Positions 1-41,029 of a stretch of 41,029 nucleotides of DNA are shown piece by piece. This stretch comes from a virus, in the IMG/VR virus record IMGVR_UViG_3300022542_000239, positions 1-41,029 of that record; one strand, given 5' to 3'. The position numbers and the translations under genes are program-made. The notes below the pieces were generated by a model that searched no databases, was not told where the DNA came from, and was given only the letters and a program-made list of their open reading frames with translations. How positions within the stretch are numbered: the first letter of the stretch is position 1; each line of letters starts with the position of its first letter.

Positions 1-144
1 AGTAACACTCTAACGCCGTCAACCATATCTTAAGGGTGTACCGATATGACTGTTTCTGCTCAGATTACCCGCTGCCGTAGTTATCCCCGACCGGAATCTG
101 GTAAATTATATGAGGGCGTATTTTATATTAGATGGTAAAAAGTA
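1..144. other. Intergenic leader before the ncRNA promoter
   Basis: No protein gene is seen on either strand. The only structure I find is a 13-bp direct repeat, TGGTAAATTATAT, at 99-111 and again at 151-163, where the second copy lies inside the promoter spacer. No terminal repeat shared with the end of the window was found by eye. Confidence 0.4.
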
Positions 145-175
145 TTGACATGGTAAATTATATTTATGCTATACT
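145..175 (+). promoter_or_regulatory. Sigma70-type promoter for ncRNA A
   Basis: A perfect -35 box TTGACA lies at 145-150 and a -10 box TATACT at 170-175. The spacer is 19 nt, longer than optimal; an alternative -10 TATGCT at 165-170 has 14 nt. No protein gene follows within 650 bases, but a strong terminator does, so the transcript is expected to be a short RNA starting near 182. Confidence 0.6.
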
Positions 176-181
176 CTTAGC

Positions 182-350
182 ATCTGGGTAGCCGTCATAA
201 GTTGACCAGATAAGCAAAGAGTACACCATCGGTGGAAATTTGCAACCTTCGTCCACCGTCACGAAGTTTCAACCAAGACGTGCAGAGTTTAAAATTCCCT
301 TTTGCCTCTGCGACTAATTGGCCTCCCCTAAAAAGGAGGTCATTTTTTTT
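182..350 (+). ncRNA. Structured non-coding RNA A (about 170 nt)
   Basis: The segment lies between a promoter and an intrinsic terminator and has no credible protein. Successive complementary blocks predict hairpins: ATCTGG 182-187 with CCAGAT 206-211, CGGTGGA 230-236 with TCCACCG 252-258, GCAGAG 282-287 with CTCTGC 306-311, then the terminator stem. CTTCGT/ACGAAG at about 248-265 is an alternative pairing. The family is not recognised; it has none of the obvious signature strings of tmRNA or RNase P RNA. The minus-strand open frame across it (195-467) has no recognisable protein features. A phage regulatory or host-directed small RNA is the inference. Confidence 0.55.
320..350 (+). terminator. 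Intrinsic terminator of ncRNA A
   Basis: A 7-bp stem, GGCCTCC at 320-326 with GGAGGTC at 335-341 (one G-U pair), has an 8-nt loop and is followed by A and eight T residues (343-350). This is a textbook Rho-independent terminator. Confidence 0.8.
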
Positions 351-371
351 GGATTGCGCTATAATAAATAT

Positions 372-799
372 GTAGAGAAGCATGTAGTCATGCATTGCAG
401 ACGTGCAAATAATCATACGATACAGAAGGGCTGAGCTAAAGGTCTGGAGGGCACATCCTAAGCCCATGACTAGGGTGTATGATTAGCAAGGATTAATGCC
501 CTTGTCCTACAAAGAGTGCATACTTCAAAGATGCAATAAAGCCCAAGCAAGCCAGACCTAACTGGACTCAAAACCAAAAAAAGGCTCGGAGAGTTCAGAA
601 AGGGTCTCTCTGTTTATTACGGCTCACTAGCCGATGCAACAAGCGAAACTCTCGGCTTGCTAGTGGGTACGAGATAGCCTCGCACCTAATCAGTGGAGGC
701 GAACTTAATTCAAGAACGTGACGGGCTGCAACCACACATAGCTTCCCTAGAACGCTATAGCCACAAATCTAGTGCCTACTTAACCGTAGGTATTTTTTT
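372..799 (+). ncRNA. Structured non-coding RNA B (about 430 nt)
   Basis: A second protein-free segment begins after a TATAAT at 360-365 (no good -35 box seen) and ends in a terminator at 774-799. Pairings include an 8-bp stem AATCATAC 411-418 with GTATGATT 477-484, and GGTCTGG 441-447 inside that loop with CCAGACC 552-558 outside it, which together would form a pseudoknot. There is also a 9-bp stem CTCACTAGC 623-631 with GCTAGTGGG 659-667, and small hairpins at 380-393 and 738-758. Size, complexity and position between early phage promoters recall large phage ornate RNAs such as ROOL or GOLLD, but I cannot match it to either. The 5' end is uncertain; read-through from the 145-175 promoter is possible. 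Confidence 0.5.
774..799 (+). terminator. Intrinsic terminator of ncRNA B
   Basis: GCCTAC at 774-779 pairs with GTAGGT at 786-791 around a 6-nt loop, followed by A and seven T residues (793-799). It ends two bases before the next promoter's -35 box, so it insulates the RNA region from the first early operon. Confidence 0.75.
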
Positions 800-801
800 G
801 C

Positions 802-830
802 TTGACAAGTACGCAATAGAAGCGTAAGGT
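802..830 (+). promoter_or_regulatory. Early promoter P1 with TACGC-N7-GCGTA operator
   Basis: The -35 TTGACA (802-807) and -10 TAAGGT (825-830) are separated by exactly 17 nt. Inside lies the inverted repeat TACGC (810-814), 7 nt, GCGTA (822-826), which overlaps the -10. The same arrangement occurs at 4145-4173 and, on the other strand, at 40764-40792. A protein bound here would block RNA polymerase, so a shared phage repressor site is inferred. It drives the operon that starts at 854. Confidence 0.7.
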
Positions 831-853
831 GTAGATAAATAAAGGGGAAATGT

Positions 854-1081
854 ATGAGTGATTTTAAAACTATTTATATCCACACGATTGATGGGCAACC
901 GGCCTATTTCTCTGAGCCCGACAATCAAATAGTGTACGTTTGTCATTATGATAAATTTGCAATCCCAGCTTATTCTTTAGCTCAAATACGAAAAGAACAG
1001 AAGATAACTAAGGAATATAGAAAGCTATCAGGATTTTATGATAATGGCTACGGCTATAAGCGGTACCGGATAAACATCTAA
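854..1081 (+). CDS. Hypothetical protein, first early gene (75 aa)
   Basis: The start has a good Shine-Dalgarno (AAGGGGA) and lies directly downstream of promoter P1, so this is the first gene of the rightward early operon. The protein is small, soluble and rich in Tyr (several in the last 20 residues), with no motif I recognise. Its position is typical of phage host-takeover or regulatory proteins, but that is only inference. Confidence 0.65.
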   Translation: MSDFKTIYIHTIDGQPAYFSEPDNQIVYVCHYDKFAIPAYSLAQIRKEQKITKEYRKLSGFYDNGYGYKRYRINI

Positions 1082-1094
1082 AAGGGGAATAACA

Positions 1095-1253
1095 ATGTCA
1101 CATAAATTCTGGGGTCACTTTCAGGCTCAAACAGTTCGACAAGACAAGAACGCAAAAAGCAAAATAATAATTCGTGAGGGTCTTAATGAAATAACACTCG
1201 GCAAACGAGAAATAGACTCTCTTATCCAAGCATTGCTACAAATGAGGAAATAG
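1095..1253 (+). CDS. Hypothetical protein (52 aa)
   Basis: An ATG preceded by AAGGGGAA opens a 52-codon frame that begins MSHKFWGHFQ and ends two bases before the next gene. It is basic in the middle and has a predicted helical C-terminus (EIDSLIQALLQMRK). I recognise no family. The tight packing with neighbours and good ribosome binding site support it being real. Confidence 0.6.
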   Translation: MSHKFWGHFQAQTVRQDKNAKSKIIIREGLNEITLGKREIDSLIQALLQMRK

Positions 1254-1255
1254 AT

Positions 1256-1528
1256 ATGAAGCATTCAAAATTACCGTGGAAAGAAGAAAATAATCTGATT
1301 ATTAGTGATGTTGTTATCGTCTGTGATATATGTGGCGGGCTAAAAGAAGAAACTATGAAAGCAAACGCCGCCTTTATTGTTAAATGTGTGAATAATCATG
1401 AGAAAATTTTGGGTACGCTTAAAGATATTGAGGCTCGGCTTAACGCAGGACAAATCAGCATGACCGTAATAGATAAAATTATCTTTGCAGCCAGAGAAGC
1501 GATCAAACAAGCGGAGACAGAAAAATGA
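1256..1528 (+). CDS. Phage hypothetical protein of the HTPxPW type (90 aa)
   Basis: The N-terminal KHSKLPWKEE segment followed by NAAFIVKCVNNHEKIL (residues about 37-52) matches the pattern of a common phage hypothetical family (HTPGPW... NA.fI..avN.H). The function of that family is unknown. There is a CxxC pair (CDIC) near residue 23. It sits in the early operon, overlapping the next start by ATGA. Confidence 0.7.
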   Translation: MKHSKLPWKEENNLIISDVVIVCDICGGLKEETMKANAAFIVKCVNNHEKILGTLKDIEARLNAGQISMTVIDKIIFAAREAIKQAETEK

Positions 1529-1617
1529 ATTATCACATGAGAGATTGCAAACACTTAACCCGTAAAACATTCTGGAAGCGTATTATTGACTTCTGGACTA
1601 GCCGGCCAGGATTCTGA
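1525..1617 (+). CDS. Hypothetical mini-protein (30 aa)
   Basis: The ATG overlaps the preceding stop as ATGA and the frame ends one base before the next ATG, filling the gap between two genes exactly. The product (MNYHMRDCKH...) is short and basic. Translational coupling supports expression; the function is unknown. Confidence 0.4.
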   Translation: MNYHMRDCKHLTRKTFWKRIIDFWTSRPGF

Positions 1618-1618
1618 T

Positions 1619-1888
1619 ATGAATAAGTTTAAAGTGGGTGAGATAGCGATAATAAAGCTAGATTTAGGCGGAAACCATCTTGAAACGATAGGCAGAGAGT
1701 GTGAAATAATCGAGGCTTACCCAAGTATTAACGTCTATAAGGTGACAATACCTAGCATTAAGGATGGGTTTGACTTTTGGAAAGCAAAAGGATGCGAGTT
1801 AAGAAAAAAACCACCTAAAGAAGAAACATCATCATGGGAAGAAATACAAAAACTCACAAACTGGAATCCTAAGAAGGTAACAGCATGA
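1619..1888 (+). CDS. Hypothetical small-barrel-like protein (89 aa)
   Basis: I place the start at ATG 1619 (MNKFKVGEIA), preceded by AGGA, rather than at an upstream TTG at 1586 that would run through the previous mini-gene. The pattern FKVGEIAIIK ... GRECEIIEA resembles a widespread phage family whose N-terminus reads like a small beta-barrel (KOW/SH3-like); that fold is an inference. The stop overlaps the next ATG. Confidence 0.65.
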   Translation: MNKFKVGEIAIIKLDLGGNHLETIGRECEIIEAYPSINVYKVTIPSIKDGFDFWKAKGCELRKKPPKEETSSWEEIQKLTNWNPKKVTA

Positions 1889-2043
1889 TTTTATCAATAA
1901 CAATAGCAATAATAGGCGCACTACTAATCTGGATAGCCATTAACTTTAATTCAGAGAAATGCTTTTTAACCGGATGGTTCATGGTATCTGTCGGAACAAT
2001 AGCGTCATTAATTATATCGGCACTTAACGGGGGTATTTCGTGA
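1885..2043 (+). CDS. Small membrane protein, two TM segments (52 aa)
   Basis: It is coupled to the previous gene by ATGA. Residues 1-20 (MILSITIAIIGALLIWIAIN) and about 30-49 are hydrophobic, so it should span the inner membrane twice with a short loop. The function is unknown; early phage membrane peptides often modify the host envelope or block superinfection. Confidence 0.55.
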   Translation: MILSITIAIIGALLIWIAINFNSEKCFLTGWFMVSVGTIASLIISALNGGIS

Positions 2044-2246
2044 TGGAGTGGATAAGTGTAAAAGATGAAATCCCACCAAAAGGGAAGATTTTAGTATTTG
2101 ACGATCACTATGGGGCTGGTCATAGATATATAGCTTTAAGTGATGGCGATGGGTATATCTCTGAATGTGGGAGTATTGATGCTCACAGGCTTTATAAAGT
2201 AACACATTGGATGCCTTTGCCATCCGCTCCAAAGGAGGAAGAATGA
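2043..2246 (+). CDS. DUF551 domain protein (67 aa)
   Basis: W at residue 3 followed by SVKDEIPPKGKILVF, and the C-terminal HWMPLPSAPKEE, are the hallmarks of DUF551, a small domain very common in phages and prophages. No biochemical role is established. I start at ATG 2043 (TGATG overlap with the previous stop); a GTG one codon earlier is possible. Confidence 0.75.
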   Translation: MEWISVKDEIPPKGKILVFDDHYGAGHRYIALSDGDGYISECGSIDAHRLYKVTHWMPLPSAPKEEE

Positions 2247-2533
2247 AAAAAGACATAGTTGCGAGATGGGTAAGAGGCCAAACCAAAAACGGAGCCACTA
2301 AAGTCCATTGCGCTAAAAGAATGGAAGTATTATGTGGTGGCGTGTTTCGTTCGCAAGAATTATATGATATGGAAAACGGCAAACGCCTAAACAGGTGTAA
2401 ACGCTTTGTCATGCTAAACGATACCCTCCACGATATTTTAACAGAGTACGGATATAAGAGACAAAGACCGTTATCAAGTGAAAAATGGGTGGAAATGATT
2501 AACAGCTTATTAGAGCCAGAGAGGGAAAAATGA
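2243..2533 (+). CDS. Hypothetical basic protein (96 aa)
   Basis: The true start is ATG 2243 after an AGGAGGAAG ribosome site, overlapping the previous stop by ATGA. The product is Lys/Arg-rich throughout (MKKDIVARWV...), consistent with nucleic-acid binding, but has no motif I recognise. It is part of the overlapping early gene chain. Confidence 0.6.
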   Translation: MKKDIVARWVRGQTKNGATKVHCAKRMEVLCGGVFRSQELYDMENGKRLNRCKRFVMLNDTLHDILTEYGYKRQRPLSSEKWVEMINSLLEPEREK

Positions 2534-2826
2534 AAACATTAAAAGAGCAAATTGAAGTAATGCAGGCGAGGCAAGACGGAAAACATATTGAGCGTAACCG
2601 TGCCAGTGGAATGGGCAATAATGGGTGGGTAGAAAAAGACGACACAGCGTTTGACTGGGCTAATTTTGACTACCGCATCAAACAAGAGCCTATGGAGTTT
2701 TGGGTTAAAATATACGAAAAAGGAAACATGTTATGCACTATTAAGGCTAGTGCTGATAACTGCGATATGTATAACGCCGGAAAGTTTATCAAAACCATTA
2801 AAGTAAGAGAAGTAACGGAGGAGTGA
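2530..2826 (+). CDS. Phage hypothetical protein (98 aa)
   Basis: The opening TLKEQIEVMQARQDGKHIE, followed by a W..FDYRIK segment and an FWVKIYEKG strand, matches a common early-region phage family of unknown function in which an N-terminal helix precedes a small W/Y-rich sheet. Start and stop overlap both neighbours by ATGA. Confidence 0.65.
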   Translation: MKTLKEQIEVMQARQDGKHIERNRASGMGNNGWVEKDDTAFDWANFDYRIKQEPMEFWVKIYEKGNMLCTIKASADNCDMYNAGKFIKTIKVREVTEE

Positions 2827-2960
2827 TGAAAGAAGATGAAATAGAAACAATAGCCGATGCTGCCAGACAAGTTACCGCGAACATTGGTGGTTATGAGCCT
2901 CTTGAAGTGATTGAGATTGATGATTGCAGGGATTTTAAGGATTATTGTGAAGGTTCTTGA
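2826..2960 (+). CDS. Hypothetical acidic mini-protein (44 aa)
   Basis: The ATG overlaps the previous stop and the frame overlaps the GTG start of the methyltransferase by 14 bases. The product is highly acidic (MKEDEIETIADAAR...). Strongly acidic phage mini-proteins can mimic DNA, but nothing specific supports that here. Confidence 0.45.
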   Translation: MKEDEIETIADAARQVTANIGGYEPLEVIEIDDCRDFKDYCEGS

Positions 2961-3891
2961 TCTCTTTAGCGGTATAGGCGGCTTCTCTCTAGGGCTTGAA
3001 AGAGCTGGCATGGAAACAATTGCTTTTTGTGAGATAGAGAAGTTTCCTAGAGAAGTATTGGCGAAGCATTGGCCTAATATACCAATTTATGAGGATGTAA
3101 GGAATGTCACGAAAAAAAGACTCGATGCAGATGGGATTCGACCAGACGTTGTTTGCGGTGGATTTCCATGTCAAGACCTCTCGGTTGCAGGAAACCAAAA
3201 AGGCATCCATGCGGAAAGAAGTGGATTATGGGGAGAATTGTGCAGAATTATTGGCGAAGTACGACCTAAGTACGCAATCGTGGAAAACGTCACAGCACTC
3301 ATTAGTGGAGACAGCGGGAGATGGTTTGGCAGAGTTCTTGGAGACTTGGCCGAGATCGGGTATGACTGTGAATGGCATTGCATATCGGCTTCCGAACTTG
3401 GCGCGCACCATCACAGAGATAGGGTCTGGATTATTTGCTACCCCCAACACACTAGACGGGATGCCACCGAAATCAGAGAAAGCAATCAAGCGGGAAATGG
3501 AAGTGACCAGGAAGGGCAGAAGTCAACCAGCGAATCTCAGGGACCAGGTAATGCAGAAGTATTGGCCAACCCCATCAGCAGCCGACAACCGGGGCCGCGG
3601 CTGTCTTTCAACCCCAGCAATCAAGCGGCGTGTAGAAAAGGGCAAGCAGGTAATGTTGAGTATGTGTGTCTCGGAGGAAAATGGCCGCCTGAACCCGCAG
3701 TTTGTAGAATGGTTAATGGGGTACGAGATGGAATATACCCGGGTAGAGTCATCCCCTCCAATGCCACGCCGAAAGGCGAAACGGCGATGCGCCAACACAG
3801 ACTTAAAGGATTAGGAAATGCTGTTGTTCCACAAATACCCGAATTAATTGGAAGAGCAATAATGGAAGCAGAGAATGAAGAAAGCCGATAA
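2947..3891 (+). CDS. C5 cytosine DNA methyltransferase, alpha (catalytic) subunit
   Basis: GTG 2947 gives the classic start MKVLDLFSGIGGFS and has AAGGA about 7 nt upstream. C5-methyltransferase motifs appear in order: motif I at residues 5-14 (AdoMet binding), motif IV GGFPCQDLS at 71-79 with catalytic Cys75, motif VI ENV at 113-115, motif VIII HHHRDRVWI at about 154-162 and motif X GNAVVP at 290-295. The variable region is short and no motif IX is evident. A second gene (3104-3814) runs entirely inside in another frame and carries a motif-IX-like stretch, as in the two-subunit enzyme M.EcoHK31I. The likely role is to methylate phage DNA against host restriction. The target sequence cannot be read from the sequence. 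Confidence 0.85.
   Translation: MKVLDLFSGIGGFSLGLERAGMETIAFCEIEKFPREVLAKHWPNIPIYEDVRNVTKKRLDADGIRPDVVCGGFPCQDLSVAGNQKGIHAERSGLWGELCRIIGEVRPKYAIVENVTALISGDSGRWFGRVLGDLAEIGYDCEWHCISASELGAHHHRDRVWIICYPQHTRRDATEIRESNQAGNGSDQEGQKSTSESQGPGNAEVLANPISSRQPGPRLSFNPSNQAACRKGQAGNVEYVCLGGKWPPEPAVCRMVNGVRDGIYPGRVIPSNATPKGETAMRQHRLKGLGNAVVPQIPELIGRAIMEAENEESR
3104..3814 (+). CDS. Methyltransferase beta subunit, nested in the alpha gene
   Basis: This 236-aa frame lies wholly within the alpha gene in the +1 frame, yet reads as a conserved family. Key blocks are VDFHVKTSRL, STQSWKTSQ, LETWPRSGMTVNGIAYRLP, FATPN, YWPTPSAADN and LNPQFVEWLMGYE. The last block resembles methyltransferase motif IX, and proteins of this type are usually found beside Dcm-like genes. 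In M.EcoHK31I a smaller beta polypeptide is likewise encoded in an alternative frame inside alpha and supplies motif IX. The start ATG 3104 has TAAGGA immediately upstream; a later ATG (3128) is possible. It presumably binds alpha to complete the target-recognition lobe. Confidence 0.75.
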   Translation: MSRKKDSMQMGFDQTLFAVDFHVKTSRLQETKKASMRKEVDYGENCAELLAKYDLSTQSWKTSQHSLVETAGDGLAEFLETWPRSGMTVNGIAYRLPNLARTITEIGSGLFATPNTLDGMPPKSEKAIKREMEVTRKGRSQPANLRDQVMQKYWPTPSAADNRGRGCLSTPAIKRRVEKGKQVMLSMCVSEENGRLNPQFVEWLMGYEMEYTRVESSPPMPRRKAKRRCANTDLKD

Positions 3892-4162
3892 AGAGCGTTA
3901 CCAGGCTATCACTGAGATGGGCTGTATCGTCTGCTTGAAGTTTAAAGGTATATTCACCCCCTGCGATATACACCACCTTAACGGCAGAACAGGAAACGGC
4001 AACCAGGAGACAATCGGATTATGTTTTTACCACCACAGGCAAGGCGGTAATTGTGAGGATTATGTATCGAGACATCCGTGGCTCACTGAATTTGAAGCTC
4101 GTTATGATACCGAGGAAAACTTACTCGATTACACAAATAAACACTTGACTATTACGCCCTAA
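3875..4162 (+). CDS. Ref-like HNH nuclease (95 aa)
   Basis: It has a CIVC pair at residues 17-20, IHHLNGRTGNGNQ at about 32-44, an IGLCFYHH zinc/HNH segment at about 47-54, then WLTEFEARYDTEENLL. This order matches the small phage recombination-enhancement (Ref) / RecA-dependent nuclease group. Such proteins nick DNA at RecA-made D-loops, which fits the ERF/exonuclease block downstream. The start overlaps the methyltransferase end by 17 bases. The tail of the gene contains the next promoter. General HNH endonuclease is the fallback call. Confidence 0.7.
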   Translation: MKKADKERYQAITEMGCIVCLKFKGIFTPCDIHHLNGRTGNGNQETIGLCFYHHRQGGNCEDYVSRHPWLTEFEARYDTEENLLDYTNKHLTITP

Positions 4163-4173
4163 AAGCGTACATT
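4145..4173 (+). promoter_or_regulatory. Early promoter P2 with TACGC-N7-GCGTA operator
   Basis: TTGACT (4145-4150), a 17-nt spacer and TACATT (4168-4173) form a sigma70-type promoter. The inverted repeat TACGC 4153-4157 / GCGTA 4165-4169 sits across spacer and -10, as in P1 and P3. It overlaps the end of the Ref-like gene and should drive the genes from 4198, including the recombination block. Confidence 0.65.
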
Positions 4174-4197
4174 TATATTAAATAAAGGGGAATAATT

Positions 4198-4374
4198 ATG
4201 ACGCACGAACAAGCAGCAGCAGAAATGGTAATAGACTCTATCCGTGAGCAGATTAGATTTATTCAAGCGGCAGGGTCTACTGATTACAAGCTATTAGTCG
4301 ATACAATTACCGGCACTATCGCAATTTATGACGAAACCTGCGAAAACTTACATAAAATTGATGAGACAGTCTAA
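4198..4374 (+). CDS. Hypothetical protein (58 aa)
   Basis: ATG 4198 follows an AAAGGGGAA ribosome site and is the first gene after promoter P2. The product begins MTHEQAAAEM and is mostly helical and acidic at the C-terminus. No family is recognised. Its stop overlaps the next start (TAATG). Confidence 0.6.
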   Translation: MTHEQAAAEMVIDSIREQIRFIQAAGSTDYKLLVDTITGTIAIYDETCENLHKIDETV

Positions 4375-4517
4375 TGGATAACCGAAAAGCAATAGATATT
4401 CTAAACGATGTTATTCGTGAGCTACATGGGAAGGCCGCAAGAGAAGGTGATGACAGTCTGTATGAGTTATCGGAGAGCTTAGACGAAGTGCGCCAGTTTC
4501 TAGGGATGAATTTATAA
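4374..4517 (+). CDS. Hypothetical helical protein (47 aa)
   Basis: It overlaps both neighbours by single bases (TAATG). The product MDNRKAIDILNDVIRELHGK... is predicted to form two amphipathic helices, suggesting a dimerising or partner-binding peptide. The function is unknown. Confidence 0.5.
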   Translation: MDNRKAIDILNDVIRELHGKAAREGDDSLYELSESLDEVRQFLGMNL

Positions 4518-4687
4518 TGACAAACAATGAAATGCTTGTTGCTACCAATAATGAGGACTTGCTACCGGCTTATTGCGAAAACTGCGGATGGGAGGGACAA
4601 AGAAAAGACTTAATTATTTATTGCGAATGTCCAGAATGTAGTCCGTCTTGTCCGAAATGTAAAAGTGAGAGCATAGAAAATGATTGA
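4517..4687 (+). CDS. Small zinc-ribbon protein (56 aa)
   Basis: Cysteines at about residues 20, 23, 36, 38, 41, 45 and 48 form CxxC and CxCxxC groups, enough for one or two zinc sites. Such zinc ribbons usually bind nucleic acids or RNA polymerase. There is no enzymatic motif. It is translationally coupled to both neighbours. Confidence 0.6.
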   Translation: MTNNEMLVATNNEDLLPAYCENCGWEGQRKDLIIYCECPECSPSCPKCKSESIEND

Positions 4688-4838
4688 TAAAGAAGAATTA
4701 GCAGAGCTTATGCGCGATGAAAAGCGAGAGGAAGCCAGAATTGAGAATCTTGAATACCGAGATGAGTGCAGAGAAGATCGCTCTTTCGAGGAGCAGGAAA
4801 AATATGACTCTGGCGTGCGTGAGAGTGATTTTAATTAA
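4680..4838 (+). CDS. Hypothetical charged coiled-coil peptide (52 aa)
   Basis: The ATG overlaps the zinc-ribbon gene by 8 bases. More than half the residues are Glu, Asp, Arg or Lys (MIDKEELAELMRDEKREEAR...), predicting one long charged helix. The function is unknown. Confidence 0.5.
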   Translation: MIDKEELAELMRDEKREEARIENLEYRDECREDRSFEEQEKYDSGVRESDFN

Positions 4839-4855
4839 ATAAAAAGGTGAGCGAT

Positions 4856-5020
4856 ATGGAAAACGAAATATTAAAAGATATTATTGATTACGCAACAAAA
4901 AAACTAAGAAATGCATACGGCTATTGCGGTGTTGCTGAAAATGACGAAATGGCAATGCTTAATTCTGACGATAAGCAAGGTCGCGATATAAAAATAACAA
5001 TTAAGTATGACTTAGAATAG
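4856..5020 (+). CDS. Hypothetical protein (54 aa)
   Basis: An AAAGGTGA ribosome site precedes ATG 4856. The product has an N-terminal helix (ENEILKDIIDYATKKL) and a short C-terminal strand region (IKITIKYDLE). No family is recognised. It is the last small gene before the tRNA-like element. Confidence 0.55.
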   Translation: MENEILKDIIDYATKKLRNAYGYCGVAENDEMAMLNSDDKQGRDIKITIKYDLE

Positions 5021-5073
5021 AAGTCATTGATATTGCAGAGATTACGGAAGAAATGAGAGGTTAAACAGTTAAT

Positions 5074-5150
5074 GGGTGGCCTTGTTTTTATTTTAGAGTT
5101 CTTTCAAGGTTCTAGTGGTAATGCGGGTGACGAATCCCGCCCACCCACCA
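5074..5150 (+). tRNA. Non-canonical tRNA-like element, candidate tRNA-Glu (UUC)
   Basis: The 77-nt segment ends in CCA (5148-5150) after discriminator A. Acceptor GGGTGG 5074-5079 pairs with CCACCC 5141-5146 (6 bp). The T stem is GCGGG 5123-5127 / CCCGC 5136-5140 with an 8-nt loop containing CGAAT. A 5-bp arm 5096-5100/5108-5112 (three G-U or U-G pairs) presents loop CTTTCAA with U33 and anticodon UUC at 5103-5105. The D-arm region is short and AU-rich with no GG pair and no D stem, and the variable region is 10 nt. It could be a degenerate tRNA, an armless-type tRNA or a tRNA mimic; an alternative fold pairs CCTTG with CAAGG. Confidence 0.5.
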
Positions 5151-5169
5151 ATTAAAAGAGGGAAACAAT

Positions 5170-5850
5170 ATGAATGATATTAAAGAGATTGTACCAATTA
5201 AAGAAAACGTAGTAGCTATTGATTATGTGGCTATGGCAATCGAGAAAGGCGCTGACCTAGCAACGATTGAAAAGTTTATGGATTTAAAAGAACGCCACGA
5301 AGCAGCAGAGGCAAAGAAAGCCTACGTTGTGGCGATGGGTAAATTCAGAGCAGAAGTGCCAACGATTGAGCGCACTAAAAAAGCACACAATTCAAACTAC
5401 GCTGGACTAGCTGAGACTATCTCAGAAATTTCAGAGGCTTTAGTGAATAACGGCCTTTCTCATTCATGGAAAACTGACCAAGATGAAAAGTCGATCTCAG
5501 TGACTTGCTGTGTGACTCATGTATTAGGCCATCAAGAGTGTACGACTTTAAGGGAATTTCCAGATACATCCGGCAGCAAAAATGCAATCCAGGCTATCGG
5601 CTCAACAGTCAGCTATCTGCAAAGATACACGCTTTATTCAATATTAGGATTAGCTTCTAAAGATGCTGATACCGATGGAAGTAACCGCGTATCCTTTGAG
5701 CAAGCAGAAGAACTTGAAAAGCTGGCAGATAAGGCCGGAGTGGATAAGGCTAAATTCTTAGCATACTTCCAATGCGGCAGCTTTAACCATATTCCAGCAA
5801 AGCAATATAAAAATGCGCTTGCAGCCATTAAAGCAAAGGCTAAAAAATGA
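5170..5850 (+). CDS. erf: ERF-family single-strand annealing protein
   Basis: The 226-aa protein carries the ERF signature: AYVVAMGKFRAEVPTIERTK (about 53-72), NYAGLAETISEISEAL, and the diagnostic GSKNAIQAIGSTVSYLQRY followed by a small-residue-rich segment with DADTDG. ERF proteins coat and anneal single-stranded DNA independently of RecA, supporting phage genome circularisation and recombination. The C-terminal ~55 residues are a variable helical domain. Its stop overlaps the exonuclease start (ATGA), the usual annealase-exonuclease pairing. Confidence 0.9.
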   Translation: MNDIKEIVPIKENVVAIDYVAMAIEKGADLATIEKFMDLKERHEAAEAKKAYVVAMGKFRAEVPTIERTKKAHNSNYAGLAETISEISEALVNNGLSHSWKTDQDEKSISVTCCVTHVLGHQECTTLREFPDTSGSKNAIQAIGSTVSYLQRYTLYSILGLASKDADTDGSNRVSFEQAEELEKLADKAGVDKAKFLAYFQCGSFNHIPAKQYKNALAAIKAKAKK

Positions 5851-6476
5851 TTTATTCAGAAGAAGAATACCCGCAAGGCTCAGACGAATGGCAAGCAATC
5901 CGAGCAGGCAAAGTCACAGCCTCAAAGATTACCGATATTATGGCAAAGCTGAAATCTGGCAAGCCATCAGCAGGACGCACCACATACATGGGGCAGTTGA
6001 TAGTTGAGAGGCTTACAGGTGTTAAATCAGACAGCTTTAGCAATGCAGCTATGCAATGGGGTATTGAGACAGAGCCACAGGCTAGAGCGGCTTACGAGTT
6101 CTTAAATGACGTGGAGGTTGAGCAGATAGCATTTATGGATCACGCATTAATAAGTCAGGCCGGTATGTCCCCCGATGGTTTAGTGGGTGACGATGGGATG
6201 TTGGAAATAAAATGTCCAAATACCGCGACTCATATTGATATGTTAATCAGTCAAAAAATACCTAAAAAATATATCGACCAGATGCAATGGCAAATGGCCT
6301 GCTCAAGTCGTAAATGGTGTGACTTTATGAGCTTTGACCCTCGTATGCCTGAGCGCCTTAATAAATTGATTATCCGAATAGAGCGCGATGATGCGTATAT
6401 TGAGGAAATGGCTGTAGAAGTGATTAAGTTTAATGAAGAAATTAACGATAAATTAAAAATACTGGAGAATCTTTAA
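5847..6476 (+). CDS. YqaJ / lambda-exonuclease family nuclease
   Basis: The 209-aa protein has GSDEWQAIRAGKVTASK at residues 11-27, GIETEPQARAAYE at 72-84, SPDGLVG at 108-114 and MLEIKCP at 118-124. It also has the helix YIDQMQWQMA. Asp110, Glu120 and Lys122 match the D-(D/E)xK metal site of lambda exonuclease. It should resect double-stranded ends 5' to 3', feeding single strands to the adjacent ERF annealase. Start and stop abut both neighbours. Confidence 0.9.
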   Translation: MIYSEEEYPQGSDEWQAIRAGKVTASKITDIMAKLKSGKPSAGRTTYMGQLIVERLTGVKSDSFSNAAMQWGIETEPQARAAYEFLNDVEVEQIAFMDHALISQAGMSPDGLVGDDGMLEIKCPNTATHIDMLISQKIPKKYIDQMQWQMACSSRKWCDFMSFDPRMPERLNKLIIRIERDDAYIEEMAVEVIKFNEEINDKLKILENL

Positions 6477-6788
6477 ATGAGTGATATTGAATTTGTAGAC
6501 GGATTAATTGTAAAAGCACCAAAAGACGGAGCACCTGATTTTGTAAAGATGTCCATTTCGATTAAGCGGGCTGATTTAGGTAATTGGTTGCGCGGTAAAT
6601 CAGATGACTGGATTAATATTGATGTTAAAGAGTCCAAAGCAGGGAAATGGTATTGTGCCGTGAATAACTGGAAACCAGAACAACAAGCAGCATATCAACA
6701 AAGCCAACCACCACAGGGCTCTAACCAAGGACAGCAGACCGCAGGCAACGCTAATCAGCTTGATGATAGCGATTCGATACCTTTCTAA
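6477..6788 (+). CDS. SSB-like single-stranded DNA-binding protein (103 aa)
   Basis: Residues 1-62 contain WLRGKSDDWINIDVKESK and KWYCAVNNWKP, a phage SSB-like strand set. Residues 63-97 are Gln/Asn/Pro-rich and disordered, and the protein ends DDSDSIPF. That acidic tip with terminal Pro-Phe is the protein-docking signature of bacterial SSB. It begins directly after the exonuclease stop, so a ssDNA-binding role in the same recombination pathway is well supported. Confidence 0.75.
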   Translation: MSDIEFVDGLIVKAPKDGAPDFVKMSISIKRADLGNWLRGKSDDWINIDVKESKAGKWYCAVNNWKPEQQAAYQQSQPPQGSNQGQQTAGNANQLDDSDSIPF

Positions 6789-7207
6789 TGAATAAATCTG
6801 GCCAACAAGGTTTGTCATTCGTAAAGCAACAGAAAGTCCTAGCAGCTATTGAAAGGAGTAAAAAAGTGGAAAAAATAACAATGCTGGATATTCAGTCTAT
6901 CCATTTGGGAAAGCCTATTGAATTGACTTACAACCAATGTAAGAAGATAGACGCCTGGCTAGATGAAAAAGAAGAAATGATTTATAACCGATTCAACAAC
7001 AAAATAGAGCTTAAACGATTAAAAGCGATGAAAGTTGACGAAAAAGACCGGATGAGGATGCACGAATCAATCGAGAAAGGCGAAAACATGATCAACAAAC
7101 AGACTAGGGCAATATCCAAACTGTCAATTAATGCGATAGCAATGCGGTTAAAGATGCCTTATGAGCGTATTGAATACTATGCGAACAAGCAGAAATACGT
7201 TAAGTGA
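6788..7207 (+). CDS. Hypothetical basic helical protein (139 aa)
   Basis: The start overlaps the SSB-like stop (TAATG). The protein is Lys-rich and helical, with charged stretches at about 60-95 and a C-terminal LSINAIAMRLKMPYERIEYYANK that has a helix-turn-helix-like look. No family is recognised. Its position suggests a DNA-metabolism role. Confidence 0.6.
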   Translation: MNKSGQQGLSFVKQQKVLAAIERSKKVEKITMLDIQSIHLGKPIELTYNQCKKIDAWLDEKEEMIYNRFNNKIELKRLKAMKVDEKDRMRMHESIEKGENMINKQTRAISKLSINAIAMRLKMPYERIEYYANKQKYVK

Positions 7208-7217
7208 GGATAGCAAA

Positions 7218-7340
7218 ATGACGCAAACACAATTTGAAAGGCAATCGATTGAAACCGCTTACTCTGCTGGCGAAATTAGCCGCGAAGAATATTGTAGATT
7301 GATGGATGATATTGTTCCGATGTTATGGGATGAAATATAA
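7218..7340 (+). CDS. Hypothetical peptide (40 aa)
   Basis: The frame has a weak AGGA site 11 nt upstream of the ATG, lies in an otherwise empty gap and uses normal codons. It is acidic and helical (MTQTQFERQSIETAYSAGEI...). No function can be assigned. Confidence 0.4.
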   Translation: MTQTQFERQSIETAYSAGEISREEYCRLMDDIVPMLWDEI

Positions 7341-7357
7341 CAAGGATTAGAAAGCCA

Positions 7358-7666
7358 ATGAAGGAAAGCGATATACAGTCAGACGTAATGATAGCCCTCG
7401 GAAACCACCCCGATGTGGCATGGGTATATGTCACAAGCGCAGGCTCATTCAGAGTAAGAGGCGGATATGTCACGGTAGGCTTTAAAGGTTTATCAGATAT
7501 ATTAGGCCAGATGCGGGATGGTCGCTTGATAGCTTTGGAAATAAAAAAGCCAAAGGAAAAGCCGAAGCCTGAACAATTTGAGTTTCTTGATTTAGTGAGT
7601 AAAAACGGGGCTGTAAGTGGCTGGTGTACTTGTGTTAGTGAAGCAATAGAAATAATAGAGCAATGA
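7358..7666 (+). CDS. VRR-NUC domain nuclease (102 aa)
   Basis: It contains GFKGLSDILGQ (about residues 42-52), LIALEIKKPKEKPKPEQ (about 57-73) and a final SEAIEIIEQ helix, in the order of stand-alone phage VRR-NUC proteins. Asp47, Glu61 and Lys63 would form the PD-(D/E)xK metal site. Such enzymes cut branched DNA structures; this would serve recombination or packaging intermediates. Length is typical for the phage form. Confidence 0.85.
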   Translation: MKESDIQSDVMIALGNHPDVAWVYVTSAGSFRVRGGYVTVGFKGLSDILGQMRDGRLIALEIKKPKEKPKPEQFEFLDLVSKNGAVSGWCTCVSEAIEIIEQ

Positions 7667-7794
7667 GAGAAATATTCTTTTATGAGGTGATAGACGGGAA
7701 GTTCACGATTATCAGTGTAAATATGTTTATTGATAATCAAGGGGTTATCACGATATACCCACAAAGAGATATTGACGGCCATTTTACAGAGTGA
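7663..7794 (+). CDS. Hypothetical protein (43 aa)
   Basis: The ATG overlaps the nuclease stop. The product (MREIFFYEVIDGKFTIISVN...) is predicted to be mostly beta. It is not recognised. Confidence 0.45.
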   Translation: MREIFFYEVIDGKFTIISVNMFIDNQGVITIYPQRDIDGHFTE

Positions 7795-7850
7795 GATCAT
7801 TGTTTTGCAGTTTAACAACTGTAACTTCTCTCGTCATTCAAATAAGGCCG

Positions 7851-7925
7851 AAGGCGGTTAACGCTCTAATAGCTTTAACAACAACAAGTGCTTTCAGTTA
7901 TTACTTGTTTGCTATTAATCGCCTT
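7851..7925. ncRNA. Nested stem structure in the 7795-8019 intergenic gap
   Basis: In a 225-base gap, AAGGCGGTTAA (7851-7861) pairs over 11 positions with TTAATCGCCTT (7915-7925, one G-U pair). Just inside, TAGC 7870-7873 pairs with GCTA 7911-7914, and AACAAGT 7883-7889 pairs with ACTTGTT 7903-7909. The 3' sides are nearly contiguous, so the helices could stack. There is no T run, hence it is not a simple terminator. It may be a regulatory RNA, an mRNA-processing or leader element, or a DNA structural site. Strand is unknown. Confidence 0.4.
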
Positions 7926-8019
7926 GCCCACTTGGGTAACGCTTTTGATCTTTGTTCTTAAGTCTAAATTTAATATTTATTTACAGATTGGCTAGTATTC
8001 ACTTACAAAGGAGTAAATT

Positions 8020-8178
8020 ATGAAAGACATAGCAATAGGTATTATAGGTACAGTTGTTACGATAGCGGTCATTTACGCGCTTTACTGGATAGCTAAGAAC
8101 GGCAGCTACTTTTTCTTTTATGAGGATATGGTGCAAGATACTATTCGTGAGATGGTTAAGTCAGGCGCCTTGAAGTGA
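8020..8178 (+). CDS. Small membrane protein (52 aa)
   Basis: AAAGGAG lies 6 nt before the ATG. Residues 4-27 (IAIGIIGTVVTIAVIYALYW) form one TM helix, followed by an aromatic-rich segment and a charged cytoplasmic or periplasmic tail. The function is unknown. It is coupled to the next gene by GTGA. Confidence 0.55.
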   Translation: MKDIAIGIIGTVVTIAVIYALYWIAKNGSYFFFYEDMVQDTIREMVKSGALK

Positions 8179-8309
8179 CAGTTGAATACATAGGCATCTT
8201 GCCAAAAGAACAATCTGAGAAACTGGCTAAGCTATCAGAAGCAGCCGGTGAAGATAACGAATTAGTATGGCTAGATAAGAATATAGAGGGATGGTTAAAT
8301 GACGATTAA
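8175..8309 (+). CDS. Hypothetical protein (44 aa)
   Basis: GTG 8175 overlaps the previous stop as GTGA. The product is acidic (MTVEYIGILPKEQSEKLAKL...) and no family is recognised. Both flanking junctions are overlapping, which favours a real gene. Confidence 0.45.
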   Translation: MTVEYIGILPKEQSEKLAKLSEAAGEDNELVWLDKNIEGWLNDD

Positions 8310-8442
8310 AGAGTTTTTTACAAAAACCCCCAAATATAAAGAGTGCTTTGCCGATAATTTCCCGTTGTTTTTTCAGATATTATTTATAGGTATAGCGGTT
8401 GTGTTTTTTATAACGCCTGCGATTATGACGCTGATAAAGTGA
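8299..8442 (+). CDS. Small membrane protein (47 aa)
   Basis: The ATG lies 11 bases inside the previous gene. Residues 20-45 are strongly hydrophobic (FPLFFQILFIGIAVVFFITP...), giving a single TM helix with a basic N-terminus. The function is unknown; its stop overlaps the GTG of the NinB-like gene. Confidence 0.5.
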   Translation: MTIKEFFTKTPKYKECFADNFPLFFQILFIGIAVVFFITPAIMTLIK

Positions 8443-8858
8443 AGAAAACAACCATCATTCAGACCGAGGCCGATAAGCAAGATTTCATAAAATCACTGGA
8501 AAATGCTACTATAGACAAGCCTATATTGGTTGAAACAAGCATTTACAAGAAGAAACGGAGTGATGCGATTAACCGCCTGATGTGGATGTGGAATGGCTGC
8601 ATACAAAAGCACATAAGAGAATCAGAAGGCCAGATATACTCGACAGATGATATACATGAGTTTTTTGTAAACCTATTATTACCAAGAAAAGCAGTAGAGA
8701 TAAACGGAAAGGAAAGGACAATCAGGGCGCACACAAGCAAGATGAGCAATAAGGAAATGTGTGATTACTTGGAATTACTGGAAATGTACTGCGCGGAAAG
8801 GCTAAGTTTATTATTGCCGCATCCAGAAGATTATAGTGAGACAATGAAAAAGGGGTAA
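8439..8858 (+). CDS. ninB: NinB-like recombination protein (139 aa)
   Basis: GTG 8439 starts a protein with KKKRSDAINRLMWMWNGCIQ (about residues 34-53), the RS..xNRL.W core typical of NinB / lambda Orf. A second half around TSKMSNKEMCDYLELLEMYC matches the family's SKM..EM.dylE pattern. Lambda Orf binds ssDNA and SSB and substitutes for RecFOR mediators, so it belongs functionally with the ERF/exonuclease/SSB block upstream. Confidence 0.75.
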   Translation: MKKTTIIQTEADKQDFIKSLENATIDKPILVETSIYKKKRSDAINRLMWMWNGCIQKHIRESEGQIYSTDDIHEFFVNLLLPRKAVEINGKERTIRAHTSKMSNKEMCDYLELLEMYCAERLSLLLPHPEDYSETMKKG

Positions 8859-8864
8859 TATTTA

Positions 8865-9047
8865 ATGATGTTAATATACGATATACAAATGACAAGCCTA
8901 GCTATAGTGGTATTAGGTGTATTATATAAATACTTTGATACTGCATTATGTTTAGGGGCGCGAATGGAGATAATTGCTGAGGTAATACTAGGGGCGGCCA
9001 TAGTGAGCGGTTTTGTTGCTACCATGTATTTTATCTGGTTAACATAG
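8865..9047 (+). CDS. Small membrane protein, two TM segments (60 aa)
   Basis: A GGGGTAA site precedes ATG 8865; a second ATG follows at once. Two hydrophobic segments (about 9-30 and 35-58) predict a helical hairpin in the inner membrane. Unknown function; holin-like topology is possible but the location is far from the lysis genes. Confidence 0.55.
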   Translation: MMLIYDIQMTSLAIVVLGVLYKYFDTALCLGARMEIIAEVILGAAIVSGFVATMYFIWLT

Positions 9048-9187
9048 TGGTAAGTAAAACAACAAAGAACGACACCACGGGCGACTATATCTGCTCAGTA
9101 CCTACGAGCAAAAAGTATAAAGAAGGATACGGCCAAATAAATTGGAATAAAAGAAAGGGCGACAAGGAGCGCCGCCCTAAAGATTAA
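9047..9187 (+). CDS. Hypothetical basic peptide (46 aa)
   Basis: GTG 9047 overlaps the previous stop. The product is strongly basic (Lys/Arg-rich, ends KDKERRPKD-like). Its stop overlaps the stop of the minus-strand gene by four bases, marking the convergent end of the rightward early operon. Support is moderate. Confidence 0.4.
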   Translation: MVSKTTKNDTTGDYICSVPTSKKYKEGYGQINWNKRKGDKERRPKD

Positions 9188-9342
9188 GATTCCAACAGCA
9201 TAGAGATACGGCTTGCGTATTCTTCTGGTATAACCGTATCATGATCATCATTAATGCGCCCTTGATCCCATGCCTCATTAATGCGCTCAACAAGTCTTTG
9301 CATTTGTCTTAATTCTGCTTGTGCCGCTTCTCTAGCGTTCAT
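9184..9342 (-). CDS. Hypothetical helical protein (52 aa)
   Basis: The start (ATG at 9342-9340) has AAAGGAGGCAC upstream. The product MNAREAAQAELRQMQRLVER... is a long amphipathic helix with a small acidic tail. It is the last gene of the short minus-strand operon and ends tail-to-tail with the gene at 9047. Confidence 0.55.
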   Translation of the reverse strand: MNAREAAQAELRQMQRLVERINEAWDQGRINDDHDTVIPEEYASRISMLLES

Positions 9343-9515
9343 AGTGCCTCCTTTAATGCGTCATCTATTACAATGGCCGCCTGTATGATTGCGTCATCCT
9401 GCATGGTTTTACCTTCCAGGTCGTCCCAGTCGATATTAATCGGGTAACCTTTACCCTGTAACAAGGCGCTAATGGTCACTCGATAGTTAATTAGTACGCT
9501 TTTGTCTATTTTCAC
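9339..9515 (-). CDS. Hypothetical protein (58 aa)
   Basis: I start at GTG 9515, coupled to the upstream membrane peptide by a GTGA-type overlap. A longer frame to 9623 exists but would run through that peptide and looks non-native. The product has INYRVTISALLQGKGYPIN and an alanine-rich helix. No family is recognised. The stop overlaps the next ATG. Confidence 0.5.
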   Translation of the reverse strand: MKIDKSVLINYRVTISALLQGKGYPINIDWDDLEGKTMQDDAIIQAAIVIDDALKEAL

Positions 9516-9613
9516 ACCTTCACCAATGCCAAAAGAATTAAAAGAAGTAACCCTATAACAGGTGAGACAGCGAAAGCCCAAATAATTAGAGCTATTAGTA
9601 TTAAATATCCCAT
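9512..9613 (-). CDS. Single-pass membrane peptide (33 aa)
   Basis: The frame MGYLILIALIIWAFAVSPVI... is almost entirely hydrophobic, one or two TM helices. It starts as its upstream neighbour ends and is coupled to the next gene. Size and composition resemble small phage membrane toxins or envelope modifiers; unproven. Confidence 0.4.
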   Translation of the reverse strand: MGYLILIALIIWAFAVSPVIGLLLLILLALVKV

Positions 9614-9939
9614 TATGCTGCATCCTCTACATTATCAACATCAAATTGACCGGCCCATATTTCAACAGCAGCCGATAAGAAAAATACCGCGATACCGCCC
9701 CAGCTTTCGCCCTTTGGTATCTCAGGCAATTCGCCGTAATTGTCCTCGATGTATTGCAATACGTCATTGCCGTGTTCGCCCATTGTCTCAATAGCCGTGT
9801 GATAAGTAACCGCTGGCATATATGCACCACTCGCGCAGCCGCCTCGCTGGATGGAATCAATATCATAGTATTCAAGCCCGTCATCAATCCATGCCGGTGT
9901 ATTCTCTGCTACAGCTTTATTAAACTCTTTAATATTCAT
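9613..9939 (-). CDS. Hypothetical acidic protein (108 aa)
   Basis: The protein has an N-terminal helix, a Gly-rich centre (GGCASGAYMPAVTYH) and an acidic tail (FDVDNVEDAA). The Shine-Dalgarno GAGGGTAA fits the start. No family is recognised. It is the largest gene of the minus-strand mini-operon. Confidence 0.6.
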   Translation of the reverse strand: MNIKEFNKAVAENTPAWIDDGLEYYDIDSIQRGGCASGAYMPAVTYHTAIETMGEHGNDVLQYIEDNYGELPEIPKGESWGGIAVFFLSAAVEIWAGQFDVDNVEDAA

Positions 9940-9970
9940 TTTATTACCCTCTTTATGTTATAATTAGTTA

Positions 9971-10162
9971 TTAATCAAATGAGCCGTCCATGAAATCTTG
10001 CCCAAGCTCTGCTAGCTGGGCATCATCATATATAAAATACTCATCGGCTATTTGTTTTAATTCATTAATAGAGCCAGCTTGTTGAGCCGCTAGGTATAGC
10101 GGTTCGTCGTTAAGGAAAAGTAAAGATAATTCTTGATCGCTGTATTGTGTAATATTTTGCAT
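9971..10162 (-). CDS. Hypothetical acidic protein (63 aa)
   Basis: The start follows AGGGGTATAAA. The product is strongly acidic (QELSLLFLNDEP ... DDAQLAELGQDFMDGSFD) with predicted helices. Unknown. The very acidic surface would permit DNA mimicry, but no specific match exists. Confidence 0.55.
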   Translation of the reverse strand: MQNITQYSDQELSLLFLNDEPLYLAAQQAGSINELKQIADEYFIYDDAQLAELGQDFMDGSFD

Positions 10163-10171
10163 TTTATACCC

Positions 10172-10360
10172 CTATGCCGCTAGTAATACGGCTGTTATGT
10201 TGTGTGAGATGTTAGCCGGTGAAACGCCTTCAATTACGGCTAATTGCTCCATAATGACGCCTAGACGGTTATAGAATTGCGTCCAGTTATTTACCTGTAC
10301 TTGATAGCTGTATGACTGGCCGGTAATGTTATTAATAAGTTCAACCTTAATTAATTGCAT
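10172..10360 (-). CDS. Hypothetical protein (62 aa)
   Basis: AAGGGGTAAA precedes the start. It begins with a beta segment (MQLIKVELINNITGQSYSYQ) and continues as a helix ending in hydrophobic residues. No family is recognised; it is part of the minus-strand operon. Confidence 0.55.
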   Translation of the reverse strand: MQLIKVELINNITGQSYSYQVQVNNWTQFYNRLGVIMEQLAVIEGVSPANISHNITAVLLAA

Positions 10361-10370
10361 AATTTACCCC

Positions 10371-10448
10371 TTAAAAAGTAGATAACGATTGATAAGCCAA
10401 GAAAGCGAAACAGCCTATTGTGATAATGAACCAGGTAAAGTTTTCCAT
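10371..10448 (-). CDS. Membrane peptide (25 aa)
   Basis: The short frame MENFTWFIITIGCFAFLAYQ... has AGGGGC upstream and one hydrophobic span. It is the first frame after the divergent control region at 10450-10595. It is too short for certainty. Confidence 0.35.
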   Translation of the reverse strand: MENFTWFIITIGCFAFLAYQSLSTF

Positions 10449-10518
10449 TTTTTGCCCCTTTTGTTAAACTATCCAAACAATAGAGCAATGCGCGATATAT
10501 TCCCAATTGAATGTTTTA

Positions 10519-10561
10519 ATGACCCATATAAGTTTAATTTATGACCCGTTTATACTATAAT
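10519..10561 (+). promoter_or_regulatory. Promoter region of the terminase small subunit with ATGACCC repeats
   Basis: -10 candidates TATACT (10551-10556) and TATAAT (10556-10561) lack a recognisable -35 box. Two copies of ATGACCC lie at 10519-10525 and 10541-10547, 22 bp apart, on the same face of the helix. A weak -35 plus phased repeats suggests an activator-dependent, possibly late, promoter. The region also separates the divergent minus-strand operon. Confidence 0.45.
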
Positions 10562-10595
10562 ATAGATATTAAACACCGTTAAAAACGAGTAAAGA

Positions 10596-11057
10596 ATGAA
10601 CAAACAACAGACCGAATGGCTAGAGCATTATGTAGAATCAGGTTCAGCCGTCAAAGCGGTAGAGTATGCTTATCCTGGCGTATCCGAAGCAAACCGAGCC
10701 AGTAAAGCCTCAAAATTGAAGAACACACTAGCCGAAGAGATTGACCAACACGGACGAGAACAATATAAGCGTGAAGTTCCATTAATGTTAAATGTTATCA
10801 AAGAACTAGCATTAAACGGTAAACAGGAAGCCGTCAAACTTAAAGCTGCCGATACTTGGCTAAGCAGAGCCGGTCATGATGCAGTTCAAATCATCGAAGT
10901 TAAAAAGACAGTTACACATGAACAACTCATAACCAGGTTAAGCATTGCAGCGCAAGGAATAGATCCTAAACTATTGGCCGGTGTTTTACCTGATAACCTA
11001 ATAGAGCAACTTAAACCTAAAGAGATAATAGAACATGGAAAACAATCACAACACTAG
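10596..11057 (+). CDS. terS: Terminase small subunit
   Basis: The first 40 residues (EWLEHYVESGSAVKAVEYAYPG) match the N-terminal helix-turn-helix of phage small terminase subunits, which recognises the packaging site. They are followed by SKASKLKNTLAEEI and a central helical oligomerisation region. Length 153 aa is typical. The C-terminus (LLAGVLPDNLIEQLKP) is distinct. The large subunit is 3.6 kb downstream rather than adjacent. DNA recognition is inferred from the family. Confidence 0.75.
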   Translation: MNKQQTEWLEHYVESGSAVKAVEYAYPGVSEANRASKASKLKNTLAEEIDQHGREQYKREVPLMLNVIKELALNGKQEAVKLKAADTWLSRAGHDAVQIIEVKKTVTHEQLITRLSIAAQGIDPKLLAGVLPDNLIEQLKPKEIIEHGKQSQH

Positions 11058-11184
11058 CAAGCGCAAAGGACAACATTCTCAATCCGGTATTGTCCAAACG
11101 GTCAAAGACTGGCTAACTCCTGAGGCTATTAAACAAGTAAAGCGCAACCAGGCAATAACAAAGAAAGCTGCAGAAGAGAAGTAA
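11035..11184 (+). CDS. Hypothetical basic protein (49 aa)
   Basis: ATG 11035 lies inside the end of terS. The product MENNHNTSKRKGQHSQSG... is very basic and Gln/Lys-rich, with a single helical segment (VKDWLTPEAIKQVKR). The function is unknown; DNA or RNA contact is plausible from composition. Confidence 0.45.
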   Translation: MENNHNTSKRKGQHSQSGIVQTVKDWLTPEAIKQVKRNQAITKKAAEEK

Positions 11185-11426
11185 AGCCCGCTATCCCCTT
11201 ATGTATGCTATTTATATGCTTGATGACGTTCTACATCTAAACACACCATTATTGTATAAGGACTAGTTAAGCTCTAGAATACATCAATATTGTATGTGTT
11301 CTACCCTCCCTTCCCCTCTCCCTTATAAAAACAATCACATAACATTGGCCTCAATACGCCATATAGCCCCATCTGCCAGCCCTTCTCTAAGCCCTTTAAT
11401 CAGTAAGACCTACGCTATCCCATTGG

Positions 11427-11546
11427 TTAATCAATTGGCAGGCTGATACGCTCTACACGCTGCCCCTCAATTGATACCTGAGCCCTAGACCGGCATACGT
11501 ACGCCATTGTAAGCCTGTTAGTAGCCACTAATTTGTCATAATACAT
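11427..11546 (-). CDS. Possible minus-strand small protein (39 aa)
   Basis: AAGAGG lies upstream of an ATG opening MYYDKLVATNRLTMAYVCRS.... The composition is natural and the frame sits just after another small minus-strand frame. It is not recognised. It is supported only by ribosome site, composition and strand bias. Confidence 0.35.
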   Translation of the reverse strand: MYYDKLVATNRLTMAYVCRSRAQVSIEGQRVERISLPID

Positions 11547-11559
11547 ATTATGCCTCTTC

Positions 11560-11700
11560 TTATTTGTGACTATCCCGGTTTGGGTGTCGCATCACTGATA
11601 ACACGGCCTTATAGGTGAATAACCCGCTCTGTGTATGGCTCTGTGGCTTCCGTGTGAGGTTTATGCCCCCCTTTCTTGGAATGGTATACCCGTATAGCAC
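11560..11700 (-). CDS. Possible minus-strand small protein (46 aa)
   Basis: GTG 11700 has AGGG seven bases upstream and starts a basic frame (VLYGYTIPRKGGINLTRKPQ...). The same frame stays open for about 19 codons upstream without an ATG. Its stop lies 14 bases before the next minus-strand ATG, like a two-gene mini-operon. Low certainty. Confidence 0.3.
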   Translation of the reverse strand: MLYGYTIPRKGGINLTRKPQSHTQSGLFTYKAVLSVMRHPNRDSHK

Positions 11701-11734
11701 TAACCCTAATATTTCATTGATATAGTATTCCCCC

Positions 11735-11764
11735 TTGCCATTCTTAGGATATAATGACTATAAT
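11735..11764 (+). promoter_or_regulatory. Sigma70-type promoter for the HTH/glycan cassette
   Basis: TTGCCA at 11735-11740 and a perfect TATAAT at 11759-11764 are separated by 18 nt. The first gene downstream is the HTH protein at 11797. It lacks the TACGC-N7-GCGTA operator, so this cassette is probably controlled separately from the early operons. Confidence 0.6.
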
Positions 11765-11796
11765 CGCACTTCTATTCACCTTTACTGGGGCTTTCA

Positions 11797-11988
11797 ATGC
11801 CATATAGTTTGGATTTACTTAAAGAGATAGGCATGACTCAGAAAGACTTTGCCCTCTGGCTTGGCTTGAACCCAACAACCATTTCTAATTGGGATGAATG
11901 GCCTCGGTACGCTATTATTATTTTAGAGCAGAAGGCTGAGTTGAAAGACTACGAAATATTGAAGGGCGCTATTGGGAGGATGAGATGA
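11797..11988 (+). CDS. Small helix-turn-helix protein (63 aa)
   Basis: Residues 11-32 (IGMTQKDFALWLGL and NPTTISNWDEWP) form a clear HTH of the Cro/YdaS-like kind, with the recognition helix around TTISNW. The size fits a dimeric Cro-type repressor. It is the first gene after its own promoter and overlaps the glycosyltransferase gene by ATGA. It could autoregulate this cassette or bind the early operators; neither can be shown from sequence. Confidence 0.65.
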   Translation: MPYSLDLLKEIGMTQKDFALWLGLNPTTISNWDEWPRYAIIILEQKAELKDYEILKGAIGRMR

Positions 11989-12938
11989 ATATTGAGTCTG
12001 CAATGAGAACTCTAATTCTCCAGGGGACGCAGGACTCAAACCTCAAAAAAAACTTTTTGCTGCGCAAGTTAACAAAAGACACTAAAAACCCTAAGTGGGA
12101 AAATAGCATGAGAACCACCTTAGACGATGAGTGGATGCTTCGTCTTTGTATGGCTAACCTAATCAATGGTAATTATGATTGGGAGGGATGGGGGCTACGA
12201 GAACCCCGTGATAGTCTTATTCCTGATTTGGCTCCGTGGTGGGATGGAAAGGAAGTAGAGAATCTTTTAATTTTAGGAGAGCAGGGACTTGGTGACGAAA
12301 TACTATTTGCTTCAATGTTTGCCGAAATACAGGCTACTAACATTACAGTTGAATGTGATGCTAGGCTCGTCAATATCTTTGCGCGTAATTTCCCGAAAAT
12401 AGAGTTCATTGGGCGAAAGCATTACAACGAAGGCTTTTGGGGTACAGACGACTCATGGGCAGATGGACGGTCATGGGATGCTCAAATATTAATGGGAGAC
12501 TTACCAACATGGTACAGACGTTCAAAAACAGACTTTCCGAACACTTCATATCTTACGGCGGATATAGATTCAAGGTATCAAGGCATGACGGGAATATCAT
12601 GGGTGGGGCGACAGGGGGCGGTAGACATAGACGAACCCAACGGGTTATCCCTTCAATACGGGGTAGACGACCACAATGGGTTGAAAGTACCGTCCATTGA
12701 CCTTAAAAGTGATATTGATGGTTTATTCTCTATTGTTGCCGGACTTAAAAAGGTTATCTCTGTGCCGACCACCATTGTGCATATTGCGGGTGCTTTGGGT
12801 ATTCCAACCGAAGTATGGCTGCCTAAACGGGGAATGGAGCATGGCGGGTTTGATAAAGTGAATAATGCGCTGAATTGGCGGTTTGAACAGAAACTATGCC
12901 GCTGGCACTCGAGCGTTAAAATAATGGGGGTAAAATAA
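11985..12938 (+). CDS. GT-B-like glycosyltransferase (GT9 / TPR-associated type)
   Basis: The 317-aa protein has GEQGLGDEILFASM at residues 98-111, the characteristic N-terminal glycine loop of ADP-heptose/GT9-like transferases and of TPR-linked glycosyltransferases. It also has a C-terminal domain ending in VPTTIVHIAGALGIPTEVWL, a typical donor-site helix-strand. The N-terminal ~90 residues are unassigned. It would transfer a sugar to an unknown acceptor: virion protein, host surface glycan or DNA. It is followed by FkbM and GT-A genes, forming a modification cassette. Confidence 0.7.
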   Translation: MNIESAMRTLILQGTQDSNLKKNFLLRKLTKDTKNPKWENSMRTTLDDEWMLRLCMANLINGNYDWEGWGLREPRDSLIPDLAPWWDGKEVENLLILGEQGLGDEILFASMFAEIQATNITVECDARLVNIFARNFPKIEFIGRKHYNEGFWGTDDSWADGRSWDAQILMGDLPTWYRRSKTDFPNTSYLTADIDSRYQGMTGISWVGRQGAVDIDEPNGLSLQYGVDDHNGLKVPSIDLKSDIDGLFSIVAGLKKVISVPTTIVHIAGALGIPTEVWLPKRGMEHGGFDKVNNALNWRFEQKLCRWHSSVKIMGVK

Positions 12939-13114
12939 TGAAAACATTTAAAGACCTACAGAAAGAAAGCAAATACAAGCTAAAAGATGTGTCTAATTTA
13001 TATCCTGACTACGGTATGCCTATTGGGGTAAATGAAACGGTAATGATTGTTGCTTATTTTAGAGGTGATTTAATCATGTACACAGACAGTCAAAATCCAG
13101 ACTTTAGGAGTTAA
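12938..13114 (+). CDS. Hypothetical protein (58 aa)
   Basis: It is coupled to the glycosyltransferase by TAATG. The product MKTFKDLQKESKYKLKDVSN... has a basic N-terminus and a small beta region; no family is recognised. It lies inside the glycan cassette. Confidence 0.55.
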   Translation: MKTFKDLQKESKYKLKDVSNLYPDYGMPIGVNETVMIVAYFRGDLIMYTDSQNPDFRS

Positions 13115-13115
13115 G

Positions 13116-13730
13116 ATGCAGATAAGGAATGGCTGGTATTGGCCTGATGATGATATTCACAGTTATGATGCAATATTCAAAGAATTATTTAAAGTCGAAT
13201 TAATGGACAAGTACGTTAAAGAGAAAAACGTAGTCATTCAAGCAGGAGGTAATTGTGGAGTATTCGCTAAAGAATTTGCTAAAACGTGGGGGGCTGTATA
13301 TACCTTTGAGCCGAATCCTGAAAACTTTAACTGTTTGGTTGGGAATTGTCCTGATTCCAATATTATTAAGTTTCAAGCTGCTTTGGGGGCTAATCACGAA
13401 ATGGTGGAAGTAGGACAGTCTGCAGACCACCTTCCCAATAATTGCGGGGCATATCAAGTTATCGGCGGAGGAATAACCCCTACCATGATGATTGATGACC
13501 TTGAATTAAAAAAGTGCGATTTAATCTTCCTTGATATTGAAGGGTATGAATTATTCGCATTACAAGGTGGTCGTAAGACGATTAAAGAGTTTCATCCGGT
13601 TATTGTGATCGAGAATAAGCAAGTCCCTCTGACCTACGATATTGAGCCAAAACAAGTGACAGATTACCTGATTGCCGAATTTGGGTATAAAATCGAAGAG
13701 CGCGTACAAAGAGATGTGATATTAATATGA
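13116..13730 (+). CDS. FkbM-family SAM-dependent methyltransferase
   Basis: AGGAG precedes ATG 13116. The AdoMet site VVIQAGGNCGVFAKEFAK (about residues 39-56), the VYTFEPNPENF strand (about 61-71) and the later DLIFLDIEGYELFALQGG and PVIVIE are the FkbM order. These enzymes O-methylate sugars or small molecules. At 204 aa it is a compact single-domain form. Sitting between two glycosyltransferase genes, it probably methylates the transferred sugar. Confidence 0.85.
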   Translation: MQIRNGWYWPDDDIHSYDAIFKELFKVELMDKYVKEKNVVIQAGGNCGVFAKEFAKTWGAVYTFEPNPENFNCLVGNCPDSNIIKFQAALGANHEMVEVGQSADHLPNNCGAYQVIGGGITPTMMIDDLELKKCDLIFLDIEGYELFALQGGRKTIKEFHPVIVIENKQVPLTYDIEPKQVTDYLIAEFGYKIEERVQRDVILI

Positions 13731-13912
13731 TGGGAAATAATTTGAGAGAAAACTGGTATATGGGAGACAAGCAGAGAGGCTTGTCTGATTTAGGTGATTT
13801 ACGTTCTGCGATTGAAGGGTTTTCTGACGGTTACAAAATAAAAACGCCTGACGGGAAAAGCGTATCGCTAAGGATGTCGGAAGGCGTGATTATTATAGAG
13901 GCTTCCGAGTGA
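13727..13912 (+). CDS. Hypothetical protein (61 aa)
   Basis: Overlapping starts with both neighbours (ATGATG, GTGA) place it firmly in the cassette. The product has a Gly/Asp-rich middle and a beta C-terminus (KSVSLRMSEGVIIIEASE). It is not recognised. Confidence 0.5.
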   Translation: MMGNNLRENWYMGDKQRGLSDLGDLRSAIEGFSDGYKIKTPDGKSVSLRMSEGVIIIEASE

Positions 13913-14502
13913 AAGTCGTATGCGTCCACTACGGTCGGAAGTACAAAACCGAGTATGTGAATATTTTACATAATATGGTTAAACGATACTCTGATGCTGA
14001 TTTTTTGTGTATCTCAGACCATTGGGACGGAAAGAATTGTGAAGTGGTGATGGGTGAAAAAGATTTTGATGGGTGGTGGAATAAGATCCAACTATTTAAT
14101 CCAGACTTCTTACCTGGCGAGCGATTCCTCTACCTTGACCTTGATGTGGTGATAACAGAAGATATTTCGTCTATTCTTGAGAGGACGGAGAAATTCGTCA
14201 CGATTAAGGACTGGATTTACAATACCTACAATTCGTCCGCAATGTTAATGACAGGGGGAGAACACGGCCATGTTTACGACTTATTCTGCAAAGATAAGGA
14301 AAAGGCAATGGCATCATGCCCTCAAGGCGATCAACAATGGATTACGAACTATGTCGCAGCCGATTTATTTCAAGATGGGGATTTTGCATCGTTTAGAATG
14401 TCTGCCTGCGAATCAGAGTCAAAAGGTAAAATAGTGGTCTTTCATGGCAAGCCTGACCCGCATGAAGTAAAAGGCACATGGGTAGAGGAGAAATGGGTAT
14501 GA
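13909..14502 (+). CDS. GT-A-type glycosyltransferase (197 aa)
   Basis: GTG 13909 gives MKVVCVHYGRKYKTEYVNIL, a Rossmann-like opening. WWNKIQLFNP is followed by RFLYLDLDVVIT, with the DxD metal motif at residues 77-79, typical of GT-A / GT8-like nucleotide-sugar transferases. A QGDQQWI segment and a final VFHGKPDPHEV fit the acceptor side. It completes the cassette with the GT-B enzyme and the FkbM methyltransferase. Confidence 0.75.
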   Translation: MKVVCVHYGRKYKTEYVNILHNMVKRYSDADFLCISDHWDGKNCEVVMGEKDFDGWWNKIQLFNPDFLPGERFLYLDLDVVITEDISSILERTEKFVTIKDWIYNTYNSSAMLMTGGEHGHVYDLFCKDKEKAMASCPQGDQQWITNYVAADLFQDGDFASFRMSACESESKGKIVVFHGKPDPHEVKGTWVEEKWV

Positions 14503-14648
14503 CTGAGATTGAAAAACAGAAATTATGCCTAAACGTCATCAAATCACTTGAGGTAGCAGCAAAGGCTCACAAGTATGCCGGTGACTTAATATTCAAACTA
14601 CAGAAAGAAATCGGCACACCAAAGCTAAAGGTTGTAAAAGATGAGTGA
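14499..14648 (+). CDS. Hypothetical helical protein (49 aa)
   Basis: The ATG overlaps the glycosyltransferase stop and its own stop lies 8 bases inside terL. The product MTEIEKQKLCLNVIKSLEVA... is a helical hairpin rich in Lys. It may be a packaging accessory by position only. Confidence 0.5.
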   Translation: MTEIEKQKLCLNVIKSLEVAAKAHKYAGDLIFKLQKEIGTPKLKVVKDE

Positions 14649-16116
14649 TAATCTAGCCGAATTAGTCAATACGCTTGAAGCTCTTAATAAGTACGAAGAA
14701 GAAAACAAAGTAGAGTTTTACATCCCCTATGAGTTTCAAAAAGCCTTTCATCATGCAAGAGCCGGTGAGGTCTATGAATCAGGACGATACGAGCATCCTA
14801 ATGAAAGTTCAGCGTTAGCCGTACAGCGTGCGTTAATGACCGCTAACCAAATTGGTAAAACGACCTCTGCGGCGATGGAAGTCGCAATGCACACAACAGG
14901 CGTATATCCTGATTGGTGGGAAGGTACACGCTTTAACGAGGCGGTAAATTGTGTATGTGCAGGTAAATCAAATGATTCCGTAAGAGATGTGGTACAAAAT
15001 GAATTGCTTGGCGACCCTTTCTCAGAAGAAGCTCTTGGTACTGGGGCTATCCCAAAACACCTTTTAGGTAAAACGACACGAAAAGCCGGTGTACCCAACG
15101 CCCTATCTGCGGTTATGGTAAGGCATGTTTCCGGTAAATGGTCGAAAATACGCTTCATGGCATACGAGCAGGGACCTGATCCATATATGGGTATCCGCTT
15201 TCATGTTGGGTGGATGGATGAAGAACCCCCTCAAGACGTATGGACTCAGTTCATTCGAGCAACCATATCAAGACCACAATCATTACTAATGCTGACATTT
15301 ACGCCGGAAGAAGGTGTTACTGAGGTGGTTGATGGGTTTATTAACAATCTCACCACAGGGCAGTCATTAGTGAAGGCAGGATGGGATGATGCTGGTCACA
15401 TGACCAAAGAACGACAAGCTGAGATTCTTGCTCAACTCCCTCCTCACGAAAGAGATATGCGCTCTAAAGGTATTCCATTAATGGGGTCTGGCCTTGTATT
15501 CCCAATCAATGAAGATGATATTAAAATCGAACCCTTTTCCATACCTTCGTACTGGCCTCAGTTATGCGGCATTGATTTTGGTTGGGATCACCCTTTTGCA
15601 GCCGTTTGGCTCGCATGGGACAGAGATAAAGATATTGTCTATGTGACAGACGCTTATCGCGTTTCAAAAGCATTACCACCTATGCAAGCAAGCGCAATCA
15701 AGAAGCGCGGGGCATGGATGCCCGTAGTATGGCCTCACGATGGTTTAAACACCGATAAAGGCTCTGGCGTACCTTTAGCTTCACTTTATCGCCAAGAAGG
15801 TCTAAACTTACTCCCAAGCAAGTTTTCTAACCCTCCAAGCCCCAACCAAAAGGAAGGACAGGGCGGAAATGGTATCGAGGTGGGGCTGTTTGATATGCTA
15901 ACGCGCATGGAGGAGGGAAGGTTCAAGGTTTTCTCTCAATTACACGACTGGTTTGAAGAGCGCCGTCAGTACCATAGAAAGGACGGAAAAGTAGTTGCCT
16001 TACGAGATGATTTAATGAGTGCGACCCGATATGCAATGATGTCGCTTCGCTTTGCGAGTATAAAACCGCAGCCTAGAAAGATAACGAATACCCGACAAGG
16101 TATCTCTAATTGGTGA
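14641..16116 (+). CDS. terL: Terminase large subunit
   Basis: The 491-aa protein has an ATPase Walker A ANQIGKTT at residues 68-75, Walker B VGWMDEE at 189-195 (Asp193, catalytic Glu194) and a C-terminal RNase-H-fold nuclease starting IDFGWDHP at 311-318. Further metal-ligand candidates lie near ALRDDLMSATRY. It translocates DNA into the prohead and cuts concatemers. Headful versus cos cutting cannot be told from the sequence here. It precedes the portal by 4 bases. Confidence 0.92.
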   Translation: MSDNLAELVNTLEALNKYEEENKVEFYIPYEFQKAFHHARAGEVYESGRYEHPNESSALAVQRALMTANQIGKTTSAAMEVAMHTTGVYPDWWEGTRFNEAVNCVCAGKSNDSVRDVVQNELLGDPFSEEALGTGAIPKHLLGKTTRKAGVPNALSAVMVRHVSGKWSKIRFMAYEQGPDPYMGIRFHVGWMDEEPPQDVWTQFIRATISRPQSLLMLTFTPEEGVTEVVDGFINNLTTGQSLVKAGWDDAGHMTKERQAEILAQLPPHERDMRSKGIPLMGSGLVFPINEDDIKIEPFSIPSYWPQLCGIDFGWDHPFAAVWLAWDRDKDIVYVTDAYRVSKALPPMQASAIKKRGAWMPVVWPHDGLNTDKGSGVPLASLYRQEGLNLLPSKFSNPPSPNQKEGQGGNGIEVGLFDMLTRMEEGRFKVFSQLHDWFEERRQYHRKDGKVVALRDDLMSATRYAMMSLRFASIKPQPRKITNTRQGISNW

Positions 16117-16120
16117 AGAA

Positions 16121-18283
16121 ATGGCTGTAAAAAAGAGAAAAATAACCCTTCAAGGTAAAGATGGCGAGAGTATTGCTGCCTTTATCAAAAAAACACTAGA
16201 AACTCGCCGTGGTAATAAATACCGTAAAGTAGCGGAGAGAATGTGGAAAGAGGTTGACCGTCAAGTATCGATGGAATCAATGTCTCGTCAGAAGAAGAAT
16301 CCCCAGTCTAGGACGAATGATTGGCGCTCTGCCATTGAATTAGGCGAATTATCAAGGGCATCCGAGGTCTTGAGTGCCGATATACGCAGAATGGCTTTTC
16401 CTCAGAATAGAGCATGGTTCGACCCCCATATCAAAGTAAGTCCAGAAGAAATCCAAAAAGCTCAAGTAACACCAGAAGAATACCAAGAAATAGCCGATGG
16501 TGCATTAAGAGCATTGATGGCTCAACAACATCTTGATTTTGGCCTCAAACAACGTACTGACCTCTCAATTAAAGAAGCGCTCCATCATGGCGGTTATGTT
16601 TCTACTGTTGAAGATATTTCAATGTTAGGTAGCACACCGGACGGCACAGTAAAAGATATTAACGCGCCTGTATGGGTTCCTCATTCAATGTGGAACTGCT
16701 ATCCAGATGATGCCCCATCAGTAATGGCGGGTACATTATTCTATACAGGCTCTATGATTATCTGCTCTTACATGAGTCATAACGCTATTGGTAACATGAA
16801 AGGCGATGGTTGGATAATAAATACGATAAGCGATTTAGAAGATCCAAAAGACAAAGACCACGAAATAACATGGTTTTACGGTGATGTAACGATTCCGCGC
16901 ACAAAAGGAAGCGATATTTACTTACCTAACGTCCGGTGCGGGGCGATTAAGGATAAGTTAATTTACTACAAACCCAACGACCTACCTCACTCAAGAGTCA
17001 TTTATAACGGCTACGAAAGACTTGATGTGAGAAACCCTTACTTCATTTCTCCGTTAATGAAAATGTCTCCTACTCAGAAAATAGCATCAGTATTAGCTAA
17101 TAAACTAATTGATGGCGTTGAATTACATCAAGAGCCTCCTGTTGTTTATGATGGTAACGATCCAGATTTGGTGCAAAATGGTGGGATACCAATGATTCCT
17201 GGCTCTCAAACGCCGTCTAAAAACATGGCAAACTTCAAAGTTGTTGAGGTTGGCGACCCCGGCATTACTTTGACTGCCTTACAATTTGAGGTGTCAGAAT
17301 TACAAAAAGGTACTTCTGTTGATTCTATTCGCTCAGGTATGTCATCTAGCACCGAACAAACAGCCACAGAGGTTGAGAGAACTCGTCAGGGCGGTCAGAT
17401 CCGTACAGTGGACTTCTTAGATAAACATGAATTACAAGGGCTTAGACCTTTCCTTTATCTGCAGCATGAATCAAATAAGATTAATTTAAAGTCGTATCAA
17501 TTTTATTCTCAGGAAATGAACTCCCCTGATTTTGTTGTCCTTACAAAAAAAGACCTTCCAAACACAGTGCATTTTGATGTTGTTGGCTCAAAAGGACTTT
17601 TAGAAGAATCTCAGCGTCAACAAGCCACAATGCAAGTAACTCAGTTTCTTTTCTCTATTGGAGCGGGTAGTCAGATTAATGTACCTAAACTTTCTAAAGA
17701 AATGTATCAAGATGCAGGTAATAAGAATCCAGAAAGATTCCTAAATATTCCCGGCAAAGAAGATGCACAGCAAATGCTACAGCAAATGCAAGAGCAGATG
17801 AAACAGATCCAAGAGCAAGCCCAAGCGTTACAAGCTGAGAATCAAGAGTTGAAGCAAGGTGAAGAATCTAAAATTCAAGAAATCCAAGCCAAAGCAGCCA
17901 TTGAAATGGCGAAGCAAGATAACCAAGAAGATCAAATCGCCGCTAAAGCAGAAGTCGATATGGCGAAAGTTAGCCGTGAAGCTGACTTAAAAGATCAAGA
18001 TGCAGTCAATAAATTCAATCTTGAAGAGCAGAAAAACGAAAACAATAAACAACTTGAGATGTTTAAAGCCTTTATTGCAGAAGAAACAAAACCAGAAGAT
18101 ACGACCGAAGCAGATAATGAACAACGAGAAGAGTCTGAATCCGTAAAAATGACAGCCATGATGGAGAAATTTGAAGCTATGGTTGAGCAATTTGCAAAAG
18201 TCGCAGCAGCTCCTAAGAAAATCATACGGGACAAAGAAGGCTTTATAACAGAAGTTCAACCAACAACAAGGCTTGATAGCTAA
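16121..18283 (+). CDS. Portal protein (P22-like, 720 aa)
   Basis: Position directly after terL and size match P22-type podovirus portals. Conserved-looking blocks include SRTNDWRSAIELGELSRASEV near the N-terminus and TEQTATEVERTRQGGQI at about 408-424 in the central stem region. The C-terminal ~150 residues form a long Gln/Glu-rich coiled coil (QMLQQMQEQMKQIQEQ onward), reminiscent of the helical barrel of P22 portal. It forms the dodecameric DNA channel at the unique capsid vertex. Confidence 0.85.
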   Translation: MAVKKRKITLQGKDGESIAAFIKKTLETRRGNKYRKVAERMWKEVDRQVSMESMSRQKKNPQSRTNDWRSAIELGELSRASEVLSADIRRMAFPQNRAWFDPHIKVSPEEIQKAQVTPEEYQEIADGALRALMAQQHLDFGLKQRTDLSIKEALHHGGYVSTVEDISMLGSTPDGTVKDINAPVWVPHSMWNCYPDDAPSVMAGTLFYTGSMIICSYMSHNAIGNMKGDGWIINTISDLEDPKDKDHEITWFYGDVTIPRTKGSDIYLPNVRCGAIKDKLIYYKPNDLPHSRVIYNGYERLDVRNPYFISPLMKMSPTQKIASVLANKLIDGVELHQEPPVVYDGNDPDLVQNGGIPMIPGSQTPSKNMANFKVVEVGDPGITLTALQFEVSELQKGTSVDSIRSGMSSSTEQTATEVERTRQGGQIRTVDFLDKHELQGLRPFLYLQHESNKINLKSYQFYSQEMNSPDFVVLTKKDLPNTVHFDVVGSKGLLEESQRQQATMQVTQFLFSIGAGSQINVPKLSKEMYQDAGNKNPERFLNIPGKEDAQQMLQQMQEQMKQIQEQAQALQAENQELKQGEESKIQEIQAKAAIEMAKQDNQEDQIAAKAEVDMAKVSREADLKDQDAVNKFNLEEQKNENNKQLEMFKAFIAEETKPEDTTEADNEQREESESVKMTAMMEKFEAMVEQFAKVAAAPKKIIRDKEGFITEVQPTTRLDS

Positions 18284-18564
18284 TGGCTGATAATATTCCC
18301 GTTAATCCGGCTACCGCAACCGGAAGAGTAAAGGTTGCGACTGATGAGGTTGGGGACGTCCATTACCCTATCTATAAGCTGGCAACAGGAGAAAATGGTG
18401 AGGCTGCATTAATAGATACTAATAATCCATTGCCAGTACAAACAGCAAAACAAACACATGAAACGGATATGGTTACAGTTTTGAATGAAATATCACAAAA
18501 ACTAAGCATTTTAATTAAATACGAAGCAATGCTTCATAAGGTTGATCTAGAGGAGAATCCATAA
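18283..18564 (+). CDS. Head-associated hypothetical protein (93 aa)
   Basis: It is coupled to the portal stop (TAATG). The N-terminal half is beta-like (GRVKVATDEVGDVHYPIYKL), with NNPLPVQ motifs common in phage accessory structural proteins; the C-terminus is a helix. The next gene starts on its last base. Likely a virion component; role unknown. Confidence 0.6.
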   Translation: MADNIPVNPATATGRVKVATDEVGDVHYPIYKLATGENGEAALIDTNNPLPVQTAKQTHETDMVTVLNEISQKLSILIKYEAMLHKVDLEENP

Positions 18565-19148
18565 TGGCACAGGAAATTATCGGGCGCATTGGCGCTAAAA
18601 TGTATGCGTGGTCTATAGACTCGCAAGGACGAGGATCGATAGCAGCTTCAAGCGAATCAGAAGATCGCCACATTAACCAAGTGAGTGGCAAAGTCTGGTC
18701 TATTGATTTAGATGGCGCTGTTGCAAATGCAGGAACGTATGTGGCTTGGTTCCAAAATACCAGCCAAGTCTTTTATCACATGACTGATATGCGTGCCCAT
18801 TGTTTAGATGCCGCAAGCATACTGGACATTGATGAGGTGACAGTTGGCACGATTGGCAATAATACCACTTTTCTTCCAAGCCAAGTAGCTTCCAGAAATA
18901 TAGGTAACTCTACTGTCCCAACCGGCAGCATGGATTATGCGACAGATGCAACCGGACTGACAGGCTTAACGAAAGTGGCTAATATTTTCCACGCTGGGAA
19001 TCTTGATAATAAATCAAGCCATTTATCAACATCTTCAAATATTATCATCCCTCCTGGAGGCGCTTTAGCTATTAATGTTATTACAGCAAACGCGACAAAC
19101 GGCGTGACATTCACATGGTCTATGGTTGAGGTTCTTCACGAAGCATAA
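18564..19148 (+). CDS. Probable virion structural protein (194 aa)
   Basis: The composition is rich in Ser, Thr, Gly and Ala with predicted beta strands throughout and a C-terminal PPGGALAINVITANATNGV-like strand set, as in head decoration or fibre-base jelly-roll proteins. The single-base overlap with both neighbours and the location between portal and scaffold support a head role. No specific family is recognised. Confidence 0.6.
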   Translation: MAQEIIGRIGAKMYAWSIDSQGRGSIAASSESEDRHINQVSGKVWSIDLDGAVANAGTYVAWFQNTSQVFYHMTDMRAHCLDAASILDIDEVTVGTIGNNTTFLPSQVASRNIGNSTVPTGSMDYATDATGLTGLTKVANIFHAGNLDNKSSHLSTSSNIIIPPGGALAINVITANATNGVTFTWSMVEVLHEA

Positions 19149-19585
19149 TGACAGACGTAACTATATGGGATGATAAAAGCCAAGCGGCAGCTCTAGTTTC
19201 CGCTAATGGAGAGCTTATTGTCGCTCCTATCTCTTATTCAACGGCGTATTACAAGCTCATTGATGTAGCGGTGACTCCTTTTGAGGTAGTCCCTGCCTCG
19301 GCAGGTAGGAAATTTATAATTGACAGTATGTTATTGACAACATCTAAAGCATTTGGAACAGCTACTACAGCAGAAACATTAACAATTTACGAGGCAAGCC
19401 CGTCAGATTTATCGACAAATCTAAAGACGGTTGCAGAGATTGACTTTCTGAAAAACGATAGATTAGTTGCAACGGGGCTTAAATTAGCAGCTAGTACAGC
19501 CATTTCTTTAGTGGCTACAGCAACAGATACAAATGTTAGCGTGACAATAGCGGGGTATTATGTAGCGGCAAACGGCGATGCTTGA
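19148..19585 (+). CDS. Probable virion structural protein (145 aa)
   Basis: All-beta composition (VIPASAGRKFIIDSML-like strands, TATTAETLTIYEAS) similar in style to the preceding protein, suggesting a related decoration or adaptor domain. I do not recognise a family. The next gene's start overlaps it by 8 bases. Confidence 0.55.
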   Translation: MTDVTIWDDKSQAAALVSANGELIVAPISYSTAYYKLIDVAVTPFEVVPASAGRKFIIDSMLLTTSKAFGTATTAETLTIYEASPSDLSTNLKTVAEIDFLKNDRLVATGLKLAASTAISLVATATDTNVSVTIAGYYVAANGDA

Positions 19586-19982
19586 ATCATCCCCTATGGG
19601 GCCTGGTTTTTTCATCTTCTTTCAAGATGTTGCTACAGAAGGCAGCGGAGCAAGAGAAGCATTACGAAAACGCATTAAAAGAATAGAGGAGTACGAGGAA
19701 GAGATAAGATTAGACCTCGATAAAGAACAAGAAAAACTATTACGCGAAAAAGAAGAGTTAAGAATTAGCTTAGTAAAAGCCGAAGCTAAACAGTCATCAG
19801 CCGACCAACAAGAGAAAATTAGGCTAGAATCAGAATATGAGCTACAATTAGTTTTAATTAGTGAGTCCTTACTTCAAGTTGAGAAGGACTTAGCCGAAAT
19901 AGACCGAAAACGTGCAGAGATTAACCTCAGGGCGCGGATTATGCTGGATGATGATGAAGTTATTATCTTGCTTTATGGGTGA
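19578..19982 (+). CDS. Coiled-coil protein (134 aa)
   Basis: After a short Gly/Pro/Phe segment the residues from about 25 to 125 are an uninterrupted Glu/Lys/Leu coiled coil (EEYEEEIRLDLDKEQEKLL ...). The acidic C-terminus ends MLDDDEVIILLYG. It may be a scaffold or assembly helper; the start codon could be a later ATG (19596). Unknown. Confidence 0.5.
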   Translation: MLESSPMGPGFFIFFQDVATEGSGAREALRKRIKRIEEYEEEIRLDLDKEQEKLLREKEELRISLVKAEAKQSSADQQEKIRLESEYELQLVLISESLLQVEKDLAEIDRKRAEINLRARIMLDDDEVIILLYG

Positions 19983-19985
19983 GAT

Positions 19986-20216
19986 ATGAGCGAAAACCTT
20001 AACGGGATACGAAAAGATTACTTACAAGCTGACTCTTTTAGGATGATATTAAAAGAAGCGGTTAGTTTTAGACCTGAGCATTTACCCTTTAATCCTTTAG
20101 CGGGTGAATCGGTAAGCGATCAAGTTGAACAATGGAAAGCAAAGTCAGCCGAACAACGAGGGTTTGACTTGGCTTTTAAAGCAATTACGGGTATTAACCC
20201 AGGAGATTTAGAATGA
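19986..20216 (+). CDS. Hypothetical head-region protein (76 aa)
   Basis: The start has GTGAGAT upstream and its stop overlaps the scaffold start by ATGA. It contains RPEHLPFNPLAGESVSDQVE and a helical end. No family is recognised; by position it may assist capsid assembly. Confidence 0.55.
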   Translation: MSENLNGIRKDYLQADSFRMILKEAVSFRPEHLPFNPLAGESVSDQVEQWKAKSAEQRGFDLAFKAITGINPGDLE

Positions 20217-20878
20217 GTGACACAGACGTTAGCCAAGAGCAACAAACTGTAGTAGAAGCACCAGCAACATTAGATGAAGTTATTTCAGAGTTTAATGTGC
20301 AGGCCGCACCAGCACAAGAAGTGCAAAACAACGTGCAAGAGTTTAAACCAGCACAATCTACGCATATTGATCCGTATGACGAAGGTTCACTTAATCAGTG
20401 GGCAACAGACACGCGCGATAATCAAAATGCACTACAGCAAGAAGTCCAAAATTTACGAGCAGATGCCGATGCACGCGCACGAGCAGATACTCAAAAGATT
20501 ATTGATGCTGACATTAAGAGCGCGGTAGGAAAGATAACCGAGTCTGTCGAAGGTATAGATCCTTTAATGGCCGAACTTTATCTTATGAAGCGAGCAGAGG
20601 AACATTCAGGCTTTAAAGCTGCATGGGACAACCGAGGAAAAGACCCGAAAGCATTTGACGCAGCCCTTAGTGCTGTTTCAAACGAATTAGACGGAAAGTT
20701 TCAACGTGTCGATACTCAGCTTGCCGAAAATCATCGCGCAGCTCAACAATCAACTCAATCAAACAATACCCAAAAGGCTACTGAATACAGCTCTCCACTT
20801 GAAGAAGCATTAGCAAACGCTACTACAGAAGGCGAGCGACAAGTTATTTGGACAAACGCCAAGAATTTGGGTTATTAA
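20213..20878 (+). CDS. Putative scaffolding protein (221 aa)
   Basis: It lies immediately before the capsid gene, is acidic and Gln/Ala-rich, and has a disordered N-terminus (to about residue 60) with a long central helix (QNALQQEVQNLRADADARA...) and a Gln/Ser/Asn linker near the end. This profile is typical of phage scaffolds, which fill the prohead core and leave before DNA packaging. No direct sequence family match is claimed. Confidence 0.7.
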   Translation: MSDTDVSQEQQTVVEAPATLDEVISEFNVQAAPAQEVQNNVQEFKPAQSTHIDPYDEGSLNQWATDTRDNQNALQQEVQNLRADADARARADTQKIIDADIKSAVGKITESVEGIDPLMAELYLMKRAEEHSGFKAAWDNRGKDPKAFDAALSAVSNELDGKFQRVDTQLAENHRAAQQSTQSNNTQKATEYSSPLEEALANATTEGERQVIWTNAKNLGY

Positions 20879-20890
20879 TAGGAGGCCATA

Positions 20891-21961
20891 ATGGCTGCTT
20901 TAATTACCAACTTAATAACAAACGTCACCGCTCCGGTAAACTTTTACCTGATGCAAGGACTTTTAAAAGCTGCTCGCGCAAACATGCCGTATTTTAACGG
21001 ATCTTTACCGGGTGAACTCATGGAAAACAAAGGTGCTTACTCAGTACGATATGAGCGCATCGAAAACCTCACCGCTGCTACTACAGCATTAGGTGAGCCA
21101 ACTGGCAACGCGGAATTTTTTAATGGCCGTGATGCTGTAAACCCAACCGTTACCCGTATTGACGCTAACATGGCTAAATACGGTAATGTTATCACTCTGA
21201 CCGAAGAAGTTGACTTGGTACAGGTTAATGCTCGCGCTATGCGTTTCATGGATACATTAGGTGAAAATGCTGGTCGTTCATTAAACTTACTGCAACAAAC
21301 AGCTATCCGTACAGGCGCAACTAGCAAGCGTTATGCTGGCGGTGTTGCAAGTGACGCAGTTGCAATCACTACTATCACGGCGGCCGATATTCGCTCTGTT
21401 GTAAATAACTTAAACCGTAATGACGCAATGCGTTTTGACAGCCTAAGTGATGGTTCAACTAAAATTGGTTCTGCTCCAATTCGTTCAAGCTACTTTGGTA
21501 CTTGCCATCCAGACGTTGAAGAAGATATTCGTCAAATCACAGGCTTCACTCCTGTTGAAGATTATGCTTCTCATACTGCGATTTATCCGGGTGAGTTTGG
21601 TACGTTAGGCGGAGTACGCTGGTGTGTATCTACCCTTGCACAAGTAACGTCTGCTGCAGGTACTACCTCAGTAAATGCTATGCGCGGCGCAGGTACAAGC
21701 ACTAATGATGTTTACTCTTGCTTAGTTTATGGTAAGGAAGCGATGGGTTCTGTTGGTCTTGGTGAAACAATGACTAAAGAAATATATCAGGGCGGCGATA
21801 CTATCCCTGCCGTTCAGTTGATTTCTCACGCACCGGGTAGTTCTGGTGTTGCAGATCCATTAAACGAAGTAGGCTCTTTAGGCTGGAAAGCGTTCCATGC
21901 TGGCGTTGTACTTAATACCGATTGGATATACGAAGTTCGGGTTCTATCGGCTGACATCTAA
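20891..21961 (+). CDS. Major capsid protein (N4-gp56 type, 356 aa)
   Basis: A strong AGGAGG precedes ATG 20891. The sequence matches the N4-gp56-type capsid pattern: a helical N-arm with LMQGLLKAARANMPYFNGS, a KYGNVITLTEEVD strand region at about 96-108, then RYAGG, CHPDVEEDIRQITGF and GRYL-like G-rich loops, and a C-terminal WKAFHAGVVLN. An HK97-like fold is expected. A terminator directly downstream supports very high expression. Confidence 0.88.
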   Translation: MAALITNLITNVTAPVNFYLMQGLLKAARANMPYFNGSLPGELMENKGAYSVRYERIENLTAATTALGEPTGNAEFFNGRDAVNPTVTRIDANMAKYGNVITLTEEVDLVQVNARAMRFMDTLGENAGRSLNLLQQTAIRTGATSKRYAGGVASDAVAITTITAADIRSVVNNLNRNDAMRFDSLSDGSTKIGSAPIRSSYFGTCHPDVEEDIRQITGFTPVEDYASHTAIYPGEFGTLGGVRWCVSTLAQVTSAAGTTSVNAMRGAGTSTNDVYSCLVYGKEAMGSVGLGETMTKEIYQGGDTIPAVQLISHAPGSSGVADPLNEVGSLGWKAFHAGVVLNTDWIYEVRVLSADI

Positions 21962-21969
21962 GCTATTAG

Positions 21970-21996
21970 AGGGGGCGAAAGCCCCTTCTTTCTTTG
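21970..21996 (+). terminator. Intrinsic terminator after the capsid gene
   Basis: GGGGC (21972-21976) and GCCCC (21981-21985) enclose a GAAA tetraloop, followed by TTCTTTCTTT. The mixed T tract suggests partial termination, which would set a high capsid-to-tail mRNA ratio. Confidence 0.75.
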
Positions 21997-22006
21997 AGGG
22001 GTTTAC

Positions 22007-22240
22007 ATGAGTAAGAAAAAAGCAATTAAAAAGATAGAAAAAGCTGTCTCTAAAGTGATTGATGGGACAGATGCAAAAGTCTTAATTAATGTTTATTCGC
22101 CAGGCCATGAGCCAAAAGAATTTAGAATTACTATCCCTAATATTTGCGGAACTGCAAACTTACAGCATCGTTCTCCTGAGAGTCTTGCAGAAGTTATTAT
22201 TGAGGGTTTACGCGCCAAATATGGCGGACGAGTTGGATAA
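22007..22240 (+). CDS. Hypothetical structural-region protein (77 aa)
   Basis: It begins KKKAIKKIEKAVSKVIDGTD, strongly basic, then a beta segment (KVLINVYSPGHEPKEFRITI). It lies between the terminator and the head-tail adaptor and overlaps the next start by one base. Unknown. Confidence 0.55.
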   Translation: MSKKKAIKKIEKAVSKVIDGTDAKVLINVYSPGHEPKEFRITIPNICGTANLQHRSPESLAEVIIEGLRAKYGGRVG

Positions 22241-22950
22241 TGAGCACGTTCCTTCAAGTTGTAAACAGAGTTTTACGCATTAATACCGTTATCGGTGCAG
22301 ATGATGATGATTTAACGACATTTGACGATACGCAGCATGTGGCGACTTTGCAGATAGCAAAGATTGCTATTCAATCCACTTTAACTGAATTAACCTCAGA
22401 TAGAATCATTCCTTTCGAGGAAGCTGATGGCACTATTACAGTGGCTACAGGTGCGAGGCTTTACGCTCTTCCTGCCGACTTTATCCGCTTTAAAGGTGAG
22501 AAACCTTTTTTATTGAAACTCGACGGAAGCAGTAATTCAGAAAATATTACAGTAAATGAATATCCTGGCGGAGAAGAAAAGCTCCGCAGACAGATTTTGG
22601 ACTATAGAGAGCAGCCAGGTGAGCCTCGATGGTTTTACCAAATTATGTCCTCTACTAAACAGATTGGCCTTTATCAGGTCCCTAACTCAGACGTAAATGG
22701 TGTTGTTTACCGTTTCCCGTATGAGAAGTCTGTTTATGTCACTGTAGCGGCCGATATAATGCCGTTTACCACCCAACAAGAATCGGATGCTTTCACTGAT
22801 ATGGCGGCAAGGCGATTCCAATTCATGTTTACTTCTCAACCTATTGAAGGATTAGAGCGCGACAGCGTGTACGCAACAGGCAAGGCTAATTTAATGAGCT
22901 TGCTGCGTAGGACAAATCCTACAGGAGCTTATGGATACACCTATCAATGA
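22240..22950 (+). CDS. Head-tail adaptor / tail completion protein (236 aa)
   Basis: It starts MSTFLQVVNRVLRINTVIG and holds YALPADFIRFK, PRWFYQIMSSTKQIGLYQVP and AARRFQFMFTS, the pattern of podovirus tail-tube A / gp4-like adaptor proteins that plug the portal. The location between capsid and the gp10-like nozzle fits this exactly. The role is assigned by family resemblance and context. Confidence 0.7.
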   Translation: MSTFLQVVNRVLRINTVIGADDDDLTTFDDTQHVATLQIAKIAIQSTLTELTSDRIIPFEEADGTITVATGARLYALPADFIRFKGEKPFLLKLDGSSNSENITVNEYPGGEEKLRRQILDYREQPGEPRWFYQIMSSTKQIGLYQVPNSDVNGVVYRFPYEKSVYVTVAADIMPFTTQQESDAFTDMAARRFQFMFTSQPIEGLERDSVYATGKANLMSLLRRTNPTGAYGYTYQ

Positions 22951-24734
22951 GAATGACCTTTGATGGCGGTTTGAACGAGAATGACGGCACTAAACCTAAT
23001 GAATGTCAGGAAGGGTATAACTTCGACCTCGTTTTTGGTGATACCAATTTAACGCCAAGAAAGCCTTTAGATTTAAAAGGAACCTCTACATTAGGCGGTG
23101 AAATTGCAGGAATAATGCAGTTAATCAAAAGAGACGATTCTGAAACAACCATCATATTTGATGATGACACTTCTACTCCAACCATTTACTTATGGGACGG
23201 AGATGCAACATTCACATCAAAGCGTACAGTTAATTTGGTAACAGGATCTAAATTAAGAGGCGTTTATTACCCACTAGATGACGTTTTATCTATTGTGGAT
23301 ATTTCCAAGAATACCCCTTTAATGCAATGGGACGGCACATCCTGCACAAGGCACAAAACTGCTTTAACGGACGCTGCGGGCGCTTCTGTCACAGGTATAA
23401 CGCGATCAATCTCTACGGCAACAGTAACTTACGCAGGAGCACATGGAAAAGCCATAGGCGACCTAATAACGATTATCGGTGCTGACCAAGCAGGCTATAA
23501 TGGCGAGCATGAAGTATTAACCGTTCCTACAACCACCACCCTAACGTATGCGGTGGATTCCGGCACTGTTACGCCTGCCACGGGCACTATTACAGCGGAT
23601 GGCGAAGTCACTCTTTATGCTAAATACGGCGCAGTCCACAACGGAAGATTATGGTTATTTAACGTAACAACAGATTCATCAGACACTCCTCATTTAATGG
23701 TGGCATCAGCATTTGAGAATATAGAAAATTTTGATACTGCAGCAAGAGCAGAGGACGGCACAGTAACAGCAGATGAGGCTTTCTATATCCTTACACCTGA
23801 CTTAAAGCCTATTAACGGCGTAGCTCAATTCAATAAAGAGCTAATCGTTTCCAGTGTCGACGGCAAGTTATTCCGCCTAACAGGGAATGATGCCACTAAT
23901 TATAGGTGGGTTGATTATTATTCTGGATCTGCAGCAATCGGCACAGAAACAATGGTTAATTTCGGTAATGATGTTGCGTTAATGCGTAGCGGAGGCCGGA
24001 TAGATACATTGAGACAGACAGACGCCTCTGGTGACGTGACCGTTGATGATATTTCGAGATGGATACCCGATACGGTAAAAGACGTTACAGACGCTATTAC
24101 GGTTTATGATAGCGATTATCAGAAGATCTATTTCTTCGTTCAAGGAGAGGTCTTAGTTTTATATAAGGAAAATCTGTATGGGACTGACTCTTCTCCGTGG
24201 GGAATATTTAAGACAGCATTGACTTTCAATTTCAATACTTCGGCTGCTGTGAGAATTAGACGGCCGGGGCTTTCTACTTATTCAGTTTATGTTGGCGGAG
24301 CAACCGGCGAGATATACGACTTAAATGGTGGGGGTGACGGGGATGAGGGTACGACAGGCATCCAGATGAAACGGCGTACAAACCTGATTGAAGAATTAAA
24401 AACAAAGGAAGGTATGTTATTTGGCTCCGTTCAATACAGAAGAAAAGGGGCGGTTGACTTAAATATGTCTTGCGATTGGTCTGAGGAATATAACGTAACA
24501 ACCGCTACTATTAACCTAAAAGGTCGTGATGAAACCGACGATCCATCACCACCCTATTACGGAGCAGATATTTATTACAATGACACAGTTTATTATAATG
24601 CTGGCTTTGCTTTCGATGGGAAGCTGACAACTCAGCGATTCTCTCCTGGTGGGCGTGGCCCATCTTTCTTTTTTGAAGTAAATACGGATTCCATCTATAA
24701 TTTTCAAGTAGATCACATCACATTGGAGGCGTAA
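22947..24734 (+). CDS. Tail nozzle / DNA stabilisation protein (gp10-like, 595 aa)
   Basis: The opening TFDGGLNENDGTKPNECQEGYNF, repeated beta motifs (NGRLWLFNV, FNKELIVSSVDGKLFRLTG, IYLWDGD) and length match the beta-propeller nozzle proteins of P22 gp10 / tubular-B type. An inserted Ig-like domain at about residues 150-225 (AHGKAIGDLITIIGADQAGYNG) is a common surface insert. It extends the tail channel and holds DNA in. It overlaps its neighbours by one to four bases. Confidence 0.8.
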   Translation: MRMTFDGGLNENDGTKPNECQEGYNFDLVFGDTNLTPRKPLDLKGTSTLGGEIAGIMQLIKRDDSETTIIFDDDTSTPTIYLWDGDATFTSKRTVNLVTGSKLRGVYYPLDDVLSIVDISKNTPLMQWDGTSCTRHKTALTDAAGASVTGITRSISTATVTYAGAHGKAIGDLITIIGADQAGYNGEHEVLTVPTTTTLTYAVDSGTVTPATGTITADGEVTLYAKYGAVHNGRLWLFNVTTDSSDTPHLMVASAFENIENFDTAARAEDGTVTADEAFYILTPDLKPINGVAQFNKELIVSSVDGKLFRLTGNDATNYRWVDYYSGSAAIGTETMVNFGNDVALMRSGGRIDTLRQTDASGDVTVDDISRWIPDTVKDVTDAITVYDSDYQKIYFFVQGEVLVLYKENLYGTDSSPWGIFKTALTFNFNTSAAVRIRRPGLSTYSVYVGGATGEIYDLNGGGDGDEGTTGIQMKRRTNLIEELKTKEGMLFGSVQYRRKGAVDLNMSCDWSEEYNVTTATINLKGRDETDDPSPPYYGADIYYNDTVYYNAGFAFDGKLTTQRFSPGGRGPSFFFEVNTDSIYNFQVDHITLEA

Positions 24735-25270
24735 TGAAGCCTAAAGAACGCAGAGACCGTTTGTTTAAAACGAGTCGGCCGAATATCAGAGAAATGTCGT
24801 TAGTTGACCAACAGGGTTATACTAAGGATATGAGTATATTATGGGGTGCTTATAAACAGGGATCGTTTAAGATCCCGGAAGTATCTCAAGAAGAATTTGC
24901 TAATTGTATGATGGAAGAAATTAATCCTTATCAAAAGAAATGGCTGATAGAAGATGAAAATGCAAAATATGAAAGTGGATATGGACCAGTAGCAATGGTT
25001 TGCGCTGTTTACAATGGATGGGAATTAGAGCCACATTTAGAAGTGTTTAAATGGGCAACCAAGCGCAATATTTTAAGATTAGCGGTGAGCTTTTTCCAAA
25101 TGATGCGCTATGATAAGAGTATTGGGATAGTGAATGTTTACTCACTAAAAGACTCAAAGAACTTTTTTAACCATGTATCGAAATATGGTGTTTTGAAATA
25201 TGCCGCTAAAATCCCTGATGGCGATGAAAGAGGCGATAGGTATATTTATTATATCCGAGGAAGAAAATGA
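24734..25270 (+). CDS. GNAT-like tail-region protein (178 aa)
   Basis: The N-terminal REMSLVDQQGYTKDMSILW, GYGPVAMVCAVYNGWELEPH, TKRNILRLAVSFFQMMRY and FFNHVSKYGVLKYAAKIP follow a GNAT-acyltransferase-like order found in podovirus genes beside internal virion proteins. Classical acetyl-CoA pocket residues (Q/RxxGxG/A) are not evident, so it may be a structural, inactive GNAT fold. It precedes the ejection genes. Confidence 0.6.
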   Translation: MKPKERRDRLFKTSRPNIREMSLVDQQGYTKDMSILWGAYKQGSFKIPEVSQEEFANCMMEEINPYQKKWLIEDENAKYESGYGPVAMVCAVYNGWELEPHLEVFKWATKRNILRLAVSFFQMMRYDKSIGIVNVYSLKDSKNFFNHVSKYGVLKYAAKIPDGDERGDRYIYYIRGRK

Positions 25271-26217
25271 GCGATTTACTTGATCTTAATAGAAAGATAG
25301 GCGGAGATGTACTTAATCTTAGTGGCAGCAGCGAAGATGATTTAGTCGCTCAACGCTTAGGTCTTGCGCCACCTTCGCTTCAATCAAGAGGCGTTGGGCC
25401 AACCTTTACAAGCGGCGAGAGCTCGATCGATGAGTTTGGGGTAACGATAGATCCAGCTATTGCGGCCAGAAAAGAAAGAGGTATTGGCATGGTAGGAGAC
25501 TCCCTATCAGGCTTACAGCAATCCAGAGAATCATTAGGCTCAAGACAGGATTTTATCAGCAACAGAACGAACCCATTAATGCAATCCACTTTAAATCAGC
25601 GGTCTAACCTTAGAGAAAGGCAAAGAAAAACGGGTATGAGTGGAGAATTTGGAAGGCAGTCTACAGAAACATTTGATATTAATGCTCGAAGAACAATGGA
25701 GCAGGCTCAAGCAGGCGCATTTAATGAATTTGAATCACTTTCACAGTCTTTTGACCGATCAGAAGGTGGATTATTACGGCTACAGGAAGCGATAGGTAAG
25801 GCTGATTTCGCACAACAAGCCCAAGCAAGAGGAATGTCCAGAGATTTATTATCGCAGCTTGTCGATATTCATCTGACAGAGCAGGGCATCAGGACTGATA
25901 AAGCAACGGCTAGGGGTGAAATGACAGGCGCGGGATTAAGTATTATCGGTAAATTCTTTAGTAGCCGGACATTTAAGCACGATAAAAGCCCGTTAGACAA
26001 TCAACAGATTCTTAACTCAATGATGGAATTAAATGTTGAAAAATGGAAATACAACGGCGAAGAAGTCGAGCACATCGGTTGTTACGCAGAGGACTTCAAT
26101 GAGAAGTTTGGCGTGAAAGGCGAAAAGACTATTAGCGTGGTTGATATTGTTGGCGTACTAATGTCGTCTATTCAAGCACAACAAGAGCAGATAAATGAAT
26201 TGAAGAGGAAGGTATAA
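25267..26217 (+). CDS. Ejection-type protein with C-terminal S74-like chaperone domain (316 aa)
   Basis: Residues about 70-215 form a Gln/Ser/Arg-rich helical region paralogous to the next protein. Residues 231-316 (FSSRTFKHDK ... EHIGCYAEDFNEKFG ... a final coiled coil) match the intramolecular chaperone (peptidase S74) domain, with Ser-Lys dyad candidates in SSRTFKHDK. In fibres this domain trimerises and cleaves itself off; here it is on a presumed internal or tail-associated protein. No signal or TM segment is present. Confidence 0.7.
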   Translation: MSDLLDLNRKIGGDVLNLSGSSEDDLVAQRLGLAPPSLQSRGVGPTFTSGESSIDEFGVTIDPAIAARKERGIGMVGDSLSGLQQSRESLGSRQDFISNRTNPLMQSTLNQRSNLRERQRKTGMSGEFGRQSTETFDINARRTMEQAQAGAFNEFESLSQSFDRSEGGLLRLQEAIGKADFAQQAQARGMSRDLLSQLVDIHLTEQGIRTDKATARGEMTGAGLSIIGKFFSSRTFKHDKSPLDNQQILNSMMELNVEKWKYNGEEVEHIGCYAEDFNEKFGVKGEKTISVVDIVGVLMSSIQAQQEQINELKRKV

Positions 26218-26921
26218 TGGCTTCTACTGACTTTACCAGAAGGTTTTTATTTGGCGATCAGGGGCCTGTTGTGCAGGAGCCTGCCAGTCAAGGCAGGCCC
26301 GATCTCATGACTATATTACAAAGAGGGTTTGAGCAAAAAAGGAGCGCAGCCGAAGGCGCAACCGCAGCTAATGTACCACCTGATCCGCTTGATAATCCAA
26401 GCCTTGTCCATCCTGGATTAGATAGAGTGGGCGAAATGCAAGGCGACTTAGGTAGTCGTTTAGGACTATTAAGAGAGAATCGTCAATTTCTATCTAATGC
26501 CGCTGCACAACCCTTTATGCAGCAAATCTCTGAACAAGAAGGGTTTGCCCGCAGACAAGTTGGATTAGAAGGTTCTTTAGGCGACAGACGGCGATCTGAT
26601 ATTGCAAACCAAGCTGACCTCGCAAGACAAAACGTGCGCTCTCAAGCCTTTGGCCAGCAAATACAATCAGAGCAAGGGTTGTTACAGTTGCAAAATGACT
26701 TCTCTGCTATGTTTAATGAAATGGCGAATACTCAATTTTCCCAAGCCCTATCAGGATTAGGCGAAGAAATAGATAGATACATGGCTGAAAAAGGCCGTGA
26801 CTTAAAATATGCAGATTTAGCGACAAAAGCGCAGGCCACATCAAATAGAATGATGGGCAGATTAGCAGGCGGGCTTGCTAGTGCTTTTGAAGATAATGAC
26901 GACTCAGGATTGCAAAGATAA
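26217..26921 (+). CDS. Ejection-type protein, paralogue of the upstream gene (234 aa)
   Basis: The segment from about residue 70 (RVGEMQGDLGSRLGLLREN, RQFLSNAAAQPFMQQISEQE ... SDIANQADLARQ) aligns by eye with RGIGMVGDSLSGLQQSRES, RQDFISNRTNPLMQSTLNQR ... and TFDINARRTMEQ of the preceding protein, but it lacks the S74 tail. A tandem duplication is likely. Gln-rich helical proteins here are typical of podovirus ejection proteins that follow DNA into the cell. Confidence 0.65.
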   Translation: MASTDFTRRFLFGDQGPVVQEPASQGRPDLMTILQRGFEQKRSAAEGATAANVPPDPLDNPSLVHPGLDRVGEMQGDLGSRLGLLRENRQFLSNAAAQPFMQQISEQEGFARRQVGLEGSLGDRRRSDIANQADLARQNVRSQAFGQQIQSEQGLLQLQNDFSAMFNEMANTQFSQALSGLGEEIDRYMAEKGRDLKYADLATKAQATSNRMMGRLAGGLASAFEDNDDSGLQR

Positions 26922-28024
26922 TGGGACAGAAATTTAGCAAGTTTATGAACGCTCTTGGCGGAGCATTGAATCCGCAGGTCTTTCAGATTAATGCAGCCAA
27001 TGAAGCAGCAGAGCAAGCCGAAATAAACCTCCAAAACAGAACCCAAAGAGATAACGACCTCAAGATTCTTGTCGGCGGGCTTTCTGCTAAATCTGCCCTT
27101 ATTCAGAAAATGGGCGTTGATGATCCAAGAGTACTGAAAATAGTAGAGGGTGCAAAAGACTCTATTCAAAACTCCAATCAGTCCCCGCAAACAAAGAGAA
27201 ATTTAATGGGGGCATACGGGGATGAATTAGCTTTTGTAGCTGGAGTGGGAAGGGATAAACCAAAAGGCAAAGCATTTAACGCGATAGATGAAAAAGGCAA
27301 TCCTGTAATGGCCGTCCAGAATAGTAAAGGGCAGATTGTTGATGCTTCAACATTTGAACACAAACCTAACTGGACTAAGGCTCCAACAAGAGCTGAAACT
27401 GGCGGGGCAGGAGCCTTCACCAAAAAAACGCAGGGCGCTATAGAGGATCAGTTATTAAAAGGATTTCAAGGAAAGGACAGAATAAAAGCAATAAGAGCTG
27501 GATTTAGGCCGGAGTTTACAGAGATTGGAACAAAGGCATCAATTAAATTCACGGCTTTCCTTGAAAAATTAGGCGTCCCTTCTAGCAAGGCCAGCAAAAA
27601 AGAACTTGGAGAGTTTACAACTTTTGCAAGAAATACGGTGCAGAATCTAAATCAACATATCAGAGACAGGACTGGCGCGGTTATGAACGCAGCAGAAACG
27701 CCTAGATTAATGCAAGAGGTTCCTATTCTCGGCGTTGGCTTGCTTGATGGCGATAGTAAGACACAGTTTAAAGCAAAAATGGAGGGCGTGTTAAAATCCT
27801 ACGAGGCTGCCGAAGCAAGGCTTTTATATGTCCTGGAGAATGGTTTAACGCCTGATAAGTCTGAGTCTGACGGAAAGGGCGGATGGAAAGAGGTTTCATC
27901 TAGCGGATTACCTTTAGATGATTTTAAAAATCTCCCTCCTGCGCCAGATAATGTTGATGTGGGATTATGGAATAAGATGTTACCGAAAGATAGAAGGCGA
28001 TTACACAGCCTGATGAATAGATAA
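26921..28024 (+). CDS. Putative ejection protein (367 aa)
   Basis: The N-terminus (MGQKFSKFMNALGGALNPQV, NAANEAAEQAEINLQNR) is a helical, Gly/Ala-rich segment; the rest is soluble, basic and helical. It begins on the last base of the previous stop. No enzymatic motif is recognised; the role is assigned by position between two similar large proteins and the tail fibres. Confidence 0.55.
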   Translation: MGQKFSKFMNALGGALNPQVFQINAANEAAEQAEINLQNRTQRDNDLKILVGGLSAKSALIQKMGVDDPRVLKIVEGAKDSIQNSNQSPQTKRNLMGAYGDELAFVAGVGRDKPKGKAFNAIDEKGNPVMAVQNSKGQIVDASTFEHKPNWTKAPTRAETGGAGAFTKKTQGAIEDQLLKGFQGKDRIKAIRAGFRPEFTEIGTKASIKFTAFLEKLGVPSSKASKKELGEFTTFARNTVQNLNQHIRDRTGAVMNAAETPRLMQEVPILGVGLLDGDSKTQFKAKMEGVLKSYEAAEARLLYVLENGLTPDKSESDGKGGWKEVSSSGLPLDDFKNLPPAPDNVDVGLWNKMLPKDRRRLHSLMNR

Positions 28025-28026
28025 TT

Positions 28027-30102
28027 ATGGCCATTAATCCTCAAGAATTATTAATTAAACTCGAAGCTGAAAAAGAAGCCAACGGGACAGATCCCAATGC
28101 GCTATTAGACCAGTTAGAATCAGAGGTTAAGAATAACCCCGTCATTATTGATGGCGGTGTTGCGTCTAATGATTCTGGTGGTTCGCCGGAAAAATCATTT
28201 ATGGAATCTTTATCTATAGATATGCTGCCTCATGCTGTTCAAGGTGTGGCTAAGGCGGCACAAATAATAGCTTCTCCAGCAGAAGAAATAGAGGCAACCA
28301 AGAAAACAATAGTGGGTAGCGCTATCTCAGGAGCAAAAGGCTTTGTTCAATCAGGGCAAGGTTTGAAGCAGATCACATTAGAAGCTGCTGAAAAAATGGG
28401 AATAGTAGAGGAAGGAACAGCGGAAGCCTACACAAGCAAAACAACAGAAGAGAGGAAGCTGTTTGCTAAAGAGTTTAATCGAGAGTTTGGCGATCAGATT
28501 GAGTTTGATATATCAGCAGGCGTAGGTAGTGCCATACCGTCATTACTTGTTTTTAGAAAGCTACCCGTTGGAGAAACAGTGAAAGGCACTATGGCTATCG
28601 GCGGTGGTGTTGGCGGGGTTACAGGATTAACCAGTTTTATACCGAAAGACTCAGAAGAGAGCCGATTGTTTAACACGCTACAGGGAACAGGGGTAGGTAT
28701 TGCTTTATCTGGGCTATTTAATATATTTCCGGCAGTAAGAAACAAAGTAAGAGAGATGCTAGGAAAGGCTGCTAGAACAAAAGAGGCAACAAAAGCATTA
28801 GAGTTAAGCACAAGAACAAAGACTGACTTTAAGTTATCACAGGTAACTGATGATCCGATTGCGTTGCAATTAGAGAAAATATCTCAAGCCACTCTTGAAG
28901 GAGAGAGGCAAGCAAATAAACTAGCGTCAAAACAGATACAGCAAAATTTAAGTTTCTGGAAACGTACTGCTGCTAAATTTAGCGGTTCTAAAAAAGATTT
29001 TGGTACGCACTTGGAGAAAGTCTTTAAAAAGACATTAGGCGACTCCTCTTCCGGTACAGGGCTTGTTGGGGCGAGAGCGAAACAAGCAAAGATTGATTAT
29101 GCCGCCGTAAGCAAGGCAAGTGGCGGCCAGAAAAACATACCTATATTCAATTTCATGGAGTCAGTTAAATCCACCCTGTCTAAAAACAGGACTTCTTCTA
29201 GCGAAGAAAAGGTCAAGCTCGCAAAGAAATTATTGAAGATAGCTAAAAGATTTAAGTCTGGTAAAATTAATGGTGAGCAGATGCAAGACCTATTGGAAAC
29301 ATTTGGTGCTGCATCAAAAGGAACTGGCAGAATATTCTCAGATATTGATTCGTCAATAGAGAGAAGTATGGCGAAAAAGATGTTCTCATCAATACAGAAG
29401 GATCTTAAATCGGCAGCCAATAGTAAGATTGCCGGTGCAGCAGAATTAAAGATAGCAAGAGACAATTACGCTAAAAATAGTGAGGCAATAAAAGCATTAG
29501 AGAAATCTGCTCTTGGTACATTGTTTGGGCCTAAAACGGTCAAGACAGCGGAAAGCATAGAGAAAACATTTGCCAGCATGAATAGCGGTCAGATAAAGGG
29601 CGTTATGGGCGTGCTATCTAAAACAGATCCAACCCTACAAGGCAGGCTGCAAAGATTCTGGATTGAGAATCAAATAAAGAAATCTGCTATTACCAAAGGA
29701 TTCGACCAAAATATATTTAGTCCAGAAGGGATGCTGAAACTAAAAAGCGGATTATCAAGAGATACCTTTAAGGCGGTGTTCAATACCGCAGCGTCAAGAA
29801 GGCAAGTAATGGATGGCATTAGGTCTGTACAAAGAATTATAGTTTCAAATTCTAAAGCTGCATCCTCATTTGGCGCATTTATTAAAAATGCAGCCGGTGT
29901 TGCCGCCTCTATGGATAGGACGTTCATAGCAAGGCTTGGGGCAGAGGTGCTTACCCCAAAAGCGATTGCTGGATATGTTAGCTCAAAAGAAGGCGTGACT
30001 TTATTGAGAACGCTTGCTAAAACAAATAATGTTAATGCTGGCGCAGCTATCCTTATTAAGTTAAATGAATTAAGAAAAGAGGAAGATCAGAATGGGGACT
30101 AA
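28027..30102 (+). CDS. Large putative ejection / internal virion protein (691 aa)
   Basis: Residues about 55-230 contain several Gly/Ala/Val-rich hydrophobic stretches (VGSAISGAKGFVQSGQG, AIGGGVGGVTGLTSFIP, GVGIALSGLFNIFP), which could insert into a membrane. The remaining ~460 residues are Lys/Ser-rich helices. That architecture fits proteins that build a DNA conduit across the host envelope. No lytic transglycosylase motif is seen. The next gene starts 11 bases before its end. Confidence 0.6.
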   Translation: MAINPQELLIKLEAEKEANGTDPNALLDQLESEVKNNPVIIDGGVASNDSGGSPEKSFMESLSIDMLPHAVQGVAKAAQIIASPAEEIEATKKTIVGSAISGAKGFVQSGQGLKQITLEAAEKMGIVEEGTAEAYTSKTTEERKLFAKEFNREFGDQIEFDISAGVGSAIPSLLVFRKLPVGETVKGTMAIGGGVGGVTGLTSFIPKDSEESRLFNTLQGTGVGIALSGLFNIFPAVRNKVREMLGKAARTKEATKALELSTRTKTDFKLSQVTDDPIALQLEKISQATLEGERQANKLASKQIQQNLSFWKRTAAKFSGSKKDFGTHLEKVFKKTLGDSSSGTGLVGARAKQAKIDYAAVSKASGGQKNIPIFNFMESVKSTLSKNRTSSSEEKVKLAKKLLKIAKRFKSGKINGEQMQDLLETFGAASKGTGRIFSDIDSSIERSMAKKMFSSIQKDLKSAANSKIAGAAELKIARDNYAKNSEAIKALEKSALGTLFGPKTVKTAESIEKTFASMNSGQIKGVMGVLSKTDPTLQGRLQRFWIENQIKKSAITKGFDQNIFSPEGMLKLKSGLSRDTFKAVFNTAASRRQVMDGIRSVQRIIVSNSKAASSFGAFIKNAAGVAASMDRTFIARLGAEVLTPKAIAGYVSSKEGVTLLRTLAKTNNVNAGAAILIKLNELRKEEDQNGD

Positions 30103-31687
30103 ATACACTACAGAAGCAATAAGTGGCTACAACACTAGCCCTCCTGCTGATGACGGCACTCAAACAGAGGCCAACAAAGTAAAGTGGGCGACACATAAAA
30201 ATAAACTTGGCGATCCACTTAAAACGCAAATTGAAAATATCGACACTAAATTAGTGGCTATGGCAGATATAGGGCCTGACGCTAAAACGTCAAATTATAC
30301 GACTTTGGCAGGCGACCACCAAAAAACAATAGAAGTGACCTCTGCTTCTGTAACAATCACTTTGCTGGCTGTTTCAACCGCACCAGCAGGTTACACGATA
30401 ATAGTTAAAAACAGTTCAGGCACTACAACTATCATCGACGCTACCGGCTCTGAGACAATAGATGGCTCAACTGATACCGTAACCCTCACGGACGATGAAA
30501 GTTTTATTGTTCAGCTTAATGCGGCTGGTGACGGCTATATCTCACTAAAGCAGGTAGAGCAGATAGGTAAAGGTGCTGACATTGCCTCTGCAACAGCATT
30601 AGCACTTGGATCTGACGGGAAAAGTTTTGATGTAACCGGCACAACAACCATTACATCTATTGATACGGTAAAAATAGGATTTCATGTTACCTTACAATTT
30701 GATGATGTTCTGATTTTAACTCATCATGCAACAAATTTAATTCTCCCTGGCGCAGCCAACATAACAACTGTAGCAGGTGATATTGCAGTATTTTGGGAGT
30801 ATGCGACAGGCGATTGGCAATGTGTTAGTTATACTAAAGCAGATGGTACGGCTACTATTATTAATAAAACTTTGGCTTCTGGATTGTTGTATAACGGATC
30901 AGGTGATGACGGGACTGGCCCATCAACAACCACAACGCTTGATTCAGGAGAATACCACTACACATCATGGACACTTAATTCTGGTCAAACTATAGATGTA
31001 ACAGAAGCTACAGGTGGCTGGCTTATTATTCGCTGCACCGGAACCGTGACTATTATAGGCACTATTGATCTCGATGGTAAAGGAGCCGCAGGCGGTGTTT
31101 CGCAGGCTTCTACTTCAACTGACGGCAACACAGGAACCGCAGGCACCGGTGGAGCAACAGGTGGTGGCGGCGGATCATCCGACTCCACAGACAAAGGTGG
31201 TGCAGGCGGAGTCTCTTCTATCCGAGGAATATCTTTAGCAGGCGGAGCGCAAAGCCCTGTTGGAGCTAACGGTGCTGGTGGTGCTGGTGTTGCTGTGAGT
31301 GCAAGACTACAAACAATTATCCAATCTCAATCCGGATTAGAGTTATATAAAGTTAACGGTTCAGGTGGTGGTTCTGGTGGTTATCGTACAGGTGCGGGAA
31401 GCGGTAAGGGCGGGAATGGCGGCGGCGGCTTAATTATTGTTGCAGATACAATAGACTTTCAATCCGGTGCGGTTATTACTTGTGATGGCGCAGACGGCGA
31501 TCCAGCAACAGATTCTATTAACGGTTCAGGTGGTGGTGGTGGTGGTGGTATTGTTGTCTTAGCTGCCAGCACAATCACTAATAGCGGAACATTAACCGTC
31601 ACCGGAGGCTCCGGCGGTGCAGACTCAGGAAATGCTGGAGTAGGCGGTGCTGGCGGAGCAGGATATTCAGAAATAATTACAGGTTAA
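30092..31687 (+). CDS. Tail fibre protein with polyglycine-rich C-terminal domain (531 aa)
   Basis: Residues 1-110 hold a conserved virion-attachment-like segment (KYTTEAISGYNTSPPADDGTQ), then beta-rich repeats. From about residue 330 to the end the protein has many Gly runs (GGATGGGGGSS, GSGGGSGGYRTG, GGNGGGGLIIV, GSGGGGGGGIVV, GGSGGADSG) alternating with short strands. Such patterns form bundled polyglycine-II helices in adhesins like S16 gp38. It probably binds the host surface. Confidence 0.7.
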   Translation: MGTKYTTEAISGYNTSPPADDGTQTEANKVKWATHKNKLGDPLKTQIENIDTKLVAMADIGPDAKTSNYTTLAGDHQKTIEVTSASVTITLLAVSTAPAGYTIIVKNSSGTTTIIDATGSETIDGSTDTVTLTDDESFIVQLNAAGDGYISLKQVEQIGKGADIASATALALGSDGKSFDVTGTTTITSIDTVKIGFHVTLQFDDVLILTHHATNLILPGAANITTVAGDIAVFWEYATGDWQCVSYTKADGTATIINKTLASGLLYNGSGDDGTGPSTTTTLDSGEYHYTSWTLNSGQTIDVTEATGGWLIIRCTGTVTIIGTIDLDGKGAAGGVSQASTSTDGNTGTAGTGGATGGGGGSSDSTDKGGAGGVSSIRGISLAGGAQSPVGANGAGGAGVAVSARLQTIIQSQSGLELYKVNGSGGGSGGYRTGAGSGKGGNGGGGLIIVADTIDFQSGAVITCDGADGDPATDSINGSGGGGGGGIVVLAASTITNSGTLTVTGGSGGADSGNAGVGGAGGAGYSEIITG

Positions 31688-31703
31688 ATTTAGGAGAAAT
31701 ATC

Positions 31704-32018
31704 ATGGCTATAATGTACATCACAGAATACGCGAATATCGCACCAAGTAATGAGAAGAACAATAACCCTTCATCATTGCAGATACCCCAAGAGCCGCCTT
31801 TGGCCGTTCAAAAGAAAACCTTTACAGGCACATCGGCTGCATCAGATGCGTTCCACGCAAACACAAAGTTTATTAGTGTCCAGCTAGACACAGCAGGCCA
31901 TGTACAGTTTGCTGCAAGTCCAACTGCTACTGCTTCAACAAGTCGTAAACATACGGCAGATGAAGTTACATGGCATGGTGTTGATAGCACTCTGAAAGTA
32001 GCTGCTATAACTGCTTAG
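31704..32018 (+). CDS. Fibre-associated structural protein (104 aa)
   Basis: AGGAG precedes the start. The protein is beta-rich and Ser/Thr/Ala-rich; VQKKTFTGTSAASDAFHANT and SVQLDTAGHVQFAAS recall small capping or adaptor domains encoded with fibres. It is located between two fibre genes. Unknown family. Confidence 0.55.
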   Translation: MAIMYITEYANIAPSNEKNNNPSSLQIPQEPPLAVQKKTFTGTSAASDAFHANTKFISVQLDTAGHVQFAASPTATASTSRKHTADEVTWHGVDSTLKVAAITA

Positions 32019-32027
32019 GAGATTGTA

Positions 32028-33290
32028 ATGGAGTTTGTATCATTAGGCTGGCAAAACCAAATGGGCATAGGTGGCGCAGGCTTCTTGCCGTCTGATCTAG
32101 CTAATCTTGAATTGTGGACTAAATTCAATTCTGGAATAACCGTAACCGGCGCAGGCGTAAGTCAATGGGATGATGTTTCAGGTAATGGAAATCATTTAAA
32201 GCAAGGGGCTGATACCAATATGCCGTCTGAGGAAGTGGATGGCTCTATATTATTTGATGGTGTTGATAACTTCTTAAAAGCCGATGCGTTTACGTTAGTC
32301 CAGCCTGAGACTGTTTACATTTTATTAAAACAAATGTCATGGGCGTCCCTAGATTACATCTATGATGGCAATAGCGCGGCCTCAATGACTTTGATTCAGC
32401 ACACGTCCACACCAAAAATAGCGGCTTATGCGGGTTTATTTTCCAGTGATTCTGGTGATTTAGCTTTAGGGTCACATGGCTCTGTTGTAGCCGTGTTCAA
32501 CGGCGCGTCCTCAGTATTGCAAATAGACAATAACACACCGATAACCGGAGACTTTGGCTCTAATGATGGGGGAGGGTTTACCCTCGGCTGTAACGGCAAT
32601 ACCACGGTTAATTATTCAAACTTACTAGTTCAGGAAGTGATTGTATATTCAGCAGCCCATGACGCCGCAACTAGGGCACAAGTTATTGCATATCTAGGCG
32701 GGGTATTAACGGCTAATTGGCAAACAGGTTTTGGCACTGGAGATTCTTTTGCTGATGATGTAACTGATTGGCCTGCAAAATTAAATGAGACAAGCCCGTA
32801 TATCGACAAAATTACAAGCGTTGGTTATCCTGGCGATCAGCTAACAGGCGTTATTGGAAGCAGCTTTGATGGTAATTTAGATGTTATAGCAGATGGTGGT
32901 TTTGCTGTAGTTCAAGGTGGTGTAAATGATATAAGGTCTGAGCTTCATACGCCACAAGAAATATTGGATGCCGTTATTGCGATGCGCGTTCAAGCTATAG
33001 CGCACAAAAAGAATTTCGCATTAATAAATATCGCCCCTTTCGGGAATTGGGTTGGGAGCCAACCGTGGTCAGCCTCTATGCAAACTGATTTAGAAGCATA
33101 CAACGCGCTTGCTTTGGCTTGGACTACAGCTAACAACATCCCTTATGCTGATATTTACACCGCTTTAGGGGATGTTACAAATACTGATGAATTAGCCGCT
33201 GCGTATGATAGCGGTGACGGGTTACACCCTAACGCAACTGGATCACAGGAGATAGCAGATGTACTAATAACTGCTATTGATGCCGTATGA
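32028..33290 (+). CDS. Tail fibre with LamG-like and SGNH esterase domains (420 aa)
   Basis: Residues about 22-225 are a concanavalin/LamG-like domain (DLANLELWTKFNSGITV, VSQWDDVSGNGNHLKQ, IVYSAAHDAATRAQVIAYL). Residues about 228-420 are an SGNH/GDSL hydrolase: GDS at 238-240 (Ser240), GGVND at 297-301 (Asn300) and DGLHPN at 397-402 (Asp397, His400). It likely binds a host surface glycan and removes O-acetyl groups during adsorption. It is the last tail gene before lysis. Confidence 0.85.
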   Translation: MEFVSLGWQNQMGIGGAGFLPSDLANLELWTKFNSGITVTGAGVSQWDDVSGNGNHLKQGADTNMPSEEVDGSILFDGVDNFLKADAFTLVQPETVYILLKQMSWASLDYIYDGNSAASMTLIQHTSTPKIAAYAGLFSSDSGDLALGSHGSVVAVFNGASSVLQIDNNTPITGDFGSNDGGGFTLGCNGNTTVNYSNLLVQEVIVYSAAHDAATRAQVIAYLGGVLTANWQTGFGTGDSFADDVTDWPAKLNETSPYIDKITSVGYPGDQLTGVIGSSFDGNLDVIADGGFAVVQGGVNDIRSELHTPQEILDAVIAMRVQAIAHKKNFALINIAPFGNWVGSQPWSASMQTDLEAYNALALAWTTANNIPYADIYTALGDVTNTDELAAAYDSGDGLHPNATGSQEIADVLITAIDAV

Positions 33291-33336
33291 TGTTCATATT
33301 CAGCACAACATCCATAATGTCAGGAGGTTTCCATAA

Positions 33337-33660
33337 ATGATATTACTTTATTCAACAGGATTATTTTACATCACTCTTACCTTATATCTGGCAATTATGC
33401 ACGTTGCTAAATATAAGGATTCTCTAACATTAGACCAAAAGATTATGTTTGCTCCCATATTAGTCGTAGGGATATTATGTGATGTTTTATTCCGCTATAC
33501 ATTAGGGCTTATCTTGGAATTACCTCATTTCAATAAAGATGACTTATTGTTTACCAGCGTATTGCAAAGGCACGTTAATGCGGATACATGGAAAGGGTCT
33601 ATTGCCAGATTCATGTGTAAAACACTGGATAAATTCGATCCAAAAGGGAAGCATTGCTGA
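33337..33660 (+). CDS. Membrane protein before the endolysin (107 aa)
   Basis: AGGAGG lies upstream. Residues 1-25 and about 38-62 are TM segments; the C-terminal half is soluble and ends TLDKFDPKGKHC, with a short Asp-Pro-rich tail seen in other phage proteins from this region. Two TM segments next to an endolysin fit a holin, but the large soluble tail is unusual for one. Holin is one option only. Confidence 0.5.
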   Translation: MILLYSTGLFYITLTLYLAIMHVAKYKDSLTLDQKIMFAPILVVGILCDVLFRYTLGLILELPHFNKDDLLFTSVLQRHVNADTWKGSIARFMCKTLDKFDPKGKHC

Positions 33661-34103
33661 TGAACATGCCCCCCAATTTCTCCATAAGCGAGCTAACCTT
33701 CTCACAAACAGCAGCCCGTAACAGTATTGATAACACGCCAGATGACGAGGCTCTTATTAATTTGACTCAATTAGCCTGGACGCTACAGGAAATAAGAGAT
33801 GGGATTAAATCTCCTATTATTGTGTCCTCTGGATACCGCAGCCCTTACCTGAATAACGCTATTGGTGGTTCTCAGACCTCAGCACACATGAAAGGTATGG
33901 CTGCTGACATCTCTACCCCTTCCATGACCCCGCTCGAATTATCCCAATGGATAGCTGAGAACATTCCAGGCTTTGACCAGTGTATCCACGAATTTGGTAG
34001 ATGGGTTCATTTAGGAATGGCTCAAGCACCACGTGGCCAATTACTCACCGCTTTAAGAGAAAACGGTAAAACAATTTACGTTAACGGGCTAATTGAGGTT
34101 TAA
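33660..34103 (+). CDS. Peptidase M15-type endolysin (147 aa)
   Basis: ATG 33660 overlaps the previous stop; a TTG two codons upstream is less likely. The protein has SSGYRSPYLNNAIGGSQTSAH at residues 57-76 region, then KGMAADI and EFGRWVHLG. His76, Asp83 and His117 match the M15 zinc ligands, with Glu111 a likely general base. M15 enzymes cut peptide cross-links in peptidoglycan. No signal peptide is seen, so export would depend on a holin. Confidence 0.88.
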   Translation: MNMPPNFSISELTFSQTAARNSIDNTPDDEALINLTQLAWTLQEIRDGIKSPIIVSSGYRSPYLNNAIGGSQTSAHMKGMAADISTPSMTPLELSQWIAENIPGFDQCIHEFGRWVHLGMAQAPRGQLLTALRENGKTIYVNGLIEV

Positions 34104-34104
34104 A

Positions 34105-34401
34105 ATGCAAGAAACATGGCATACAGATAAAAAAATAATAATCGGGTTAATAACCGCTGTATTAATTACAATGTTCACCTCATTGGGGCAATGGTTTTAT
34201 GTCATTAAAACATTAGATACCGACCCTCCATTAATTAACCGTATTATTGCTTTGGAATACCAGGTATCAGAACAGGGCAGAGTTAATCAAGCTATACTTG
34301 ACGAATTACGACTTGCTAGAGTGCAAAGGGCTAAATTCATAGGAGAGCAAAAACGCCGCACGCCTATGGTTGATTGGATTGAAAGGAGAATGGGAAAATG
34401 A
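34105..34401 (+). CDS. Single-TM protein with cytoplasmic/periplasmic helix (98 aa)
   Basis: The start is ATG 34105 just after the endolysin stop. One TM helix (about residues 13-32, IIIGLITAVLITMFTSLGQW) is followed by a charged helix (INRIIALEYQVSEQGRVNQA ...). The topology suits a holin-like, anti-holin or envelope-fusion protein. It overlaps the next start by ATGA in the lysis cluster. Confidence 0.6.
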   Translation: MQETWHTDKKIIIGLITAVLITMFTSLGQWFYVIKTLDTDPPLINRIIALEYQVSEQGRVNQAILDELRLARVQRAKFIGEQKRRTPMVDWIERRMGK

Positions 34402-34733
34402 AATTGTTAGGGCTATGGTTTATTATAATGCTATTGATGGCACTGTCTAATATGGCAAACGCTGATGACCCTCATGGGGCTGTTATTCAAGAAGGCTCTC
34501 CATCGATTACTTATAGCAACTCGCAAGCAATGGCGCTCGCAGTATCAGAAATCAACCCCACCCTCTTATCAAGCAAATATCAGATAGGAATTGGCTTTGG
34601 TGCTCACAATGATGAGACAGCCATAGCAGTAGGACTTGCAAAGCGCATAAACAAAAACCTACTATTCAGCGGCAAGATCGCCAATCAAAGCGGAAGCGTT
34701 GGAACAAGTGTAGGTCTCAACTTTAAGTTTTAG
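34398..34733 (+). CDS. Secreted YadA-like membrane-anchor protein (111 aa)
   Basis: Residues 1-22 are a Sec signal peptide with an ANA cleavage site and no lipobox Cys. Residues about 41-111 follow the trimeric-autotransporter anchor pattern (YadA C-terminal domain): a helix SNSQAMALAVSEIN, then alternating strands YQIGIGFGAHNDETAIAVG, RINKNLLFSGKI, SVGTSVGLNFKF, with the outer-membrane C-terminal Phe. As a stand-alone anchor it may form a trimeric 12-strand barrel in the outer membrane. A role in lysis or in blocking superinfection is inferred. Confidence 0.7.
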   Translation: MKLLGLWFIIMLLMALSNMANADDPHGAVIQEGSPSITYSNSQAMALAVSEINPTLLSSKYQIGIGFGAHNDETAIAVGLAKRINKNLLFSGKIANQSGSVGTSVGLNFKF

Positions 34734-35247
34734 GCTGCCCGTGATTTTCGTGGAAGCCATACTTGTTATTAGCCGACATGCGCGCACATATCGCTTCAAA
34801 CTTATCTGGGTGCCTGCCTAGACCTACGTTCTTTCCATGAGCCTGTATTTGCGAGACCCACTTTCCCCTTTCCTCACTCCAGCTAACGCCAGTAACTCCA
34901 GACTTATTATTTTTTGCTTTTGTTAGATTGACGCTATTCCCGTGAAAACTTGTATTTCTTAAGTTACAAAGCCTATTATCATCACGAATATGATTGGCGT
35001 GATCTATCTGATTAGGCCATTTTTTGTGAACGATAAACCAAGCTAAACGATGGGCTTTATATGGCTTATAATCAACACAGATTATCCTATAGCCGTGAGG
35101 AGTAATATTGCCAGCAATGGAGCCTTTTACCGCGGTGCCGCCTCTACTAGCTCTCCAAGTGAGATCACCTGTGATTGGGTTGTAATTTATAATAGATATT
35201 AGTTTTTTGTGCGAAACGCAGTTTGATGTTTTTCTAATGTCGACCAT
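34723..35247 (-). CDS. HNH homing endonuclease with AP2 domain (174 aa)
   Basis: I start at ATG 35247 (after CGGAGAA); the frame is open to 35286. The HNH core is HRLAWFIVHKKWP, IDHANHIRDDNRLCNLR (about 66-97), and the C-terminal AP2-type DNA-binding domain spans about 115-165 (SGVTGVSWSEERGKWVSQIQ). It is antisense to the lysis genes and overlaps the YadA-like gene by 11 bases, as expected of an inserted free-standing homing endonuclease. Confidence 0.85.
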   Translation of the reverse strand: MVDIRKTSNCVSHKKLISIINYNPITGDLTWRASRGGTAVKGSIAGNITPHGYRIICVDYKPYKAHRLAWFIVHKKWPNQIDHANHIRDDNRLCNLRNTSFHGNSVNLTKAKNNKSGVTGVSWSEERGKWVSQIQAHGKNVGLGRHPDKFEAICARMSANNKYGFHENHGQPKT

Positions 35248-35290
35248 AGCAATTCTCCGTGAGTGAATTATCGTTTTAAAGTTCACAGCA

Positions 35291-35309
35291 AGGGGATAAC
35301 GAATCCCCT
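35291..35309. other. Hairpin upstream of the homing endonuclease
   Basis: AGGGGAT (35291-35297) and ATCCCCT (35303-35309) form a 7-bp stem with a 5-nt loop. No T run follows on either strand, so it is a weak terminator at best; it may mark the insertion junction. A direct repeat ATGGCCTA follows at 35322-35329 and 35339-35346. Confidence 0.4.
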
Positions 35310-35386
35310 GTTTCGGCTTGCATGGCCTAGCTGCTACTATGGCCTAACATTATATGCTATTATTGGTTAAAATTACAGGTATTCTA

Positions 35387-35608
35387 ATGAAAGAAAGCAT
35401 ATACAATTTTAATGAGATTAAGAAAAGCAGCAAATGCGGTTGTTATTTCTGCATCAGAGTGCAAGATTCAAAAGACGTAGTTGATTTTTGTGATGACGGC
35501 ACTACAGGACTATGCCCTAACTGTGGCGTTGACTCCTTATTGCCAAACGAAACCAATCTCGATACTTTGGCTGAATTAAATGAAAAGTGGTTTGCAGAGG
35601 CAAGTTAA
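35387..35608 (+). CDS. Small zinc-ribbon protein (73 aa)
   Basis: ATG 35387 is the natural start (a longer upstream reading lacks a ribosome site). SSKCGCYFC (CxCxxC) and GLCPNCGVDSLL (CxxC) form a zinc site and match a widespread family of small bacterial cytoplasmic proteins that read KSSKCGCFYC ... ALCPYCGIDS. The function is unknown. Its stop overlaps the next start. Confidence 0.65.
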   Translation: MKESIYNFNEIKKSSKCGCYFCIRVQDSKDVVDFCDDGTTGLCPNCGVDSLLPNETNLDTLAELNEKWFAEAS

Positions 35609-35874
35609 TGGCTACTCGCTTTGAATGGATAAAGCTGATACTCGATAAATGGGCTACAATAGTGCCGATGCTCCTATTCATGGGTAGCGCAGTTGGATGG
35701 TCATTCTCAAGCGTAGACAGCATGGAGAAAGCAGAATTAACTGAGGCTATGAAAGGCACGATAGAAACATTAGTAGACTACAAACCAAGAGCCGTTGATC
35801 GGAAATGTAATTGTAATGCTATATTTAGTAACTTGATTAAAAAGCACGTTAAACAACATAAGGAAGATCACTAA
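35608..35874 (+). CDS. Membrane-anchored hypothetical protein (88 aa)
   Basis: The start is ATG 35608 (TAATG overlap). One TM helix (about 13-32, TIVPMLLFMGSAVGWSF) is followed by a polar tail with CNCN and a basic end. It lies before the holin/spanin genes and is probably part of the lysis cluster. No specific family is recognised. Confidence 0.55.
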   Translation: MATRFEWIKLILDKWATIVPMLLFMGSAVGWSFSSVDSMEKAELTEAMKGTIETLVDYKPRAVDRKCNCNAIFSNLIKKHVKQHKEDH

Positions 35875-35993
35875 TGCAGAAACTTAAAGAGCTTTATAAT
35901 AACCTTAGCATTGAAAACAAAGGCCGATTACAAGGATTTGGCGGGGGGATAGTGTTTTATATCGCGTTTAACGTCATAGCATATTTCTTATGA
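35874..35993 (+). CDS. Small membrane protein (39 aa)
   Basis: It is coupled to both neighbours (TAATG and ATGA). A polar helix is followed by one TM segment (GGGIVFYIAFNVIAYFL). Possibly an anti-holin or holin partner. Confidence 0.45.
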   Translation: MQKLKELYNNLSIENKGRLQGFGGGIVFYIAFNVIAYFL

Positions 35994-36163
35994 TTGATAA
36001 ACTAATAGAATCGACCACCTTAAAGCTGGTTGTGGCTGCTTTCATTGCACTCCATACGATGCTGTGGTTTGGCAAATTAGGCGGCGGAATGGCTGAGTAT
36101 GGCGTTGCTATCACTGGTATTCTGTATATGTGGCGTGACAGAGAGAAAAACAAAGATGTATAA
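35990..36163 (+). CDS. Holin-like protein, two TM segments (57 aa)
   Basis: Two hydrophobic segments (about 11-27 and 32-48, separated by a Gly-rich turn LGGGMAEYG) and a charged tail (MWRDREKNKDV) fit a small class II holin. The gene directly overlaps the Rz-like spanin start, the usual neighbour. The M15 endolysin is 2 kb upstream because of the homing-endonuclease insertion and extra genes. Confidence 0.6.
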   Translation: MIDKLIESTTLKLVVAAFIALHTMLWFGKLGGGMAEYGVAITGILYMWRDREKNKDV

Positions 36164-36452
36164 GCTATTAGCCGGTGCTGTTGGTATCGCCTTATTGGTG
36201 ACAGGGGTGGGATGGTTTTCATATAAAGCCGGTATAAACTCTGAAATAGCCTCCGGTGTCAAAATCATAGCTAAATATCAAGAGAAAGAGCGCCAGGTTA
36301 TCAAGGAATTAGAGAAAACAAAGAAAGCCCTAGAGGTAAAGACCCGTGAGAAACTTAAAACCATTAGAGAAGTTGCTGATCCTACCGGCTGCATTGATAT
36401 TGACGCTCCAGATTCAGTCTTGCAGCAACTCACAACGAGTAGTACGCCCTAG
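36156..36452 (+). CDS. Rz: Rz-like inner-membrane spanin subunit
   Basis: ATG 36156 gives an N-terminal TM anchor (YKLLAGAVGIALLVTGVGWF) and a long periplasmic coiled coil (KYQEKERQVIKELEKTKKAL), ending ADPTGCIDIDAPDSVLQQL, a typical Rz tail. Length 98 aa. The o-spanin gene is embedded out of frame in its 3' part. Together they fuse inner and outer membranes in the last step of lysis. Confidence 0.8.
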   Translation: MYKLLAGAVGIALLVTGVGWFSYKAGINSEIASGVKIIAKYQEKERQVIKELEKTKKALEVKTREKLKTIREVADPTGCIDIDAPDSVLQQLTTSSTP

Positions 36453-36588
36453 CAGCTACTTAACGGTAGATTGTAAGCAACCTGTGCTAGAGGGTAAAAA
36501 GTGGCGTGACATAGCTTCTCACGCGGTTAGATTAGAAGAATCTGTTGCTGAGTGTACCGGCAGGATGAAAGAGATTAGAGGGGATTAG
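36346..36588 (+). CDS. Rz1: Rz1-like outer-membrane spanin lipoprotein
   Basis: GTG 36346 starts in another frame inside Rz. A hydrophobic signal (EKLLILPAALILTLQIQSC) ends in a lipobox-like IQSC, so Cys26 would be lipidated. The mature part has VDCKQPVLEGKKWRDIASH and ECTGRMKEIRGD, the Cys-rich pattern of o-spanins. The 107-base overlap with Rz is the classic embedded arrangement. Confidence 0.75.
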   Translation: MRNLKPLEKLLILPAALILTLQIQSCSNSQRVVRPSSYLTVDCKQPVLEGKKWRDIASHAVRLEESVAECTGRMKEIRGD

Positions 36589-36746
36589 TCTCTCCACTCG
36601 CTGAGTGTTGACGGACATATAAGAATTGCCGCAAAAAGAAACCATCCCCACCCTCTAACGCCCTCAAATAGCGCGTAACCGCTAAAAACCATAGCGGCTA
36701 AAGAAACAACTAACCGCCCAATAAGTAAAATTTTACCGTCATTCAT
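36585..36746 (-). CDS. Membrane protein, two TM segments (53 aa)
   Basis: MNDGKILLIGRLVVSLAAMV opens a protein with two TM helices (about 6-24 and 32-45). Its stop overlaps the Rz1 stop on the other strand by three bases, so the late plus-strand and early minus-strand transcripts meet tail to tail here. The function is unknown. Confidence 0.55.
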   Translation of the reverse strand: MNDGKILLIGRLVVSLAAMVFSGYALFEGVRGWGWFLFAAILICPSTLSEWRD

Positions 36747-36865
36747 TTTTCTCTCTCCAATATCTTTAAGGCTTCTTTCATCCCTAAATAATAAGAATAC
36801 CTACAAAGTAAAACCACTATAGCCAGTATAAATAACCCTGTTAGCCCTGTAATTCCATCAATCAT
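36743..36865 (-). CDS. Small membrane protein (40 aa)
   Basis: It overlaps the downstream start by ATGA. One TM helix (about 5-21, ITGLTGLFILAIVVLLC) and a basic helical tail (MKEALKILEREK). The function is unknown. Confidence 0.5.
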   Translation of the reverse strand: MIDGITGLTGLFILAIVVLLCRYSYYLGMKEALKILEREK

Positions 36866-37074
36866 GTTGTTGGCCAGTTTTCACAGCTTGCGCTCTGTTC
36901 AAGCCCATCCTCATAATTTAAGACTGCTGCATTACCTGTTTCCCAGTATTCAAACACAGCATACTTAGGCGTTACCATCACGCATGTTTTATTTTCATAG
37001 TCATCTCTACCGAAAAACCCATTGCAGTACCCGCCAATTTCGTCCCCGACTTCAAAAAGTCTCATCATATTCAT
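36862..37074 (-). CDS. Hypothetical acidic protein (70 aa)
   Basis: The protein is beta-rich (RLFEVGDEIGGYCNGFFGRD), with a conserved-looking VGD opening as in small SH3-like phage proteins. It overlaps both neighbours by ATGA. It is not recognised. Confidence 0.55.
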   Translation of the reverse strand: MNMMRLFEVGDEIGGYCNGFFGRDDYENKTCVMVTPKYAVFEYWETGNAAVLNYEDGLEQSASCENWPTT

Positions 37075-37259
37075 TCTTTAAGCTCCTTTATTCTCTTTGC
37101 TATATTATGCGCTGTTGATGTGGGGGTGTAGTTATGCCCTTCTTTAGCAACCTTGACCGCTTTATCTATAGCAAAATTATATGCAGATTTAGCCAAATCA
37201 TAAGCCTCTGGCGTAGGTTTTTGGAAGCAAACCGTTCTTAGCCATTCCTCAAAGCTCAT
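37071..37259 (-). CDS. Hypothetical protein (62 aa)
   Basis: I start at ATG 37259 (MSFEEWLRTVC), coupled by ATGA to the preceding membrane peptide; a longer TTG start at 37286 would overlap that peptide. FEEWL.. followed by AYDLAKSAYNFAIDKAVKVA is a helical pattern common in phage early-region proteins of unknown role. Confidence 0.55.
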   Translation of the reverse strand: MSFEEWLRTVCFQKPTPEAYDLAKSAYNFAIDKAVKVAKEGHNYTPTSTAHNIAKRIKELKE

Positions 37260-37363
37260 AATAAATTCACTATAAAAGTAACCCAAAATGCAATCACTGT
37301 TATGGCTATCACTATAATTTCCCAGTTCACACCTTTACCTCTGTTTTTGTAATCTCCGTTCAT
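37256..37363 (-). CDS. Membrane peptide, paralogue of 38425-38529 (35 aa)
   Basis: MNGDYKNRGKGVNWEIIVIA begins a single TM helix. The core YKNRGK and VIAFWVTFI are nearly the same as YRNRGK and VIAFWVTFI in the gene at 38425-38529, so one arose by duplication. It overlaps both neighbours. Confidence 0.5.
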   Translation of the reverse strand: MNGDYKNRGKGVNWEIIVIAITVIAFWVTFIVNLL

Positions 37364-37680
37364 TTTACAAACTCCTCTGCTGCGTTTAGTACGGCTTCGG
37401 TTACAGTTTTACTTTTACTATACATTTGCGTTTGTGCAAAACTCCAATTAGATAACTGATACTCGTCATTAGTAAAGGTTAAATAAAACGCATCAGCTTC
37501 AAGAAGCCACTCAATAATCTCAAGTATCAGAGCGGGGTTGTTTTCTGGGTCAAAGTAGTGCATTGAAACTCGGCCTGATTTTCTTGTACCTAAGCTAGTG
37601 TGCCGAGCATTAATTTCTATAATTCCATGCCCCAGCTTTTCTGCTATACGTTTCCATGTTTCAGTGCTTAGTTTTCTCAT
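37360..37680 (-). CDS. Hypothetical protein (106 aa)
   Basis: The soluble protein has RKLSTETWKRIAEKLGHGII, a short sheet (MHYFDPENNPALILEIIEWL) and an alanine-rich C-terminal helix. The W..FAQTQMYSK segment resembles phage early proteins of unknown function. The start overlaps the upstream peptide stop. Confidence 0.6.
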   Translation of the reverse strand: MRKLSTETWKRIAEKLGHGIIEINARHTSLGTRKSGRVSMHYFDPENNPALILEIIEWLLEADAFYLTFTNDEYQLSNWSFAQTQMYSKSKTVTEAVLNAAEEFVK

Positions 37681-37766
37681 GCGTCTAGCCTTAGTATTAT
37701 AATCGCATTAAAAGTTACCAGCCACCAAAAAGCCCAAAACCAAAAATCATGCGGTAGCTCAATCAT
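37677..37766 (-). CDS. Trp-rich membrane peptide (29 aa)
   Basis: MIELPHDFWFWAFWWLVTFN carries four Trp in 12 residues and one TM span. The start overlaps the upstream stop and its stop the downstream ATG, exactly filling the gap. Possibly a membrane-active peptide; unproven. Confidence 0.4.
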   Translation of the reverse strand: MIELPHDFWFWAFWWLVTFNAIIILRLDA

Positions 37767-38071
37767 TACTTTTCTCCTTTAGCGATAGCGCGGTATTTAT
37801 TTGAATAATGCAAGCGTCTACCTTCACCCACTACTTTCTGCTTTTCAACATCATCAGCCGCTTCCAGTAAAGCGTTGTTCTTTACTTTTAGCTCTGCCTC
37901 AAGTTCGGTGATTCTGGTTTTATTTAATAGTTTAATAATTCCGATAGCGTAATTAGCTTTCTGAGTGTAATCTTTAAAATCCCCAGATAGCTCAAGCCAA
38001 ACATCGTGAGTAAAATCATTAGACTCAATAATAACTTTCCCGCCTGTTTCCAATACTTTCCACTCACTCAT
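37766..38071 (-). CDS. Hypothetical coiled-coil protein (101 aa)
   Basis: The N-terminal half is beta-like (VLETGGKVIIESNDFTHDVW) and the C-terminal half a coiled coil (RITELEAELKVKNNALLEAA) with a basic end. The coiled coil resembles the ELESKNKEIERY proteins nearby, suggesting shared ancestry. Unknown function. Confidence 0.55.
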   Translation of the reverse strand: MSEWKVLETGGKVIIESNDFTHDVWLELSGDFKDYTQKANYAIGIIKLLNKTRITELEAELKVKNNALLEAADDVEKQKVVGEGRRLHYSNKYRAIAKGEK

Positions 38072-38342
38072 TATCTTGCTTCTTTAGATTAGATAGGGCT
38101 TCGTACAAAGATACTAATGCCTCATGTGAGTTGGTTTCGTTTGTGCTGCCATAGACATTAGGTTTTTGAGCTTTAACTTCTTTAGCCGCCTCAACAACCG
38201 CTTCATATCGCTCAATCTCTTTGTTCTTTGATTCGAGTTCGGCTGTTAATTCACCAATTAATCTCAGCGGCTCAAACATTTTCATTTCTGAATTATTTTT
38301 ATGCAGTCTAGAATATTTCTTAGCTTCTTTTAATATATTCAT
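38064..38342 (-). CDS. Coiled-coil protein, paralogue of 38883-39161 (92 aa)
   Basis: The central ELTAELESKNKEIERYEAVV is shared with the gene at 38883-39161 (LLKELESKNKEIERYKAA), including a 36-bp identical DNA stretch. The rest differs, so recombination or gene conversion of the middle is likely. Helical overall; function unknown. Confidence 0.6.
   Translation of the reverse strand: MNILKEAKKYSRLHKNNSEMKMFEPLRLIGELTAELESKNKEIERYEAVVEAAKEVKAQKPNVYGSTNETNSHEALVSLYEALSNLKKQDNE
38205..38240. repeat. 36-bp direct repeat, copy 1
   Basis: An exact 36-base copy of 39030-39065, beginning ATATCGCTCAATCTC on the plus strand and encoding SKNKEIERY on the minus strand. Copies are 825 bp apart in two paralogous genes and could recombine. 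Confidence 0.85.
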
Positions 38343-38443
38343 ATATCAATCCATTTTTTATTGTTAACGATATCCGAAATAGCTTGTCGAGTTACGCCGT
38401 GTTCGTCGGCTAATTCATCAAAGCTCATGACACTAGATTCCAT
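38339..38443 (-). CDS. Mini helix-turn-helix protein (34 aa)
   Basis: MSFDELADEHGVTRQAISDI (from the second Met) is a clean HTH: first helix, a Gly-Val turn, then recognition helix RQAISDIVNNK. A start at 38443 gives 34 aa, at 38428 29 aa. Far shorter than usual repressors, it may dimerise or act with a partner. Possible binder of the TACGC-N7-GCGTA operators; unproven. Confidence 0.5.
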   Translation of the reverse strand: MESSVMSFDELADEHGVTRQAISDIVNNKKWIDI

Positions 38444-38529
38444 ATAAACGTAACCCAAAATGCAATCACTATTATGGCTGGTATTAACGTTAACCAGCCA
38501 GCTTTTCCACGATTCCTGTAATCAGACAT
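38425..38529 (-). CDS. Membrane peptide, paralogue of 37256-37363 (34 aa)
   Basis: MSDYRNRGKAGWLTLIPAII leads into VIAFWVTFIW, matching the peptide at 37256-37363. AGGGGGAGAT upstream is a reasonable ribosome site. One TM helix with a basic cytoplasmic N-terminus; function unknown. Confidence 0.5.
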   Translation of the reverse strand: MSDYRNRGKAGWLTLIPAIIVIAFWVTFIWNLVS

Positions 38530-38553
38530 TTAATATCTCCCCCTATTACCTAG

Positions 38554-38886
38554 TTATGCGTCTAAAATTATAATCCATTCAAAATTTGGAAATCTACCTT
38601 CAATATAATAACCGCTGCCACTATCTGTTTCGCTTGGCATCGGCGGCATCTGATCAACACATATATCGCAATAAGTTCTATACCCACCCGCATTATCTAC
38701 AGTAATTACCTCGTCACAGCCGGGGCACTTAATATCTTCCGTTTTTACTGGCAGCAACTTGGCTTTTATTGAATCAAAATCATCTTCTTCGTTATAGTCG
38801 CGTTGGCCGCGCATTCGCTGTTTACTGTATAAAAGCATCATTCGTTTTAACAGGCGCTTCTCTCTAGCACATAACAAATCGCTCAT
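38554..38886 (-). CDS. Zinc-ribbon protein (110 aa)
   Basis: KCPGCDEV (CxxC) and RTYCDICVDQ (CxxC) about 17 residues apart form a zinc ribbon; the N-terminal 45 residues are a basic helix (AREKRLLKRMMLLYSKQR). Such proteins bind nucleic acid or RNA polymerase. Starts ATGA-coupled to the upstream coiled-coil gene. Confidence 0.6.
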   Translation of the reverse strand: MSDLLCAREKRLLKRMMLLYSKQRMRGQRDYNEEDDFDSIKAKLLPVKTEDIKCPGCDEVITVDNAGGYRTYCDICVDQMPPMPSETDSGSGYYIEGRFPNFEWIIILDA

Positions 38887-39161
38887 TCCTCTTGCTCCTT
38901 TAGATTATCATCAGGCCACGGCTCCAATATATTTAAAGCGTCATGCTTACAGCTTTCAAATCCTTTTATCCACTCATCAGATTCAGGGCTGCATATTTCC
39001 ATAACATCAATTTCATTGGCTGCCGCTTTATATCGCTCAATCTCTTTGTTCTTTGATTCGAGTTCTTTGAGTAAGTCATTAATAATCTCATGGACATTAA
39101 ACCCTTCTTTTTCGTAAGTTTTCGCTAGGAACTCTTTAGCTTCTTCAATAACTTTACTCAT
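38883..39161 (-). CDS. Coiled-coil protein, paralogue of 38064-38342 (92 aa)
   Basis: AAGGAGG lies before the start. It shares ELESKNKEIERY with its paralogue and has the same length (92 aa), but its ends differ. It is followed by the zinc-ribbon gene. Function unknown. Confidence 0.6.
   Translation of the reverse strand: MSKVIEEAKEFLAKTYEKEGFNVHEIINDLLKELESKNKEIERYKAAANEIDVMEICSPESDEWIKGFESCKHDALNILEPWPDDNLKEQEE
39030..39065. repeat. 36-bp direct repeat, copy 2
   Basis: Exact match to 38205-38240; the flanking bases stay similar for about a dozen more positions upstream, consistent with a recent duplication or conversion within the minus-strand operon. Confidence 0.85.
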
Positions 39162-39216
39162 AAATCCTCCTTATAACTATTTGCTTATTTACTTATGCTG
39201 GTCTATAACTATATTA

Positions 39217-39378
39217 ATGATTACTCATATAGCAACCGTGTCTCAACTTAATGCCTTTATTGGTGCTGTAAAGATAGATACGCCTGATAAAATAATAAAA
39301 TCCCTGGTTGATGAGAAAGTTATTATTAATCATTCTGTGGCAAAATTGATTGTTAAGCATCAGATACGCCATACATAG
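39217..39378 (+). CDS. Possible plus-strand gene inside the minus operon (53 aa)
   Basis: The frame MITHIATVSQLNAFIGAVKI... reads like a natural soluble protein, whereas the overlapping minus-strand frame (39420-39214) looks artificial. There is no clear ribosome site and its end overlaps the minus-strand gene at 39353 by 26 bases. It fills a 190-base gap in an otherwise tightly packed minus operon. Confidence 0.35.
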   Translation: MITHIATVSQLNAFIGAVKIDTPDKIIKSLVDEKVIINHSVAKLIVKHQIRHT

Positions 39379-39547
39379 CTGTCTGCAATTTTTCATTGGC
39401 CTCACGTTCACGGCTTGCATAATTAGCCGCTCCGACGTGGGCTATACCCCATTCTCCGGCCTCATAAACATTATTTAGTTTATTCGTTAAGCCTTGTATT
39501 CTTCTTAAAAGCGTTTCTTTGCTGTTTCTTCTATCCATCATCTCCAC
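39353..39547 (-). CDS. Hypothetical basic protein (64 aa)
   Basis: GAGGTGGAG lies upstream of ATG 39547. MEMMDRRNSKETLLRRIQGL and AANYASREREANEKLQTA predict two helices. No family is recognised. It is the gene after the replication-type genes in the minus operon. Confidence 0.55.
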   Translation of the reverse strand: MEMMDRRNSKETLLRRIQGLTNKLNNVYEAGEWGIAHVGAANYASREREANEKLQTAMYGVSDA

Positions 39548-39569
39548 CTCTCAAGATATTTCTTTATTT

Positions 39570-40025
39570 TCACCCAATTCTCAGACTTTTCATTTTAGCA
39601 ATAGCCTGCTTTCGATACTCTTTCACGCCGATCTTATTCATTATTTCGTGCTCATTCATGACATTAACTAATTCGATAAAGTCGTCACCACGCCAATCCA
39701 CGCCCATCTCCCTAGCTGAATCAATCGTATCTCTGAGTAAATCATCGGCATAAATGTATTTCTGTAATAACATAATGATTCGGCTTCTGAACGGCCAGAG
39801 CCATGTTGACCCGTTAGCCCCCATTCTCGGCTTCTCAGACCACGCTGGCTGGAATTTAATTAAACCTATGAAATGGTTAGCCGCTTCGTGTGCATTAGCT
39901 GAGAACTGCTTAGGATAGTCTCTAGGCGGTGTTCCTTGTATGATTTGAGTTATTTCCTCAAACAGTTCTTTCATTGTCGGTTCAGATTGTATTGCTACTG
40001 CCTTTTCTTCTGTAAATCTAGCCAT
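39570..40025 (-). CDS. Hypothetical protein, replication-linked by position (151 aa)
   Basis: The helical protein contains TMKELFEEITQIIQGTPPRD, an aromatic centre (GANGSTWLWPFRSRIIMLL) and IYADDLLRDTIDSAR. It begins inside the stop of the replication-type gene. Helicase-loader is a plausible slot by analogy with lambda O/P gene order, but no helicase-loader motif such as a Walker box is present. Confidence 0.55.
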   Translation of the reverse strand: MARFTEEKAVAIQSEPTMKELFEEITQIIQGTPPRDYPKQFSANAHEAANHFIGLIKFQPAWSEKPRMGANGSTWLWPFRSRIIMLLQKYIYADDLLRDTIDSAREMGVDWRGDDFIELVNVMNEHEIMNKIGVKEYRKQAIAKMKSLRIG

Positions 40026-40404
40026 GATATGATTTCTCCAATATTTTAAGGAAGTTTTCTGGCTTGGTTATCCACTCAAGGTTAGGTGTGAATCTTGTCC
40101 TACCCTCAATCTTTGGGCTTTTACCCATAAGAAAGTCAGACTTAGCCACATACCTAAAAAAATTAGCCCAGTTCTTCATTTCAGGCAAGTCATCAATCCA
40201 CAGCGATTTAATATAACCTTTTCTTTTTGGCGTTAATGATTCTATTCTAGGAGATTCATGTAAAATATCATGGTATAAGGCCACAATATCCTCATACGGC
40301 ACTACAAACTTCTTTGTGCGCGGAGAATTTATCTTCACCGGCTCAAACTTATCTTTCAATAAGTCTCTTATTTCTATTAATAGCTCTATTACTTGATCGT
40401 TCAT
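40018..40404 (-). CDS. Phage replication protein, O-like C-terminal type (128 aa)
   Basis: The pattern ALYHDILHESPRIESLTPKR ... FFRYVAKSDFLMGKSP ... LEWITKPENFLKILEKSYHG is the conserved C-terminal module of many phage replisome-organiser proteins. The N-terminal winged-helix origin-binding domain normally attached is missing; only ~45 residues precede the module. It may work with another DNA-binding protein or load host helicase at an origin nearby. Confidence 0.7.
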   Translation of the reverse strand: MNDQVIELLIEIRDLLKDKFEPVKINSPRTKKFVVPYEDIVALYHDILHESPRIESLTPKRKGYIKSLWIDDLPEMKNWANFFRYVAKSDFLMGKSPKIEGRTRFTPNLEWITKPENFLKILEKSYHG

Positions 40405-40408
40405 ACAT

Positions 40409-40738
40409 TCACCTTATTTTATCAAGTAGATTAGATGCGATGAGCGAGGCTTTTTCTGTGTCATCTTCGTAGCAAGCCGACATTATTCCATGCACGTCCG
40501 CTATTAATTCGCCGAATATAATACTTAATATCCGATCCTTCACCGTTTCAATGGCTCTCCGTTTGTCTTGTGGGTAGCAATGCGTAGTCACTCCTATGCG
40601 GAGCCTCACATCAAGCTCTATCATGTGAGGCTGCATCTCTAAATTAACCTCATTTATAACGGCAGACACTAAAGGCTTGTTTCTAGCAGCGACCACTCTA
40701 CCTGTTAAGGCGCTCTCAATCTCATCAATTACTTTCAT
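40409..40738 (-). CDS. Hypothetical first gene of the leftward early operon (109 aa)
   Basis: The start is ATG 40738 (MKVIDEIESALTG) after AAAGGGGAA; a frame extending to 40804 would run through the promoter. The protein is mixed alpha/beta with VGVTTHCYPQDKRRAI-like central residues. It follows promoter P3. No family is recognised. Confidence 0.6.
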   Translation of the reverse strand: MKVIDEIESALTGRVVAARNKPLVSAVINEVNLEMQPHMIELDVRLRIGVTTHCYPQDKRRAIETVKDRILSIIFGELIADVHGIMSACYEDDTEKASLIASNLLDKIR

Positions 40739-40763
40739 ATTTAATTCCCCTTTATTTCTAACT

Positions 40764-40792
40764 ACCTTACGCCCTATTTGCGTACTATGCAA
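40764..40792 (-). promoter_or_regulatory. Early promoter P3 (leftward) with TACGC-N7-GCGTA operator
   Basis: Read on the minus strand: TTGCAT (40792-40787), a 17-nt spacer, TAAGGT (40769-40764). The inverted repeat TACGC-N7-GCGTA (40784-40768) and the downstream AAATAAAGGGGAA leader nearly duplicate P1 at 802-850. It drives the minus-strand early operon starting at 40738. Confidence 0.7.
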
Positions 40793-40892
40793 GTTTATTT
40801 TCATTTGGTTTATTCAGGCAATAGCCTCCCCAAGGGTGGATAGTATTAGAACTATCACCGTATCCATATTACTTATTAATAAAAGTACTTAA

Positions 40893-40970
40893 TGGTAGGC
40901 CAAGGCGGATTCGAACCGCTCCTTCTATCGCTTATGAGGCGATTGCATTAACCGATTATGCTATTGGCCT
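40893..40970 (-). tRNA. tRNA with anticodon CAU (Met or Ile2), CCA encoded
   Basis: Read on the minus strand, acceptor AGGCCAA pairs with TTGGCCT (7 bp), D stem GCAT/ATGC, anticodon stem ATCGC/GCGAT around loop CTCATAA (anticodon 40936-40934), and T arm GCGG-TTCGAAT-CCGC. Discriminator A is followed by an encoded CCA (40895-40893). All canonical features are present. A CAU anticodon is either elongator Met or, after lysidine modification, Ile for AUA codons. AUA is frequent in this genome, so the Ile2 option makes sense. Confidence 0.9.
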
Positions 40971-41029
40971 ATTATTAAATACTCTTACTTGTAATACTAA
41001 TACCCCAATAAGGGTGTTAACTTATCCGG

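Follow-up and report, generated by a model that had tools for sequence, protein, structure and literature searches.

The small subunit of the C5-cytosine DNA methyltransferase M.EcoHK31I is encoded in an alternative frame inside the gene for its large (alpha) subunit, and M.EaeI is another alpha/beta C5-methyltransferase of the same kind. In M.HhaI and M.HaeIII, the recognition domain and motif IX are found in the same chain as the large domain. M.EcoHK31I harbors motifs I–VIII and X on its large subunit and motif IX on the small one, and its predicted recognition domain lies in alpha (PMC3404938). The small subunit of M.AquI carries both motif IX and motif X (PMC3404938).

A locus in the window (the whole stretch of DNA analysed, a virus record of 41,029 nucleotides) very probably specifies a single C5-cytosine DNA methyltransferase of two subunits, alpha and beta, similar to M.EcoHK31I, in which beta would supply target recognition and motif IX. 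The likeness, drawn from the description of M.EcoHK31I and not from its sequence, consists of two polypeptides, a large one with motifs I–VIII and X but without IX, and a small one nested in another frame. In contrast to M.EcoHK31I, the pair is phage-borne and has no recognised endonuclease partner among the neighbours tested, and its codon rates together with the alpha model favor beta, rather than alpha, as the site of recognition. The locus would share with M.AquI the distribution of a catalytic half and a recognition half over separate polypeptides; however, its motif X is in alpha, and the relatives L071 and L012, with motif X in beta, are closer to M.AquI. The original prediction placed a nested ORF at 3104–3814 inside alpha, and both ORFs are present at these positions with the motif strings quoted for them.

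Alpha (2947–3891, plus strand) starts with GTG and comprises 314 aa. It matches PF00145 over residues 1–176 (E=1.1e-47) and phrog_363 (E=4e-79), and it has the attributes of a C5-cytosine methyltransferase of PF00145, with PCQ, ENV, and motif VIII all present in its catalytic domain. Its features are as follows.

2947–3891, plus strand: alpha, C5-cytosine DNA methyltransferase catalytic subunit with motifs I–VIII and X (PF00145, phrog_363, AlphaFold model against M.HhaI)
2959–2985, plus strand: alpha motif I, DLFSGIGGF, AdoMet binding (sequence, alignments A2 and A6)
3157–3183, plus strand: alpha motif IV, GGFPCQDLS, which contains the catalytic Cys and is read in +1 as beta DFHVKTS (sequence; P73, C74, and Q75 invariant in alignment A2)
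3283–3291, plus strand: alpha motif VI, ENV, read in +1 as beta SWKTSQ at 3278–3295 (sequence; E112 and N113 invariant)
3406–3432, plus strand: alpha motif VIII, HHHRDRVWI (sequence; H154, R156, and R158 invariant)
3454–3753, plus strand: alpha spacer, residues 169–268, predicted to be disordered, where beta is the constrained frame (pLDDT below 50 at 169–185 and 187–268; position rates.39/.25/.24)
3808–3834, plus strand: alpha motif X, GLGNAVVPQ (sequence; G289 and N290 invariant)

No motif IX was found in alpha after motif VIII. The proposal of a split C5-methyltransferase resembling M.EcoHK31I, with an alpha of 314 aa lacking motif IX, is supported, the IX-like block being located on the nested beta. 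In the AlphaFold model of alpha, the mean pLDDT is at least 90 for residues 1–160 and for the motif X helix, and falls below 50 across almost all of residues 169–268. The model superposes on M.HhaI 13–327 over 207–224 residues with Z of about 25 (up to 25.8). As modelled, alpha is an M.HhaI-like catalytic domain minus the small recognition domain, with the large-domain fold of M.HhaI and M.HaeIII.

Beta is read in the +1 frame from its own ATG, lies entirely within alpha, and is the only ORF of at least 150 codons in the window that is embedded in a larger ORF.

3091–3094, plus strand: Shine-Dalgarno-like GAGG that precedes the ATG of beta by 9 nt (sequence; SD-like motif plus start in 113 of 171 relative loci versus 40 expected)
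3104–3814, plus strand: beta, nested +1-frame subunit with an ATG start, 236 aa (phrog_1008; 0 stops versus 8.7–11.6 expected; +1 to alpha in relatives)
3341–3364, plus strand: beta block ETWPRSGM over alpha LAEIGYDC, a peak of synonymous-codon conservation with a ratio of 1.70 (synonymous-codon test)
3440–3574, plus strand: target-recognition-like region of beta, with (A/P)TP repeats (ATPN, WPTPS; T113, P114, T156, and P157 nearly invariant in alignment A5)
3689–3727, plus strand: motif IX-like block of beta, LNPQFVEWLMGYE (N197, P198, V201, E202, M205, and G206 nearly invariant)

An open frame across a conserved gene can be a shadow ORF, kept open and made to look conserved only by the conservation of the alpha protein. 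The N-terminal part of beta is exposed to this reading, since the beta blocks FHVKTS, SWKTSQ, ETWPRSGM, and NGIAYRLP are exact +1 readings of alpha GGFPCQDLS, IVENVT, LAEIGYD, and EWHCISAS. For instance, ATC GTG GAA AAC GTC ACA gives IVENVT in alpha and SWKTS in beta, and alpha LAEIGYD is read as WPRSGM. The original prediction that both frames carry family-specific conserved blocks is correct as to their presence, yet several of the beta motifs are partly forced by those of alpha. The similarity of beta between phages is, for the same reason, not independent evidence, and shuffling and synonymous-codon tests are needed to tell the frames apart.

Stop codons distinguish the two cases. When the synonymous codons of alpha are reshuffled (20,000 replicates), the +1 frame across 3104–3811 acquires on average 8.7 stops, or 11.6 if codons are drawn from the usage of the phage; none is observed, and none of the 20,000 reshufflings left the +1 frame open. 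The +2 frame contains 16 stops over the same interval. The test was extended to 171 non-redundant loci (less than 80% identical, with motif IX in +1), in which 29 stops occur in +1 from just before motif IV to the gene end versus about 711 expected from synonymous shuffling. By segment, the observed and expected numbers are 262 and 263 from motif I to ten codons before motif IV (IV-10), 8 and 128 from IV-10 to IV+15, 5 and 137 from IV+15 to VI, 2 and 211 from VI to VIII, and 14 and 236 from VIII to the end. Protection of the +1 frame thus begins just upstream of motif IV, which is where beta starts. The +2 frame of these 171 loci shows no comparable loss of stops.

The depletion is also present in loci chosen by alpha alone (16 stops observed versus 137 expected, and 1 versus 95), among which 62 of 73 have a motif IX-like block in +1. 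Streptococcal phage monomers proved unsuitable as a negative control, since they too contain a protected +1 ORF, and PF00145 monomers from bacterial genomes were used in their place. In contrast to the window family, the 13 canonical monomers tested have no protected +1 frame (21 observed versus 25.5 expected, and 27 versus 33.5), which indicates that the shuffling null is sound.

Synonymous codons and start signals point in the same direction. For pairs of loci sharing the alpha residue, synonymous-codon identity over expectation is 1.05–1.10 upstream of the overlap, 1.36 around ENV, 1.53 over GRVLGD, and 1.70 over LAEIGYDCEW, and returns to 1.02 at motif VIII. Synonymous-site conservation across homologues, which had been named as a check of the overlap, is accordingly raised 1.3–1.7-fold over motifs VI–VIII. 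A +1 ATG is found in 153 of the 171 loci versus 79 expected, and the SD-like motifs are enriched as listed above.

The two frames do not share the load evenly. Differences at alpha codon positions 1, 2, and 3 stand at.18/.11/.43 before the overlap and.23/.15/.43 from motif IV to VIII, and shift to.39/.25/.24 from VIII to X. Between IV and VIII, the constrained frame is that of alpha; between VIII and X, it is that of beta. This switch in position rates indicates that constraint is passed from alpha to beta at motif VIII and is not equal over the 700 bp. The claim that about 700 bp must satisfy two protein families at once therefore holds insofar as both frames are constrained, and needs amending insofar as alpha dominates IV–VIII, beta dominates VIII–X, and alpha residues 169–268 are predicted to be disordered. 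The dominance of alpha from IV to VIII is compatible with a shadow ORF; the constrained beta frame from VIII to X, the missing stops, the monomers that follow the null, and the enrichment of synonymous-codon conservation, starts, and SD motifs are not, and the chance that beta is a shadow ORF is close to negligible. Synonymous shuffling in three selections and two control sets led to its rejection. Beta is a real nested gene under coding constraint.

A programmed +1 frameshift after motif VIII could use the same coding capacity by fusing alpha motifs I–VIII to the recognition region and motif IX of beta. The gene ends of some relatives are those that such a fusion would need: in L071 and L012, alpha ends soon after VIII and beta contains both IX and X (alpha also stops soon after VIII in L013 and L020). 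However, protection of the +1 frame sets in just ahead of motif IV, about 90 codons before VIII, and this frame has its own ATG and SD motif. Motif X of window-type loci is again read in the alpha frame, so that two shifts would be needed; the same holds for L151, in which IX and X are in the alpha frame and only the recognition-like region is in +1. Programmed frameshifting is very improbable and was rejected on the basis of the position at which +1 protection starts.

The point at which the coding passes between frames thus differs among these loci. L018 and L251 resemble L151 in that only the recognition-like first part is in +1. The variants placed in the tree fall together with the window into a single clade that has strong support (100/99) and is separate from the monomers.

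The beta protein matches phrog_1008, labelled "DNA methyltransferase", with E=2.4e-25, as do all 84 aligned betas. The PHROG_1008 and PHROG_363 labels identify methyltransferase families matching beta and alpha, and do not record the nesting of one inside the other. Pfam, which the original prediction proposed to search with both proteins, assigns alpha to PF00145 and has no matching family for beta; its 84 aligned relatives likewise have no convincing Pfam match. For the beta segment LNPQFVEWLMGY, the top and only profile (hhalign) match is canonical motif IX, at a weak score (E=0.037, probability 1.4%). The arrangement in L151 and L251, in which the motif IX-like block of beta directly precedes motif X in one polypeptide, is a better argument for the identity of motif IX than the profile match.

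AlphaFold does not give a confident fold for beta alone with 84 sequences (pLDDT 62, pTM 0.26); rows from annotated phage records were left out of the alignments used for AlphaFold. Neither Foldseek/VIA-align with the model nor sequence profiles gave a PDB match for beta, and the BFVD matches to the model are just other phage methylases at meaningless rmsd. The poor model of beta alone might reflect folding that requires the partner subunit, although it does not prove this.

The window copy has two peculiarities. Its motif IX reads MGYE and lacks the usual P (MGFP/WP/YP), with YE occurring in 2 of 164 sequences. In addition, a 60-nt (20-residue) insertion separates IX from X at 3725–3790 when the window is compared with L001 and L002, its closest relatives; the insertion leaves both frames open, and no repeat family or duplication was found as its source. 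On account of MGYE and the insertion, the window copy may be altered in activity.

For the two-subunit enzyme, the following mechanism is proposed. Translation from GTG 2947 would give the large catalytic domain, comprising the AdoMet site, the PCQ nucleophile, ENV, motif VIII, and the motif X helix, with a predicted disordered spacer in place of the small DNA-reading domain of a monomer. Translation in +1 from ATG 3104 within alpha would give beta, the C-terminal half of which would contribute the missing target-recognition region and motif IX. Because the VIII–X segment evolves as beta codons and the corresponding alpha spacer is disordered in the model, the target-recognition region appears to lie in beta. 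Beta would then dock on alpha to form an active, sequence-specific enzyme. A physical alpha–beta complex, a need for both subunits, and a defined recognition site are all expected of such an enzyme. The genes near the locus include a phage terminase, ERF, YqaJ, and a RecA-dependent nuclease, and no endonuclease partner was recognised among the neighbours tested. The enzyme may serve as an orphan phage methyltransferase that marks phage DNA against host restriction.

The original prediction named an absence of beta homologues from independent genomes as grounds for its rejection; homologues were found in many. In 260 of 261 sequences, beta overlaps an alpha and is in +1 relative to it, and 194 of the 215 non-redundant loci carry the motif IX-like block in that frame. 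Genome contigs searched with beta returned 80 loci, whose titles name at least 14 phyla: Pseudomonadota, Bacteroidota, Bacillota, Actinomycetota, Planctomycetota, Nitrospirota, Myxococcota, Chloroflexota, Spirochaetota, Elusimicrobiota, Acidobacteriota, Patescibacteria, Neomarinimicrobiota, and Verrucomicrobiota, as well as an archaeon. These contig loci are probably mostly prophages. Beta occurs in 14 of 299 sampled Pseudomonadota genomes (one seed genome counted; about 4% of sampled species) and in 4 of 299 sampled genomes of the Brevibacillus phylum (one seed genome counted).

Annotation of the pair is uneven. In Paenibacillus phage Leyra, each of the two genes bears a methyltransferase annotation, and the overlapping pair is annotated in mycobacteriophages Noelle and TelAviv; the remaining annotated phage records examined have one of the two each. 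The gene tables of an Enterobacter plasmid (L386) and a Leptospira plasmid (L387), which are known to be incomplete, list alpha alone, and a +1 beta match overlaps it. In Mycobacterium phage Ochi17 (L015), alpha and beta are in short pieces whose frames have changed, and the annotation lists two short DNA methylases; this locus is possibly a decayed or rearranged copy. Nothing on a widespread overlap was found in the literature searched beyond citations of M.EcoHK31I. What is new here is that the architecture is widespread, occurring in hundreds of phages and prophages, that the family is larger and more varied than the literature found states, and that the frame-crossing point differs between lineages.

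A streptococcal and clostridial type, apparently separate, is also new. In streptococcal phages and a clostridial genome (L014, L019, L261–L340, and L373), alpha has motifs I–X, including IX and X, together with a protected +1 ORF of 140–178 aa that matches phrog_16143 and has 0 stops versus 178 expected. This ORF starts near MTxQxSQMSLF and ends in SLSDILEExVDEKYFLS. The SDILE..YFLS segment is in frame after motif VIII in Dcm-type monomers (L358). The second type clusters with the monomers in the tree, and its origin therefore appears to be separate, although an ancestral overlap with later losses may also account for it. N-terminal homology between the two +1 families is not claimed, since the shared alpha motifs force similarity.

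The bacterial sliding-clamp-binding consensus is QL(S/D)LF (PMC9690074). The N-termini of beta often read M-x(1-8)-QLTLF or QMSLF (L115, L126, L056, L136, L197, L184, and others, and the streptococcal L263–L281). QLTLF-like pentapeptides occur near the beta N-terminus in 20 of 171 loci versus 0.4 expected, and QMSLF-like motifs occur in 29 of 39 streptococcal loci versus 0.5 expected. The window beta has no QL(S/D)LF-like pentapeptide and contains only FDQTLFA; the clamp-like motif thus belongs to its relatives and not to the window.

These motifs would suit a beta that is a genuine protein with a role apart from, or regulatory to, that of alpha, such as the control of alpha or recruitment to the replication clamp, with alpha active alone, and the streptococcal alphas, which retain a +1 ORF despite having their own motif IX, would fit such a role as well. 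Against it, alpha of the window family is without motif IX and has a disordered spacer in the place of the recognition domain, while beta has a motif IX-like block. Even in the streptococcal loci, SDILE..YFLS is found solely in +1 (39 of 39, versus 0 of 39 in alpha) and is in frame in the Dcm-type monomers. A separate role for beta is accordingly unlikely, and the two-subunit enzyme is preferred.

A broader proposal, advanced tentatively and with reservations, is that nested +1 subunits are a general, repeatedly evolved design of C5-methyltransferases in phages and prophages. There would be at least two apparently separate origins, a PTP-type clade and an SDILE-type, and the crossing point would slide between lineages, so that beta takes only the post-VIII region, that region and IX, or both IX and X. 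In many lineages, the N-terminal clamp motif would tie methylation to replication forks.

In prokaryotes, long overlaps between genes on the same strand are rarely backed by solid evolutionary evidence, and here the architecture recurs in hundreds of genomes. The nested family thus offers a natural series in which to follow the division of constraint between overlapping frames. Beta is mostly missing from genome annotations, and many C5-methyltransferases of phages and prophages that are annotated as a single gene probably represent half of an enzyme. The annotated gene, when cloned alone, may yield an inactive protein, and predictions of specificity should use beta.

Follow-up and report, generated by a model that had tools for sequence, protein, structure and literature searches.

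The window, by which we mean the whole IMG/VR virus record of 41,029 bases analysed here, carries within its lysis module a gene for a 111-aa protein that follows the endolysin gene and overlaps a gene for a small membrane protein (Table 1). No exact terminal repeats were present in the window and no integrase was detected in it. The ORF starts with ATG, has a Shine–Dalgarno-like AGGAGA upstream and shares an ATGA overlap with the preceding gene; its product reads MKLLGLWFIIMLLMALSNMANA, continued by DDPHGAVIQEGSPSITYSNSQAMALAVSEINPTLLSSKYQIGIGFGAHNDETAIAVGLAKRINKNLLFSGKIANQSGSVGTSVGLNFKF.

Table 1 Features of the anchor-only gene and of the lysis module around it.
Feature	Position	Strand	Basis or remark
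Two-TM protein, holin candidate or other membrane protein	33337..33660	+	sequence only; no family match
M15-type endolysin	33660..34103	+	PF08291 1e-22; phrog_894 lysis
Membrane protein, 98 aa, one N-terminal TM helix and coiled coil	34105..34401	+	overlaps anchor start by ATGA
Anchor-only YadA-type protein, 111 aa	34398..34733	+	PF03895 profile, AlphaFold2 monomer, structure matches
Putative Sec signal peptide, residues 1–22, cleavage after ANA	34398..34463	+	sequence and hydropathy
Short N-terminal segment, residues 23–42, in the passenger's place; disordered in model	34464..34523	+	
PF03895 YadA_anchor match; four predicted strands and terminal Phe111	34572..34730	+	
Gly79, invariant column in alignment of 12 phage anchors	34632..34634	+	
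HNH homing endonuclease, convergent, inserted after anchor	34723..35247	-	PF13392, phrog_99
Small membrane protein, holin candidate	35990..36163	+	sequence only
Rz-like inner-membrane spanin subunit	36159..36452	+	weak phrog_1152 E=0.0015 and position
Rz1-like outer-membrane lipoprotein, overlaps Rz	36346..36588	+	PF23793 LysC 1.2e-9; phrog_456 lysis 1.2e-10

An initial annotation of this DNA had described the ORF as a stand-alone YadA-type outer-membrane anchor, with a Sec signal peptide, a helix, four strands and a terminal Phe but no passenger, and this description held. The PF03895 YadA_anchor profile matched the protein over profile positions 7–60 of 60 with 54.8 bits (E=1e-14), against a curated cut-off of 22.7 bits. 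The putative signal peptide (K2, hydrophobic residues 3–16, cleavage between ANA and DD) was typical of Sec substrates by eye and by hydropathy, and only some 20 residues (23–42) separated it from the anchor helix, so the stalk or head passenger of a full trimeric autotransporter adhesin (TAA) is missing. The protein contains no Cys anywhere and thus lacks the lipobox of a two-component o-spanin. An AlphaFold2 model, a monomer built from a shallow alignment and of low confidence (mean pLDDT 58), placed a helix at residues 43–50 and strands at 61–70, 73–83, 88–97 and 100–109, ending in Phe111. The top Foldseek matches of this model were exactly the five solved TAA anchor entries (Hia, AtaA and YadA), each with probability 1.00, and VIA-align gave these entries Z scores of 8.0–9.2, with the next row at 5.4. 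In the other direction, a phage-anchor profile that included the window protein matched the Hia and AtaA anchors as well as 2LME, the solved YadA anchor (2e-17). The Pfam match, the 2LME profile match and the structural matches to TAA anchors agree, and the PF03895 assignment is not due to chance: the ORF encodes a putative Sec-type signal peptide and, after a stretch of some 20 residues, a short helix leading into a YadA-type anchor of four strands. Its Gly79 fits the conserved glycine of the barrel and presumably corresponds to YadA G389, by our own mapping. The best PHROG match was PHROG 8062 (E=7e-07), covering only the C-terminal 68 profile positions.

The neighbourhood was likewise as first described, with the M15 endolysin and the TM gene directly upstream and an Rz/Rz1-like pair also present, its Rz member weakly matched. 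This pair lies 1.4 kb downstream of the anchor gene and is not contiguous with it, because the HNH gene on the other strand intervenes. Promoter and terminator scans scored real sequence no better than shuffles. The HNH gene is oriented against the lysis module in which it sits; in a relative (MW202713.1), an endonuclease gene (16200–16703) also lies in the lysis region.

Scanning contigs with an anchor alignment revealed a second phage with the same arrangement, IMGVR_UViG_3300022697_000118 (L085, also G048). Its gene order is lysozyme (PF00959, 1e-14), a TM/coiled-coil protein of 124 aa, an ATGA junction, an anchor-only protein of 109 aa and an Rz-like pair, the last called by arrangement, with no family matches. 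The L085 anchor has a signal peptide, matches PF03895 with 25.5 bits and again has PHROG 8062 as its best PHROG match. L085 shows DNA-level relatedness to three podoviruses that have P22-type head or tail proteins: Pseudomonas phage AH02, Vibrio phage 1.275.O and coliphage Skarpretter. All-against-all BLASTP between the window phage and this unrelated P22-type podovirus identified the anchor as the only shared protein (29% identity over 111 aa). The endolysins differ, PF00959 standing in place of the M15 family (PF08291); the anchors have short N-terminal tails that show no clear resemblance; and no similarity was detected between the two TM/coiled-coil proteins, whose homology was therefore rejected. 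Two unrelated podoviruses have thus placed an anchor-only protein at the same spot of the lysis module (n = 2 cases), so this location is more than a one-off.

We found relatives of the window phage with capsid identity of up to 87%, and none of 47 related records contained a PF03895 match. An HMM built from 14 anchor sequences found no anchor in these relatives either and separated cleanly, the best non-anchor scoring E of about 2, which ruled out a diverged, hidden copy; six of the records searched (G027, G031, G032, G037, G044 and G047) were covered over 36–40 kb each and the others were short fragments. The TM/coiled-coil gene of G027, the nearest long relative, leads straight into a holin-like gene and Rz/Rz1-like genes, with neither anchor nor HNH gene. 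Homologues of the window TM/coiled-coil protein occur in the relatives L031 (1003–1296) and L057 (14892–15254), where the anchor is absent, and an obligate partnership was rejected for the relatives, in which the TM/coiled-coil gene persists without an anchor. This TM/coiled-coil family, found in lysis modules, shares the motif WH...I(K/R)T(L/V)DT(D/T)PP; Pfam and NCBIfam gave it no assignment, and its PHROG matches were weak. As the searched relatives of the window phage do without the anchor, it is an accessory gene of this phage and lies outside the constant gene set of the cassette. The anchor HMM also found no anchor in AH02, Vibrio phage 1.275.O, Skarpretter or ct7QV12 (AH02 and 1.275.O being covered from 12 kb on only), and the presence of the anchor gene in two unrelated podoviruses and absence from the searched relatives of each fits a mobile accessory gene. 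Close relatives of the window anchor were not found in viral contigs (by single-protein query), plasmids or genome contigs.

Anchor-only proteins are, in addition, present in about twenty T4-like phages, away from the lysis genes. They include phiR1-RT g139 (122 aa), PEi26 ORF-152 (138 aa), PM2 gp088 (131 aa), a protein of fHe-Yen9-01 (128 aa) and UYM28796.1 of LC53 (125 aa, annotated ‘Yad_anchor domain-containing protein’); further T4-like records matched across most of their length, and the proteins are conserved near full-length. Those tested belong to PHROG 8062, labelled ‘unknown function’. Those read (g139, ORF-152, gp088 and the LC53 protein, 122–138 aa) are likewise composed of a signal peptide, a short stretch and a YadA anchor, and those aligned share 19–24% identity with the window protein, which lacks the phage-typical AGIAGVAAM.NIP helix of most T4-like anchors. 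Whereas the window anchor sits beside endolysin and TM/coiled-coil genes, the T4-like genes lie near tRNA genes, about 8 kb (phiR1-RT) or 2 kb (PM2) from the lysozyme gene, and this type of protein is therefore not intrinsically a lysis gene. In the IMG/VR copy of Yersinia phage TG1, the gene differs from phiR1-RT g139 only by a premature stop at residue 29 (CAA to TAA; L083:6085–6087), which indicates that an otherwise intact gene can be lost or dispensable. A weak match in LR745208 was ruled out as an anchor gene by a frame check. An alignment of 12 diverse anchors was too variable to serve for contig scans.

YadA-anchor proteins as a whole are numerous in phage genomes, with 44 to 104 records per search. 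Among the proteins examined at 15 loci, nearly all start with a signal-peptide-like segment and most bear coiled-coil or collagen-like passengers. Phage-carried trimeric autotransporters (Eib, and the ‘agglutinating adhesin’ of phiEco32, N4-like and jumbo phages) share the anchor fold and the Sec-type signal peptide with the window protein; unlike it, they have coiled-coil, collagen-like or other passengers and are 194–541 aa long (those read). Several YadA-anchor proteins (L055:2401–3198, L072:2135–2719, L078:1305–2222 and others) are annotated as tail or tail-fibre proteins, and most of these have a Sec-type signal peptide at the N terminus; many of them therefore probably reside in the outer membrane of the infected cell and are not virion parts.

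Other outer-membrane proteins encoded by phages can be compared with the window anchor. Phage phi80 Cor alters the receptor surface of the infected cell, and phage lambda encodes the outer-membrane proteins Lom and Bor in its late region, near tail-fibre and lysis genes; Lom is Ail/OmpX-like and Bor is a lipoprotein, and neither is a trimeric anchor. T5 Llp changes the receptor surface of the infected cell and provides a functional analogy to the window anchor (PMC9586334); it exemplifies how blocking adsorption to infected cells and to post-lysis fragments, an established phage need, is met by small outer-membrane proteins (PMC9586334). Llp and Cor are lipoproteins, whereas the window anchor is a predicted β-barrel, and a sequence relation is not expected.

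We tentatively propose that the tailed phage to which the window belongs infects Gram-negative bacteria and carries the anchor as an accessory (‘moron’-type) late gene, which may alter the surface of the infected cell and block re-adsorption to infected cells and debris. Judging from its family, the anchor would, late in infection, be exported by Sec and then inserted by BAM into the outer membrane of the host as a trimeric barrel of 12 strands, with residues 23–42 expected to be the part that the trimer exposes. Less surely, the barrel could modify the cell surface, first during infection and then after lysis; the most likely way would be to mask the receptor of the phage itself or to compete with it, which would keep progeny and superinfecting phage from adsorbing to the dying cell or its debris: the same task as that of T5 Llp or phi80/N15 Cor, with a different fold. 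Because anchor-only homologues occur in about twenty T4-like phages outside lysis cassettes, a surface role independent of the lysis genes is suggested, and this reading is compatible with the late position in the lysis module as well as with that in the T4-likes. Three observations speak against surface masking: in both phages the anchor gene overlaps, by ATGA, a TM/coiled-coil gene of the lysis module, which a role in lysis would explain better; the N-terminal tails of the anchors in the two lysis modules show no clear similarity; and the gene looks late, whereas superinfection-exclusion proteins are usually early. If receptor masking were true, a β-barrel class would be added to the superinfection-exclusion proteins.

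We slightly favour blocking of re-adsorption over help with lysis, which we regard as a less probable but serious explanation. Here the barrel, alone or with the overlapping TM/coiled-coil protein, would act during lysis, beside Rz/Rz1, to weaken, cluster or bridge the outer membrane, and an outer-membrane barrel would be added to a step now thought to need spanins. The order of endolysin, TM/coiled-coil gene, ATGA and anchor, shared by two phages that have no other BLASTP protein in common and different endolysins, supports it, as does the resemblance of the anchor and the TM/coiled-coil protein (inner-membrane, with a probable periplasmic coiled coil) to an i-spanin/o-spanin pair in topology. 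However, an Rz/Rz1-like pair is also present in both phages, the relatives L031 and L057 have the TM/coiled-coil gene but no anchor, the TM/coiled-coil proteins of the window and L085 are not detectably homologous, and the T4-like anchor-only proteins lie outside lysis cassettes. Moreover, an engineered TAA barrel without its coiled coil conducted only 0.17 nS (PMC12963341), and removal of the coiled coil of the Hia anchor reportedly prevented proper expression (PMC12963341); a simple pore or large hole is thus unlikely to suffice. A specific form of lysis help, which we consider improbable, is that the TM/coiled-coil protein and the trimeric barrel form a second, non-lipoprotein lysis module from inner to outer membrane, with the barrel as o-spanin subunit or as an outer-membrane primer for rupture. 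Rz/Rz1 spanins are similarly an overlapping gene pair of an inner-membrane coiled-coil and an outer-membrane protein; their outer-membrane partner is a lipoprotein, whereas that of the window pair would be a barrel, with a separate Rz/Rz1-like pair at hand.

It is similarly doubtful that the gene is what is left of a longer trimeric adhesin of a phage after loss of the passenger, with little or no function. Long proteins of signal peptide, passenger and anchor are common in phages and the broken TG1 copy indicates dispensability, but the open frame, the good start context, the precise ATGA junction in two unrelated phages and the near full-length conservation of the T4-like proteins argue against decay. 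We give slightly less credence still to a BAM decoy, in which a small, fast-made trimeric barrel would occupy BAM and chaperones and lower outer-membrane integrity or receptor insertion late in infection: TAAs depend on BamA/BamD (PMC7940764), and the window protein is little more than the BAM-recognised part, yet a well-folding anchor should leave BAM. That the protein belongs to the virion or its tail, a common annotation of similar genes, is very improbable, since PHROG labels of tail or adhesin, YadA domains at the ends of some real tail fibres (PMC3909814) and a YadA domain in a virion protein (PMC9146016) are set against an N-terminal signal peptide, the absence of a tail-attachment domain and the place of the gene in a lysis module.

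The anchor family, phage-borne TAAs and anchor-only phage proteins in databases, unnamed or named by domain, are already known. The initial annotation knew of no system of this kind in phage lysis cassettes; this held in that none was found described, but stand-alone anchors do exist in phages, in the T4-likes and as phrog_8062. In the literature, mainly that outside subscription journals, we found neither an anchor-only protein described in a phage lysis module nor a functional study of an anchor-only phage protein. Phage YadA-anchor genes are described in papers only as adhesins, tail proteins or virulence genes, PF03895 being noted in N4-like phages, for instance, as a presumed virulence gene (PMC10654107). 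New here is the second unrelated phage with the same lysis-module order around an anchor-only protein, our strongest new evidence, at two cases only. Phages appear to use the bare TAA translocation anchor as a protein of its own, repeatedly and in unrelated lineages. Anchor-carrying T4-like isolates on Yersinia, Serratia, Edwardsiella and Proteus, together with the natural broken and intact pair of TG1 and phiR1-RT, make the question accessible to bench work.

Two further regions of the window were recorded. Positions 32028–33290 encode a protein of structural appearance whose C-terminal domain is a GDSL lipase/acylhydrolase (PF13472 5e-12), possibly a tail-borne surface esterase. Just ahead of the terminase gene, 11985–14502 contains sugar/glycosyl- and methyltransferase-like genes (by eye), and MW202713.1 has annotated glycosyltransferase and methyltransferase genes at the corresponding position.
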